Made by a program: the position numbers and the translations under genes. The notes beneath the pieces are model-generated. The model was given only the letters and a program-made list of their open reading frames with translations, did not search any database and was not told the DNA's origin. Shown here one piece after another: positions 1 to 47,260 of a stretch of DNA of 47,260 nt. How positions within the stretch are numbered: position 1 is the stretch's first letter; each line of letters opens with the position of its first letter. The stretch comes from Alphaproteobacteria bacterium (GTDB lineage: Bacteria > Pseudomonadota > Alphaproteobacteria > M2410): positions 1 to 47,260 of the forward strand of contig JAUWTJ010000027.1 in assembly GCA_030614785.1 (NCBI GenBank). The letters are read 5' to 3'.

Positions 1-1
1 G

Positions 2-2233
2 CTCGCGCCCGAACTCGAGCTTCGCGTGGTCGTTGATATTATTTCCGGCGCTTCAGCTGGCGGGATCAACGGCATTCTGCTTGCCCGGGCGCTGGCCCAT
101 GATCTCACCCTCGACCGCCATCGCAAGATGTGGCTTGAACGCGCCGACGTCACCGAGCTCATGGAGCCTGAAACGATCGCCGACAAGTGGAGCAAGTTCT
201 ATCTCTATCCGTTTTTCTGGGCGATGAACTCGAGGCGGCTGCGCGTCATGGTTCCCAATCCAGAGACCCGGAACAAGCTTTCCATCTTCATCAGGTCGCG
301 CTGGTTCAAGCCACCCTTTTCGGGAAGAAACATGCTTGATTTCATGCTCGATGCGGCAAGTGATATGGGGCGCAACGAGAGTGGTGAGACTGAAGATGCG
401 CCAAGCAAGAGCCGAACGCTGATCCCGCCCGGGCTCTGTCTTGATCTTTTTGTCAGCTTGACAAACTTCTACGGCAGGCATCAGGAAATCAGATTGCATG
501 ATCCCGAGCGCATCGTCGAACGGGAACACCGCACCAGCTTTGATTTTACGTTCACACGGCGTGAAACCGGTCTTACTGTGAGCGATTTTGATGATGACAA
601 CGTGCCCGGTCTCGCCTTTGCGGCCCGGTCGACCTCGTCCTTCCCTGGTGCCTTCCCACCATCGCAGCTCACTGACCTTGACGAGGCCCTGAAACGGCGT
701 GGGCAGACCTGGCCCAGCCGGGACCGATTTATGCGGCGCAATCTTCCGTCGCGACCGGGCGGGCGAGACCCGAAGACCCTTTCCTTCATTGACGGTGCGG
801 TGGTCAACAACAAGCCGTTCGCCGCGGCGATTGAAGCGCTCGGGGATCGCTCGGCCCAGCGGGAGGTTGATCGGCGGATTGTCTATATTGACCCGGTACC
901 GGAGGATCTAAGCGTCAATGACAACGAGACCTCGCCGGGGTTTTTCCGATCAATTCTCGCATCGCTCTCTGAAATTCCGCGCAACGAGCCAATCAACGAC
1001 GAGCTTAACTGGGTCAACGACCATAATCGCCAGAGCCGCCGTCTGCACAGCGTCATCGCTTCGGTCAAGAGCGAAGTGGATGAAATTATTGATGCCCTGA
1101 TCCTTGAGGAGAAAAGTGACCGACCAAGCGTTGCGCTCGTCGCATCGTGGCGCGAGCGGGTCAATGTGGTGTCGAAGGAGCAGGCCGGCTATTCCTATAC
1201 CAGTTATTCCCATACCAAGACCTACACGGTGCTCGACAGCATGGCCCAGCTCATCTGTGAGCTGTGTCTGGAGCTGGGCTATAGCGTCACGACAGCCCCT
1301 CTCATCGATCTTCTTCACAACTGGGGCTATGAGAAAAAAATCCTGTCAAATGCCCATGAAGACACCGACGCCTTTGCCGACAAGGCGAACGCCCCGGTTG
1401 ACCTTCAAACCCTGATCGGCTTCCTGCGCCAGTTTGATGTTGATTTTCGCATGCGCCGCCTGCGCTTTGTGATTTCCGGCCTTAACGAAATTTATCAGAG
1501 CGATACTGCGCGCAACAGCGATACCTTTGATCCGCATCAGCTCAACACGATGAAACGGGATATCTACATCTTCATCGATCAACTAAAAGATCGCTGGAAA
1601 ACGGACGTCTATGTCGAGAATGCCCGCACGGAAATAGCCGGTCTTGGCAATGTCCTTGAGGATGGTCGCCTGGAGGACATCCATGCGGCGCTCGACATCC
1701 TTTTGCGGCGTCTTGCCAATCTGATGGAGCTGGAAGACCGGGATTTCGACTACGATCTGGCGATGAGCGATCATATCGGTGCGATTGCCGACCGCAGTAT
1801 TCGCCAGGAACTGTTCCGCGCCTATATCGGCTTTCCTTTCTTTGATGTTCTGACCCTGCCTGTTCTGCAGTCCATGGACATGACGCAGCTGGAGCCCATT
1901 CGGGTTGACCGCATCTCGCCGGAGGATTGCAAGACCATCCGGCAGGGCGGCGCCGAGGAAATTCTCAAGGGCATCGGCTTTGCCCGCTTTGCCGCTTTCT
2001 TCAGTCGGGCAGACCGGGAAAACGACTATCTATGGGGCCGTCTCAATTCGGCGGAACGGCTAGTTGACTTCATTGTCACCTCGGCGCGACACTCCAACAC
2101 GTCCGTTGGGCTTGATATCACGGCGTTCAAGAAGCGACTGTTTCTCGCGATCCTCAAAGCCGAGCGTCCGCACCTGTTGGTCAGCGGCGACCTTCTCGAT
2201 CAGCTTGAAAAGGAAATCAAGGCAATCGGATAA
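2..2233 (+). CDS. Patatin-like phospholipase/acyl hydrolase, 5' end outside the window
   Basis: This is a patatin-fold lipid acyl hydrolase using a Ser-Asp dyad. The nucleophile elbow GASAGG lies right at the start of the visible sequence; counted from the GTG at 26 the serine is residue 10. The catalytic Asp is in DGA near residue 256, in the context SFIDGAVVNNKPF. The reading frame stays open to the window edge, with codons for LAPELELR before the GTG. Family members carry a glycine-rich oxyanion-hole motif upstream of the serine, so the true start almost certainly lies outside the window and the GTG is only an internal codon. About 735 residues are visible. The long region after the patatin domain has no motif I recognise, but its length fits the large DUF3376-type patatin proteins. 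The gene is followed by a long non-coding stretch. Substrate is unknown. Confidence 0.88.
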   Translation, partial: LAPELELRVVVDIISGASAGGINGILLARALAHDLTLDRHRKMWLERADVTELMEPETIADKWSKFYLYPFFWAMNSRRLRVMVPNPETRNKLSIFIRSRWFKPPFSGRNMLDFMLDAASDMGRNESGETEDAPSKSRTLIPPGLCLDLFVSLTNFYGRHQEIRLHDPERIVEREHRTSFDFTFTRRETGLTVSDFDDDNVPGLAFAARSTSSFPGAFPPSQLTDLDEALKRRGQTWPSRDRFMRRNLPSRPGGRDPKTLSFIDGAVVNNKPFAAAIEALGDRSAQREVDRRIVYIDPVPEDLSVNDNETSPGFFRSILASLSEIPRNEPINDELNWVNDHNRQSRRLHSVIASVKSEVDEIIDALILEEKSDRPSVALVASWRERVNVVSKEQAGYSYTSYSHTKTYTVLDSMAQLICELCLELGYSVTTAPLIDLLHNWGYEKKILSNAHEDTDAFADKANAPVDLQTLIGFLRQFDVDFRMRRLRFVISGLNEIYQSDTARNSDTFDPHQLNTMKRDIYIFIDQLKDRWKTDVYVENARTEIAGLGNVLEDGRLEDIHAALDILLRRLANLMELEDRDFDYDLAMSDHIGAIADRSIRQELFRAYIGFPFFDVLTLPVLQSMDMTQLEPIRVDRISPEDCKTIRQGGAEEILKGIGFARFAAFFSRADRENDYLWGRLNSAERLVDFIVTSARHSNTSVGLDITAFKKRLFLAILKAERPHLLVSGDLLDQLEKEIKAIG

Positions 2234-2500
2234 AGTAATTGTCCGCACAGGTGTGATTTAAAAGTCATTACCCGTCTTAATCCGATTTTAACCGGAATTG
2301 CGATAAAGATTTTCTTGCAATCGCAGATGAACGCCGATACAACGCCCGCATCGCAAGTGCAACCCTTAAACTTTCAGAGGACAGACCTTAAACACATGAC
2401 CATCCGTTCGACATATCAAACACAAGGCATGAAGCCTCTATCGCCCTTTGCGGGCAAGGGTTTTGTGGCCACTGGAGTGTCTGGTTTTCAGGATGTTATA
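2234..2500. other. Intergenic region after the patatin gene, no supported gene
   Basis: No convincing gene is seen here. A plus-strand frame open from 2315 to 2563 contains an ATG at 2396, but neither start has a well-placed ribosome binding site and the predicted peptide resembles no family I know. The stretch is more AT-rich than its neighbours and holds several short A/T runs, so it may contain the promoter for the structured RNA that follows. Confidence 0.4.
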
Positions 2501-2662
2501 TGTGCCGGACTATCCAATGAGACGCACGACATACCGAGCGATTGGACCCGACAACGCGGTTGACCCCCGGACATATCCGGATCAGCCACTCGAACCCAAC
2601 GGGAGGCTGATACGGAAACGATCCGTTCGACGCCTCCTTTGAAAAGAAAGGAGGCTTTTTTT
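2501..2662 (+). ncRNA. Candidate structured leader or small RNA ending in a terminator
   Basis: Consecutive stem-loops can be drawn on the plus strand: TCCAAT (2513-2518) with ATTGGA (2541-2546); CCGGA/TCCGG around CATA (2567-2580); GGGAGGC (2601-2607) with GCCTCCT (2632-2638), enclosing ACGGA/TCCGT; and the terminator GCCTCCTTT/AAAGGAGGC (2632-2655) followed by seven T. The last two share the same GCCTCC arm and cannot form together, which is the layout of an attenuator or riboswitch expression platform. The only downstream gene is the 62-residue membrane peptide starting at 2855. It matches no RNA family that I recognise, and it could instead be a free small RNA or just the trailer of the patatin transcript. 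Confidence 0.35.
2632..2662 (+). terminator. Strong rho-independent terminator
   Basis: A perfect 9-bp stem, GCCTCCTTT (2632-2640) with AAAGGAGGC (2647-2655), has a six-base loop GAAAAG and is followed directly by TTTTTTT (2656-2662). It would end any plus-strand transcript entering from the patatin gene or the structured region, about 190 bases before the next start codon. Confidence 0.88.
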
Positions 2663-2854
2663 GTATCTTTTCGTGAGGACCCCGACCTGATTTTCTGAAC
2701 GGCTGTGTCTGTTCAGGTGGTGCGACAGTCTTTTGACTTTGCATCGACGCTTTTGCTTTGCCTGCGGCCTTGCCGGTGCGGACAGAGAACGATGGCGTTT
2801 GACCAAAATCAGCAATGCGTCCCGATTTTAAACCATACAATGAGGACATTTAAC

Positions 2855-3043
2855 ATGTACCCGCTCTACGACACCGAAGGTCAGATGATGGCCTACAAAT
2901 ACATGCTGAAGCGCCTCGAGGAAGATAAAAACTCCCCTCGGAGTTTCATCGTGACCCTGATCGCCTCCGCGCTTGCGGCGGCGATAACACCGACAGCGCT
3001 CTGGCTTTATTTCGCCCTTGAAGGATTGAGCCAGGCCAGCTGA
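2855..3043 (+). CDS. Small single-pass membrane protein, unknown function
   Basis: A 62-residue protein starting MYPLYDTEGQMMAYKYMLKR. The ATG at 2855 is preferred because TGAGGA lies about nine bases upstream; an in-frame ATG at 2840 overlaps that site and is less likely. The first 28 residues are polar, with a charged stretch KRLEEDKNSPR. Residues about 29-55 are strongly hydrophobic and form one likely membrane helix, with a short tail SQAS. No family is recognised. The gene stands alone between a terminator at 2662 and a convergent dehydrogenase, so it probably has its own promoter or depends on read-through of that terminator. Confidence 0.6.
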   Translation: MYPLYDTEGQMMAYKYMLKRLEEDKNSPRSFIVTLIASALAAAITPTALWLYFALEGLSQAS

Positions 3044-3060
3044 TAACACGCCTCCCCCGG

Positions 3061-3176
3061 CGCGTGAGCCTTCGCCCTGCCCCTCCCTGGCGGAGCGCTC
3101 ACGCGCTACCCTGCGCCGCTCTCGATGCGGCGTTTGCCCGGACCACGCACTGCCCTCAATTCCGCGTGGTTCGGGC
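3061..3176. repeat. Two consecutive GC-rich inverted repeats between convergent genes
   Basis: CGCGTGAGC (3061-3069) pairs with GCTCACGCG (3097-3105). GCCCGGACCACGC (3136-3148) pairs with GCGTGGTTCGGGC (3164-3176), 13 pairs with one G-U. Neither is followed by a T-run. Their place between two converging genes suggests transcription end or mRNA 3'-end protection. Confidence 0.5.
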
Positions 3177-3188
3177 ACCCTCAGGGCT

Positions 3189-3956
3189 CTAAACCAGACG
3201 GGCGGTGTGGCCACCATCAACCATCAGGCTGGCCCCGGTGGTAAAGCCGGACGCGGAGCTGGCAAACATCAGGAGCGGCAGCGTGAGCTCTGACAATTCC
3301 CCGAGACGATGGCCCGGCGTGCGTGCGATGTAGGCTTTGCCGGCCTCGCTGCCGAAAAACTCCTCGTTCATCTCGGTTCGAAAATATCCCGGACACAGGG
3401 CGTTGACCCTGATGTCATGTCTGAACAACTCGAGCGCCATCACCTTCGTAAGCTGCACGACAGCGGCCTTGGAGGCTGCATAGGCAGACTGCTGCGGCTG
3501 GCCACCATGGGCGAGGATCGAGCCGATATTGATAATTGATCCGGGCTTCTTCGCCGCAACAAGTCGGCTGGCTGCCTCGCGGCCGACCAGACGAACGCCC
3601 TTGAAGTTGGCGCCCATGACAAGGTCCCAGTCTTCTTCTGTCAAATCGAGAAAGCCTACCGGATTGGCGACACCGGCATTATTGACGATGATGTCCGGGG
3701 GGCCGAAGGCCTGTGTCGCAGCCTCAAACCCGGCGGCAACACTGCCGGGATCCGTGACGTCCATGGTTACGGCGGCGGCTGCCCCGCCGCCTGCCTTGAT
3801 CTGCGCTGCAAAAGCGTCGATGCGCTCCGTTCGTCTTGCGGCAAGAACAACCGAGGCGCCAGCCTCACTCAACACTCTGGCGAAGTGGATCCCGAAGCCC
3901 GACGAGGCGCCGGTCACCAGTGCGACATGGCCGCCAAGATCAATACTATAACTCAC
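3189..3956 (-). CDS. Short-chain dehydrogenase/reductase (classical SDR)
   Basis: A classical NAD(P)(H)-dependent SDR of about 255 residues. Counted from the chosen start it has the cofactor motif TGASSGFG (15-22), the structural NNAG (92-95), and the catalytic Ser146, Tyr159 and Lys163 in YAASK. The C-terminal GASLMVDGGH matches the usual SDR ending. A GTG at 3956 is chosen because AAGGAG lies about ten bases upstream; an ATG at 3989 is in frame but overlaps that site and would add 11 charged residues not typical of the family. It has the length of FabG-like reductases or 3-hydroxyacyl dehydrogenases. The substrate cannot be told. It reads alone and converges on the small membrane protein. 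Confidence 0.9.
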   Translation of the reverse strand: MSYSIDLGGHVALVTGASSGFGIHFARVLSEAGASVVLAARRTERIDAFAAQIKAGGGAAAAVTMDVTDPGSVAAGFEAATQAFGPPDIIVNNAGVANPVGFLDLTEEDWDLVMGANFKGVRLVGREAASRLVAAKKPGSIINIGSILAHGGQPQQSAYAASKAAVVQLTKVMALELFRHDIRVNALCPGYFRTEMNEEFFGSEAGKAYIARTPGHRLGELSELTLPLLMFASSASGFTTGASLMVDGGHTARLV

Positions 3957-4066
3957 CTCTATCACTCTCCTTTTGTCCCTTGCCGACATGATACGGCGTG
4001 GACCAAGTCTAGAGAAATGCGGCAGAAATTTCCATAGCGCAAGTCCGGTTGATCCAGTCAGAATCG

Positions 4067-4090
4067 AAAAAGGCCTCTCGGAGAGAGGCC
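4067..4090 (-). terminator. Rho-independent terminator of the subtilisin autotransporter gene
   Basis: Read on the minus strand, GGCCTCTC and GAGAGGCC form an 8-bp stem (4090-4072) with a 3-base loop, followed by TTTTT (4071-4067). It lies 28 bases past the stop codon at 4118. Confidence 0.85.
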
Positions 4091-4117
4091 TTCGCTGCAG
4101 TGTTTGTGAACCCGAAC

Positions 4118-6628
4118 TCAGAATTTCAGCTGATACTTGATCCCGAAACCGCTTTCCTCGCGCCCGGCAATATGACCGGCATCCACAGCATGATAGGCGA
4201 AGGTTGAGACTTCACCTGTTCCGGCAGTGCGATACCTGTACTCAACCTGTAAATCCAGCTCACGGCCCGAGGGGGCGAGCGAGATGGTCTCGGATTGCAT
4301 TTGCATCACTCCATCGGCATCCCATGCCTTGTCGGCAAAAAGATGAAGCGATCCGGAGAAAACACGCAGCGGCTGGCTGATTGAAAATACGGCGCGGTCC
4401 CGGTCTGCCAGCAAGCCCGATTTGGCAATCCCGACATGAAAGGCATCACTGAGCGTTTCCTTGTCCAATGTCAGAAGTCCATTGCCCTGACCTTCAGACA
4501 CACCCAGTGTCCATGAGGCGGCAAGCTCAAGCCCATATAAATCCGCATGATCCCAGGACAGGCTCACGGCCCGTGTTCGGGTTTCCTTGCCCATGGAGAG
4601 AGCGCCTTGTGAGCGCGAGCCGAAGACACCGCCGCGTTCGCGCAGATCCGTCATCGCAACATTAATCTTTTGCACCTCATTCAATGAGAAGGAAACGGAC
4701 GCTGCGGCGGCGCCCGCCTTGTACATGTCATAAAGTGGCTCGCGGCTTTCATTCTCGGCATATCCAAGGGCAAGGCGGAAGGGACCCAGCTTGTCGGCAG
4801 CGGCGCCGGCAAACTTGTCACCTGATGCAAATCCGAGGAAAGGATTGATCCCGCTGGTCGCGCCTCCTGCAGAGGCCATGCCGCCGACTATAGCGCCGGG
4901 GCTGTAAAACAGCGGTTGCGCATTACCAAAACCGGCGAAAGCCCGCAGGTCAAAGCTGTCAACGCCTGCGGCTCGAATATCGCCCGTCAAATTACGCCGC
5001 GCCTCGTTCCCCAGATAGCGAAAGTCCTGCGTGACCGCGCGGTAAAGGTCATCCCGGCCTGGAACAAAATATCCGGATGATGCAAAGTTGGAAGCCACCA
5101 TCTGATCAAGGCGCCCGGATAGTTCAGAGCGTCCTTGACCTGCGAGCGAAGACAGGGACACAGAGAAATCCCGGCGATATTTGTCAAACACAGAGACCGT
5201 CGCTTTGGTCTCGGTCAGGGCAGCAAATCCATGCCGGACCAGAATGGCGGTGTCCGCCAGCGTCCAGGTCGATGACTTCTGCTTTCCGCTCGCAAGGCTA
5301 TCGCGAGCGATTGGTTCCTGTACATCCGTGCTCATCATAAAGTCATGAGTGGTCTTGCCGGATTTGCCGCCTCCCTTGTCGCCGCCGTCACTACCGCCGC
5401 CCACAGTGATGCCGAAGGTGGGCGCACCGATGGGCCGCATGGCGCGGGCGACATTCAAAAGACCCTGGCCGTAGACCGGGTCAACGCCCGCCGCACCAAG
5501 GTCAGTTGCTGTATCAAACAGTATTTGACGGGTGACTTCCGGATCCGACTTGAGGATCGGCCATTGTGAATGGAGCAGCGCAACAGCACCGGCAATATGC
5601 GGCGCGGCCATGGAGGTGCCGGAAATCCGATAATACCCGCCAAGCTCATCGGTTGACCAGATACCATCGACATATCCATTTGCATCGACCTCAATAGAGC
5701 CGCCGACGACATTCGCATTGCCGCCAGGGGCGACCATGAAGATATCCATCATGGATACAACGCAACCCGTCCGGTTAGCGACACAGGCATTGCCGGGGGT
5801 ATTCGAATACCAGGCGATGGTTGGCACCATGTTTCCCGAGGCGTCGACCGACATTTCTACCGACCCGGCGATGATAAGGTTTGACAGGGGGTTACTGTCC
5901 TTACTCCTGTAAAACTCACTCAATATATCGACGCCGTCGTTGCCGGAAGATTTTACAACAACAATGTCTGACTTGTGATTGTTGATCGCAGTCAACGACG
6001 TCCCGGAGGCCAAGTCGCCTGCTGTCATCGGTCCATACGACATATTCGCGACGCTCGCACCGTAGCTCACTGCATGGGAGAGCACATAATCCTCGTCGAC
6101 GCCGATCCAGCCGTTGTCATCAAACACAGCATAATTCAACAGCCTCGCCATTGGCGCAACGCCGCTGGTACCAGTGCCATTGAGCCGCGCTCCGACAATT
6201 CCGGAGGTGTGGGTGCCATGCAGATCATAGGCGGTATAGGAGGGGCTGACGCGAAAGCCGGTAAACTCAAAAACCACCGAGTCCGTTGCAGGATCGGCAT
6301 CCAGGGCCGTGTTAAAAGGAAGGTCACTGTGAATGTCGTTGGCCCGGCCATCAAGCACGGCTACCGCCGCGCCAGCGCCAAGGGCCGTATCACGCTCCGC
6401 AACTGTAAGACCAACCAGCGGACCTGTCCCCAAAGGATCCCAGGTGACAGGGCCGGTCCAGTTCTTATCGGTGTAGCTCCAGCCAAGGGATTCAAAATAG
6501 GTTGTTGCATCGATGAAGGACAGATTGTACGGGCTCTCCGTCGGCTGCGTATCGTGGCCGTCGGCAAGAGCCGCCGTAGTCAGCGTTGCAACCGAAACCG
6601 TCAGTACCAGAATTTTCAAATATCGCAT
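4118..6628 (-). CDS. Subtilisin-family (S8) autotransporter serine protease
   Basis: An exported S8 peptidase of about 836 residues fused to an outer-membrane beta-barrel-like C-terminus. The ATG at 6628 begins a clear signal peptide (MRYLKILVLTVSVATL, cleavage near AALA-DGHD); an in-frame ATG nine codons upstream would put polar residues in front of it. The catalytic triad is visible as Asp93 (AVLDGR), His137 (DLHGTH) and Ser339 (SGTSMAAPH), with the oxyanion Asn in SSGND. A Gly/Lys-rich linker follows near residues 415-435. The last roughly 280 residues alternate polar and hydrophobic residues and end in phenylalanine (IKYQLKF), as outer-membrane barrels do. It is monocistronic, with its own terminator and a promoter region carrying a direct repeat. 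It likely displays or releases a protease at the cell surface. Confidence 0.92.
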   Translation of the reverse strand: MRYLKILVLTVSVATLTTAALADGHDTQPTESPYNLSFIDATTYFESLGWSYTDKNWTGPVTWDPLGTGPLVGLTVAERDTALGAGAAVAVLDGRANDIHSDLPFNTALDADPATDSVVFEFTGFRVSPSYTAYDLHGTHTSGIVGARLNGTGTSGVAPMARLLNYAVFDDNGWIGVDEDYVLSHAVSYGASVANMSYGPMTAGDLASGTSLTAINNHKSDIVVVKSSGNDGVDILSEFYRSKDSNPLSNLIIAGSVEMSVDASGNMVPTIAWYSNTPGNACVANRTGCVVSMMDIFMVAPGGNANVVGGSIEVDANGYVDGIWSTDELGGYYRISGTSMAAPHIAGAVALLHSQWPILKSDPEVTRQILFDTATDLGAAGVDPVYGQGLLNVARAMRPIGAPTFGITVGGGSDGGDKGGGKSGKTTHDFMMSTDVQEPIARDSLASGKQKSSTWTLADTAILVRHGFAALTETKATVSVFDKYRRDFSVSLSSLAGQGRSELSGRLDQMVASNFASSGYFVPGRDDLYRAVTQDFRYLGNEARRNLTGDIRAAGVDSFDLRAFAGFGNAQPLFYSPGAIVGGMASAGGATSGINPFLGFASGDKFAGAAADKLGPFRLALGYAENESREPLYDMYKAGAAAASVSFSLNEVQKINVAMTDLRERGGVFGSRSQGALSMGKETRTRAVSLSWDHADLYGLELAASWTLGVSEGQGNGLLTLDKETLSDAFHVGIAKSGLLADRDRAVFSISQPLRVFSGSLHLFADKAWDADGVMQMQSETISLAPSGRELDLQVEYRYRTAGTGEVSTFAYHAVDAGHIAGREESGFGIKYQLKF

Positions 6629-6720
6629 TTGTGCCCCACAAGTCGCGCCAGGCACCGCACAACACCACGATGTGCAAAGACAGAAATGTGCATGAAGCGA
6701 GCCTGAAGACCCTATGCGAT

Positions 6721-6765
6721 AATGTTCAATTCATGATTAACACCAATGTTCAATGCGCGGTTAAC
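6721..6765. promoter_or_regulatory. Tandem direct repeat upstream of the autotransporter gene
   Basis: Two 21-base copies of AATGTTCAAT-N6-TTAAC occur at 6721-6741 and 6745-6765, with a 24-base period. Outside the six-base spacer the copies are identical. They lie 93-137 bases upstream of the autotransporter start in a 170-base AT-rich gap. The layout suggests an activator or repressor site; the protein that binds is unknown. Confidence 0.5.
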
Positions 6766-6797
6766 GCAGCCAATACATTCCATAACCTGATGGCAGT

Positions 6798-8258
6798 TTA
6801 TTCAACCGTACCCAGAGTGATCAGCTGGGCGTAGGCTGCGGTGCCAAGACCCAGATTTTCAACGGAGATGCGCTCGTTGGTACCGTGGAACCCGGCGATA
6901 TCCTCGGGCCCGACAACAAGCAGATTGATCCGGTAGGCATCATCGGCAACGCTCGCGTAATGCTTGGAATTGGTACCGGCACCGGTCATGCCTGGGATCA
7001 CAACAACCGGCCCGAACATCTGGCGGCTGACTTTGGCAATAACTTCAAATCCTGCAGCTTGCGAATCTGACTCGCCCGAGGCAACCGAACCCTTGTCCCA
7101 GTGGATGATTTCAATCCGGTCATCGTTGATGATTTGCCTGACCATCTCAATTACGCCTTCGTGGGTGTCGCGCGGATGGATGCGGAAGTTGACGGTGGCT
7201 GTTGCCGTGCCAGGAAGGACATTGTCCTTGATCCCGGCGGACAAAAGGGTCGGCGCCGTTGTCGTGCGCAGGGAAGCGTTCATCGGTGGGACCTTTGACA
7301 ATTCCTTTTCGATGACGCTTTGAAAAAGCCAGCGGTTGGCAAAAAGCATGCGCCGGGTAAACGACATGTGGCGCGCAATCACATCCATGGCGTCAAGACT
7401 GACGCCTTCAAGGCCGCCGGGAATGGGGTTTTCGCGCAGACGCTCGATGGCCGAGGCGAGAAGAAAGATTGATGCATCCTTCGTCGGCATGGATGAATGT
7501 CCGCTGTCGCCGTGGGCGACAAGATCGAGGGTCATATAGCCTTTCTCGGCAATATTGATGCTGGCGATTGGCACATCCATACCCGGGTACATGTCCTTGA
7601 GAATGAAAGACCCTTCGTCAATGGACCAGGCAAGCTGGACACCCTGCTCCTTGAGCAGCTTCACAACACCCGCCGCGCCTTCATTGCCGCCGATCTCTTC
7701 ATCATGGTCAAAGCTGAAATAAACCGTCCGCTCGGGCTCAAAGCCCTGCTCCAAAAGCAGGGTTGCGGCTTCCATCATGAGGATCACACCCGATTTGTCG
7801 TCGAGGGAACCACGGCCCCAGACCTGCCCGTCGGCGATCACGCCGTCAAAGGGAGGATGGTCCCAGCTTTCCTCTGTGCCTGGAACAACCGGCACAACAT
7901 CATAATGAGCGGCAAGAAGAATTGGTTTGAGATCTGAGTTCGTGCCCTGCCACTTGAACAGGACCGTATGCGTCTCCACCACGGTCTTTTCCAGTTCATG
8001 GAATTTCGGATAGGTGGCTTCGGCCCAGGCCAGGAAATCATCAAATGGTTTGTACTCTCGCCTTTGCGGCTCGGGTGGAGAAACCGTTTTGAACCGAACC
8101 GCCTCTGACAGATGCTGCGCGACGAGACCCGCGTCAACGTCAAAGGCAACCTGCTCCTCCATCTCGAAGTAAGGGGGTGAAAACATCAGCGTTCGCAACA
8201 TAATGACAAGAAAGAGCCCGACAAGGACAAGGACAACAAGGCCAAAAATGTTCTTCAT
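6798..8258 (-). CDS. Membrane-anchored M20 metallopeptidase, PM20D1-like
   Basis: A zinc peptidase of about 486 residues from the M20 (carboxypeptidase S/PM20D1) group, which hydrolyses or condenses amide bonds such as N-acyl amino acids or small peptides. The ATG at 8258 follows GGGGAGGA at good spacing. Residues 2-23 form a membrane anchor. Metal and catalytic residues are visible: His118 and Asp120 (AAHYDVV), bridging Asp153 (GRGSLDDKSG), Glu187/Glu188 (DHDEEIGG) and a late His458 (HGTNERI). The gap to the divergent-looking upstream importer region is small and no partner gene is obvious. The active domain should face the periplasm, which would suit peptide or acyl-amino-acid salvage; that is inference. 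Confidence 0.9.
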   Translation of the reverse strand: MKNIFGLVVLVLVGLFLVIMLRTLMFSPPYFEMEEQVAFDVDAGLVAQHLSEAVRFKTVSPPEPQRREYKPFDDFLAWAEATYPKFHELEKTVVETHTVLFKWQGTNSDLKPILLAAHYDVVPVVPGTEESWDHPPFDGVIADGQVWGRGSLDDKSGVILMMEAATLLLEQGFEPERTVYFSFDHDEEIGGNEGAAGVVKLLKEQGVQLAWSIDEGSFILKDMYPGMDVPIASINIAEKGYMTLDLVAHGDSGHSSMPTKDASIFLLASAIERLRENPIPGGLEGVSLDAMDVIARHMSFTRRMLFANRWLFQSVIEKELSKVPPMNASLRTTTAPTLLSAGIKDNVLPGTATATVNFRIHPRDTHEGVIEMVRQIINDDRIEIIHWDKGSVASGESDSQAAGFEVIAKVSRQMFGPVVVIPGMTGAGTNSKHYASVADDAYRINLLVVGPEDIAGFHGTNERISVENLGLGTAAYAQLITLGTVE

Positions 8259-8343
8259 GAGAGATCCTCCCCGGATTTTCAAGTCGTCTTCTGCGAGACA
8301 GTATTCAAGACGCTAGCACATGGGTTTACGCGAAGCCAGGCGG

Positions 8344-9147
8344 TCAGGTTTTGAGACGCTGCCAGGGGATCAGGAACGCTTCGCCCTGGTGATCGCCCTC
8401 GATGACCTCAACCCGGTAGACTTCCTGCAAATTGGACGCGGTCAAAACCTTGTCCGGTGGCCCGCTGGCCACCACCTTGCCGTGGTCGATGAGCACAAGG
8501 CGGTCGCAATACCGCATGGCAAGCGCCAGATCGTGCAGGACCACGACGACGCCGGTGCCGGTTTTGCCCAACTCGCGCAGGATCTCCATCACCTCGATCT
8601 GATGGTAGGGATCAAGGGAGGCGACAGGCTCGTCGGCCAGCAGCCAGGGGGCATCAACGGCGATGGCCCGGGCAAGCATCACGCCGGCCCGCTCACCGCC
8701 GGAAAGGGAGGTGACGATCCGGCGCCTCAGATGCGTTGTCTCGGTGGCCGCGAGAGCCGCCTCCACACGCGCAAAATCTTCAGCCGCGAGCTTTTGCCAG
8801 GGCCCTATATGCGGCATCCGGCCAAGCTCAACGAGACGCTCTACGGTCAGAGGCCAGTGGATCGGCGCGCCTTGCGGTGCATAGGCCAGCAGACGCGCCC
8901 TCGCCTTCGGCGCCATGGTGTCGAGTGACGCCCCGCCAAGCGCCACATGACCGGCCCGGGTTGGAACAAGACCGAGCAAGGCCCGCAGCAGGGTACTCTT
9001 GCCTGCGCCATTGGGCCCGATGAGCCCGACCACTTCGCCCGGCACTACATCGAAACTGACATCATCCAGAATGCGCGTGCCGCCCAGCTCGACGGTGAGA
9101 TGTTCCGCCTCAAGACCTTTTTGTTTTTGTCCTGCCATATCGCTCAT
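8344..9147 (-). CDS. ABC importer ATPase, iron-siderophore/cobalamin class
   Basis: A 267-residue ABC ATPase of the FecE/BtuD/HmuV type. Walker A GPNGAGKST is at 44-52, Q-loop Gln92, signature LSGGE at 148-152, Walker B LLADEP at 169-174 and H-loop His205. The start ATG at 9147 overlaps the stop of the permease gene as ATGA, which rules out the much longer upstream frame. With the permease and binding protein encoded just before it, it forms a complete importer. It energises uptake at the inner membrane. The ligand cannot be told from the ATPase. Confidence 0.94.
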   Translation of the reverse strand: MSDMAGQKQKGLEAEHLTVELGGTRILDDVSFDVVPGEVVGLIGPNGAGKSTLLRALLGLVPTRAGHVALGGASLDTMAPKARARLLAYAPQGAPIHWPLTVERLVELGRMPHIGPWQKLAAEDFARVEAALAATETTHLRRRIVTSLSGGERAGVMLARAIAVDAPWLLADEPVASLDPYHQIEVMEILRELGKTGTGVVVVLHDLALAMRYCDRLVLIDHGKVVASGPPDKVLTASNLQEVYRVEVIEGDHQGEAFLIPWQRLKT

Positions 9148-10154
9148 CGCATGGCCTCGCGCGTGCGGATGACAATCCACAAAAACACCGGCGAGCCGAC
9201 GAAAGCTGTGACAACACCGAGGCGCAATTCGCCGCCTGACAGAGGTATGCGGGTCAGCATATCGGCGAGAGAAAGGAAAACCGCACCGCCCAGAGCGCTG
9301 GGCAGAAGAATGCGCCTTGGATCGTGACCAAAGAAATGCCGCATGATGTGGGGGACAACGAGGCCGATAAAACCGATGGTGCCACATACCGCAACCGCTG
9401 CGCCTACCGAAATCGCGGTGCCCAGAATGACCTGCAAGCGCAATCGTCTCAGATCGACACCGAGGGTCTGTGCTGTCTCCTCGCCAAGACTGAGCGCGCT
9501 GAGCCCCTGGCCGACACCGGCCATCAAGGTCCAACCGAGTATCATGAAGGGTCCGGCGAGCGCGATGTCGGTAAAGCTTCGGTTGGCAAGCGAGCCAAGC
9601 AACCACATCACCATATCAAGCAGCGAGAACGGGGTCGGCGCGAAGTTCATCACCAGCGACGTGAGCGCGACCGCCAACCCGTTGATACCGATCCCGGCAA
9701 GGATCAGTGTCAGGATCGACGCATCCCGGGAGGCCAGGACGAAGAGAACCAATGTTGCCGCGAGGGCGCCGGTCATGGCCAGAAGCGGAACTGCAAGCAG
9801 GAAAACCGATGAGAGCCCGAAATAGATCGCAAAGACAGCGCCGAGCCCGGCGGAAGCCGAAACCCCGATGACGCCAGGATCAGCCAGCGGATTGCGCAAC
9901 AGCCCCTGGAGGGCCGCGCCCGAAAACCCGAGCGACGCTCCGGCCATCAGCCCCAGAAGCACGCGCGGCAATCTGATCTCACGGACAATGATGGCGTTGA
10001 TATCTTCGCCGGAGGCAAACAACCCGCCAAGAACTTCGCCGGGGGTGAGCCAGGTTGAGCCGACGAGAAGCGAGGCGAAGGCGATGATCAGAACCCCTGC
10101 ACCGAGGAGAACCGGCAGGGCGCGGCGGCCTCGTTTTATGCTCACTCCGGTCAT
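9144..10154 (-). CDS. FecCD-type ABC transporter permease
   Basis: A very hydrophobic 336-residue protein of the FecCD/BtuC permease family with about ten membrane helices. Family-typical stretches include VLLGLMAGASLGFSGAALQG, NPLADPGVIGVSASAGLG and a C-terminal LPLSGGELRLGVVTAFVG-like segment (here IPLSGGELRLGVVTAFVG). Its start overlaps the stop of the binding-protein gene (ATGA at 10151-10154), and its stop overlaps the ATPase start, so the three genes are translationally coupled. It forms the channel for an iron-chelate, heme or cobalamin. Confidence 0.94.
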   Translation of the reverse strand: MTGVSIKRGRRALPVLLGAGVLIIAFASLLVGSTWLTPGEVLGGLFASGEDINAIIVREIRLPRVLLGLMAGASLGFSGAALQGLLRNPLADPGVIGVSASAGLGAVFAIYFGLSSVFLLAVPLLAMTGALAATLVLFVLASRDASILTLILAGIGINGLAVALTSLVMNFAPTPFSLLDMVMWLLGSLANRSFTDIALAGPFMILGWTLMAGVGQGLSALSLGEETAQTLGVDLRRLRLQVILGTAISVGAAVAVCGTIGFIGLVVPHIMRHFFGHDPRRILLPSALGGAVFLSLADMLTRIPLSGGELRLGVVTAFVGSPVFLWIVIRTREAMR

Positions 10155-11020
10155 GGTTGCCCGCCCTGCGATGAGGCTGGACCAAGACCCGCGCGCTCTG
10201 CCTCTGCGCGAATAAGAGCGACCGTGTCGGCAAAGAAAAGCCCGTTGCAGGAGAAATACCGCCCAGGCACATAGACCGTCGGGGTGTCGGTCAGCATCTG
10301 CCTGATGCGGGCATGACGGGCGACAGACCAGTTCGAGGCCTTGGCCTGTTTGAGATCGAAGAAGCTGGCGATGATGACATCCGGCGGATCCTTGACAAAG
10401 ACCTCAAGGGGAAGCGGGCGCCAGCCTTCAAGACCGAGCCTTGATGCGCTGGTGTCAAATCCTGCGGCATCGATAATCTCGTCAACAAAGGTGCCCGACC
10501 CGGCTGTGATGCCGCCCGGCGCCACATAGGCCGCCGTCAGCCCCAGCCTGGGCGCGCCGGTTGCTGCTGCAAGGTCCCGCTGTGTCTCGTTGATCAGTTG
10601 CTCAGCCTCTCGGCTTCTGCCCATGGCATCGGCGAAGCGGCGCAGATTGTCGAACATGACCTGCGGCCCTCTGCCGTAGGTCGCGGTCATGACCTTGATC
10701 CCGGCGCGCTCAAGCAGCGACAACATGCGCGGATCACCGCCCCAGTTGCGAATAACAAGATCGGGTCTCAGCGCCAGAACACTCTCGGCATCGGCACGGG
10801 TTTTGTGAAGGCCCGTGGCGCGTTCACGATAAAACGAATGAACATCGCCCGCCTCCACCGAAAGACCCAACACCTGGGACGGCGCGGCAAGGGCGAGCAC
10901 ATATTGATCCGCACAATAATCAAGCGACACCACACGCGGCAGAGCTTCATCGGCCCATGCAGGACCGCTGACGCATGACAAGGCCCAAAGAGCCCCGAAT
11001 ACTTTCTTGATCAAATCCAT
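10151..11020 (-). CDS. Periplasmic substrate-binding protein, iron-siderophore/cobalamin class
   Basis: A 289-residue class III binding protein. It has a signal peptide with likely cleavage after GPAWA, then the typical opening strand RVVSLDYCADQYVLALA, ALRPDLVI, the central long helix and a closing LFFADTVALIRAEAERAG. It delivers ligand to the permease encoded immediately downstream. The variant SLDYCADQ and FSCNGLFFAD are seen in alphaproteobacterial homologues placed with vitamin B12 or siderophore systems, but this does not fix the ligand. It starts 20 bases after the aminotransferase stop, so it is probably in the same transcript. Confidence 0.88.
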   Translation of the reverse strand: MDLIKKVFGALWALSCVSGPAWADEALPRVVSLDYCADQYVLALAAPSQVLGLSVEAGDVHSFYRERATGLHKTRADAESVLALRPDLVIRNWGGDPRMLSLLERAGIKVMTATYGRGPQVMFDNLRRFADAMGRSREAEQLINETQRDLAAATGAPRLGLTAAYVAPGGITAGSGTFVDEIIDAAGFDTSASRLGLEGWRPLPLEVFVKDPPDVIIASFFDLKQAKASNWSVARHARIRQMLTDTPTVYVPGRYFSCNGLFFADTVALIRAEAERAGLGPASSQGGQP

Positions 11021-11040
11021 GAAGCAGGCCCCGGCCCCGA

Positions 11041-12459
11041 TCAGTTTTTCGCAGCAAGGCGTTCAAGATCCGGCGTGATCTTTTCAAGCGCGCGGGCGAG
11101 CCGGTCAACAGCCTCATCGACTTCCGCTTTGGTGATGCACAGCGGCGGTGACAGGCCAACGACCTCAATCATCGGCAGCGGTCTTGCGAGCACGCCTTCC
11201 TCGATCGCGGCAGCACCAAACAGACGATGCGCCCCATCGGCCATATCAAACCAGCGGCGCTTGTCCTTGTCGGCAACAAACTCGATGGCCATCATCAGCC
11301 CCTGGCCGCGCACATCGCCGATGAAAGGATTGTCACCGATGCGCGCCTTCAGAGTGTCGCGGAAATAAAGCCCCGTGGTCGCTGAATTCTGCGGCAGGGC
11401 CTCGCGCTCCATGATATCCAGATTGGCCATGCCGATGGCACCGCCGACCGGATGACCCGAGTAGGTAAAGCCGTGCATCACCGGGCCATAGTTCGGGGAT
11501 TCTTCTTTCAGCACTTGCCAAACCCTGTCAGAGACGACAACACCGGAGACCGGGAAATAGGCCGAGGTCAGACCTTTGGCGAGGGTCACAAAATCGGGTT
11601 TCAAATTCATTTGGCCTGTCGCGAACCAGGATCCGAGCCGCCCGAAACCGGTGATCACCTCGTCGGCAACGAAAAGAATGTCGTTGGCTTCAAGGACTTC
11701 CTGAACCCGGGCAAAATAATCGGCTGGCGGAAGGAAGACGCCGCCGGTCCCCATAACAGGCTCGGCATAAAACGCGGCGACGGTTTCGGCACCCTCGCGC
11801 TCAATCAATTGCTCCAGTTCCAGAATGAGCCGGTCACAAAACTCCTGTTCACTCTCACCGGTTTCGTGAAACCGGTAGTAATGCGGACAGGATGTGTGGA
11901 AAACACTGTCGAGAGGGGCGTCAAACGCCTTGTGATAGCCGGCGATCCCCGTCAGGCTCGTGGCGGCGTAAGTCAGTCCATGATAGGCACCCTGACGAGA
12001 AATGATCTTCTTTTTGAGCGGACGGCCGCGCAAATTATTGTAATAGAGGATCAGTTTGAAGATGGTGTCATTTGCATCTGACCCGGATGTCCCGAAGAAG
12101 ACTTTTGACAAATGCGTGGCACCGGCTTCACGGTGGAAGAGCTGCAAGACCCGATCTGCCAGACGGATCATGGCTTCGTTGGAATTGCCGCCGAACATAT
12201 GATTGAACGAGAGATCGCGGATCGCCTTTGCGGCAGCTTCGGCTATTTCTTCCCTGCCGTAGCCAACATTGACGCACCAAAGGCCTGAGCCACAATCAAT
12301 GAAATCCTGACCCTTCGAATTGGAAATCCGCACGCCCTTCGCGGACGTCATGATGTTCGGCCCCTTTTCGAGATGATCGGCGATCGACGTTGCCGGATGG
12401 AAAATGCTTTCCCGGTCCATGTCCTCGAGGGATAAATTGCGGGTGTGGTCCAGTGACAT
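11041..12459 (-). CDS. Class III (omega) aminotransferase, PLP-dependent
   Basis: A 472-residue fold-type I aminotransferase of the omega-amino acid:pyruvate/putrescine-type group. Visible family marks are CGSGLWCVNVGYG near the N-terminus, GTSGSDAND (cofactor phosphate site), the aromatic-His motif AYHGLTYA, DEVITGFGR and the PLP lysine in TLAKGLTSAYFP. The ATG at 12459 is preferred over an ATG two codons upstream because GAGGA lies seven bases before it. It transfers an amino group between an amine or beta/omega-amino acid and pyruvate or a keto acid. It heads the unit encoding the importer, which is unusual for an iron or B12 system. Confidence 0.93.
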   Translation of the reverse strand: MSLDHTRNLSLEDMDRESIFHPATSIADHLEKGPNIMTSAKGVRISNSKGQDFIDCGSGLWCVNVGYGREEIAEAAAKAIRDLSFNHMFGGNSNEAMIRLADRVLQLFHREAGATHLSKVFFGTSGSDANDTIFKLILYYNNLRGRPLKKKIISRQGAYHGLTYAATSLTGIAGYHKAFDAPLDSVFHTSCPHYYRFHETGESEQEFCDRLILELEQLIEREGAETVAAFYAEPVMGTGGVFLPPADYFARVQEVLEANDILFVADEVITGFGRLGSWFATGQMNLKPDFVTLAKGLTSAYFPVSGVVVSDRVWQVLKEESPNYGPVMHGFTYSGHPVGGAIGMANLDIMEREALPQNSATTGLYFRDTLKARIGDNPFIGDVRGQGLMMAIEFVADKDKRRWFDMADGAHRLFGAAAIEEGVLARPLPMIEVVGLSPPLCITKAEVDEAVDRLARALEKITPDLERLAAKN

Positions 12460-12593
12460 GGGCATTCCTCGTGAGACCTTGATGGATTACAAAACAGCCT
12501 GTGTGAGCCCTGATCCTAGAGCAATCAAATTGCCCTGTCACCCGGCGACAGGGATCGTTGAACACTTCATTGAACGCTTCAAGGCACAGGGTG

Positions 12594-12645
12594 AAAAAGA
12601 CAAATCCCCGCCCGGAGCCACTGGAACGCTCCGGACGAGGATTTG
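12594..12645 (-). terminator. Rho-independent terminator of the lipoprotein hydrolase gene
   Basis: On the minus strand a long hairpin pairs CAAATCC with GGATTTG and, inside, CCGGAGC with GCTCCGG, and runs straight into TCTTTTT (12600-12594). It is about 38 bases past the stop at 12683 and separates this gene from the aminotransferase unit. Confidence 0.85.
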
Positions 12646-12682
12646 CCCTCGCTATCGTCTAAATTTCCCGCCTTGCGACAGG

Positions 12683-13948
12683 CTATTTCTTCACGTGGCG
12701 CGCCAGATGCTCCTTGATCCTGGCTCGCGCCATTTCAGTGGCCTTTCTGTCATAGACCGAGCCAGCTTCCTGGTTGGCTACATTCGGCTTGCGGTGATCG
12801 AACGTATGCGTCGCGCCGGGATAGATTTCATAATCAAAATCAACACCGGACACATTGGCCTTTCTGGCCGAACGTGCGCAGTCGCGCGGGTCAATATAGC
12901 GATCATTTTCACCGATGAAACTCACAGCCGGAACATCAAGCGTCCACGGTGACAAACATGGTCCGTAGAACATATAAGCGGCTTGAATACCGCGGAGACC
13001 GTCCCGCGGCAAACTGCGGATACCGATCGGCGGCATGTCGCTGGAGGCCAGAAGCAGCGACGCCCAGACCGTTGCGGCACCATGAGAGAAGCCGGTGAGG
13101 ATCATTTGCTCACCGTCAACAAACGGCAAACTGCGGGCATATTCAACCGATGCAAAGATATCCGCCGCACGTTCCGCCGGGTTGAGGGCCTGCATATTGC
13201 AGACATCTTCCCAATCGATCTCGCGGCCGGCAATGGAATCAACCGCGATCATGGCATAGCCCAGACCGGTGTAGAAACTTGCCCAGTCCGATTCATGAGA
13301 CCGGGTCGGCCCTTCACAGCCATGGAAGAAGAGGACCGTCGGAAAGGGTGCGACGCCTCTGGGCGTGTAGATCCGATCGAAACTGCGCAGCATGGGCTGG
13401 AGGTCTCCGATCGGACGGGTTGCCCGCCGCGCGTTGGTCGAAATTGAAGCCATCTGACCGATCTCTTCGGCTGTCATCGGCTCGGCGATACCGCGCCGTG
13501 CAGGCTCGCCGCGCAGTTGCGGCTCACGTTCTGCCGGTGCCATTTCAACCGCTGATGCAGGGCGTCTTCGAGAATAGTCTCTGCTATCTGCATAAGGAGA
13601 AATTCCCGCCGGGCCAAGATCGCTATCGGCGACCCGCGACGTCCTCTGGCGATTGTCATAGGGGTCTTCTCTTTCGAAAAAGCCCTCATCGCGCGTGCCT
13701 TGATCGGCACCTGGTGCGTTACGGTCACCCCGTCTGGCTCGAGCGCGCTCTTCTCTTTTGGCAAGACGTTCGTCTTTCTTGCGCGCTCTGGCCTCGCCCC
13801 AGGTTTCCTTGCCAGGGTCCTTGTCACCCGACACGAACGGAATTTTCGGCATGCCGATGCTCGGCATTGCGCAACCAGCCGTCGAAAGGGCCAGCACCAG
13901 GACAAGGGCAATCCTCATCGCTGATTGATGTTTTCTCATTTCCAGCAT
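12683..13948 (-). CDS. Dienelactone-hydrolase-like lipoprotein
   Basis: About 421 residues. The ATG at 13948 follows GGAGAG at good spacing. A signal peptide ends in LSTAGC, giving a probable lipidated Cys at residue 26 (the -3 position is Thr, not the usual Leu). Residues about 30-150 are low-complexity and rich in Arg, Asp, Glu and Lys, likely a flexible periplasmic spacer. The C-terminal half is an alpha/beta hydrolase of the dienelactone hydrolase type: VLFFHGCEG, nucleophile Ser288 in GFSHG, Asp in GENDRYIDP and His in GATHTFDH. Classical dienelactone hydrolases use Cys; Ser here points to a general esterase. The substrate is unknown. Confidence 0.85.
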   Translation of the reverse strand: MLEMRKHQSAMRIALVLVLALSTAGCAMPSIGMPKIPFVSGDKDPGKETWGEARARKKDERLAKREERARARRGDRNAPGADQGTRDEGFFEREDPYDNRQRTSRVADSDLGPAGISPYADSRDYSRRRPASAVEMAPAEREPQLRGEPARRGIAEPMTAEEIGQMASISTNARRATRPIGDLQPMLRSFDRIYTPRGVAPFPTVLFFHGCEGPTRSHESDWASFYTGLGYAMIAVDSIAGREIDWEDVCNMQALNPAERAADIFASVEYARSLPFVDGEQMILTGFSHGAATVWASLLLASSDMPPIGIRSLPRDGLRGIQAAYMFYGPCLSPWTLDVPAVSFIGENDRYIDPRDCARSARKANVSGVDFDYEIYPGATHTFDHRKPNVANQEAGSVYDRKATEMARARIKEHLARHVKK

Positions 13949-13971
13949 TTCTACTCTCCAGTTCACTTACT

Positions 13972-14187
13972 CTAGTTGTCTATTTCAATTCGACCCAAAC
14001 TCACTCCGGCAGCAAAGACCTGAAAACTCCAGTCACCGGCGATCTTCTGTCCGGCTTTGAGTGTTATCTGCAAAATGAGCCCGGTGAAAAAAGCATGGTA
14101 CCAGGTCGCCACAGCCTTAAGCGCTGCCTCATCGCTTTCCGGCGAGACAGGCTCATCAAGGAGCTCGAGGAACTCGTTCCACGCCAC
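13972..14187 (-). CDS. Small hypothetical protein upstream of the lipoprotein hydrolase
   Basis: A possible 71-residue protein from a GTG at 14187, starting (M)AWNEFLELLDEPVSPES and ending GVSLGRIEIDN. An in-frame stop lies two codons upstream of the GTG, and the ribosome binding site is weak. The composition is protein-like, with an acidic start and a mildly hydrophobic middle (WYHAFFTGLILQITL), and it ends 23 bases before the lipoprotein start, as a co-transcribed gene would. No family is recognised. It may be chance. Confidence 0.4.
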   Translation of the reverse strand: MAWNEFLELLDEPVSPESDEAALKAVATWYHAFFTGLILQITLKAGQKIAGDWSFQVFAAGVSLGRIEIDN

Positions 14188-14489
14188 TTTTCAACACCCT
14201 TTATTGACCATCAACGCCCGGATTTTTCACAGAGCCCGACAGCCAACCTTTTACCCACACGAAGTAAATCTCATTTTTTCTTTGTTTTCAACACGTTAAC
14301 TATACTTTGTCGTTTTCGGATCGACCAAATATGCCGCAACCCCTACAATCTGCGCCAGAATAAGGACATTGGCGTTTGGCTTTTTTACCCAATGGGTTAA
14401 CGTTAATGGTTCGCAAAGGGCGCGGCGAAGCTCGAAAAACCAGACTGGCCGGGTGCTGTTTTAGTAAGAAGAGAAGTTGGAGGTTCAAG
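14188..14489. promoter_or_regulatory. Intergenic region between divergent genes
   Basis: About 300 bases with no supported gene. A TATACT at 14301-14306 could be a plus-strand -10 box, though no good -35 sits 17 bases upstream. A perfect palindrome TTAACGTTAA lies at 14397-14406, about 85 bases before the synthetase start, and is a possible operator. Confidence 0.35.
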
Positions 14490-16277
14490 GTGAACAAGCA
14501 AGAAAAACGCGTCATACGGCGGTCAAGAAAGACGATCTTTTCAGGTCTGCTGCGCGCGCAATGGCGTTATGGCCGCCAGAAAGTTGCAATCATTGATGCC
14601 GATGATACCAAAACGACCTATGCAACTCTACTGCGCGGCGCCTTCGGTCTTGGACATGCTATCGCGCGCCAGACAAAGCGCGGCGAAAAAGTCGGAGTGT
14701 TTCTGCCGACAAGCGCTGGCGCGCTGGTGGCCTTCTTTGCTGTCCTTGCCTATGGGCGGGTTCCTGCGATGCTCAATTTCACCGCTGGTGATCGCAATCT
14801 CAAATCTGCCCTGCGCGCTGCCGGGGTGAAGAAAATCCTGACCGCGCATCGCTTTATCGACATGGTGGAGCTTCACGGCCTCGTCAAATCGCTCGAGGAG
14901 GAGGCAGAGTTTCTCTATCTTGAGGACGTGCGCGAAAGCCTGACTCTGATGGACAAAGTTGCGGCTGTGGCCGGGCCCTTTGTTCCTGTACTGATGCGTA
15001 TCAATGCGCGTTCATCTGCGCCCGGCGTCATTCTTTTTACGTCAGGCACAGAAGGAAGGCCAAAAGGCGTTGTCCTGACCCACTCCAATGTTGTTGCCAA
15101 TGTTGAACAAATCGATGCTCATGTGACCCTCAAGCCAGGCGATATTTTCTTCAATCCCCTGCCGACCTTCCATTGCTACGGCCTGACTGCGGGCGCACTG
15201 TGGCCAATCCTCAAAGGTCATCCGCTCGTGCTTCATCCTTCTCCCCTCCAGGTCAAAATCATTCCTGAACGGATCAAGGCAACCGGGGCTACAGTTCTCT
15301 TTGCAACAGATACCTTCCTGAGCCAATACACCCGGGCGGACCGCCACGACAATCTCGCCTCGCTTCGGATTGCGGTATGCGGCGCGGAACGGGTGCGCGA
15401 TGAAACCCGGGCGCTGGTTGAAAAGCGCTATGGCATGGAAGTTCTGGAAGGTTACGGCGTGACGGAAGCTGCCCCTGTCGTCGCGGCTAACCAGCCCGGT
15501 GATATTCGCGCCGGAACCGTTGGCAAGCTGCTGCCTGGAGTGTCGGCGCGGCTTGAGCCGGTTGAAGGCCTCGACGGGGCGGGGCGCCTCTTTATCAAGG
15601 GGCCCAACGTCATGTCGGGTTATCTCAGGGAAGAGAACCCCGGCGTCATCGAAGCGCCGGAGGACGGCTGGTATGACACCGGAGATGTGGTTTCAATCGA
15701 CGAGGAAGGCTATGTCGCGATCCGCGGTCGGGTCAAGCGCTTTGCCAAAATTGGCGGCGAAATGGTTTCGCTCACGGTTATCGAAAACTGCGCCTCGGCG
15801 CTTTGGCCGGACCATCAGCACACCGCTGTTGCCCTGCCGGATGAACGCAAGGGCGAGCAAATCATTCTGATGACCGAATGTCCGACCGCCGAGCGATCTC
15901 GCCTTTTGACCTGGATGCAGTCTCACGGCGTGTCGGAACTCACGCTGCCAAGAAAAATCTTCCATACCGAAGCCATCCCTGTTTTGGGCACCGGCAAAAC
16001 CGATCTCGGCGCCGTTCATCAGATGGCGCTTGATCATCTGGAAACCCCGCCGCCCGAAAAGGTCGAGGGCCCTGTGCTCGAGGTGGCGAAGGTCGAGGCT
16101 GCCGAAGGCGCGGCGGGCACGCCGGAGACAGAGACTGCCGAGGAAGATGTCGTTGCCGCAGCCAAAGAGGAGGTCGTCAAAGAGGTGAAAAAGGTCGCCG
16201 ATCCTGATGATGCCCCTCTCGAGGCGACTGGCGAGGACAGCAACTCGTTGGAGCCCTCACAACAAACAGCAAACTAG
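14490..16277 (+). CDS. AMP-forming acyl-ACP/acyl-CoA synthetase, Aas C-terminal type
   Basis: A 595-residue adenylate-forming ligase. GTG at 14490 is chosen because GGAGG lies six bases upstream; the longer frame has no such site. The ATP loop FTSGTEGRPKG is near residues 182-192. Further motifs are GYGVTEAAP, the hinge YDTGD, and Lys503 in GTGKTDL. The sequence is closest in style to the synthetase half of Aas, which activates fatty acids onto ACP for re-acylation of lysophospholipids, but the PlsC acyltransferase half is absent. From about residue 518 to the end is a tail rich in Ala, Glu, Val and Lys with no known fold. The gene stands alone between hairpin-rich gaps. Chain length and acceptor (ACP or CoA) are not resolved. 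Confidence 0.87.
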   Translation: MNKQEKRVIRRSRKTIFSGLLRAQWRYGRQKVAIIDADDTKTTYATLLRGAFGLGHAIARQTKRGEKVGVFLPTSAGALVAFFAVLAYGRVPAMLNFTAGDRNLKSALRAAGVKKILTAHRFIDMVELHGLVKSLEEEAEFLYLEDVRESLTLMDKVAAVAGPFVPVLMRINARSSAPGVILFTSGTEGRPKGVVLTHSNVVANVEQIDAHVTLKPGDIFFNPLPTFHCYGLTAGALWPILKGHPLVLHPSPLQVKIIPERIKATGATVLFATDTFLSQYTRADRHDNLASLRIAVCGAERVRDETRALVEKRYGMEVLEGYGVTEAAPVVAANQPGDIRAGTVGKLLPGVSARLEPVEGLDGAGRLFIKGPNVMSGYLREENPGVIEAPEDGWYDTGDVVSIDEEGYVAIRGRVKRFAKIGGEMVSLTVIENCASALWPDHQHTAVALPDERKGEQIILMTECPTAERSRLLTWMQSHGVSELTLPRKIFHTEAIPVLGTGKTDLGAVHQMALDHLETPPPEKVEGPVLEVAKVEAAEGAAGTPETETAEEDVVAAAKEEVVKEVKKVADPDDAPLEATGEDSNSLEPSQQTAN

Positions 16278-16323
16278 ACCATTTTCGAGATTGAAATGGG
16301 CTGCAAGGTCGCGACTGCGACCC

Positions 16324-16367
16324 GGCGCTTATGCGCCGCCTCGCGGAGCCGTGCGCTTTCAGCGCAC
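16324..16367. repeat. Paired short hairpins between convergent genes
   Basis: GGCGC-TTAT-GCGCC (16324-16337) and GTGCGCT-TTC-AGCGCAC (16351-16367) lie in the 147-base gap between two converging stop codons. There is no T-run on either side, so this looks like a palindromic repeat rather than a classical terminator. Confidence 0.5.
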
Positions 16368-16424
16368 TGGCGTGAGCGAAAACTGAGAGAAGCTCAATTC
16401 GACAAGAATCGAGTGTAGCGGGAT

Positions 16425-18839
16425 TCAAACGGAACCAGGAACTCCTTCCGGGCTGCCATTCTTGCCCATCGCCATCTCCCAGTACGCCAGGGCGCGAGCC
16501 TCGGCGAGCTGGAGAAGCGTGCCGTCTGCGTATTGACCATGACCATCGGGGAGCCCGGCTTCCCATCCGGTCAAAAGTTCAAGCACGTCATAAATGGTGT
16601 CGATGGCCCAGATATGAAATTCACCCTTTCGGCAGGCCTCGACGATGTCCGGGTGGAGCATGAGATTATGAACATTGTTACGCGGGATGGCGACACCCTG
16701 CGTTCCGGTCAGGCCGACTTCCTTGCACACAAGATAATAGCCCTCGACCTTTTCCGCTACGGCGCCGACAGGCTGGATGTTGCCCAATTGGTCAATCGCT
16801 CCCGTCACCGCTATATCCTGGCGCAAGGGTACGTCGGTCAAAGCACTGATCAGACAACACATTTCGGCAGTGGACGCAGAATCCCCGTCGATCCCGCCAT
16901 AGGTTTGCTCAAAAGCGATGGAGGCCGAGAAGGCGAGAGGATGATCTGTGCGAAGAAGATACCGCAGCAAACCGCCCAAAATATAAAATCCCTTAGTGTG
17001 GATCGCGCCGGACAGATGCGCTTCGCGCTCAATGTTGACCGTGCCTGCGGTGCCCGCCCCGATGGTCGCCGTGATCCGGTTGGGAAACCCGTGGGTCAGA
17101 GGGCCCGACTGAATGACGGCAAGACCGTTAATCTGACCAACAACCTCGCCGCTTGTTTGCACGCCAATCGTGCCCTCGGTCATAAGCTTGCGAAAGCGCC
17201 GGGCCGGCAGGTTGGCGCGGTGCCGGCCACGCTCAACGGCTTGCCTGACTTCTGCCGCTCCGGTTTCGGACTTGCCAGCCTTTTTTGCCAGATAGGCCGC
17301 CTCGCGCGCGACGTCGGCAAGACGGCCAACCCGGGCCGTGAGTTCATCCCGGCGGCCGGAGATGCGCGCGCCATGTTCGACAAGCGCCGCGACGCCCTCA
17401 GCCGAATAGTCGAGAAGACTCTCGGATTTTGCCAAGTTCGCAAGAACGCCGGCATAAAATCTGACGCCCTCATCATCCCGGGGAATGGTCGAGTCGAAAT
17501 CAGCCAGCACCTTGAAGAGATCGGAAAAATCCGGATCGCCTTGATCCAGCAAATTGTAGAGCCCCGGCTCGCCAATCAGGATGACCTTGACATCAAGCGG
17601 AATGGCTTCGGGCTTCAATTGCGGTCCAAACCAGCTGGCGGCTGTGAGTTCCGACGGCACGATCTCGAGCTTGCCGGTACGTAGTGTCCGCATCAGGATT
17701 TTCCAGGCGCCATATTCGCCCAAAACATCGCGCGCCTGAAGAACAAGATATCCGCCGTCGGCCAGAAGGAGGGACCCGGCCTGGATCATGAGATGGTCGG
17801 TGCGGAAGGCGCCGCCCGGGACAAATTCGCGTTCGATCGTGCCCAACAGATTTGGCAGGGTGGGTGACGACTCAACAACAATCGGCCTGCGCGTACTTTT
17901 TTCGTGATCAAGGACCAGATTGACGCGGTAGAGATCTGTAAAGCTGTTGTTATCGCCGAGTATCGCCAGTCGATGTTCGATTAAATCATCAACCAGATCA
18001 TCCAGATAAAGTCCCATCTCCTCGTTCGCGAAGGCCTGCTTGATAGCCTTGATCTGCGGGGCGATAAGACTGCGGGCCTCGTTTTCATAGAACGCCCGCA
18101 TCGTCTCGCGGTGGCGCGACTGGAATTCCTGTATCTTGTGGCTGACGTCCTCGAACTTTCTGGCAAAGTATCCGATCTTGCGTCGATACTCCTCCAGTTG
18201 CTCTGCCGTGACGCCGAGCTTTTCCTGTTCCGCTTCAACTTGCGTGAACGGTTTTGGCTGCCCGTCTATAAGCGGCATGATGGTCGGCTGAACCGTCGGC
18301 CCCATTTGAACCGGAACAAGGACAAGGCCATTAGAGCGCAGCTCATCTTCAAACGGCTCCCCGAGCGTTCGCAGCTCTTTTTGCGCCTCGTCGTCGATCT
18401 CGGCGCGGCGCGCGCGCATATTGTCGGATGCAAGCGCCGGGTTCAGTTGTTCGACAATGAACTCCACCAGGCGGTCCATCATGACCTTGAAGCGGCGCCC
18501 TTCGCCGCGCTCAAGGATGATCAGACGCGGCCGGTCGGTCTGTTTGAAATTGTGGACATAACAAAATTCCCGGGTCGGCCCCTCAGGGGGTTGAACCTCC
18601 TCCAGCAGCTGGCGCACGAGGGTCATCCGTCCGGTGCCGCTCAGACCGCGAACGTAGACATTCTGGCCCGGGGCTGAAAACTCAAGACCAAAACGCAGGG
18701 CCTCAATGGCATCATCCTGGCCGATCACACCGGAAATCGGCGCAACATCCCTCGTTGTTGTAAACGGCAAACTGTCCAGATCACAACACCAGCGCAAGTC
18801 CTCGGCCGGCAAAGCCAGATCATCGCGAGTTTTCGGCAT
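16425..18839 (-). CDS. Lon-like ATP-dependent protease (AAA plus S16)
   Basis: A protein of about 804 residues from the Lon-related YcbZ/LonB-like group. The ATG at 18839 is favoured by GGAGG seven bases upstream over an ATG nine codons earlier. An N-terminal ATPase module has the family's altered P-loop GLSGTGRMT (65-73, Arg in place of the usual Lys). The central part is helical and probably coiled (around QEFQSRHRETMRAFYENEA). The C-terminal S16 domain has Ser654 in DGDSAS and Lys697 in VAEKVEG; the 43-residue separation equals that of the Lon Ser-Lys dyad. It should degrade selected cytoplasmic proteins. It is single-gene and convergent with the synthetase. Confidence 0.92.
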   Translation of the reverse strand: MPKTRDDLALPAEDLRWCCDLDSLPFTTTRDVAPISGVIGQDDAIEALRFGLEFSAPGQNVYVRGLSGTGRMTLVRQLLEEVQPPEGPTREFCYVHNFKQTDRPRLIILERGEGRRFKVMMDRLVEFIVEQLNPALASDNMRARRAEIDDEAQKELRTLGEPFEDELRSNGLVLVPVQMGPTVQPTIMPLIDGQPKPFTQVEAEQEKLGVTAEQLEEYRRKIGYFARKFEDVSHKIQEFQSRHRETMRAFYENEARSLIAPQIKAIKQAFANEEMGLYLDDLVDDLIEHRLAILGDNNSFTDLYRVNLVLDHEKSTRRPIVVESSPTLPNLLGTIEREFVPGGAFRTDHLMIQAGSLLLADGGYLVLQARDVLGEYGAWKILMRTLRTGKLEIVPSELTAASWFGPQLKPEAIPLDVKVILIGEPGLYNLLDQGDPDFSDLFKVLADFDSTIPRDDEGVRFYAGVLANLAKSESLLDYSAEGVAALVEHGARISGRRDELTARVGRLADVAREAAYLAKKAGKSETGAAEVRQAVERGRHRANLPARRFRKLMTEGTIGVQTSGEVVGQINGLAVIQSGPLTHGFPNRITATIGAGTAGTVNIEREAHLSGAIHTKGFYILGGLLRYLLRTDHPLAFSASIAFEQTYGGIDGDSASTAEMCCLISALTDVPLRQDIAVTGAIDQLGNIQPVGAVAEKVEGYYLVCKEVGLTGTQGVAIPRNNVHNLMLHPDIVEACRKGEFHIWAIDTIYDVLELLTGWEAGLPDGHGQYADGTLLQLAEARALAYWEMAMGKNGSPEGVPGSV

Positions 18840-18947
18840 ACCATCGCCTCCGATCGCAGGCACCATGGATCATATTCAAGTCTACACCACCGGCGGCCTC
18901 AAGCCAATCGATAGACGCATCCGTTTGATGCGGCAAATCAGCCGACA

Positions 18948-19616
18948 CTACAGGCTGATCTGAAAATCGCTGTTGCGCAGCCAGGAAGATACATTGTTTG
19001 TGAGGCTTTTGGGGCCAACGACCACGAGATCGGCATCCCGAATGGCTCGAGTGTAGGTATCGTGGCCGAGCCATACATCTGTCATGGTGCGCACCGTTGT
19101 TGTGAAATAAACATCAACGTCCTTGCCAGGATCCTTGACGCACACATCAATTCTGTCGCCCTCGATCACCAACCACCAGTTCTTTTGCTGGCTGAGGTCT
19201 GTAAATTCAAACTGGATAATGGCATTGTTTCCAGCAAGCTTGTCTGTGACCACGCTTCGCTCAAGATAAAGCATCAAGAGATCGACGTCATAGTCATCGT
19301 CGGTCAGGTTTTCCTTTGCCCACTGCATTCCCCACTCCCCAAGCGCCATCAAAACCGGCAGAAGCGCTTCTGCAGATGGTGTTGGAAAATATTCAAACCC
19401 TCTTTGACCCTGGATCTTGCGCTTCACGATCAGCCCGTTTTCTTCAAGATCGCCGAGACGCTTGCTCAACAGAGCAGGAGAAATCGTTCCCAGGCCGCGC
19501 TGCAGCCTGTTAAAGCGGCGACTGTCCATCAACACCTCCCGAAGGATCAGGACAGTCCATCGCTCGCCCAATAACTCCATCGACTTTGCAATCGGGCAAA
19601 ATTGTCCGTAGCCCAT
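18948..19616 (-). CDS. HxlR-family regulator with a C-terminal SCP2-like domain
   Basis: 222 residues. Residues 1-100 form an HxlR/MarR-like winged helix beginning GYGQFCPIAKSMELLGERWTVLILRE, with the Cys near the N-terminus common in HxlR proteins, followed by FNRLQRGLGTISPALLSKRLGDLEENGLI. The C-terminal half resembles the SCP2 sterol-carrier fold found in a subset of HxlR regulators and may bind a hydrophobic effector. GGGAG precedes the ATG by nine bases. It is divergent from the CMD/methyltransferase pair, with three matching dyads between, so it very likely controls both directions. Confidence 0.9.
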   Translation of the reverse strand: MGYGQFCPIAKSMELLGERWTVLILREVLMDSRRFNRLQRGLGTISPALLSKRLGDLEENGLIVKRKIQGQRGFEYFPTPSAEALLPVLMALGEWGMQWAKENLTDDDYDVDLLMLYLERSVVTDKLAGNNAIIQFEFTDLSQQKNWWLVIEGDRIDVCVKDPGKDVDVYFTTTVRTMTDVWLGHDTYTRAIRDADLVVVGPKSLTNNVSSWLRNSDFQISL

Positions 19617-19661
19617 ACCGCAGATCTCCCTTCTTCCAATGCCATATCGAGGCAGAATGTA

Positions 19662-19722
19662 ACTTCAATTCCTGAAGGGCGATACTTCAAAATCTGTAGT
19701 GCAACACTTCACACCGCGAAGT
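19662..19722. promoter_or_regulatory. Three 17-bp dyads at 22-bp spacing: probable HxlR operators
   Basis: Site 1 is ACTTCAATTCCTGAAGG (19662-19678), site 2 ACTTCAAAATCTGTAGT (19684-19700) and site 3 ACTTCACACCGCGAAGT (19706-19722). All fit ACTTCA-N5-TGAAGT with small deviations, and their centres are exactly 22 bases apart (19670, 19692, 19714). That is close to two helical turns, so dimers would sit on nearly the same face. The array lies 46-106 bases upstream of the HxlR start and 85-145 bases upstream of the opposite gene. Confidence 0.7.
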
Positions 19723-19806
19723 ACACCGCACGCAAGGTTCCTCATAGAGTCTGCCTCACCGCAGCTTCTTCGCTGCAAACCATACAGATTAGATGAGGAC
19801 AGGAAA

Positions 19807-20388
19807 ATGACCCCCTTCAAAATACACAACGCCGATACGGCTCCGCCAGAGGCCAGGCCGCATTTGCAAAAGATACAAAAAACACTCGGCTTTATCCCCA
19901 ACGTGCATGGGGTGATCGGCGGCTCAGTCCTTGCGACCGAGGCAATGGCTGCCCTGCAAGGCGCTGTGGCAAAATCAGGTTTCAGTGCCACTGAGCAACA
20001 AATTATCCAGATTGCAACCAGCACAGTGAATGAGTGTGGCTATTGCGTCGCCGGACACACTGCCTTTTCGGCGATGCAAGGGCTGCCGGAGGATGTCATT
20101 GCAGCAGTGCGAAATGACGATCCCATTGCAGATAGGAAACTGGAAGCCCTGCGTAGCTTCACTCTGGCGATGGTGCACCAGCGCGGCCATGTAACGCAGG
20201 ACCAGATCTCCCGGTTTCTTGATGACGGATATTCAGAAACGCAAGTCATCGAACTCATCACCGTTGTTGTGATGAAGGTGTTCGCCAACTTTGTCAGTAT
20301 CACGACGAACATTCCACTGGACAAGGCGTTCCAACCCTATGTCTGGACGCCCCCATCTGAAGTAACAAACATCGCACACGTTGCGTAA
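19807..20388 (+). CDS. Carboxymuconolactone decarboxylase (AhpD-like) family protein
   Basis: A 193-residue protein of the CMD/AhpD fold. The redox motif C77GYC80 with His84 (ECGYCVAGH) matches the AhpD-like peroxidase or peroxidase-related group rather than true decarboxylases, which lack the CXXC. The ATG at 19807 follows AGGACAGGA; upstream in-frame codons carry the operator DNA and are not coding. It probably reduces hydroperoxides or reactive electrophiles. It is followed 11 bases later by a methyltransferase and sits opposite an HxlR regulator, a common layout for electrophile- or thiol-stress units. Confidence 0.9.
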   Translation: MTPFKIHNADTAPPEARPHLQKIQKTLGFIPNVHGVIGGSVLATEAMAALQGAVAKSGFSATEQQIIQIATSTVNECGYCVAGHTAFSAMQGLPEDVIAAVRNDDPIADRKLEALRSFTLAMVHQRGHVTQDQISRFLDDGYSETQVIELITVVVMKVFANFVSITTNIPLDKAFQPYVWTPPSEVTNIAHVA

Positions 20389-20399
20389 GGAGAATTGAA

Positions 20400-21458
20400 A
20401 TGACGGATATGGAACAAGTTGAGGCCTTTGCGGGCCAGGTCGTTGGCGATGTTGCCGCAGCGCTTTCCGGCGTGATGACCAACATCGGCCACAAGCTTGG
20501 CCTGTACAAGGCAATGGCGGGAGCCGGGGCGCTGACCTCAGGCGCTCGGGCCAAGACAACCGACCTCCATGAGCGCCCGGCGCGTGAGTGGCCGGGGAAT
20601 CACACCGCCGGTGGCTATGTGACTTACGATGCGGCAACGCGGACCTACACATTGCCTGATGCCCATGTGCCGGTCCTTGCAGATCCGGACAGTCCGGTCT
20701 TTCTGATCCCGGCTCTGGAGGTCGCAGCCTCCTTGTGGCTGGACGAAGACAAGATCACGGATGTTTTCCGGACCGGCGAGGGCATCGCATGGGGCGAACA
20801 TCATCACCGCCTGTTCTGCGGCAGCGAGGCGCTCTTCCGGCCAGGCTACAAGGCCAGCCTTGTCGCTGACTGGATCAGCGCCATGCCCGGGGTTGAGGAA
20901 AAGTTGCAAGCCGGCGCCAAAATCGCCGATGTCGGATGTGGGCACGGTGCCTCGAGTATTCTGCTTGCCAAAGCATTTCCGAACTCCATGGTCTACGGCT
21001 TTGATCTTCATGAGCACTCTATCGAAACTGCCAGGCTGAGGGCGCGCGAAGCTGAATGCGGCGACAATGTCAAATTCGAGATTGCCAGTGCCAAGGATTA
21101 TGAAGAAGCAGACTTTGATCTGATTTGCTTCATGGACTGCCTGCACGACATGGGCGATCCTGTCGGTGCAGCCCATCACGCAAGGCAGGCCCTGAAATCC
21201 GATGGCGACATTTTACTGGTCGAACCTGCTGCGAGCGACAATCTTGAGGATAGCATCAATCCGGTCGCAAGGCTTTACTATGCTGCATCCACTGCCGTGT
21301 GTACGCCTTGTTCCCTGTCACAGGAAGTCGGGGCCGCGCTTGGAGCACAGGCGGGTGAGAAACGCCTTGCAGAAGCCATGAAGGAAGCCGGGTTTACGTC
21401 GGTGAGACGGGCGGCAGAAACTGCCTTCAACATCATCCTGCAATGCCGGGTATCCTGA
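20400..21458 (+). CDS. SAM-dependent methyltransferase with N-terminal winged-helix-like region
   Basis: 352 residues of the Rv2258c-like methyltransferase group. An N-terminal dimerisation/winged-helix region (about 1-90) precedes a class I Rossmann domain with motif I ADVGCGHG (176-183), the acidic loop FDLHEHS and LICFMDCLHDMGDP. AAGGAG sits well before the ATG, and the gap to the CMD gene is 11 bases, so the two are co-transcribed. The wing region reads GARAKTTDLHERPAREWPGN, where relatives have a Tyr-Val and a Leu at the two proline positions; the prolines would break helices, hinting at relaxed constraint there. The methyl acceptor is unknown. Confidence 0.9.
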   Translation: MTDMEQVEAFAGQVVGDVAAALSGVMTNIGHKLGLYKAMAGAGALTSGARAKTTDLHERPAREWPGNHTAGGYVTYDAATRTYTLPDAHVPVLADPDSPVFLIPALEVAASLWLDEDKITDVFRTGEGIAWGEHHHRLFCGSEALFRPGYKASLVADWISAMPGVEEKLQAGAKIADVGCGHGASSILLAKAFPNSMVYGFDLHEHSIETARLRAREAECGDNVKFEIASAKDYEEADFDLICFMDCLHDMGDPVGAAHHARQALKSDGDILLVEPAASDNLEDSINPVARLYYAASTAVCTPCSLSQEVGAALGAQAGEKRLAEAMKEAGFTSVRRAAETAFNIILQCRVS

Positions 21459-21468
21459 AACCCTGAAA

Positions 21469-21506
21469 GATGGCGGCGCAGGCATCGAGAGCTGAGCGCC
21501 GCCATC
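21469..21506 (+). terminator. GC-rich hairpin after the methyltransferase gene
   Basis: GATGGCGGCGC (21469-21479) pairs perfectly with GCGCCGCCATC (21496-21506) across a 16-base loop, ten bases after the stop. No T-run follows, so it may stall or protect the transcript end rather than act as a classical terminator. Confidence 0.45.
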
Positions 21507-21580
21507 GATCCCCAACGTCGGACTTTCTCCTGTCCAAAAGTCGGGTAGCATGACAACAAATCCGGAAGGAGCAATTATCC

Positions 21581-22075
21581 ATGAACACTGAATTCGACAC
21601 CTACAATGGCGGCTGCGCGTGTGGCAATGTTTGCTACCGCATGACATCACACCCGATGATTGTTCATTGCTGTCATTGCCGCGAATGCCAGCGACAAACC
21701 GGAACCTCGTTCGCGCTTAACGCACTCATCGAAGCTAACCGCGTGCAGTTACTCGAAGGAGAGGTTGACATGGTCATTGTACCGTCCAACAGCGGCCAGG
21801 GCCAAAAGATTTCCCGCTGCCCGAAGTGCCGGGTTGCTGTGTGGAGTAACTATGCCCTGTCCGACGGAATCGACGATGCAGTTTGCTTTGTTCGTGTCGG
21901 GACACTTGACGATCCTGACAGGTTACCGCCTGACATTCACATCTACACAGCCTCGAAACAGCCGTGGGTCGTTCTGCCGCCTGAAGACCGTGCCGCCCTG
22001 GAATACTATAATACCGAAGAAACCTGGTCCGAAGAGAGCCTGGCTCGTCGCGCTGCCTTGCGTAATCCAGCCTAG
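21581..22075 (+). CDS. GFA/CENP-V family zinc protein
   Basis: A 164-residue member of the GFA (glutathione-dependent formaldehyde-activating enzyme-like) fold. Zinc ligands are visible as C12-A-C14, the cluster HCCHCREC (Cys30-Cys36) and C80PKC83. AAGGAG lies before the ATG. The family is broad and often annotated as formaldehyde detoxification, but few members have proven activity, so only a metal-binding fold is claimed. Its stop codon TAG shares the four bases CTAG with the stop of gltD on the other strand. Confidence 0.88.
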
Positions 22076-23514
22076 CGCGGCAGTTTTGTTGTGCCGATGA
22101 GATATTCATCGACAGCGCGGGCGCACTGGCGACCTTCGCGGATCGCCCAGACGACGAGGGATTGGCCCCGGCGCATGTCACCGGCGGCAAAAACATTGCC
22201 GACCGAAGTCATATAGTCGTCTGTGTTCGCCGCGACGTTCCTGCGTTCATCAAGCGTGACGCCGAGCGTTTGAAGCATGCCTTCATAGACCGGGTGCACA
22301 AAACCCATCGCCAGCAGGACAAGATCCGCCTTGATTTCAAATTCACTTCCGGCGACCTCGCTCATCTCCATACGGCCGTCCTCGTCGGACGTCCATTCGA
22401 CCCGAACCAGCTCGAGGGATTTGGCAACCCCGCCCTCACCCTTGATTGATTTGGTCAAAACTGACCAGTCCCGTTCACAGCCTTCTTCCTGAGACGAGGA
22501 GGTGCGCAGGCGCAGGGGCCAATCCGGCCAGGTCATGGCCTTGTCTTCGGACGCCGGGGGCTTTGGCATAATTTCGAGCTGGGTCACTGATTTGGCACCA
22601 TGGCGGATCGACGTTCCGACACAGTCAGAGCCGGTATCGCCGCCGCCGATCACAACGACGTGTTTGTCCGTGGCCAGGATCACGTCATCAATGACATAGG
22701 GCTCGCCGCTGATCCGGCGGTTTTGCTGGGTCAGGAACTCCATGGCAAAATACACGCCGCCGAGGTCGCGGCCCGGAACCAGCATGTCGCGGGATTGCTC
22801 AGAGCCACCGGCCAGCACCACCGCGTCGAAGTTTTCGCGCAGATCCTCGATTTTCATGTCGGCGCCAATGTGGGTATTGAACCGAAACTTGACGCCCTCG
22901 GCCCGCATTTGCCCCATACGCCGGTCGATCCACTGTTTCTCCATCTTGAAATCAGGAATGCCGTAACGCAGGAGCCCGCCCATATTTGCGTTTTTCTCAT
23001 AAACCGTCACGGTGTGGCCGGCCCGGGCCAGTTGCTGGGCGCAGGCCAGACCGGCAGGACCGGAACCAACGATAGCGATTTTCTTGCCGGTTCGTCGCTC
23101 TGGAATCTTTGGCTCGATCCAGCCTTCGGCCCAGCCCCTGTCGACGATGGCGCATTCGATGGATTTGATCGTCACCGGTTGGTCCGTGATGTTCAGTGTA
23201 CAGGCGGCTTCGCATGGTGCGGGGCAAACGCGGCCGGTAAATTCCGGGAAATTGTTGGTCGAGTGCAAAACATCAAGCGCCTGTTTCCAGTTGCCGCGAT
23301 AGACCAGATCATTCCAGTCCGGAATGATGTTGTTGACCGGGCACCCGTTGTGACAAAAGGGGATACCGCAGTCCATGCAGCGCGCACCCTGCTTGCGCAC
23401 GTCCTCCTCACTCAGGGGATTGACAAATTCCCCGTAGTGTTTGATCCGCTCGGCGACCGGCGCATAGGTGTGATCCTGACGCGCGATCTCTTTAAACCCT
23501 GTGGGTTTTCCCAT
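22072..23514 (-). CDS. gltD: Glutamate synthase (NADPH) small subunit
   Basis: 480 residues. It takes electrons from NADPH through FAD and iron-sulfur clusters to the large subunit for glutamate formation from glutamine and 2-oxoglutarate. N-terminal cluster cysteines are C46, C49, C54, C58 ([13 protein letters not shown]) and C97, C101, C105 (CPAPCEAAC). The FAD motif [11 protein letters not shown] and the NADPH motif GGGDTGSDC follow, and the C-terminus has [18 protein letters not shown]. It begins 31 bases after gltB stops, so the two are one operon. Length and motifs are complete. Confidence 0.97.
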
Positions 23515-23545
23515 CTTTTTAGTCTCCAGACTTCATGTTCACCGG

Positions 23546-26500
23546 CTACTCACCGGCAAGCGCACGTATTTTGACGGTCTTCACATCAACCTTTGCCTGC
23601 ATATCGAGCAACGCCCTGCGATAATCGATCGGCATGATCTTGACGAACTTCGGCAGGAAATTTGCCCAATCGTCGAGGATTTCACGCGCATAGGCACTAC
23701 CGGCATAGCGGGCATGATCTTCAAGGCATCGGCGCAAACGCGCTGCATCATGATGCAGGTGATCGCCAGAAATATCTGCAGCCGGATCAACCGGCTCATC
23801 GGCAACACGTTCCAGATCGACCATAGCCGTATTGCAACGCTGTTCAAATTTGCCGTCCGCATCGAGCACATAGGCAATACCGCCGGACATGCCCGCGGCA
23901 AAGTTTCGTCCGGTTTCGCCGATCACGACCACCACGCCGCCAGTCATATATTCGCAGCCATGATCCCCGACACCTTCAACAACCGCTGTTGCGCCGGAGT
24001 TTCGCACCGCGAAACGCTCACCCGCCACGCCGCGGAAATAACATTCCCCGCCAACTGCACCGTACAAAACGGTATTGCCGACAATGATATTTTCGCGCGG
24101 CAGGAAGGTTGAAATTTTTGGCGGGTAGATCGCAATCCGTCCACCTGAAAGCCCCTTGCCGACATAGTCGTTGGCGTCGCCTTCCAGTTCGAAGCTGATG
24201 CCGTGAGCAAGGAAAGCACCAAAACTCTGGCCGGCGGATCCTTCAAAGCGCACCTGGATGGTGTCTTCAGCCAGTCCGGCATGACCATATTTCTTTGCGA
24301 TCTTGCCGGACAGCATGGCGCCGACGGTCCGGTTGACGTTTCTGATCGGCGTTTCGATCTTCACCGGTTTTGCACTGTCAATGGCCGCAGAGGCCTTCTC
24401 GATCAGCATATTGTCGAGCGCTTTTTCAAGACCATGGTCCTGGCTCTCGCAATTATAGATCGAGATGCCAGCCTCAGGCTCCACAGGGCTCAGGACGCCG
24501 GACAGATCGACGCCGCTGGCTTTCCAGTGGTTTACGGCCTCGGCGGTTTCAAGACAGCCGCGCTGACCGATCATTTCGTTCACGGTGCGAAAACCAAGCT
24601 GCGCCATAATCTCGCGCACTTCATTGGCAATGAAGGTGAAGAAATTGATGACATGCTCGGGCTGTCCGGAATAAAGCTTGCGCAGTTCCGGGTCCTGGGT
24701 CGCGACACCTACGGGGCATGTGTTCAGATGACACTTGCGCATCATGATACAGCCTGATGAAATCAACGCTGCCGTGGCAAAGCCGAATTCATCCGCACCA
24801 AGAAGGGCGCCGATCACAACATCACGACCGGTTCGCAGACCACCATCGACCTGCACAGAAATACGGCCGCGCAGGTTATTCATGACAAGGGTCTGGTGGG
24901 TTTCGGCAAGACCGATTTCCCAGGGGCTGCCGGCAAACTGGATCGAGGTGATCGGGCTGGCGCCGGTGCCGCCGTCAAACCCGGAGATCGTGACGTGATC
25001 CGCATGGGCCTTGGAGACACCTGCGGCCACTGTACCAACGCCGATTTCAGAGACCAGCTTGACGCTGATGCGGGCGACCGGATTGACGTTTTTGAGGTCA
25101 TGAATGAGCTGGGCGAGATCCTCGATAGAATAGATGTCATGGTGCGGCGGCGGTGAGATAAGCCCGACGCCCGGCGTCGAATAGCGCACTTTTGCAATGC
25201 GCTCATCAACCTTGTGGCCGGGCAATTGCCCGCCCTCGCCAGGCTTGGCACCCTGCGCCATCTTGATCTGGATGTCCGAGGCATCGGCGAGATATTCGGC
25301 AGTGACACCAAAACGCCCCGAGGCGACCTGTTTGATGGCCGAACGCATTGAATCGCCATTGGGAAGCGGCGTGTAGCGCTCGGTTTCCTCGCCGCCCTCG
25401 CCGCTGTTCGACTTGCCGCCGATGCGGTTCATGGCGATGGCGAGGGTCGTGTGAGCTTCCCAGGAAATAGACCCGAATGACATGGCACCGGTGGCGAAAC
25501 GCTTGACGATCTCGCTGACCGGCTCAACCTCTTCCAGCGGCACCGGAGCGCGCGCCGACTTCAGTTTGAACAGTCCGCGCAGATTGCGCAGGTTTTTTTC
25601 CTGATCATCAATTTTTGCGGTGTAGCGCCGGAACATTTTTTCATTGCCGGAGCGCACCGAGTGCTGCAGCAGTGCAACCGTCTCCGGCGTCCAGGCATGA
25701 GCCTCACCCTTCAACCGGTAGGCCAGCTCGCCGCCAGCATCGAGGGCATCGTGATATTCCAGCTTGTCGCCATAGGCGACCATATGGCGATGAACACTTT
25801 CCTCTGCGATTTCCTCAAGGCCAATCCCGCCGATCGCGCAGCGGGTGCCAGTGAAATAATGGTCGAGGAACGCCTGTGACAATCCCACCGCATCAAAGAC
25901 CTGCGCCCCGCAATAGGACTGGTAGGTTGAAATGCCCATCTTCGACATGACCTTCAGGAGGCCTTTGGAAATTGCCTTGAGATAATTGGCGTGCCCCTCG
26001 GCCTCGGTAATCGGCTCCGGAAGACCGGAAACAATCGACGACACTGTATTAAGCGCAAGATAGGGGTTGATCGCCTCGGCGCCGTAGCCTGCCAGCAGAC
26101 AGAAATCATGCACCAGCTGCGCTTCACCGGTCTCAACCACCAGGCCCACGGAGGTTCGCAGCCCGCGACGGGTCAGATAGTGATGGACGCCAGCCGTGGC
26201 AAGCAGCGCCGGAATTGGCGTGTTGTCACGGTCAATATTCCGGTCTGACAGGATCAGGATGTTGTAGCCTGACCGCACGACCCGTTCGGCCTCCTCGAAT
26301 ATTTGCTCAAGGGAGGTTTCCATCGCCGATGTGCCCCCTGCAGAGGGATAGGTGATGTAGAGCGTATAGGTGCGGAAGGCATTGTCGACATGGTTCTCAA
26401 TCTGCCTGATCCGTTCAAGGTCGAGATTGGAAATAATCGGCGAGGAAACTTCAAGACGCTTGCTGGTCCCGGCCTCATCGGCGTCGAGCAGGTTAGGCCG

Positions 26501-28237
26501 CGGCCCGATGAGTGAGATCAGCGACATCACAAGTTCTTCGCGAATGGGGTCAATGGGTGGATTGGTGACCTGAGCAAAGCGCTGTTTGAAATAATCATAG
26601 AGCCGCTTCGGACGATCCGACAGAACTGCGAGCGGCGTGTCTGTCCCCATGGAGCCAATGGGGTCCAGCCCTTCAAGCGCCATGGGCGTGAGGAAGCTTT
26701 TCAGATCTTCCCGGGTATAGCCGAAAGCCTGTTGCCAGGTCAGGAGCGTTCCGGCATCCGGAGCCATGGGGGCGACTTCATTTGGCAGGTCATGAATATT
26801 GATCTGGGTCTGGTCGAGCCACGCCTGATAGGGGCGGGCTTTGGCAAGGTCTGACTTGATTTCTTCATCATCAATGATGCGCCCCTCTTCCATGTCGATG
26901 AGGAACATCTTGCCAGGTTGAAGACGCCATTTCCTGGTTATTTTTTCTTCCGGAATGGGAAGAACGCCAACCTCGGAGCCCATGATAACCATGTCATCGT
27001 CGGTCACGATATAGCGCGCCGGGCGCAGGCCATTGCGGTCAAGGGTTGCGCCAATCTGGCGGCCATCGGTAAAGGCAACACCGGCGGGGCCATCCCACGG
27101 CTCCATAAGAGCAGCGTGATATTCGTAGAACGCGCGGCGATCCTCGTCCATCAGGGGATTGTTGGACCAGGCCTCGGGGATCATCATCATCATGCCGTGG
27201 GCGAGCGAATAGCCCCCCGCGACGAGAAGCTCGAGCGCATTGTCAAAGGTTGCCGAATCGGACGCCCCGTCGCCGATCAGCGGCCAGAGTTTGTCGAGGT
27301 CTTGACCCAGAACGCTGGACAGCATCGTGTGCCGGCGCGCCGCCATCCAGTTGGTATTGCCCTGGACCGTATTGATTTCGCCGTTGTGGCACAGATAACG
27401 AAACGGCTGGGCCAGTTTCCATGAGGGGAATGTGTTGGTGGAGAAGCGCTGATGGACAAGAGCGAGAGCAGATTCCAGTCGCTCGTCGTTGAGGTCGAGA
27501 TAATAGTTCGGCAAGTTTCCAGCAAGGACCATGCCTTTGTAGACAATCGTCCGTGAAGAGAGCGTCGTGATATAAAAATCTGCCTGCCCCTCCAGTCCAC
27601 TGGTCCTGACCGCGCGATGGATTTGCTTGCGGATCACAAACAGACGGCGTTCAAAATCCTCGACGCTCTTCAGGTCCTTGCTGCGACCGATGAAAACCTG
27701 ACGCACAACAGGCTCGTTGGGCTTGACACTCTCGCCGAGGAACGCGCTGTTGGTGGGAACATCGCGCCAGCCCAGAAGTGTCTGACCTTCACTGGCAATG
27801 AATTCCTCGAAGAACGCTGCACATTGGTCGCCGGTCGCAGCATTGCGCGGCAGAAAGACCATGCCAACGGCATAGTCACCAAAGGCCGGAAGCGTAAATC
27901 CAAGCTTCGCGCAATCCTCACGCAGAAGGCGGTCGGGCACCTGTATCAGAATACCGGCCCCGTCACCGGCCAGCGGGTCAGCGCCGACCGCGCCGCGGTG
28001 ATCCAGGTTGACGAGAATTTGCAGGCCCTGAAGGACGATCTCGTGCGATTTTACGCCCTTGATGCTTGCCACAAAGCCAACACCGCAATTGTCACGCTCA
28101 TTGCGCGGGTCATAGAGACCGTGTTTTTCCGGCAAGGTTCGTGATCTGGCAGCCAGATCTTCCGCCGTCAGTTCCTCACCGGGCGCATTTTGTTGCCGGG
28201 GTTGCCGGGGTCGCCGGGGCGTCGTTTCCGCATTCAT
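23546..28237 (-). CDS. gltB: Glutamate synthase (NADPH) large subunit
   Basis: 1563 residues, full length for the bacterial enzyme. The N-terminal amidotransferase nucleophile is Cys51 in [13 protein letters not shown]; the 50 preceding residues, Arg/Pro/Gln-rich, would be removed as a propeptide. The central domain and FMN-binding synthase domain follow ([37 protein letters not shown]), with 3Fe-4S cysteines in [15 protein letters not shown]. The C-terminal GXGXG beta-helix includes [17 protein letters not shown]. Ammonia released at Cys51 is channelled to the FMN site in the cytoplasm. It is first gene of the gltBD operon, behind a 580-base upstream region. Confidence 0.97.
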
Positions 28238-28818
28238 TCAAGCCGTCTCCATCCACATCCAGTTTACCTGAGAAGCAACAGTTTCCGGCACCCCTCATCT
28301 GTTGATGAGAGCCAGCGCGCATCCATGTTGCTCCGCACCCAAAAGCGCCACCCTTCTTGATCGAGGCGGCTTCGTCACCTGGGCTGGCGGTTATGACACC
28401 AAACAGCGGTTTTGTCACGTTTTTGGGTCGTTTTTTCGCCGATGAAAATCAGCAAAGTGCGTGTCAGGTCTCGGCATTCAAGGATTTCTGCCATGTTGCA
28501 GCGCAATATCAGCGAAAAATCGAAGAAAGAAGTGCAAACGTCGGGGGGCCGAGACGCCATATTGTGGCAGATCAGCCCGCGTGAAGAAAGAGAAATGCAA
28601 ACCCGATCCGGCCCGATCCAGCCCCAAGGGATTTTCGTAACGGCTGATATCTCACGATACTCGCCCCGAATTGCATTCACCTGAGGCCTTGCGCTGCTTG
28701 TCGGACCAGGAGACACTGGTCTATAGATAATGCGAAGCGCGGATCAAAAAGCGTAATAATCCAGATCCTGACCCGGGCCGGAATGGCCAGACAGCAGGAC
28801 GCCAGAGGGAGGAACATC
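28238..28818. promoter_or_regulatory. Long intergenic region upstream of gltB and of an acyl-CoA dehydrogenase
   Basis: About 580 bases between divergent genes with no convincing gene. A hairpin CTCATC-TGTT-GATGAG (28294-28309) lies in the gltB leader, about 60 bases before its start. A dyad TGACA-N14-TGTCA (28394-28417) lies about 160 bases upstream of gltB and could be a regulator site. The rest shows nothing I can name; frames open here lack ribosome sites. Confidence 0.4.
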
Positions 28819-30042
28819 ATGGATCTCACATTCAATTCCGGGGACGAGGCCTTTCGCACCGAAGTGCAGGACTTTATCGCCGAGGCCTATACCGACGACC
28901 TGAAACAGCGGATGGCCCTGTCGCGCAACGGCTCCATTGGCAAGGATGCGATCCAGATGTGGCAGCGCCGCCTCGCGAAAAAGGGATGGCTTGGTATTAA
29001 CTGGCCGACGGAACATGGCGGCCCGGGCTTCAGCCAAACCCAGAAATATATTTTCGATATCGAAATGTCCAAGGTCGGCGCGCCCTCTGCCGGGAACATG
29101 GGGATTACCATGTGCGGCCCTGTGATCATGGAATTCGGCACCGACGCGCAGAAGGCCGAGCACCTGCCAAAGATCCGCGCTGGCGAGATCTGGTGGTGCC
29201 AGGGCTATTCGGAACCAGGCTCCGGCTCTGACCTTGCCTCCTTGCAGCTCAAGACCGAAGTCAAGGACGATCATTTCCTGATTAACGGCTCCAAGACCTG
29301 GACGACCTATGCACAGTATGCGGACTGGATGTTCTGCCTGTGCCGGACTGACAATTCGGGCAAGAAGCAGCAAGGCATCTCTTTCATACTCATTGATATG
29401 AAGGCGCCGGGTATTACCATTGACCCCATCGTTACCATTGATCAACCTGTTGCAGGTCAACAGGAAGTCAATCAGGTGTTCTTTGACGATGTCAAAGTGC
29501 CGCTGGAAAACCTCGTCGGCAATCTCAACGAAGGCTGGACCTGCGCCAAGTATCTGCTGCAGTTCGAACGCGGCAACTCCCACGCACCCGCCCTTCACCG
29601 CGCCCTCAGTGGCCTCAAGAAGATCGCTTCACAGGAAACCTCTGGCAGGGGCGACAGGCTGATTGATGATCCGGACTTCCGGATGAAACTGGCTGATGCC
29701 CACCGCGAAATTCAATCCATCGAATACAATGAGCTACGCATTTTTGCCGAACTCAATGCCGGGCAGGCCGTGGGGGCTCGCTCCTCCATGCTCAAGCTGG
29801 CTGGCAGTGAAATGGGCCAGAAACTTCAAATGCTCGGGGTCGAAGCGGCGGGTTACTATTCGCTGCCGTTTGACCGCGACACCTTTGGTGTCCTTGACGG
29901 CGACACCAACGAAGGCACTCCGGGTCCTGACTATGCCAGCCGCCTCGCACCGACCTACTTCAATCACCGCAAGACGACAATCTATGGCGGTTCAAGCGAA
30001 GTGCAGCGCATGGTCATGGCAAAGGCTATTCTGGGGCTCTAA
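28819..30042 (+). CDS. Acyl-CoA dehydrogenase, FadE type
   Basis: 407 residues. ATG at 28819 follows GGGAGGA. The FAD/substrate motif SEPGSGSDLASLQ and the C-terminal YGGSSEVQRMVMAKAILGL mark the acyl-CoA dehydrogenase family. The MCAD-type catalytic Glu position (YEGT in MCAD) is Gly here, while Glu250 in QFERG aligns with the helix-G base of isovaleryl- and long-chain dehydrogenases, so that is the likely base. Style and length resemble dehydrogenases of branched-chain or steroid side-chain degradation in actinobacteria and proteobacteria, but the substrate is inferred only. A kinase-like gene follows 30 bases later. Confidence 0.93.
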   Translation: MDLTFNSGDEAFRTEVQDFIAEAYTDDLKQRMALSRNGSIGKDAIQMWQRRLAKKGWLGINWPTEHGGPGFSQTQKYIFDIEMSKVGAPSAGNMGITMCGPVIMEFGTDAQKAEHLPKIRAGEIWWCQGYSEPGSGSDLASLQLKTEVKDDHFLINGSKTWTTYAQYADWMFCLCRTDNSGKKQQGISFILIDMKAPGITIDPIVTIDQPVAGQQEVNQVFFDDVKVPLENLVGNLNEGWTCAKYLLQFERGNSHAPALHRALSGLKKIASQETSGRGDRLIDDPDFRMKLADAHREIQSIEYNELRIFAELNAGQAVGARSSMLKLAGSEMGQKLQMLGVEAAGYYSLPFDRDTFGVLDGDTNEGTPGPDYASRLAPTYFNHRKTTIYGGSSEVQRMVMAKAILGL

Positions 30043-30072
30043 ACCAACACGTTTGATCCTGAAGGTTTATCC

Positions 30073-31068
30073 ATGACAATTCAAACGGATAGACCTTCAG
30101 AGACGCCTCCGCCTCTTACCAAAGGTCAGGCCGAAGAGGTCGCGGCAACCTGGGGCCTGAGCGGAAATTTCGCGATCACACCTTTTCATAGAGGTGAAAT
30201 TCCCCATTATCTTTGTCAGGACGGCGCGGCGGACTATTTCCTCCGCGTTTCTCCTCCGCGCGGCCAGGAGGCTGGCACTCTGGCGAGCGAGCTGGCCTGG
30301 ATCGAAGCGCTCTCAGAAATGCCGGGTGGGACAATAACCACGCCGAGGATCCTCAAGACCCGTGAGGGAAGACTTTTCCACGCGATGCGATTTGGCGATG
30401 AACTCCGGTTCGTTGTGATGCTTGAAACACTCTACGGCTTTCATCTTACCGATCCAGCCCGGGATGACTGGCACCACTACGGGCAAACCTTGCGCGGCTT
30501 TCATGAGGCCGCCAGTCGCATTCTTGAAACCGCTGAGGCGAGCTGGATCGGGCATGACAGACCCGGCTTTAGCTCGGAGACCTTTATCCTTGAAGCCTCA
30601 GAAACCCTGTTGCGAGCCCCATGGATTGAGCCGGACCTTGCACAGGCTTTCGCGACAGAAGCCGCCCATCTGTCTGAAGCGGTCCGCCGCAGCAGTCTGT
30701 TGGATGACGCGCGCTCCTTCATCCATTTTGATCTCCATCTGGCAAATCTTCTCCTGACCCCCGATGCCTGGGTCTTGCTCGACTTTGACGAATGCCGCTT
30801 CGGTCCGAGGGCCATTGACCTCGGCGTGGTTCGCCTTCACGCGCGATCGGAGGGCCGGCTGGAAGCGGCCTGGAGACCGTTCTGCGAAGGATATGGTGAC
30901 GCGAGTGTTGCCGACAACGCACCGCTCGGAACCGCCCTCAAGGCCCTGTTTCTGGCAGGCAAAATTCCGAACCGGCTCGATGTTCCGGATGTGGCGAAGG
31001 ACCCGCATGGTATTTTAAAGCACTTGCTCGACATCATTCACGACGAACGCATCGGGAGCGGATTTTGA
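30073..31068 (+). CDS. APH/choline-kinase-fold phosphotransferase
   Basis: 331 residues of the aminoglycoside phosphotransferase-like kinase family. The catalytic loop is HFDLHLANLL with Asp220 and Asn225, and the metal site is Asp237/Asp239 in LLDFDE. The N-lobe has the weak nucleotide-binding pattern typical of these proteins. It follows the acyl-CoA dehydrogenase by 30 bases and is probably co-transcribed. Comparable pairs (APH-like kinase next to an acyl-CoA dehydrogenase, as in ACAD10/11) hint at phosphorylation of a hydroxyacyl-CoA to help its removal; here that is inference. It converges on the DUF3604 gene with a 9-base gap. Confidence 0.87.
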   Translation: MTIQTDRPSETPPPLTKGQAEEVAATWGLSGNFAITPFHRGEIPHYLCQDGAADYFLRVSPPRGQEAGTLASELAWIEALSEMPGGTITTPRILKTREGRLFHAMRFGDELRFVVMLETLYGFHLTDPARDDWHHYGQTLRGFHEAASRILETAEASWIGHDRPGFSSETFILEASETLLRAPWIEPDLAQAFATEAAHLSEAVRRSSLLDDARSFIHFDLHLANLLLTPDAWVLLDFDECRFGPRAIDLGVVRLHARSEGRLEAAWRPFCEGYGDASVADNAPLGTALKALFLAGKIPNRLDVPDVAKDPHGILKHLLDIIHDERIGSGF

Positions 31069-31077
31069 CTGGATACC

Positions 31078-33009
31078 CTACTGCGCCTTCACCCAGATCG
31101 GTGAGGACCAGGCCCTTTCTATGACCGTGGCCGGAACATCTTCTGGCGGCATGCGCCCGAGGCGCAGGCTGTCGTATGTGGTCCAGCGGCAGGTCGGGTT
31201 CTGCAGGATACGGACATAGTAGAAGGCATCGTTCTGCGGACTATAGTCTTCGTCGCGCCACAGGGTTTTGATTTCTGCCGAGCCGAGGTCTTCATCGAAC
31301 GAGCAATCGCTGAGATCAACGGTGGCTCCATTGTCATCGCATTTGCCTGTCGCGGCATCAACCGAACTCCCGCCCGAACAGGCAATGTCGAACACACGCT
31401 CCTTGCGTTCTCCGTCTTCAATCCAGCCCTTGATGAGCTGCACCTTTTGCAGGGGGGCACCGTCGGGGTCGCGGATCGCCCAGACAAAAACATCAAGACC
31501 GGCGCTCTTGCCCTCCAGCGTGCCACCCATGGGGACACCGGCCTGATAGGCCGCGGCGATGCCGCTCTCTCCCAGGAGATCTTGCGGCAAATCAAATCCG
31601 GCAAAGGTTCGCAGCTTGATCCGCGTGCCGCTGGTTGCATAGACCTCCTTGCGCTGCATGGCGTCAAACAGGGCCTCGCGGGTGTTCTCTTCCGCCCAGA
31701 CGGCGGCCAACCCTCCAGGATTGCGCAGCAACGATGTTCTGTTACCCCGCCGTCCACCGGCGAGACGCTTTCTGGCCGGTGACGAATTGAGCCCGGAGGC
31801 GCCGCGAAAATCCCACTCCTCGACATCGCCCGGGTTGGAGTTGTGCGTATCTGTCGAGCCGATGAGACCAAAGGCCAGCGGGTTGAAGCCAAGCTGGTCT
31901 TCAAGGGCCAGACCGATCCCGAGCCCGTCGCGGACCATGGATGTTGGCTTGATGCACAGCGTCTCCTGGCCCTCCGCGCAAGGCGGGAAGAATTGTTCGA
32001 AGCCACACTCCTCGTCTGAAGCGCCGAAGCTTGACGAGCATTCAGAATTGCCCTTGATCTGGAACATTTCGACAAGCGGCTCGGATCGCTGGCGAAGCGC
32101 CCAGTCTTCCGGTGTGTAGGGGATGCCGTCAATGGTGTGATCGGCAAAGGCAAGTCCCCAGGTCTTGTTGGGATTGTGCGGAATGGTCAGGAACTGGCAA
32201 GGCGCCGCACAGCCGGCCTCAAGCTGCTTCCAGAGATCGATTTCAGAGGCCGCATCATAGGCGGAAACAGCGCGCGCCGGGGTTTCGCTGCTGCGGAAAA
32301 TAATGTTGCGGTGATGCTTGCCGGAATCGGCGAGCGGCGGTGAATATTCATAGGCCGCAAAGGCGGTGAATGTTCCCGGCTCATTGTGCCGCGCTGCGGC
32401 TTCCTTCACCTTTGCCCATGTGCTCCGACCCAGGGCCTCGGCCTGCTCCGGATCATCGCCATATATCGTCAGGTCACGGATCATCGGGCGGGATTCGTTC
32501 TGCTTGCGCAGGTTCAGGAAGGTCTTGATCGAAGGGGTTTCGAACGAGTCGCAAACTTCGCGGCCCGCTTTGCTTTGATCCTCCCGGGAACAGGCTTCAT
32601 GAAGCCCGAAGCCTTCGGCGTGGTCCGTCAGGGCGGCAAAATCCAGCGGGCGGGTCAGTTCAATCGCCTCGCCGGTTCGGATCGTGGCAGCCTCGCCTTT
32701 GGCAATGCGGTAGGCGGCATCCGGGTCAAGGCGATTACCAAAGAGGTAGGAGTCAAAAGACAGGTTGGTGTGAATGTGCAGGTCGCCAAAATAGACATTG
32801 CGAAGCGGATTTGCGGGCTGAACGACCCGGGCCTTTCGCTCGGGCCTTGCAAAAGCCTCCTCATTCTGGGCGTCGATTTCGGCCTGAAGATCGGCAAGGG
32901 CCTCTTCGCCGACCGGGATCATCGGCGCGCTCATGCGTTTGCCCGCGCTGTAGTAGACAACACCGAGGGCCACAATCAGGACCAGTCCAACCCAGATATA
33001 CCAACGCAT
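31078..33009 (-). CDS. DUF3604 family protein, membrane-anchored
   Basis: 643 residues. A single N-terminal membrane helix (about 4-22) is followed by a large domain with metal-site-like motifs YFGDLHIHTNLSFDS, LTDHAEGFGLHE, TIPHNPNKTWG and GSTDTHNSNPG, characteristic of DUF3604, which relates to the PHP metallohydrolase fold. Several cysteines in the middle and C-terminal parts (SECSSS, EECGFEQFFPPC, IACSGG) may form disulfides, fitting a periplasmic location. Function of the family is not established; a metal-dependent hydrolase is likely. It starts 14 bases after the rubredoxin stop and is the third gene of the P450 unit. Confidence 0.9.
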   Translation of the reverse strand: MRWYIWVGLVLIVALGVVYYSAGKRMSAPMIPVGEEALADLQAEIDAQNEEAFARPERKARVVQPANPLRNVYFGDLHIHTNLSFDSYLFGNRLDPDAAYRIAKGEAATIRTGEAIELTRPLDFAALTDHAEGFGLHEACSREDQSKAGREVCDSFETPSIKTFLNLRKQNESRPMIRDLTIYGDDPEQAEALGRSTWAKVKEAAARHNEPGTFTAFAAYEYSPPLADSGKHHRNIIFRSSETPARAVSAYDAASEIDLWKQLEAGCAAPCQFLTIPHNPNKTWGLAFADHTIDGIPYTPEDWALRQRSEPLVEMFQIKGNSECSSSFGASDEECGFEQFFPPCAEGQETLCIKPTSMVRDGLGIGLALEDQLGFNPLAFGLIGSTDTHNSNPGDVEEWDFRGASGLNSSPARKRLAGGRRGNRTSLLRNPGGLAAVWAEENTREALFDAMQRKEVYATSGTRIKLRTFAGFDLPQDLLGESGIAAAYQAGVPMGGTLEGKSAGLDVFVWAIRDPDGAPLQKVQLIKGWIEDGERKERVFDIACSGGSSVDAATGKCDDNGATVDLSDCSFDEDLGSAEIKTLWRDEDYSPQNDAFYYVRILQNPTCRWTTYDSLRLGRMPPEDVPATVIERAWSSPIWVKAQ

Positions 33010-33023
33010 TTTATGCCCCTCTT

Positions 33024-33203
33024 CTAATCAAGTTCAATCATATCAAAATCCGCCTTTGGCGTGCCGCAGGACGGGCAAATCCAGTCCCCCGGAACGTCAG
33101 CCCAGCGCGTCCCCGGCGCGATGCCTTCTGCGGGGTCGCCGAATTCTTCTTCGTACATGTGTCCGCAGGTGCGGCACTGCCATACCTTGAAAGCCTCGGC
33201 CAT
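33024..33203 (-). CDS. Rubredoxin
   Basis: A 59-residue rubredoxin, one mononuclear iron bound by four cysteines: CRTCGHMY near the start and CPSCGTPKADFD near the end, with the family hallmarks YEEEFGDPAEGI and APGTRWADVPGDW between. ATG at 33203, TAG at 33026-33024. It starts nine bases after the P450 stop and ends 14 bases before the DUF3604 start, so the three genes form one unit. It carries single electrons in the cytoplasm. Pairing with a P450 is notable because bacterial P450s normally use 2Fe-2S or 3Fe-4S ferredoxins or flavodoxin; rubredoxin usually serves AlkB-type hydroxylases. Confidence 0.96.
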   Translation of the reverse strand: MAEAFKVWQCRTCGHMYEEEFGDPAEGIAPGTRWADVPGDWICPSCGTPKADFDMIELD

Positions 33204-33212
33204 TGCCTTCCT

Positions 33213-34484
33213 CTACTGCATTTTGTAGCGAACGGGCACGGTCTTGGGCCCGCAGACGAAACTGGATTCCATGCGTTTCGGCGTGCCGTTCAGCTCGATG
33301 GATTCAAGGCGCGGCAAAAGCTCTTCCCACAGGATGCGCATTTCCATCCGGGCCAAATGTTGCCCGATGCAGACATGTGCGCCGTAACCAAAAGCCACAT
33401 GCTTGTTTGTTTCGCGATCAACGCGGAATTTGAAGGGATCGTCCCAGACGTCCTCGTCGCGGTTGCCGGACGGATAGCATAACATCATCCAGTCGCCTTT
33501 GGCAATATCAGCCCCGGCAAGGCTCGTGTCCCGGGTCGCCGAGCGCATGAAATGTTTCACCGGCGTTGACCAGCGAATGGATTCCTCGAGCAGGTTTGGA
33601 ATGAGCCCCGGGTTCGCCTTCAATTTGGCAAACTGATCCTGGTTCTCGCACAGACCCCACAGCCCGCCCGCTGTGGTGTTCGACGTAGTGTCATGACCGG
33701 CTGTTGCGGCGATGATATAATAGGACATGGCCGCAAAGTGATCGAGGGGCTCGCCCCTGATGCTGCCGTTGGCAATGACACTCGAGAGATCATCGGTCGG
33801 GCTGGCGCGGCGCTTTTCCGTCAGATCATTGAAGTAGGTGATGAAGTCACCGATGGTTTGCTGAATGGATGCCAGGAAATCATCGGTCTCCTGCGTCTCC
33901 TCACCGCTCCGGTTGACATCCGAGTCATTCGCCCCGAAAAGCTCCTGCGTCAGCTTCAACATCAGCGGCTCATCGGCCTCCGGCACGCCGAGGATCTCCA
34001 TGATAACGTGAAGCGGATAGAGGAAGGCAACGTCTCTGGCAAAATCACACGTCCCGCCCATGTCGGCCATGCGGTCGATGAAGCCTTTGGCAATCTCGCG
34101 GATGCGCGGCTCCAGTTTACGAATGTTTTGCGGCAGGAACCAGGATTGGGTCAGCCGGCGGTAGTCCATGTGGTCCGGATTATCCATTTGAACGAGCGAA
34201 CGCACCAGATGCGGCGAGCCGCCCATCATTTCGCGCACCTTGTTGTCGGCCTCGATAGTGGTCAGCGTGGCAGACTTGTCGCCATTGTGGAAAAGATCAT
34301 TGTTGCGTTCCACCTCACGGATGTCGATCTGTTTGGTGACGGCCCAGAATTTTTCCACGCCCTCAGGCTCGGCCTGCGCCAGAGGCATCTCGCGGCGCAG
34401 AAAGGTGAAGGCCTCGTCAACAGGGGTTTCCTGCGCGTACGCCTTTGGGTCAACGATTGTCTCGGCGATCTCTTGAGGGATCAT
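33213..34484 (-). CDS. Cytochrome P450
   Basis: 423 residues, a complete soluble bacterial P450. The ATG at 34484 follows GGGAGGAG. The I-helix oxygen-activation motif is AGHDTTSN, the ExxR motif is EESIRW, and the heme ligand is Cys372 in FGYGAHVCIGQHLARME. The sequence has the look of the CYP125/142/111-like bacterial clade that hydroxylates steroids, terpenes or fatty acids, but family assignment needs alignment. It is first gene of a tight unit with rubredoxin and DUF3604, within a wider acyl-CoA catabolic zone, and is followed upstream by a divergent-free gap with a SppA terminator. Confidence 0.95.
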   Translation of the reverse strand: MIPQEIAETIVDPKAYAQETPVDEAFTFLRREMPLAQAEPEGVEKFWAVTKQIDIREVERNNDLFHNGDKSATLTTIEADNKVREMMGGSPHLVRSLVQMDNPDHMDYRRLTQSWFLPQNIRKLEPRIREIAKGFIDRMADMGGTCDFARDVAFLYPLHVIMEILGVPEADEPLMLKLTQELFGANDSDVNRSGEETQETDDFLASIQQTIGDFITYFNDLTEKRRASPTDDLSSVIANGSIRGEPLDHFAAMSYYIIAATAGHDTTSNTTAGGLWGLCENQDQFAKLKANPGLIPNLLEESIRWSTPVKHFMRSATRDTSLAGADIAKGDWMMLCYPSGNRDEDVWDDPFKFRVDRETNKHVAFGYGAHVCIGQHLARMEMRILWEELLPRLESIELNGTPKRMESSFVCGPKTVPVRYKMQ

Positions 34485-34592
34485 TTGTCTGCTCCTCCCG
34501 TGCTTCGTTTTCTGAAATCTTACCCCTGTCACGCGGGATTGCAACCGGGAATCGGACATGAAGCGCGCCGAAGAAGAAAAGCAAGAAGGGGC

Positions 34593-34627
34593 AAAAGAAA
34601 TGGCCCCCGTGATTTCACAAGGGCCAT
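34593..34627 (-). terminator. Rho-independent terminator of sppA
   Basis: On the minus strand ATGGCCC pairs with GGGCCAT, with an inner GTGA/TCAC stem, and is followed by TTTCTTTT. It starts about 34 bases past the stop at 34661. Confidence 0.8.
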
Positions 34628-34660
34628 GTCTAAAGATCGATGCTGCTCCGAGAGGCGCCG

Positions 34661-36535
34661 TCAGTGCGCCTCGCAGACCTCACAAATCACATAGATGTGG
34701 TTGGGATCGTTCATCTCCAGGACAGGCTTCAGATCACGGACAACCTCGCGGACCAGCTTCGTGCCGAGCGCTGGCTGAACCGCTACACTTTCCTCCACAC
34801 CGAAGATAACAGAGACCGAACCCCGCAGCTCTTTCATGAATTGATCAAAAGGTGAAAGTTCTTTCTCGAAGTAGTTGACGCTCCAGGTGTCGATACCTGC
34901 CAGCTCAGCCGCCGTATTGATGGCATCGTCCAGGTCGCCAAGCCTGTCAACCAAACCGATCTCCAGGGCATCGGGAGCCGACCAGACACGCCCCTCGGCA
35001 ATCTCGCGCACTCGGTCCTCGGGAATGTCCCGGCTGGTCGCGACGAGATCAACGAAACGATCGTAAACACTCTCGACACTCTGTTGGAGAATATCGGCAA
35101 ATTCAGGATGGATCGGACGCAGCGGATCGAACGCTCCGGCCAGCGCCGTTGTGCCGACACCATCGCCGTGGATGCCGGCCCAATCTGCTGCCTTCTCGAA
35201 GGTCATAAAGGCCCCGATCACACCGATCGACCCGGTTATGGTTGTCGGTTCGGCCAGAATCTGATCGGCGCTTGCCGAAATCCAGTAGCCCCCTGATGCG
35301 GCAACAGAGCCCATGGATGCGACGACCGGAATGCCTTGCGCCTGTGCGGCGACGAGCTCGCGACGGATAACCTCGGAGGCAAAGGCAGAACCGCCACCTG
35401 AATCTACCCGAAGCACGATGGCCTTTGTATTACTGTTGTCGCGGGCCTGGCGGATGAGCCGTGCGACGGTGTCACCACCGATGGTGCCACGCGGCGCTTC
35501 GCCGTCCACAATGCTTCCCTTGGCGACAATTACAGCGATGCCCGAACTCCCGCCCCCGTCGGCGCCTTCTTTCGCGGTCGCCAGCAAGTAACCGTTCATA
35601 TTAATTTGCTTGAAACTCTTGCTGTCCGGGTCAGCTCCGACCTTTTCAATGAGCGCGGCGCGCCATTCGTCAGCCGCCAGCAATTTATCGACCAGCCCCG
35701 AGTTCAATGCTGCCTGGGCAAAGTCACCCCCGGCTTCGCGCATGATGCCAGCGGGATTGTCCGCCAGATGTTGAACCGTACCGGCATCAAATCCACGCTG
35801 CCCTTCCACATGGGCTGTATATTCCCCCCACATATCCCCGAGGAGGGCCATAGTAGAGATTTTGTCCGCCTCAGACATATCGTCACGCGTGAGCGGCTCA
35901 ATAGCCGATTTGTACTCGCCGACCTTGAAGGGGTGTACCGTTATCATGAGATTTTCAAGCAATGACTTGAAATAGGTTCCGCTACGCTCATAGCCCGGGA
36001 GAATGATGCTGCCGAACGGGTGCATCCATATTTCATCCGCATGGGACGCGATAAGATATCCTGCCTGGCTGTATCCATTGCCCAGTGCGACAACGCTCTT
36101 GCCGGTCTGCTTGAACCGTTCGACGGCATCGGCGACCTGATAGGACTTGGAAGCGTAGCCTGTCGGGATGGCAAGATTATCGAGCTTGAGAACAAGGGTC
36201 GTGATCCGCTTGTCTTTTGCAGCCCGGTCGATGGCTGTCACAACGTCGGAGACCAGCACTTCACCCGAAGACCCGCCACCCAGGCTCATAAACTCCTGAA
36301 AGGGATCGACTTCGGTCAACTGCTCGACAAGCAGTCCCGCCGGCGCCACAACAAGAGCGCTGCCATCGTGAACTTTCGGCGACTTGTTTGAGCCGATCAC
36401 TGCGATGACTGAAAAGAGCAGTGCGTAAAAGAAAAGTGTCAGAATAAAGCCCTGGAAACCCTTGATAGCGCGCCATGTGCCGCCAACAAGTGTCCCGATA
36501 ATGCCAAAGCGCCGCTTTGATTGAGTTCCCGCCAC
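34661..36535 (-). CDS. sppA: Signal peptide peptidase SppA, 67K type
   Basis: 624 residues from a GTG at 36535 preceded by AGAGGGG at about eight bases; an ATG 14 codons upstream lies before that site. One membrane helix near residues 25-50 anchors the protein. Two tandem ClpP-like S49 domains follow. The catalytic Lys209 lies in KVGEYKSAIEP and the catalytic Ser414 in SVAASGGYW; in E. coli SppA the corresponding residues are Lys209 and Ser409. It cleaves signal-peptide remnants in the membrane from the periplasmic side. It ends with the unusual tail VICEVCEAH containing two Cys and a His. It is single-gene, with its own terminator. Confidence 0.94.
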   Translation of the reverse strand: MAGTQSKRRFGIIGTLVGGTWRAIKGFQGFILTLFFYALLFSVIAVIGSNKSPKVHDGSALVVAPAGLLVEQLTEVDPFQEFMSLGGGSSGEVLVSDVVTAIDRAAKDKRITTLVLKLDNLAIPTGYASKSYQVADAVERFKQTGKSVVALGNGYSQAGYLIASHADEIWMHPFGSIILPGYERSGTYFKSLLENLMITVHPFKVGEYKSAIEPLTRDDMSEADKISTMALLGDMWGEYTAHVEGQRGFDAGTVQHLADNPAGIMREAGGDFAQAALNSGLVDKLLAADEWRAALIEKVGADPDSKSFKQINMNGYLLATAKEGADGGGSSGIAVIVAKGSIVDGEAPRGTIGGDTVARLIRQARDNSNTKAIVLRVDSGGGSAFASEVIRRELVAAQAQGIPVVASMGSVAASGGYWISASADQILAEPTTITGSIGVIGAFMTFEKAADWAGIHGDGVGTTALAGAFDPLRPIHPEFADILQQSVESVYDRFVDLVATSRDIPEDRVREIAEGRVWSAPDALEIGLVDRLGDLDDAINTAAELAGIDTWSVNYFEKELSPFDQFMKELRGSVSVIFGVEESVAVQPALGTKLVREVVRDLKPVLEMNDPNHIYVICEVCEAH

Positions 36536-36700
36536 GTTATTCCCCTCTTTCCTCAGGTTATGGATACAAACTGCCATGAGCCTAACACAGCAATTCTTTA
36601 TAAAAGCACCCCGACTTTACCAATTGGCGACGGCACCTGGAAGATACAAGGAGCGTGGCTCGCCGTGACGAGGGGATCTCTACTAACTCCCGGATAGTAT

Positions 36701-38221
36701 TCAGGAAATACCTTGAAACAGGCCGTTGTAGCTTTCCCGCAACACATTCTTTTGAACCTTGCCCATGGTGTTGCGCGGCAGCTCGCCCAGAAAAATGATC
36801 TTCTTTGGTACCTTGAAGACGGCCATATCCTTTTTCAGGATTTGAATCATTTCAGCCTCTTGAAGATTTGCGGCGTCGCGGGCCACGACGGCTGCAACAA
36901 CGGCCTCGCCGAAATCCTCATGGGGCACACCAAAGACCGCTGATTCGACCACACCCGGCATTTCATCAATGACACCCTCGATCTCTTTTGGATAGACATT
37001 GAAGCCGCCCGATATGACAAGGTCCTTTGCACGCCCGACAATGGTGACATAGCCATCCGTGTCCTGTGTCGCCAGATCGCCGGTGATGAAAAAGCCGTCG
37101 GCTCGGAATTCCTCTTTGGTCTTTTCCGGCATTTGCCAATAGCCCTGAAAGACATTCGGGCCTTTCACTTCGATCACGCCAACCTTGCCGGGCTCAACCT
37201 CCCTGCCAGTCTCGGCATCGACAATGCGCAAGGCGACGTCGGGCAAGGGGAAACCAACCGTGCCGGCGCGGCGCTCGCCGTCAAAGGGATTCGACGTATT
37301 CATATTGGTTTCGGTCATACCGTAGCGCTCAAGAATGCGGTGGCCGGTGCGAGTTTCAAAGTCGATGTGGGTTTCGGCGAGCAGCGGGGCACTACCTGAT
37401 ATGAACAGACGGAAATGCGAAACCAGCTCGCGCTGCAGCGCCTCTTCCTTGAGGAGACGGACATAGAACGTTGGCACGCCCATCATGGATGTGGCACCCG
37501 GCAGTGACTTGATCACTTCCTTCGCATCGAATTTTGCATGAAAGATCATCGTAGCCCCGACGCCAAGAATGATGTTGGTCGCCACGAAGAGCCCGTGCGT
37601 ATGATAAATCGGCAGGGCGTGGAGCAGGACATCGTCCCCGGTGAACTGCCAATACTCTGTGAGGGTTCGGGCATTCGACAGGAGATTGTCATGGGATAGC
37701 ATGGCGCCCTTGGAGCGACCCGTGGTGCCGGATGTATAGAGGATGGCGGCAAGGTCGCCGGGCTCGCGGGGTACGGGATCAAAATCGGCTGAAGCCGTCT
37801 CCGCCTTTTCCGCCAGCGAACCGGAGCCATCTGATGCCAGCGTCTCCAGCTTCGCGCCCGCCCTGGCCGCTGTTGGTGCCAGCGCCTCGATTTTCGCCGG
37901 ATCCACGACCACGAGAGAGGGCGAGGCATCCTCGATAAAGTAGGAGAGTTCCGAGGCCGTGTAGGCCGAGTTGAGGGGTAGAAAGACCGCGCCAGCCGCG
38001 ACACAGGCAAAGTAAAGAAAGAGCGCCTCCGGCGATTTTTCGACCTGAGCTGCGACTCGGTCACCGGGCGCGACACCATTGGCTATGAGCACATTGGCGA
38101 TCCGGTGCGCTCGCTCGATGGCTTTCGTGTACGAGATCTTGCTGCCATCTGTCAGCACAAGCAGCGGCTTGTCATTTTCAACATGCGGCTTCAGCAGCGC
38201 ATCATAAAGTGTGTTGGTCAT
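36701..38221 (-). CDS. matB: Malonyl-CoA synthetase
   Basis: 506 residues of the MatB group of AMP-forming ligases, making malonyl-CoA from malonate, ATP and CoA. Visible are the P-loop LYTSGTTGRSKGAMLSH, the MatB-like run HALPIYHTHGLFVATN, GSAPLLAETH, the signature YGMTETNMNTSNPF, the hinge FITGDLA and the catalytic Lys in NTMGKVQKNVLRE. The run of near-identity to rhizobial MatB in these segments makes the assignment firm on sequence memory, though methylmalonate is also accepted by the family. No malonyl-CoA decarboxylase (MatA) is adjacent. Upstream lies a palindromic repeat and the crotonase gene; promoter unclear. Confidence 0.9.
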   Translation of the reverse strand: MTNTLYDALLKPHVENDKPLLVLTDGSKISYTKAIERAHRIANVLIANGVAPGDRVAAQVEKSPEALFLYFACVAAGAVFLPLNSAYTASELSYFIEDASPSLVVVDPAKIEALAPTAARAGAKLETLASDGSGSLAEKAETASADFDPVPREPGDLAAILYTSGTTGRSKGAMLSHDNLLSNARTLTEYWQFTGDDVLLHALPIYHTHGLFVATNIILGVGATMIFHAKFDAKEVIKSLPGATSMMGVPTFYVRLLKEEALQRELVSHFRLFISGSAPLLAETHIDFETRTGHRILERYGMTETNMNTSNPFDGERRAGTVGFPLPDVALRIVDAETGREVEPGKVGVIEVKGPNVFQGYWQMPEKTKEEFRADGFFITGDLATQDTDGYVTIVGRAKDLVISGGFNVYPKEIEGVIDEMPGVVESAVFGVPHEDFGEAVVAAVVARDAANLQEAEMIQILKKDMAVFKVPKKIIFLGELPRNTMGKVQKNVLRESYNGLFQGIS

Positions 38222-38245
38222 ATGTTTTACTGTACGTCTGCATTC

Positions 38246-38363
38246 GGGCTTTCACCCTTCGAGACGATTGCTTCGCAATCCCTCCGGATGAGGTTTTATA
38301 TCTCGGCCATTATCCCCTCATCCTGAGGAAGCGCGCAAGCGCTGTCTCGAAGGATGAAGGCCC
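38246..38363. repeat. Palindromic intergenic repeat, CTTCGAGAC/GTCTCGAAG family
   Basis: Outer arms GGGCTTTCACCCTTCGAGAC (38246-38265) and its near inverse at 38344-38363 match at 17 of 20 positions. Inside are GATTGC-TTC-GCAATC (38266-38280), GGATGAGG/CCTCATCC, and AGCGC/GCGCT. The core CTTCGAGAC...CCTCATCCTGAGG...GTCTCGAAGG recurs inside the element at 44309-44460. It fills the gap between the crotonase stop and matB start. Confidence 0.75.
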
Positions 38364-38368
38364 GTGTG

Positions 38369-39214
38369 TTACTTCGCCCTCGGCTTAAAACGTTTGGCAA
38401 AGTCCGGATCGAGGAAAGAGCCATCTGCGGTCAGGCGATAGTGCGTGTGGGCCAGATGATGGGCATTAAAAGCGCCGCGCTGAACATTGTCAAAACCCTG
38501 CGCCGAGAATGCCGCGTTGATCGCGTCCTTGCCGAGCTTGAGGGCGAACGATGGCTTATCGGCAATGGTGCGAGCAAATGCCAGCGTCGCCTCCTCCAGT
38601 TCCTCACGCGGTACGACCTTGTTGACCATGCCCGCACGCTCGGCTTCTTCGGCCGTGATCGGTTGGCCGGTCAGGAGAAACTCCTTGGCCTTCCTGATGC
38701 CGAGCTCCCAGACATGGGCGAAATACTCGACCCCCGGGATGCCCATATACATGGTATTGTCCTGAAAACTGGCATCGTCCGATGCGATTACAAAATCCAT
38801 CGGCCAGATCAGCATGAGGCCACCGGCGATGGACTTGCCGTGCACCGAGGCGATGGTCGGCTTGGCAAGGTCACGCCAGCGCAGACAGAAGCCTTCATAG
38901 ACTTCTTTCTCGCGCATGTAGTAGGCCTCGGCGCCGTCCCACGCACCGCCTTTCCATGAGGTTACGCGCTTGCGTCCCGCCTCGGCCTTGCGTGTGCCAC
39001 CCTCGGCCAGATCATGTCCGGCAGAAAAGTGCGGACCTTTGGCGGCGAGGATGACAACTTTCACGCCGTCATCGCCCCTGGCCACATCGAAGGCATCATT
39101 GAGCTCAGAAAGGAGCTCTGTATCCTGAGCGTTCCTCACTTCGGGGCGATTGAGCCAGATACGGGCAATGCCCTCCTCGGGCTTTTCATAGATGAGATGT
39201 TCAAAGTCCGGCAT
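38369..39214 (-). CDS. Crotonase-fold protein lacking both hydratase glutamates
   Basis: 281 residues of the enoyl-CoA hydratase/isomerase superfamily. The ATG at 39214 follows AGGAGG by five bases (a TTG one codon earlier is too close). The oxyanion-hole parts are visible: FSAGHDL near 63-69 and KSIAGGLM near 127-134. Aligned to rat hydratase, the two catalytic glutamates (Glu144, Glu164) fall on Met134 and Thr154. Classical syn-hydration is therefore unlikely; other crotonase reactions (isomerase, hydrolase, C-C bond cleavage) are possible. An unusual segment GGTRKAEAGRKRVTSWKGGAW lies after the first motif. It starts nine bases after the alpha/beta hydrolase gene. Confidence 0.9.
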   Translation of the reverse strand: MPDFEHLIYEKPEEGIARIWLNRPEVRNAQDTELLSELNDAFDVARGDDGVKVVILAAKGPHFSAGHDLAEGGTRKAEAGRKRVTSWKGGAWDGAEAYYMREKEVYEGFCLRWRDLAKPTIASVHGKSIAGGLMLIWPMDFVIASDDASFQDNTMYMGIPGVEYFAHVWELGIRKAKEFLLTGQPITAEEAERAGMVNKVVPREELEEATLAFARTIADKPSFALKLGKDAINAAFSAQGFDNVQRGAFNAHHLAHTHYRLTADGSFLDPDFAKRFKPRAK

Positions 39215-39223
39215 CAAGGCCTC

Positions 39224-39994
39224 CTATTCGTTCAAAAAGTCCTCGACCAGGCCATTGAAGACATCCGGGCGTTCAAAATAGGGTGAATGTCCGGAGCCTT
39301 TGATAATTACCTGGCGCGCATCGGGCAGCACTTCAACGATGGCCTCGAGGGTATGGGGTGGCCAGAGAATATCGTTTTCGCCCGAGATGACGAGGACGGG
39401 ACATTTGACTTTCTCAAGATCTTCCAGTGGAACAAGGTTGTCCGCGCTAAAAAAACTGCCAAGCTTCGAGCTGTCGAATGTGGCGTTAAAGGCACTGGCC
39501 TGTTGGTAGAGATAGGCCTTGAACGGATTTTCCGCGAACACGTCTGGGCCAATGACAATCGATACGGGGCCGCGATCATCCAGCTTGTCATTCGAGGCCA
39601 TGACCGATGCGATGGCCGGAGGATGATTGATCCCGGCCATGGTGCTACTCAGGACCAGCCGTTCAACCCGTTCCGGCGCCCGGAGCGCAAGGCCAATGCC
39701 CGTCCAGCCGCCGATGGACTGGCAGATAACTGCGGCGCTCCGCGTTTGCGCAGCATCCATGACGGCCAGAGCATCAGGAACCAGTGCGTCGACGGTTACA
39801 AGGTTCATGTCGCAGGCCGACTGGCCATAACCGCGCTGATCGTAGGCGATAAACCGCCGGGATTTTGCAAAGTGCTCAGCCTGCTGCCACCAGATTGCAG
39901 CAGTGCCGCCGGCGCCGTGAACCCAAAGGGTCGCAGGGCCGGAGCCCGCTTCCATATAATGGATATCAACCTCGTTCGATTTTACCAGAGGCAT
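39224..39994 (-). CDS. Alpha/beta-fold hydrolase
   Basis: 256 residues. It has HG oxyanion region WVHGAGGTAAIWW, nucleophile Ser93 in CQSIGG (the first small residue of the usual GxSxG is Cys), acid in SGENDILW and His in GSGHSPYFERP. This resembles meta-cleavage product hydrolases and lactone/carboxyl esterases. It sits between an acyl-CoA dehydrogenase gene (11 bases) and the crotonase gene (9 bases) in one run, so it probably hydrolyses an intermediate of the same pathway, for example a lactone or ester made by a monooxygenase. This role is inferred. Confidence 0.9.
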   Translation of the reverse strand: MPLVKSNEVDIHYMEAGSGPATLWVHGAGGTAAIWWQQAEHFAKSRRFIAYDQRGYGQSACDMNLVTVDALVPDALAVMDAAQTRSAAVICQSIGGWTGIGLALRAPERVERLVLSSTMAGINHPPAIASVMASNDKLDDRGPVSIVIGPDVFAENPFKAYLYQQASAFNATFDSSKLGSFFSADNLVPLEDLEKVKCPVLVISGENDILWPPHTLEAIVEVLPDARQVIIKGSGHSPYFERPDVFNGLVEDFLNE

Positions 39995-40005
39995 TTGCCT
40001 TCTTC

Positions 40006-41247
40006 CTAACGGCTGAGCAAATCCCGCGCGATGGCACGGACCTGCATTTCGTCTGTACCGGCATAGATCCTCATAATGCGGGCATCGCGGTAGAGCCCTT
40101 CGACACGGTACTCCGCCATATAACCGTTGCCACCAAAAATCTGGATCGCGTCATCGGCAACCTGCACGGCGGCCTGCGTCGAATAAAGCTTCATGGCCGA
40201 AGCCTCGGCAAAGGTCATGGTTTTGCCTTTGGAGCGGCATTCCAGGTAATGGAACAGCATGTTCTGGATATTAAAGCGGGCGACTTCCATATTGGCCAGC
40301 TTCAGCTGAATGAGCTGATAGTCGCCGATGGGCTTGTCCCACTGGACGCGGGTTTTGGCGTATTCTGTCGACAATTCAAGGCAGCGCTCGACAACGCCCA
40401 GCGACATGCCCACGACGCCGACCCGCTCGGCCATAAACGTGGCTTTCGGATCGGATTTTTTACCCGGCTTCTTCGACTTGCCGCCACCACCGCCGAGCAG
40501 GCGCTCGGGGCCGACAACACAGTCACTGAGGAAGAGCTGGCCGGTCGGAGACGCGGTAATCCCCATTTTCTTCAAGGGCTTTGTTTGCTCAAAGCCTGCC
40601 ATGCCCTTGTCGAGCACGAAGGTAACAATCTTGCGCTGGCGCTGCTCGACGTCCGGGTCGTATTGCTTGCAGATAAACACCGTGGTGTCGGCGTGTGGCC
40701 CGTTGGTGATGAAGGTCTTGGACCCGTTGAGCGTCCAGGTGCCGTCCTCATTGAGCTTTGCGGTCGACTTCATGCCGCCAAAGGCGTCCGAGCCGGAGCC
40801 GGGCTCGGTGATCGCCCAGGCGCCAACCTTGTCCTTGGTCAGGAGGTCAAGGCCCCAGCGCTGCTTCTGCTCGATGGTGCCCTGGGACATGATGGCGCCA
40901 GACGCAAGGTCCGTGACGCCCATGGCGGTGATGATACCAGCCGCATGGCGGCAGATTTCGATGGAAACAAGCTGGCTCATACCCATGTCGTCGCCGCCCC
41001 CTCCATCTACGGTCTTGACCGCCTCGGGATCCTTGCCATCTTCAATAGCCTGCTCACGGGCGATGGCTGCGTCAAAGCGGTTGCGCGCCATCTCGTCCAG
41101 ACCAAAGGTCTTGTACAGATTTTTGATGATGCCATAGGGCGTCATCTCACCGCTATCAAGCGCATCAACATGGGGAACGATTTCAGCTTCAACCCATTTA
41201 CGAATAACATCGCGCGCCATGCGCTGCTCTTCACTCCACTCAATCAT
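40006..41247 (-). CDS. Acyl-CoA dehydrogenase with Gly/Lys-rich insertion
   Basis: 413 residues with family motifs WAITEPGSGSDAFG, GSKTFITNG and C-terminal IFGGNGYMAEYRVEGLYRD. The MCAD-type Glu position reads YAGTDEM, Ala in place of Glu, but Glu274 in FMAERVG aligns with the helix-G base of isovaleryl- and long-chain dehydrogenases, so the enzyme is probably active. A short insertion GGGGGKSKKPGKKSD around residues 253-266, just before that helix, is uncommon. The first 80 residues also carry a charged loop with GGGGDD. It would oxidise an acyl-CoA to the trans-2-enoyl-CoA and pass electrons to ETF. Same strand and close spacing place it in the run with thiolase, hydrolase and crotonase. 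Confidence 0.92.
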   Translation of the reverse strand: MIEWSEEQRMARDVIRKWVEAEIVPHVDALDSGEMTPYGIIKNLYKTFGLDEMARNRFDAAIAREQAIEDGKDPEAVKTVDGGGGDDMGMSQLVSIEICRHAAGIITAMGVTDLASGAIMSQGTIEQKQRWGLDLLTKDKVGAWAITEPGSGSDAFGGMKSTAKLNEDGTWTLNGSKTFITNGPHADTTVFICKQYDPDVEQRQRKIVTFVLDKGMAGFEQTKPLKKMGITASPTGQLFLSDCVVGPERLLGGGGGKSKKPGKKSDPKATFMAERVGVVGMSLGVVERCLELSTEYAKTRVQWDKPIGDYQLIQLKLANMEVARFNIQNMLFHYLECRSKGKTMTFAEASAMKLYSTQAAVQVADDAIQIFGGNGYMAEYRVEGLYRDARIMRIYAGTDEMQVRAIARDLLSR

Positions 41248-41290
41248 GTTGTTTTCTTTCTTTTATGAAGGGTACTAAATTCTTTGAATT

Positions 41291-41343
41291 CGTCATCCCG
41301 GATGCTTTGCGGCACGAAGTGCTGCAAAGCATCCGGGATGACG
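41291..41343. repeat. Long perfect hairpin after the thiolase gene
   Basis: CGTCATCCCGGATGCTTTGC (41291-41310) is the exact inverse complement of 41324-41343. The inner GCAC-GAA-GTGC continues the helix after one G-U, giving about 25 pairs with a 3-base loop. It starts six bases past the thiolase stop and lies in the 101-base gap before the acyl-CoA dehydrogenase start. No T-run follows. It resembles a dispersed palindromic repeat. Confidence 0.75.
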
Positions 41344-41348
41344 CCCTG

Positions 41349-42530
41349 TTATCGTTGATACATGGTCACGACGCACGCCCCGCCGAGGCCAAGATTGTGC
41401 TGCAGGGCGGTGGTTGCGCCCTCGACCTGGCGGTCCTCGGCTTCACCCCTGAGCTGCCAGACAAGTTCGGCGCATTGGGCAAGACCGGTGGCGCCAAGCG
41501 GGTGGCCCTTGGAGAGGAGACCGCCGGACGGGTTGGTTACATGCTTGCCACCGTGGGTGTTATCACCGTCCCAGATGTATTTTTCTGCGGTGCCTTCCGG
41601 CGTCAGGCCAATCGCCTCATAGGTCAGGAGCTCATTGGCTGTGAAGCAATCGTGCAGCTCGACAAGCTGCACATCATCCGGACCGATCCCGGCCTTTTCA
41701 TAGACCTTGTCAGCGGCGGCCCTGGCCATATCGTAGCCGATCAACTTGATCATGGAGTGGTCTTCAAAGGTGCTGACGTAGTCCGTTGTCATTTCCTGCG
41801 CGAGGATCTTGACGCCGTGGGTGATGCCATGCTTTTTGGCAAAGTCTTCCGAACACACAACCGCTGCCGCCGCGCCGCAGGTCGGTGGGCAGCACTGGAA
41901 GCGGGTCAGAGGTCCGTAGATCTGCGGGGAGCCGAGAATTTCTTCCGTGGTCAGCTCTTCACGGAAAACCGCAAACGGGTTCTTCGCGGCATGACGGCGG
42001 GCCTTCTCGGCAATCTTGGCAAAGGTTTCGCGCCGCGTACCATATTTTTCCATGTATTCGACGCCAGCTCCGCCGAAGAATTGCGCCGCTCCCGGCGCTT
42101 CAGGATTGAAATCCTGCAAGGAAACCATTTCCTTGAAAAAAGTCTCCATGGGGTTTGGCCGATCTGTGAAAGTTGCCCCGAGCGCGCCGGGAACCATTTG
42201 TTCAAAGCCCAGCGCCAACGCGCAATCCACCATGCCTGACTCAACTGCCTGGCGCGCAAGGAACAATGCCGAAGACCCGGTTGAACAATTGTTGTTCACA
42301 TTGATGATCGGGATGCCGCTCATGCCGACGCCATAAAGCGCTGCCTGTCCGGCGGTCGAGTCACCGTAGACATAGCCGACATAGGCCTGCTCGACGGCAT
42401 CATAGGGCAGCGCGGAATCTTCCAGTGCCGCTTTGGCGGCCTTTGCGCCCATGACATTGTAATTTTCACTTTTCCCCGGCTTGGAGAAAGGAACCATCCC
42501 CACGCCTGCAACAACCACATTCGTTGACAT
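41349..42530 (-). CDS. SCP2-type thiolase (acetyl-CoA acetyltransferase-like)
   Basis: 393 residues of the SCP-x thiolase/lipid-transfer group. The nucleophile is Cys82 in NNNCSTGS; a second set is VELHDCFTANEL and the His of SKGHPLGATG. AAAAGGAG precedes the ATG. These thiolases act on branched or steroid-derived 3-ketoacyl-CoA and differ from FadA-type enzymes by this start and by the NNNCSTGS signature. It is first gene in the run to the dehydrogenase, hydrolase and crotonase. Catalytic residues look intact. The substrate is inferred, not seen. Confidence 0.93.
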   Translation of the reverse strand: MSTNVVVAGVGMVPFSKPGKSENYNVMGAKAAKAALEDSALPYDAVEQAYVGYVYGDSTAGQAALYGVGMSGIPIINVNNNCSTGSSALFLARQAVESGMVDCALALGFEQMVPGALGATFTDRPNPMETFFKEMVSLQDFNPEAPGAAQFFGGAGVEYMEKYGTRRETFAKIAEKARRHAAKNPFAVFREELTTEEILGSPQIYGPLTRFQCCPPTCGAAAAVVCSEDFAKKHGITHGVKILAQEMTTDYVSTFEDHSMIKLIGYDMARAAADKVYEKAGIGPDDVQLVELHDCFTANELLTYEAIGLTPEGTAEKYIWDGDNTHGGKHVTNPSGGLLSKGHPLGATGLAQCAELVWQLRGEAEDRQVEGATTALQHNLGLGGACVVTMYQR

Positions 42531-42555
42531 CTTCGTCTCCTTTTATCCTGGTGCC

Positions 42556-42654
42556 TCAAAGCGCCATGTTGATAATCTTGAGCTGGGTGAATTCGGCAAG
42601 GCCCTCTTCGCCAGCCCCGTTCCTGCCTACACCATTAAAGGGGGGCCACCTCAC
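42556..42654 (-). pseudogene. Remnant of an aldehyde dehydrogenase C-terminus
   Basis: On the minus strand the frame ending in TGA at 42558-42556 reads PPFNGVGRNGAGEEGLAEF followed by TQLKIINMAL. This fits the conserved end of aldehyde dehydrogenases (PFGG..GSGFGREGGEEGL.EFT..K...AL). Upstream codons (MQALTKVRW and earlier) do not continue the family, and the catalytic Cys and Glu regions are missing, so only the last roughly 30 residues survive. It lies 25 bases upstream of the thiolase start and in the 241-base gap before the divergent monooxygenase gene. The scrap suggests an aldehyde dehydrogenase gene once led this operon and was mostly lost. Confidence 0.62.
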
Positions 42655-42771
42655 CTTCGTCAAGGCCTGCATCGGGGAAGGATAGCTCCTCTTCGGAATC
42701 GCGTTTTTCCGGACTGTTGTTGCGTTTCCCGCCAGGTTTGGCCACACTGCTCAAAAACGGGAGTGATAATA

Positions 42772-44286
42772 ATGAACAAGGAACACCCAAACGAACATTT
42801 TGACGTCCTGATCATCGGAGCCGGGATTTCCGGCATTGGCGCGGCTTACCACCTGCAGACAAAGAGCCCGAACCGGACCTTTGCCATTCTTGAGGGGCGC
42901 GACGGGATCGGCGGGACCTGGGATCTTTTCAAATATCCGGGCATTCGCTCGGACAGTGACATGTACACGCTGGGCTATGCCTTCAAGCCGTGGACAGAGC
43001 AAAAGGCCATTGCCGACGGCCCCTCGATCATGAAATATCTGCATGAGACGGCCGACGAAAATGACATCAAGAAACACATCCGCTTTCATCACATGGTCAA
43101 GAGCGCGGCGTGGTCGACGGAAACCTCAAGCTGGACGCTGCAGGTTGAGCGCGGCGGCGAAGCCATTGAGCTGAGCTGCAATTTCCTTTTTCTGTGCGGC
43201 GGCTATTACAAATATGCTTCGGGCTATACGCCGGACTTTGCCGGCATGGACCGCTTTGAAGGCCAGACCATTCATCCGCAATTCTGGCCGGAAGATCTCG
43301 ACTACAAAGGCAAGCGCGTTGTTGTGATCGGCAGCGGCGCAACCGCCGTGACGATCGTGCCGGAAATTGCCAAGGACGCCGGCCATGTCGTCATGTTGCA
43401 GCGCTCACCGACCTATATGGGGGCGCGGCCCGCTGTCGATAAGCTGGCGATCTCCATTCGCAAGGTCCTGCCTGCCAAACTGGCCTATCAGGCGATCCGC
43501 TGGCGCAATGTTCTGTTCGGCATGTATTTCTTTAACAGGGCGCGCGCCAAGCCAAGAGAAGTCGGCGAGTTTCTGGTCAAGAATGTAAGAGAAAAGCTGA
43601 AGCCCGGTTATGATGTCGAGACCCATTTTACGCCGCATTATAATCCCTGGGATCAGCGGATTTGCGCCGTTACCGACGACGATCTCTTCAATGTGATCAA
43701 TGATGGCAGCGCCTCTGTGGTGACCGACCATATCGAGACCTTCACCGAAAAAGGTATCTTGCTCAAGTCCGGTGCGGAGCTGGACGCTGATATCATTGTC
43801 ACGGCAACAGGTCTCAACCTTGAAGTTTTCAACGGGCTCGATCTTACCGTGGATGGCAAACCTGTCGTGGCACCCGAGACCATGGCCTACAAGGGTATGA
43901 TGTATGCGGATGTTCCGAACCTCGCCTCCTCGTTCGGCTACACTAATGCCTCATGGACACTGAAGTGTGATCTGACCTGCGAATATGTCTGCCGCGTGCT
44001 CAACCATATGGAAGAAACCGGGACGCGCCAGTGCACGCCAAGAAAAAACGATGTGTCGATCAAGGAAGTGCCGTGGCTTGATTTTTCATCCGGCTATGTC
44101 CAGCGCTCGATCGACATGTTCCCCAAACAGGGCGATCAAAAACCCTGGAAACTGAACCAGAACTATTTCCTCGACCTGATGAGCCTGAAGCACGCCAGCG
44201 TTGATGATGGCGTGATGGAGTTTGCCAATCCGGCGGCGGCGGCGAAGGCGACGGTCAAGGCGCCTGTGGTGGAAGCGGCGGAATAA
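42772..44286 (+). CDS. Baeyer-Villiger-type flavin monooxygenase, EthA-like
   Basis: 504 residues. The ATG at 42772 is chosen because the sequence upstream is the aldehyde dehydrogenase scrap and the first Rossmann motif GAGISG lies at residues 16-21. GGTWDLFKYPGIRSDSDMYTLG and a second Rossmann motif GSGATAV follow. The BVMO fingerprint FEGQTIHPQFWP is at 162-173. The YPGIRSDSDMYTLGYAF run resembles mycobacterial EthA. It uses FAD, NADPH and O2 to insert oxygen next to a ketone or aldehyde carbonyl, or to oxidise sulfur. It stands alone on the plus strand among minus-strand catabolic genes. The C-terminal 20 residues are Ala-rich. Confidence 0.93.
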   Translation: MNKEHPNEHFDVLIIGAGISGIGAAYHLQTKSPNRTFAILEGRDGIGGTWDLFKYPGIRSDSDMYTLGYAFKPWTEQKAIADGPSIMKYLHETADENDIKKHIRFHHMVKSAAWSTETSSWTLQVERGGEAIELSCNFLFLCGGYYKYASGYTPDFAGMDRFEGQTIHPQFWPEDLDYKGKRVVVIGSGATAVTIVPEIAKDAGHVVMLQRSPTYMGARPAVDKLAISIRKVLPAKLAYQAIRWRNVLFGMYFFNRARAKPREVGEFLVKNVREKLKPGYDVETHFTPHYNPWDQRICAVTDDDLFNVINDGSASVVTDHIETFTEKGILLKSGAELDADIIVTATGLNLEVFNGLDLTVDGKPVVAPETMAYKGMMYADVPNLASSFGYTNASWTLKCDLTCEYVCRVLNHMEETGTRQCTPRKNDVSIKEVPWLDFSSGYVQRSIDMFPKQGDQKPWKLNQNYFLDLMSLKHASVDDGVMEFANPAAAAKATVKAPVVEAAE

Positions 44287-44304
44287 TCCCTTGCGTCGTT
44301 CGAT

Positions 44305-44464
44305 CTAGCAGGGTGCTGAAAAAGTCGGCAGAGCCCTTCGAGACGACGCTAACGCGTCTCCTCAGGGTGAGGAAAACCGCAAAAAACCTCATCCTGAGGA
44401 GGGTGCTAAGCGCCCGTCTCGAAGGATATGGTGCATGCATATGACTTTTTCAGCACCCTGCTAG
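44305..44464. mobile_element. MITE-like element with 18-bp terminal inverted repeats and CTAG duplication
   Basis: The left end CAGGGTGCTGAAAAAGTC (44309-44326) is the exact inverse of the right end (44443-44460). CTAG flanks both ends (44305-44308 and 44461-44464), consistent with a 4-bp target duplication. The 152-bp body has no gene. It holds a CCTTCGAGACG/CGTCTCGAAGG palindrome (44335-44345, 44415-44425) and CTCAGGGTGAGG/CCTCATCCTGAG, the same core as the repeat at 38246-38363. The terminal repeat resembles ends of DDE-transposase insertion sequences; no transposase is in the window, so movement would need one elsewhere. Confidence 0.7.
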
Positions 44465-44778
44465 TCGTGGCCGGGATGGCGTTTTTCAAAGGCAGCCATT
44501 TGCTGCGGCGTGGCCTCTGTCTGGTACTTCGCCTTCCAGTCGCCATAGGGCATGCCGTAGACACGGGCCCTTGCCTCCTCCGTTGAGATCTCCAGCCCGG
44601 CCTCGGTGGCCGCCTCCTGGTACCATCTTGAGAGGCAATTGCGGCAGAAGTCGGTGAGAATCATGAGGTCGATGTTCTGGACATCCGTGCGGTCTTGCAG
44701 ATGAGCCAGCAAGCGCCGGAACGCGGCGGCGTCGAGCTTGTCTTGATCCGCGCTGGCGAGGTCTGTGTGATCGGCCAC
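44461..44778 (-). CDS. DUF1244 family protein
   Basis: 105 residues. The family run RTDVQNIDLMILTDFCRNCLSRWYQEAA and YGMPYGDWKAKYQ identify DUF1244, a small conserved proteobacterial protein of unknown function with a CxxC-like pair FCRNC. Its stop codon TAG lies on the CTAG that borders the MITE-like element, so the insertion left the reading frame intact. It is 43 bases past the crotonase stop and probably the last gene of the VOC-crotonase run. Confidence 0.92.
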   Translation of the reverse strand: MADHTDLASADQDKLDAAAFRRLLAHLQDRTDVQNIDLMILTDFCRNCLSRWYQEAATEAGLEISTEEARARVYGMPYGDWKAKYQTEATPQQMAAFEKRHPGHD

Positions 44779-44821
44779 AATAGTGCTCCTGGAAAATTCT
44801 GTGGTGTTACAATAAAGGCCG

Positions 44822-45604
44822 CTACTTCAGCTTCCTGAAATCCGGCTCCCGCTTCTCCTTGAAGGCGGCGATGGCCTCGCGGTTGGCCGGGCCTCCGGCG
44901 AGCCTGGCAAAGGTCGGGATCTCGCGGGCACGGGCACCGCGCACATTGGCGAGGCGCGCGTCCAGCAACAGCTGCTTGGTCGCGATCAGGGAGGCAACAG
45001 GCTGCGCCGCAATCTGTCTCGCGACTGTCATCGTTTCCTCAAGAAGATCTGCGGGCGGAACTTTGCGCCACGCCAGACCACATGTCACCGCCTTGTCGGC
45101 ATCCATCCATGACGCGGTGTAGAGCAAATGTGCCGTCTCCTGCCAGCCGATGGTTTGCGGCAGGAGGAACGTGCTGCCGGCTTCCGCCGTTACACCAAGA
45201 GCGACAAACGGCGCGCGCAGCCGCGCGTCGTCGGCCATCAGGACAAGATCGCAGTGCGGCAGGATGGTCAGCCCGATGCCAACGCCGAGGCCGTTGACCG
45301 CAGCAATCAGCGGTTTTGGAAAGCTTTCCACGACCTCGATGAAAGGCTCAAAGCCGTGGCGTTTGCCATCGGAATGCCGGACCGGGGTTTCAAGCTCGCC
45401 GAGATCGGTTCCGGCGGTAAAGGCGCGGCCCTGACCAGTCATGACAACGACGGCAATGTCGGGCCGCACGGCCGCTTCGGTCAGCGCGGCAGCCATGGCA
45501 TCGCAAAACGCCGCGTTGAAGGAATTCAGCGCGTCAGGACGATTGAAGGTCAACAGCCGCACGCCGTCTTTGTCCTCGATTAGTAGCACATCTGATTGGC
45601 TCAT
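44822..45604 (-). CDS. Crotonase-fold protein, delta3-delta2-enoyl-CoA isomerase-like
   Basis: 260 residues. Oxyanion motifs are FTAGTDLGEL and GLGVGIGLTIL. The hydratase glutamate positions hold Thr and Phe, but Glu141 in VTAEAGSTF falls where peroxisomal-type delta3-delta2-enoyl-CoA isomerases have their catalytic Glu (PEGG/PEGC-like). That points to an isomerase moving a double bond during beta-oxidation of unsaturated acyl chains. Its ATG overlaps the stop of the glyoxalase-fold gene (ATGA at 45601-45604), so translation is coupled. No downstream terminator is seen before DUF1244. Confidence 0.9.
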   Translation of the reverse strand: MSQSDVLLIEDKDGVRLLTFNRPDALNSFNAAFCDAMAAALTEAAVRPDIAVVVMTGQGRAFTAGTDLGELETPVRHSDGKRHGFEPFIEVVESFPKPLIAAVNGLGVGIGLTILPHCDLVLMADDARLRAPFVALGVTAEAGSTFLLPQTIGWQETAHLLYTASWMDADKAVTCGLAWRKVPPADLLEETMTVARQIAAQPVASLIATKQLLLDARLANVRGARAREIPTFARLAGGPANREAIAAFKEKREPDFRKLK

Positions 45605-46467
45605 TTTGCAGGCTCCACACGTTCAGGGGATCCGGACCAGCTCCAGGCCTGGGTGCGCCGGGAAATCCCCAGCATCATTCCGCCAAGGGACCCGGGATGA
45701 AGAAAAACAGTATCGATTGCCGCATCGCCGCGATCCGCTGCTGGCGGCACGGTTGTGAACCCGGCGCCGAGGGCTATGGCACGCTGCTCGATTTCCGGCA
45801 GCCTGCCTGATTCAGTGAACGACATATAGTAGCTCGGACCGCACCGGGCAAAGAACCGGCCCATGGTGTTGTTCGGTTTGTTCGGCGTGATAATTTCAAA
45901 CCGTCCCAGCTTGCCCGCCTCAAACAGGGTCAAGACGCCCGTATAGCCATAGTGATCCGAGCTAATGGGAACAAAGGCATCGGTGCCAACGTTAAAGAGC
46001 TTCGCCATCTGCTCGGTAACATCCTCTGCCTTGTCGATGAGCAGCGTAACCTCATAGAGAAAATCCACGTCGCCGACCGGGGCAAGATCCTCATCCGGGC
46101 TGATAACCATGCGCAGGCCCGCAATATCGGTCTGGCCTGGATCAAGAAAAGCCTGGCCGTGCTCGAGCGCCGGATGAACGCCCTTATCGTTTAAGACTTT
46201 CAGGAGACCGTCCAGATCCGGGCAGGCAACGCCCGCCGAAAACAGGTGTGCGCCGCGTTTGGCAAGCGCGTCCGCGACCACGCCTGCGCCGTCCGGTTCA
46301 ACCAGTTCGATCCAGCCGGTGCCGAGACGCAGCGATGTGCGCTTTGCGCCCAGTGACTGAACGGTGTCTTCGCCAGCAGGCTCGGCGCCGAGCAATGTTG
46401 TCCAGCCTTTTGCCGCCGCTGCCCGATCCGGCACCGCGAGTTGAATACGGTCCACCCTGCTTAACAT
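45601..46467 (-). CDS. VOC/glyoxalase-fold protein
   Basis: 288 residues. The ATG at 46467 follows GGAAGG; a longer in-frame extension upstream lacks family similarity. Two vicinal-oxygen-chelate modules are seen: one starts MLSRVDRIQLAVPDRAAAAKGWTTLLG with a metal-type Glu in GWIELVEPDG, and the second is less conserved and contains DVDFLYEVTLLI and GRFEIITPN. The order resembles extradiol dioxygenase-like or methylmalonyl-CoA epimerase-like proteins, but the complete metal triad is not clear. It is translationally coupled to the isomerase-like gene, suggesting a shared acyl-CoA or ring-degradation step. Confidence 0.85.
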   Translation of the reverse strand: MLSRVDRIQLAVPDRAAAAKGWTTLLGAEPAGEDTVQSLGAKRTSLRLGTGWIELVEPDGAGVVADALAKRGAHLFSAGVACPDLDGLLKVLNDKGVHPALEHGQAFLDPGQTDIAGLRMVISPDEDLAPVGDVDFLYEVTLLIDKAEDVTEQMAKLFNVGTDAFVPISSDHYGYTGVLTLFEAGKLGRFEIITPNKPNNTMGRFFARCGPSYYMSFTESGRLPEIEQRAIALGAGFTTVPPAADRGDAAIDTVFLHPGSLGGMMLGISRRTQAWSWSGSPERVEPAK

Positions 46468-46676
46468 CGCGTCATCCTTCCGGTGTTTGCGGCGTCTCGC
46501 CGCTTTTCGCCATTGCAGCGCATTTCCGGACACAGCGCAAGCCAGGCGGCGCGGCGGGATGAAAGGCGAACTAATCCCGTGACGGTTATTACACAACAGC
46601 GCCGCAACAGGTTTCAAGACCATGCAGGACGTGCCAGTCTCGGCGCATCGCTCCCCAAACCAACAGGCAGTCTCCC

Positions 46677-47129
46677 GTGAAAACAAAAATACCGCCGCCC
46701 ATCGTCGCTACCCTTTTTGCCCTGATTATGTGGGGACTGGACGCGCTGGTTCCTGCGGGCCAGCTGGCTCTTCCGGGGGCCCCCACGATCTGCCTGCTTT
46801 TGATTGGTCTTGGTCTTGCTATTATGACCCTGGCCCTGAGGCGATTTCGCAAGGTCGGCACGACCGTCAATCCGCTTGACCCCTCGCTGGCCTCCAGCCT
46901 CGTCAGCAGCGGGATCTTCGGGCGCAGCCGAAACCCGATGTATCTGGGGATGCTTGTCCTCCTGACGGCCTGGGCGATCTGGCTCGGCAATGCGGCGAAC
47001 ATTGTCACGCTCTATCTGTTCTACAGCTTCATGACCCGCCTTCAGATCAAACCGGAAGAAGAGGCTTTGACCCGGCTTTTCGGCGAGGAGTATGAGGCCT
47101 ATTGCAAGCGGGTAAGTCGCTGGATTTAG
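46677..47129 (+). CDS. Isoprenylcysteine carboxyl methyltransferase-like membrane protein
   Basis: 150 residues from a GTG at 46677; the ribosome binding site is weak, so a nearby start is possible. About four membrane helices are visible. The family motif GIFGRSRNPMYLGMLV near 90-105 and the ending EEEALTRLFGEEYEAYCKRVSRW match the ICMT/phospholipid N-methyltransferase-like group common in bacteria. It is a SAM-dependent membrane enzyme; the acceptor is unknown. It is divergent from the glyoxalase-fold gene across a 209-base gap in which nothing else is seen. Confidence 0.85.
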   Translation: MKTKIPPPIVATLFALIMWGLDALVPAGQLALPGAPTICLLLIGLGLAIMTLALRRFRKVGTTVNPLDPSLASSLVSSGIFGRSRNPMYLGMLVLLTAWAIWLGNAANIVTLYLFYSFMTRLQIKPEEEALTRLFGEEYEAYCKRVSRWI

Positions 47130-47133
47130 GCTG

Positions 47134-47260
47134 ATGCGGGTCGAGGATGGTCATCGCTGCGCGATAACCTGTGGCACAGAGTGAGAGATTCGAACCCGCT
47201 TGAAAAGCAGCGCTTTTCGAGCCAATTGCATGCGGGTCGAGGATGGTCATCGCTGCGCGA
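47134..47260. repeat. 96-bp tandem repeat at the right edge, with tRNA T-arm-like segment on the minus strand
   Basis: A 31-base unit is identical at 47134-47164 and 47230-47260, starting ATGCGGGTCGAGGATGGTCA, a 96-base period that runs off the window. Between them, read on the minus strand, are GCGGGTTCGAATCTC and TCACTCTGTGCCA, which resemble a tRNA T-arm and acceptor end, and upstream an anticodon-loop-like GCTCGAAAAGC. The T-stem has a mismatch and the 5' half is missing, so it would be a tRNA-Ser-like fragment, not a working tRNA. This may be a tRNA-derived repeat or an old integration footprint. Confidence 0.45.

Follow-up and report, generated by a model that had tools for sequence, protein, structure and literature searches.

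A phased dyad array in register with a divergent promoter is the probable operator of an HxlR-SCP2 regulator

Three near-identical dyads separate a gene for an HxlR-type regulator with an SCP2 domain (HxlR-SCP2) from a divergent operon in the window, that is, the whole stretch of 47,260 nucleotides of alphaproteobacterial DNA analyzed here. They raise the question of which protein they serve and what that protein would do at the promoters between the genes. The features concerned are as follows.

18948..19616, minus strand: HxlR-SCP2 regulator, 222 aa, with an HxlR domain (aa 15-102), an SCP2 domain (aa 124-211), and a conserved Cys7
19656..19661, minus strand: TACATT, a possible -10 box for hxlR that directly adjoins dyad A and lies 22 nt beyond dyad B (0 mismatches to dyad-N22-TANNNT)
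19662..19678: dyad A, hxlR-proximal, register position 3, ACTTCAATTCCTGAAGG (half-sites ACTTCA and TGAAGG around ATTCC)
19684..19700: dyad B, middle, register position 2, ACTTCAAAATCTGTAGT (ACTTCA and TGTAGT around AAATC)
19706..19722: dyad C, CMD-proximal, register position 1, ACTTCACACCGCGAAGT (ACTTCA and CGAAGT around CACCG)
19745..19750, plus strand: TAGAGT, predicted to be the -10 box of the CMD operon; 22 nt separate it from dyad C, so that it begins at offset 23 from that dyad's end
19807..20388, plus strand: first gene of the divergent operon, encoding a CMD/AhpD-like protein of 193 aa that contains an ECGYCVAGH motif
20400..21458, plus strand: SAM methyltransferase, 352 aa, with an Rv2258c-like winged-helix N-terminal domain; second gene of the divergent operon

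The regulator matched PF01638 (HxlR) at 63 bits (cut-off 20.8) and PF02036 (SCP2) at 24.9 bits (cut-off 21.3), the first divergent gene matched the CMD domain PF02627, and the methyltransferase matched PF21320 in its N-terminal domain, which confirmed the domains named in the initial annotation (HxlR with SCP2, CMD/AhpD-like, and methyltransferase). The regulator also matched solved HxlR-family chains and, judged by its sequence, is a true member of that family. A relative of the methyltransferase gene was retained beside hxlR orthologues at L046, L049, L053, and L058. A gene with a GFA domain (glutathione-dependent formaldehyde-activating-like) occurs at 21581-22075, 122 bp after the methyltransferase. 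The same genome contains a second HxlR-SCP2 that is 39% identical (L005, G000:C12:5515-6174); it has one dyad only, of AGTTCA-N5-TGAATC-like form, and its divergent side shows TAGAAG at offset 23. An AlphaFold model (three sequences) had a mean pLDDT of 61, which is too low for a fold search, and thus nothing is claimed here about the structure of the SCP2 pocket or of a surface between dimers.

The sequences and positions of the three dyads, as well as their 22-base spacing, proved to be exactly those first described, with a centre-to-centre pitch of 22 bp. Dyads A, B, and C were the sole matches in the window to ACTTCA-N5-TGAAGT at up to one mismatch; simulated windows (200, first-order Markov) contained on average 0.045 such sites, with a maximum of 2. 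Seven matches were listed at the same threshold in the 3.86-Mb genome, three of which were located at the hxlR-CMD locus. Genome-wide, a double dyad at 22-bp pitch gave two matches with up to one mismatch, both at this locus, and one more at three mismatches. The triple array was not detected by an exact-seed repeat search of the window because the exact seeds are interrupted, and an Rfam scan of the window gave no match.

The initial annotation had named a lack of conservation of the sites, or of their phasing, in relatives as what would refute it; both proved to be conserved. Orthologues were drawn from whole genomes of the same class and of another class of the same phylum, together with two named gammaproteobacterial records; same-order and same-family searches covered four genomes, and a single-protein scan of genome contigs found just two relatives. 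The 200 bp upstream of hxlR were scanned in 33 other orthologues of HxlR-SCP2 (at least 50% identity, two classes). At least one dyad of the form ACTWC-N7-GWAGT (up to 2 mismatches of 10) was present in 30 of the 33, a pair at exactly 22 bp in 27, and a pair at 44 bp in 16, whereas 22-bp pairs were found in 0.005 loci for shuffled sequences and in none of the coding controls. In a register alignment of 38 loci, the middle unit (unit 2) was the best conserved, with up to two mismatches in 35 of the loci and no mismatch in 15; unit 1, which adjoins the divergent gene, reached the same level in 34/38 and unit 3 in 19/34. No fourth unit was seen in this alignment; since the chaining of units began at the best-scoring start, the lack of an outer unit 0 follows in part from the method. 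Over 88 units, the consensus was ACTWCA-N5-TGWAGT, often followed by A. L060 was without an array, and the arrays of L031, L053, L057, and L059 were weak. Distant HxlR-SCP2 homologues (L026, L038, L040, and L044) had AGTACA-N5-TGTACT-type dyads upstream of the hxlR homologue, a change of the outer bases from ACT to AGT that is possibly a specificity switch.

The array accompanies the regulator rather than the gene that it faces. The divergent gene encoded a CMD protein at 10 loci, a 4-oxalocrotonate tautomerase (4-OT) at about 16, and other proteins, including an NnrU-like one, elsewhere, and at least seven changes are required to place these labels on the maximum-likelihood tree. The array was retained throughout one clade (support 94/89; core 100/97), and the sister clade had no dyads or one. 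Among 385 genomes of the same class, 15 carried the regulator (called at E 1e-50), and stringent double dyads (up to one mismatch) were found in five, all of them among these 15 (Fisher p 4e-8), with every such double dyad adjoining an HxlR-SCP2 gene. By these sequence comparisons, the array belongs with hxlR, not with the CMD gene. Further arrays were found at other genes: a gammaproteobacterial MAG (L011:1538-2991) contained a tautomerase gene with a triple array twice, both copies having three dyads and TAGCAT as the -10 box, and additional arrays were observed at a second tautomerase gene (L088), at an NnrU-like gene (L087), and at a second HxlR-SCP2 paralogue that faces a flavin reductase gene and an acyl-CoA dehydrogenase-like gene (L086). 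In Aliikangiella sp. G2MR2-5 (L085:2999-3037), a GNAT acetyltransferase gene is preceded by a perfect double dyad (0 mismatches), with no hxlR within the examined stretch.

The array is also aligned with the divergent promoter. On the side of the divergent gene, the base at offset 24 from unit 1 was A in 37 of the 38 loci (4-OT, 15/15; CMD, 10/10; other, 12/13) and offsets 23 and 28 were mostly T, which looks like a -10 hexamer placed to the base; other flank positions had a background identity of 0.29. Offset 23 was C rather than T in 8 of the 15 4-OT promoters, and about 60% of the loci had C at offset 34, which fits the base before the start. With the hexamer taken as -12 to -7, unit 1 spans -51 to -35. 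In the window, with CMD transcription predicted to start at about 19757, this places dyad C on the usual site of the -35 box with its centre at -43, and dyads B and A with their centres at about -65 and -87. No -35 box was found at the divergent promoters (best TTGACA match 2.58 vs. 2.43 for the null; TTG in 1 of 38 loci), and a sigma-70 consensus scan showed no promoter at the CMD gene, as expected if the -35 box is absent. Searching the whole genome for dyad-N22-TANNNT with up to two mismatches returned this locus only, with one match pointing to CMD and one to hxlR. Several distant single-dyad relatives, including L005, likewise had A at offset 24. The subfamily, as defined here, combines an SCP2 domain, at least two dyads at 22-bp pitch, and a -10 box at offset 23, and the window locus has all of these. 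On the side of the likely target, offsets 23-28 read TANNNT in most, not all, of the arrays away from this hxlR:

L011, second 4-OT: TAGCAT
L085, GNAT: TAGTAT (TAATAA also on the other side, so that the direction there is uncertain)
L086, flavin reductase: TAGACT
L087, NnrU-like: TATTAT
L088, 4-OT, array away from hxlR: CAGGAA instead of TANNNT

This alignment of the array, to the exact base, with the divergent -10 box was absent from the initial annotation; as read from the sequences, it points to activation.

The hxlR side was less regular. Transcription of hxlR is predicted to start at about 19649, which places the centre of dyad A at about -21 and that of dyad B at -43 and leaves dyad A within the spacer of the predicted promoter. 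The hxlR -10 box had weaker support in relatives, and a fixed -10 register on this side was not consistent across loci. Across loci, the hxlR-side dyad is often near the hxlR start codon, and its position inside the predicted hxlR promoter suggests autorepression.

Taken together, the most probable reading, which we hold with reasonable confidence, is that the three dyads serve the neighbouring HxlR-SCP2 as its operator and that this regulator would bind them cooperatively, activate the CMD promoter in class II fashion, and limit hxlR. One dimer would occupy each 17-bp ACTWCA-N5-TGWAGT dyad, and since 22 bp corresponds to about 2.1 helical turns, neighbouring dimers would be on almost the same side of the helix, where they could touch. 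Cooperative binding by HxlR had already been proposed, and it is supported, not directly, by the conservation of the 22-bp pitch in 27/33 orthologues and by the way the array follows the regulator. The strong middle dyad would probably be loaded first. Dyad C, in place of the missing -35 box, would position the bound regulator to recruit RNA polymerase to the CMD-methyltransferase promoter, helped by the dyads at -65 and -87; class II sites are centred near -41 to -43, and dyad C is centred at -43 on the predicted start. Filling of the hxlR promoter spacer at full occupancy would then limit hxlR. HxlR of Bacillus subtilis is a positive regulator (PMC7835342), which was counted in favor of the activation reading.

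A different mechanism would be plain repression of the YodB/QsrR kind, in which dimers on the array block polymerase at both promoters until Cys7 is modified or SCP2 binds a ligand. Repressors, too, can act from sites near -43; the array overlaps the place of a -35 box in the divergent promoter and partly also the promoter of hxlR, and GC-rich genomes often have weak -35 boxes. Moreover, several characterized HxlR/DUF24 proteins, namely YodB, CatR, and QsrR, are thiol-sensing repressors (PMC8063818, PMC6798810), and the N-terminal Cys7, within a CP motif, was invariant in 53/53 homologues. However, promoters controlled by repression usually require a good core, whereas the divergent promoters have no -35 box; the exact -10 register in 37/38 loci is demanded by polymerase contact and not by occlusion, which also has no need of dyads at -65 and -87. 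Repression alone is thus rather unlikely, while keeping some weight.

That another regulator binds the array, with the adjacency of hxlR being historical, is conceivable insofar as assignment of the array to the HxlR-SCP2 family is a reading of sequence. It is highly improbable, however, because stringent arrays in the class sample occurred only in genomes with HxlR-SCP2 and directly beside its gene, an Aliikangiella array is found at a second HxlR-SCP2 paralogue, and the half-sites resemble HxlR-family sites such as that of E. coli ytfH. Duplication of a 22-bp unit could produce a regular pitch, but spacers and dyad centres vary between units within one locus and it is the half-sites that are the conserved positions, so a decayed tandem repeat can be set aside. 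Chance is excluded by the orthologue pairs (27/33, null 0.005) and by the window simulations.

The operator as predicted would give a little-studied but widespread regulator subfamily a precise target, and the rule of a dyad, 22 nt, and TANNNT could be applied genome by genome for the regulon. It also makes a sharp prediction of mechanism, activation by several dimers of an HxlR-family protein, for a family in which several characterized members repress. AhpD-like, tautomerase, NnrU-like, methyltransferase, and flavin-dependent enzymes would be linked in one regulon, which is a clue to the signal.

An open-access library yielded no relevant paper on HxlR combined with SCP2 or a sterol carrier, and comparison was made with related systems. 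B. subtilis HxlR (hxlAB) belongs to the same DNA-binding family and aligned over aa 7-100, but it has no SCP2 domain, unlike the window regulator. Its Cys11, which aligns with the invariant Cys7, forms a formaldehyde crosslink pair with Lys13 (PMC7835342). In all 53 HxlR-SCP2 homologues, I, V, L, or A stands in place of this lysine, the residue after the CP motif never being K, and a formaldehyde crosslink mechanism was rejected for HxlR-SCP2 owing to the absence of the Lys of the Cys-X-Lys pair on helix 1. The invariant cysteine is as good a candidate sensor as the SCP2 domain, for which the initial annotation had suggested a lipid-like effector. The DNA in the B. subtilis HxlR crystal, CAGTATCCTCGAGGATACTG, has AGTA..TACT half-sites, in contrast to ACTWC..GWAGT in HxlR-SCP2 arrays. 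As a precedent for tandem sites, Yurimoto is said to have described in 2005 two 25-bp repeats in the hxlAB promoter that are needed for regulation.

DUF24 regulators of the YodB/QsrR/HypR type and E. coli YtfH are wHTH dimers on a short palindrome, as proposed for HxlR-SCP2, and share its conserved N-terminal Cys; YodB and QsrR are repressors and lack SCP2. The statement in the initial annotation that no HxlR operator of this form was known was too strong, as the ytfH-qorB intergenic region of E. coli K-12 (L092:4074-4090) contains a perfect 17-bp palindrome, ACTTACTTTTAGTAAGT (ACTTAC-N5-GTAAGT), of the same geometry and with the same ACT..AGT ends, which is likely the YtfH operator. The E. 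coli site is, however, a single dyad, and its divergent side lacks a -10 box at offset 23. The half-site is thus family-like, and the new part is the phased, promoter-registered array of the SCP2 subfamily.

The right operator of phage lambda also places three operators of 17 bp between divergent promoters; CI activates one of these promoters from a site near -42, and occupied sites hold the other in check. Its pitch and layout are similar to those of the HxlR-SCP2 array, but the protein is unrelated and of a different family. A fuller analogy is tentative and somewhat doubtful as a whole: the middle site would fill first, the -43 site would cooperatively activate the operon, and the third, filled when the protein is abundant, would shut the regulator's own promoter, with a lipid-like or electrophilic ligand acting through SCP2 or Cys7, and the module would have been carried to genes of detoxification type (AhpD-like, tautomerase, NnrU-like, and flavin reductase) across two proteobacterial classes.
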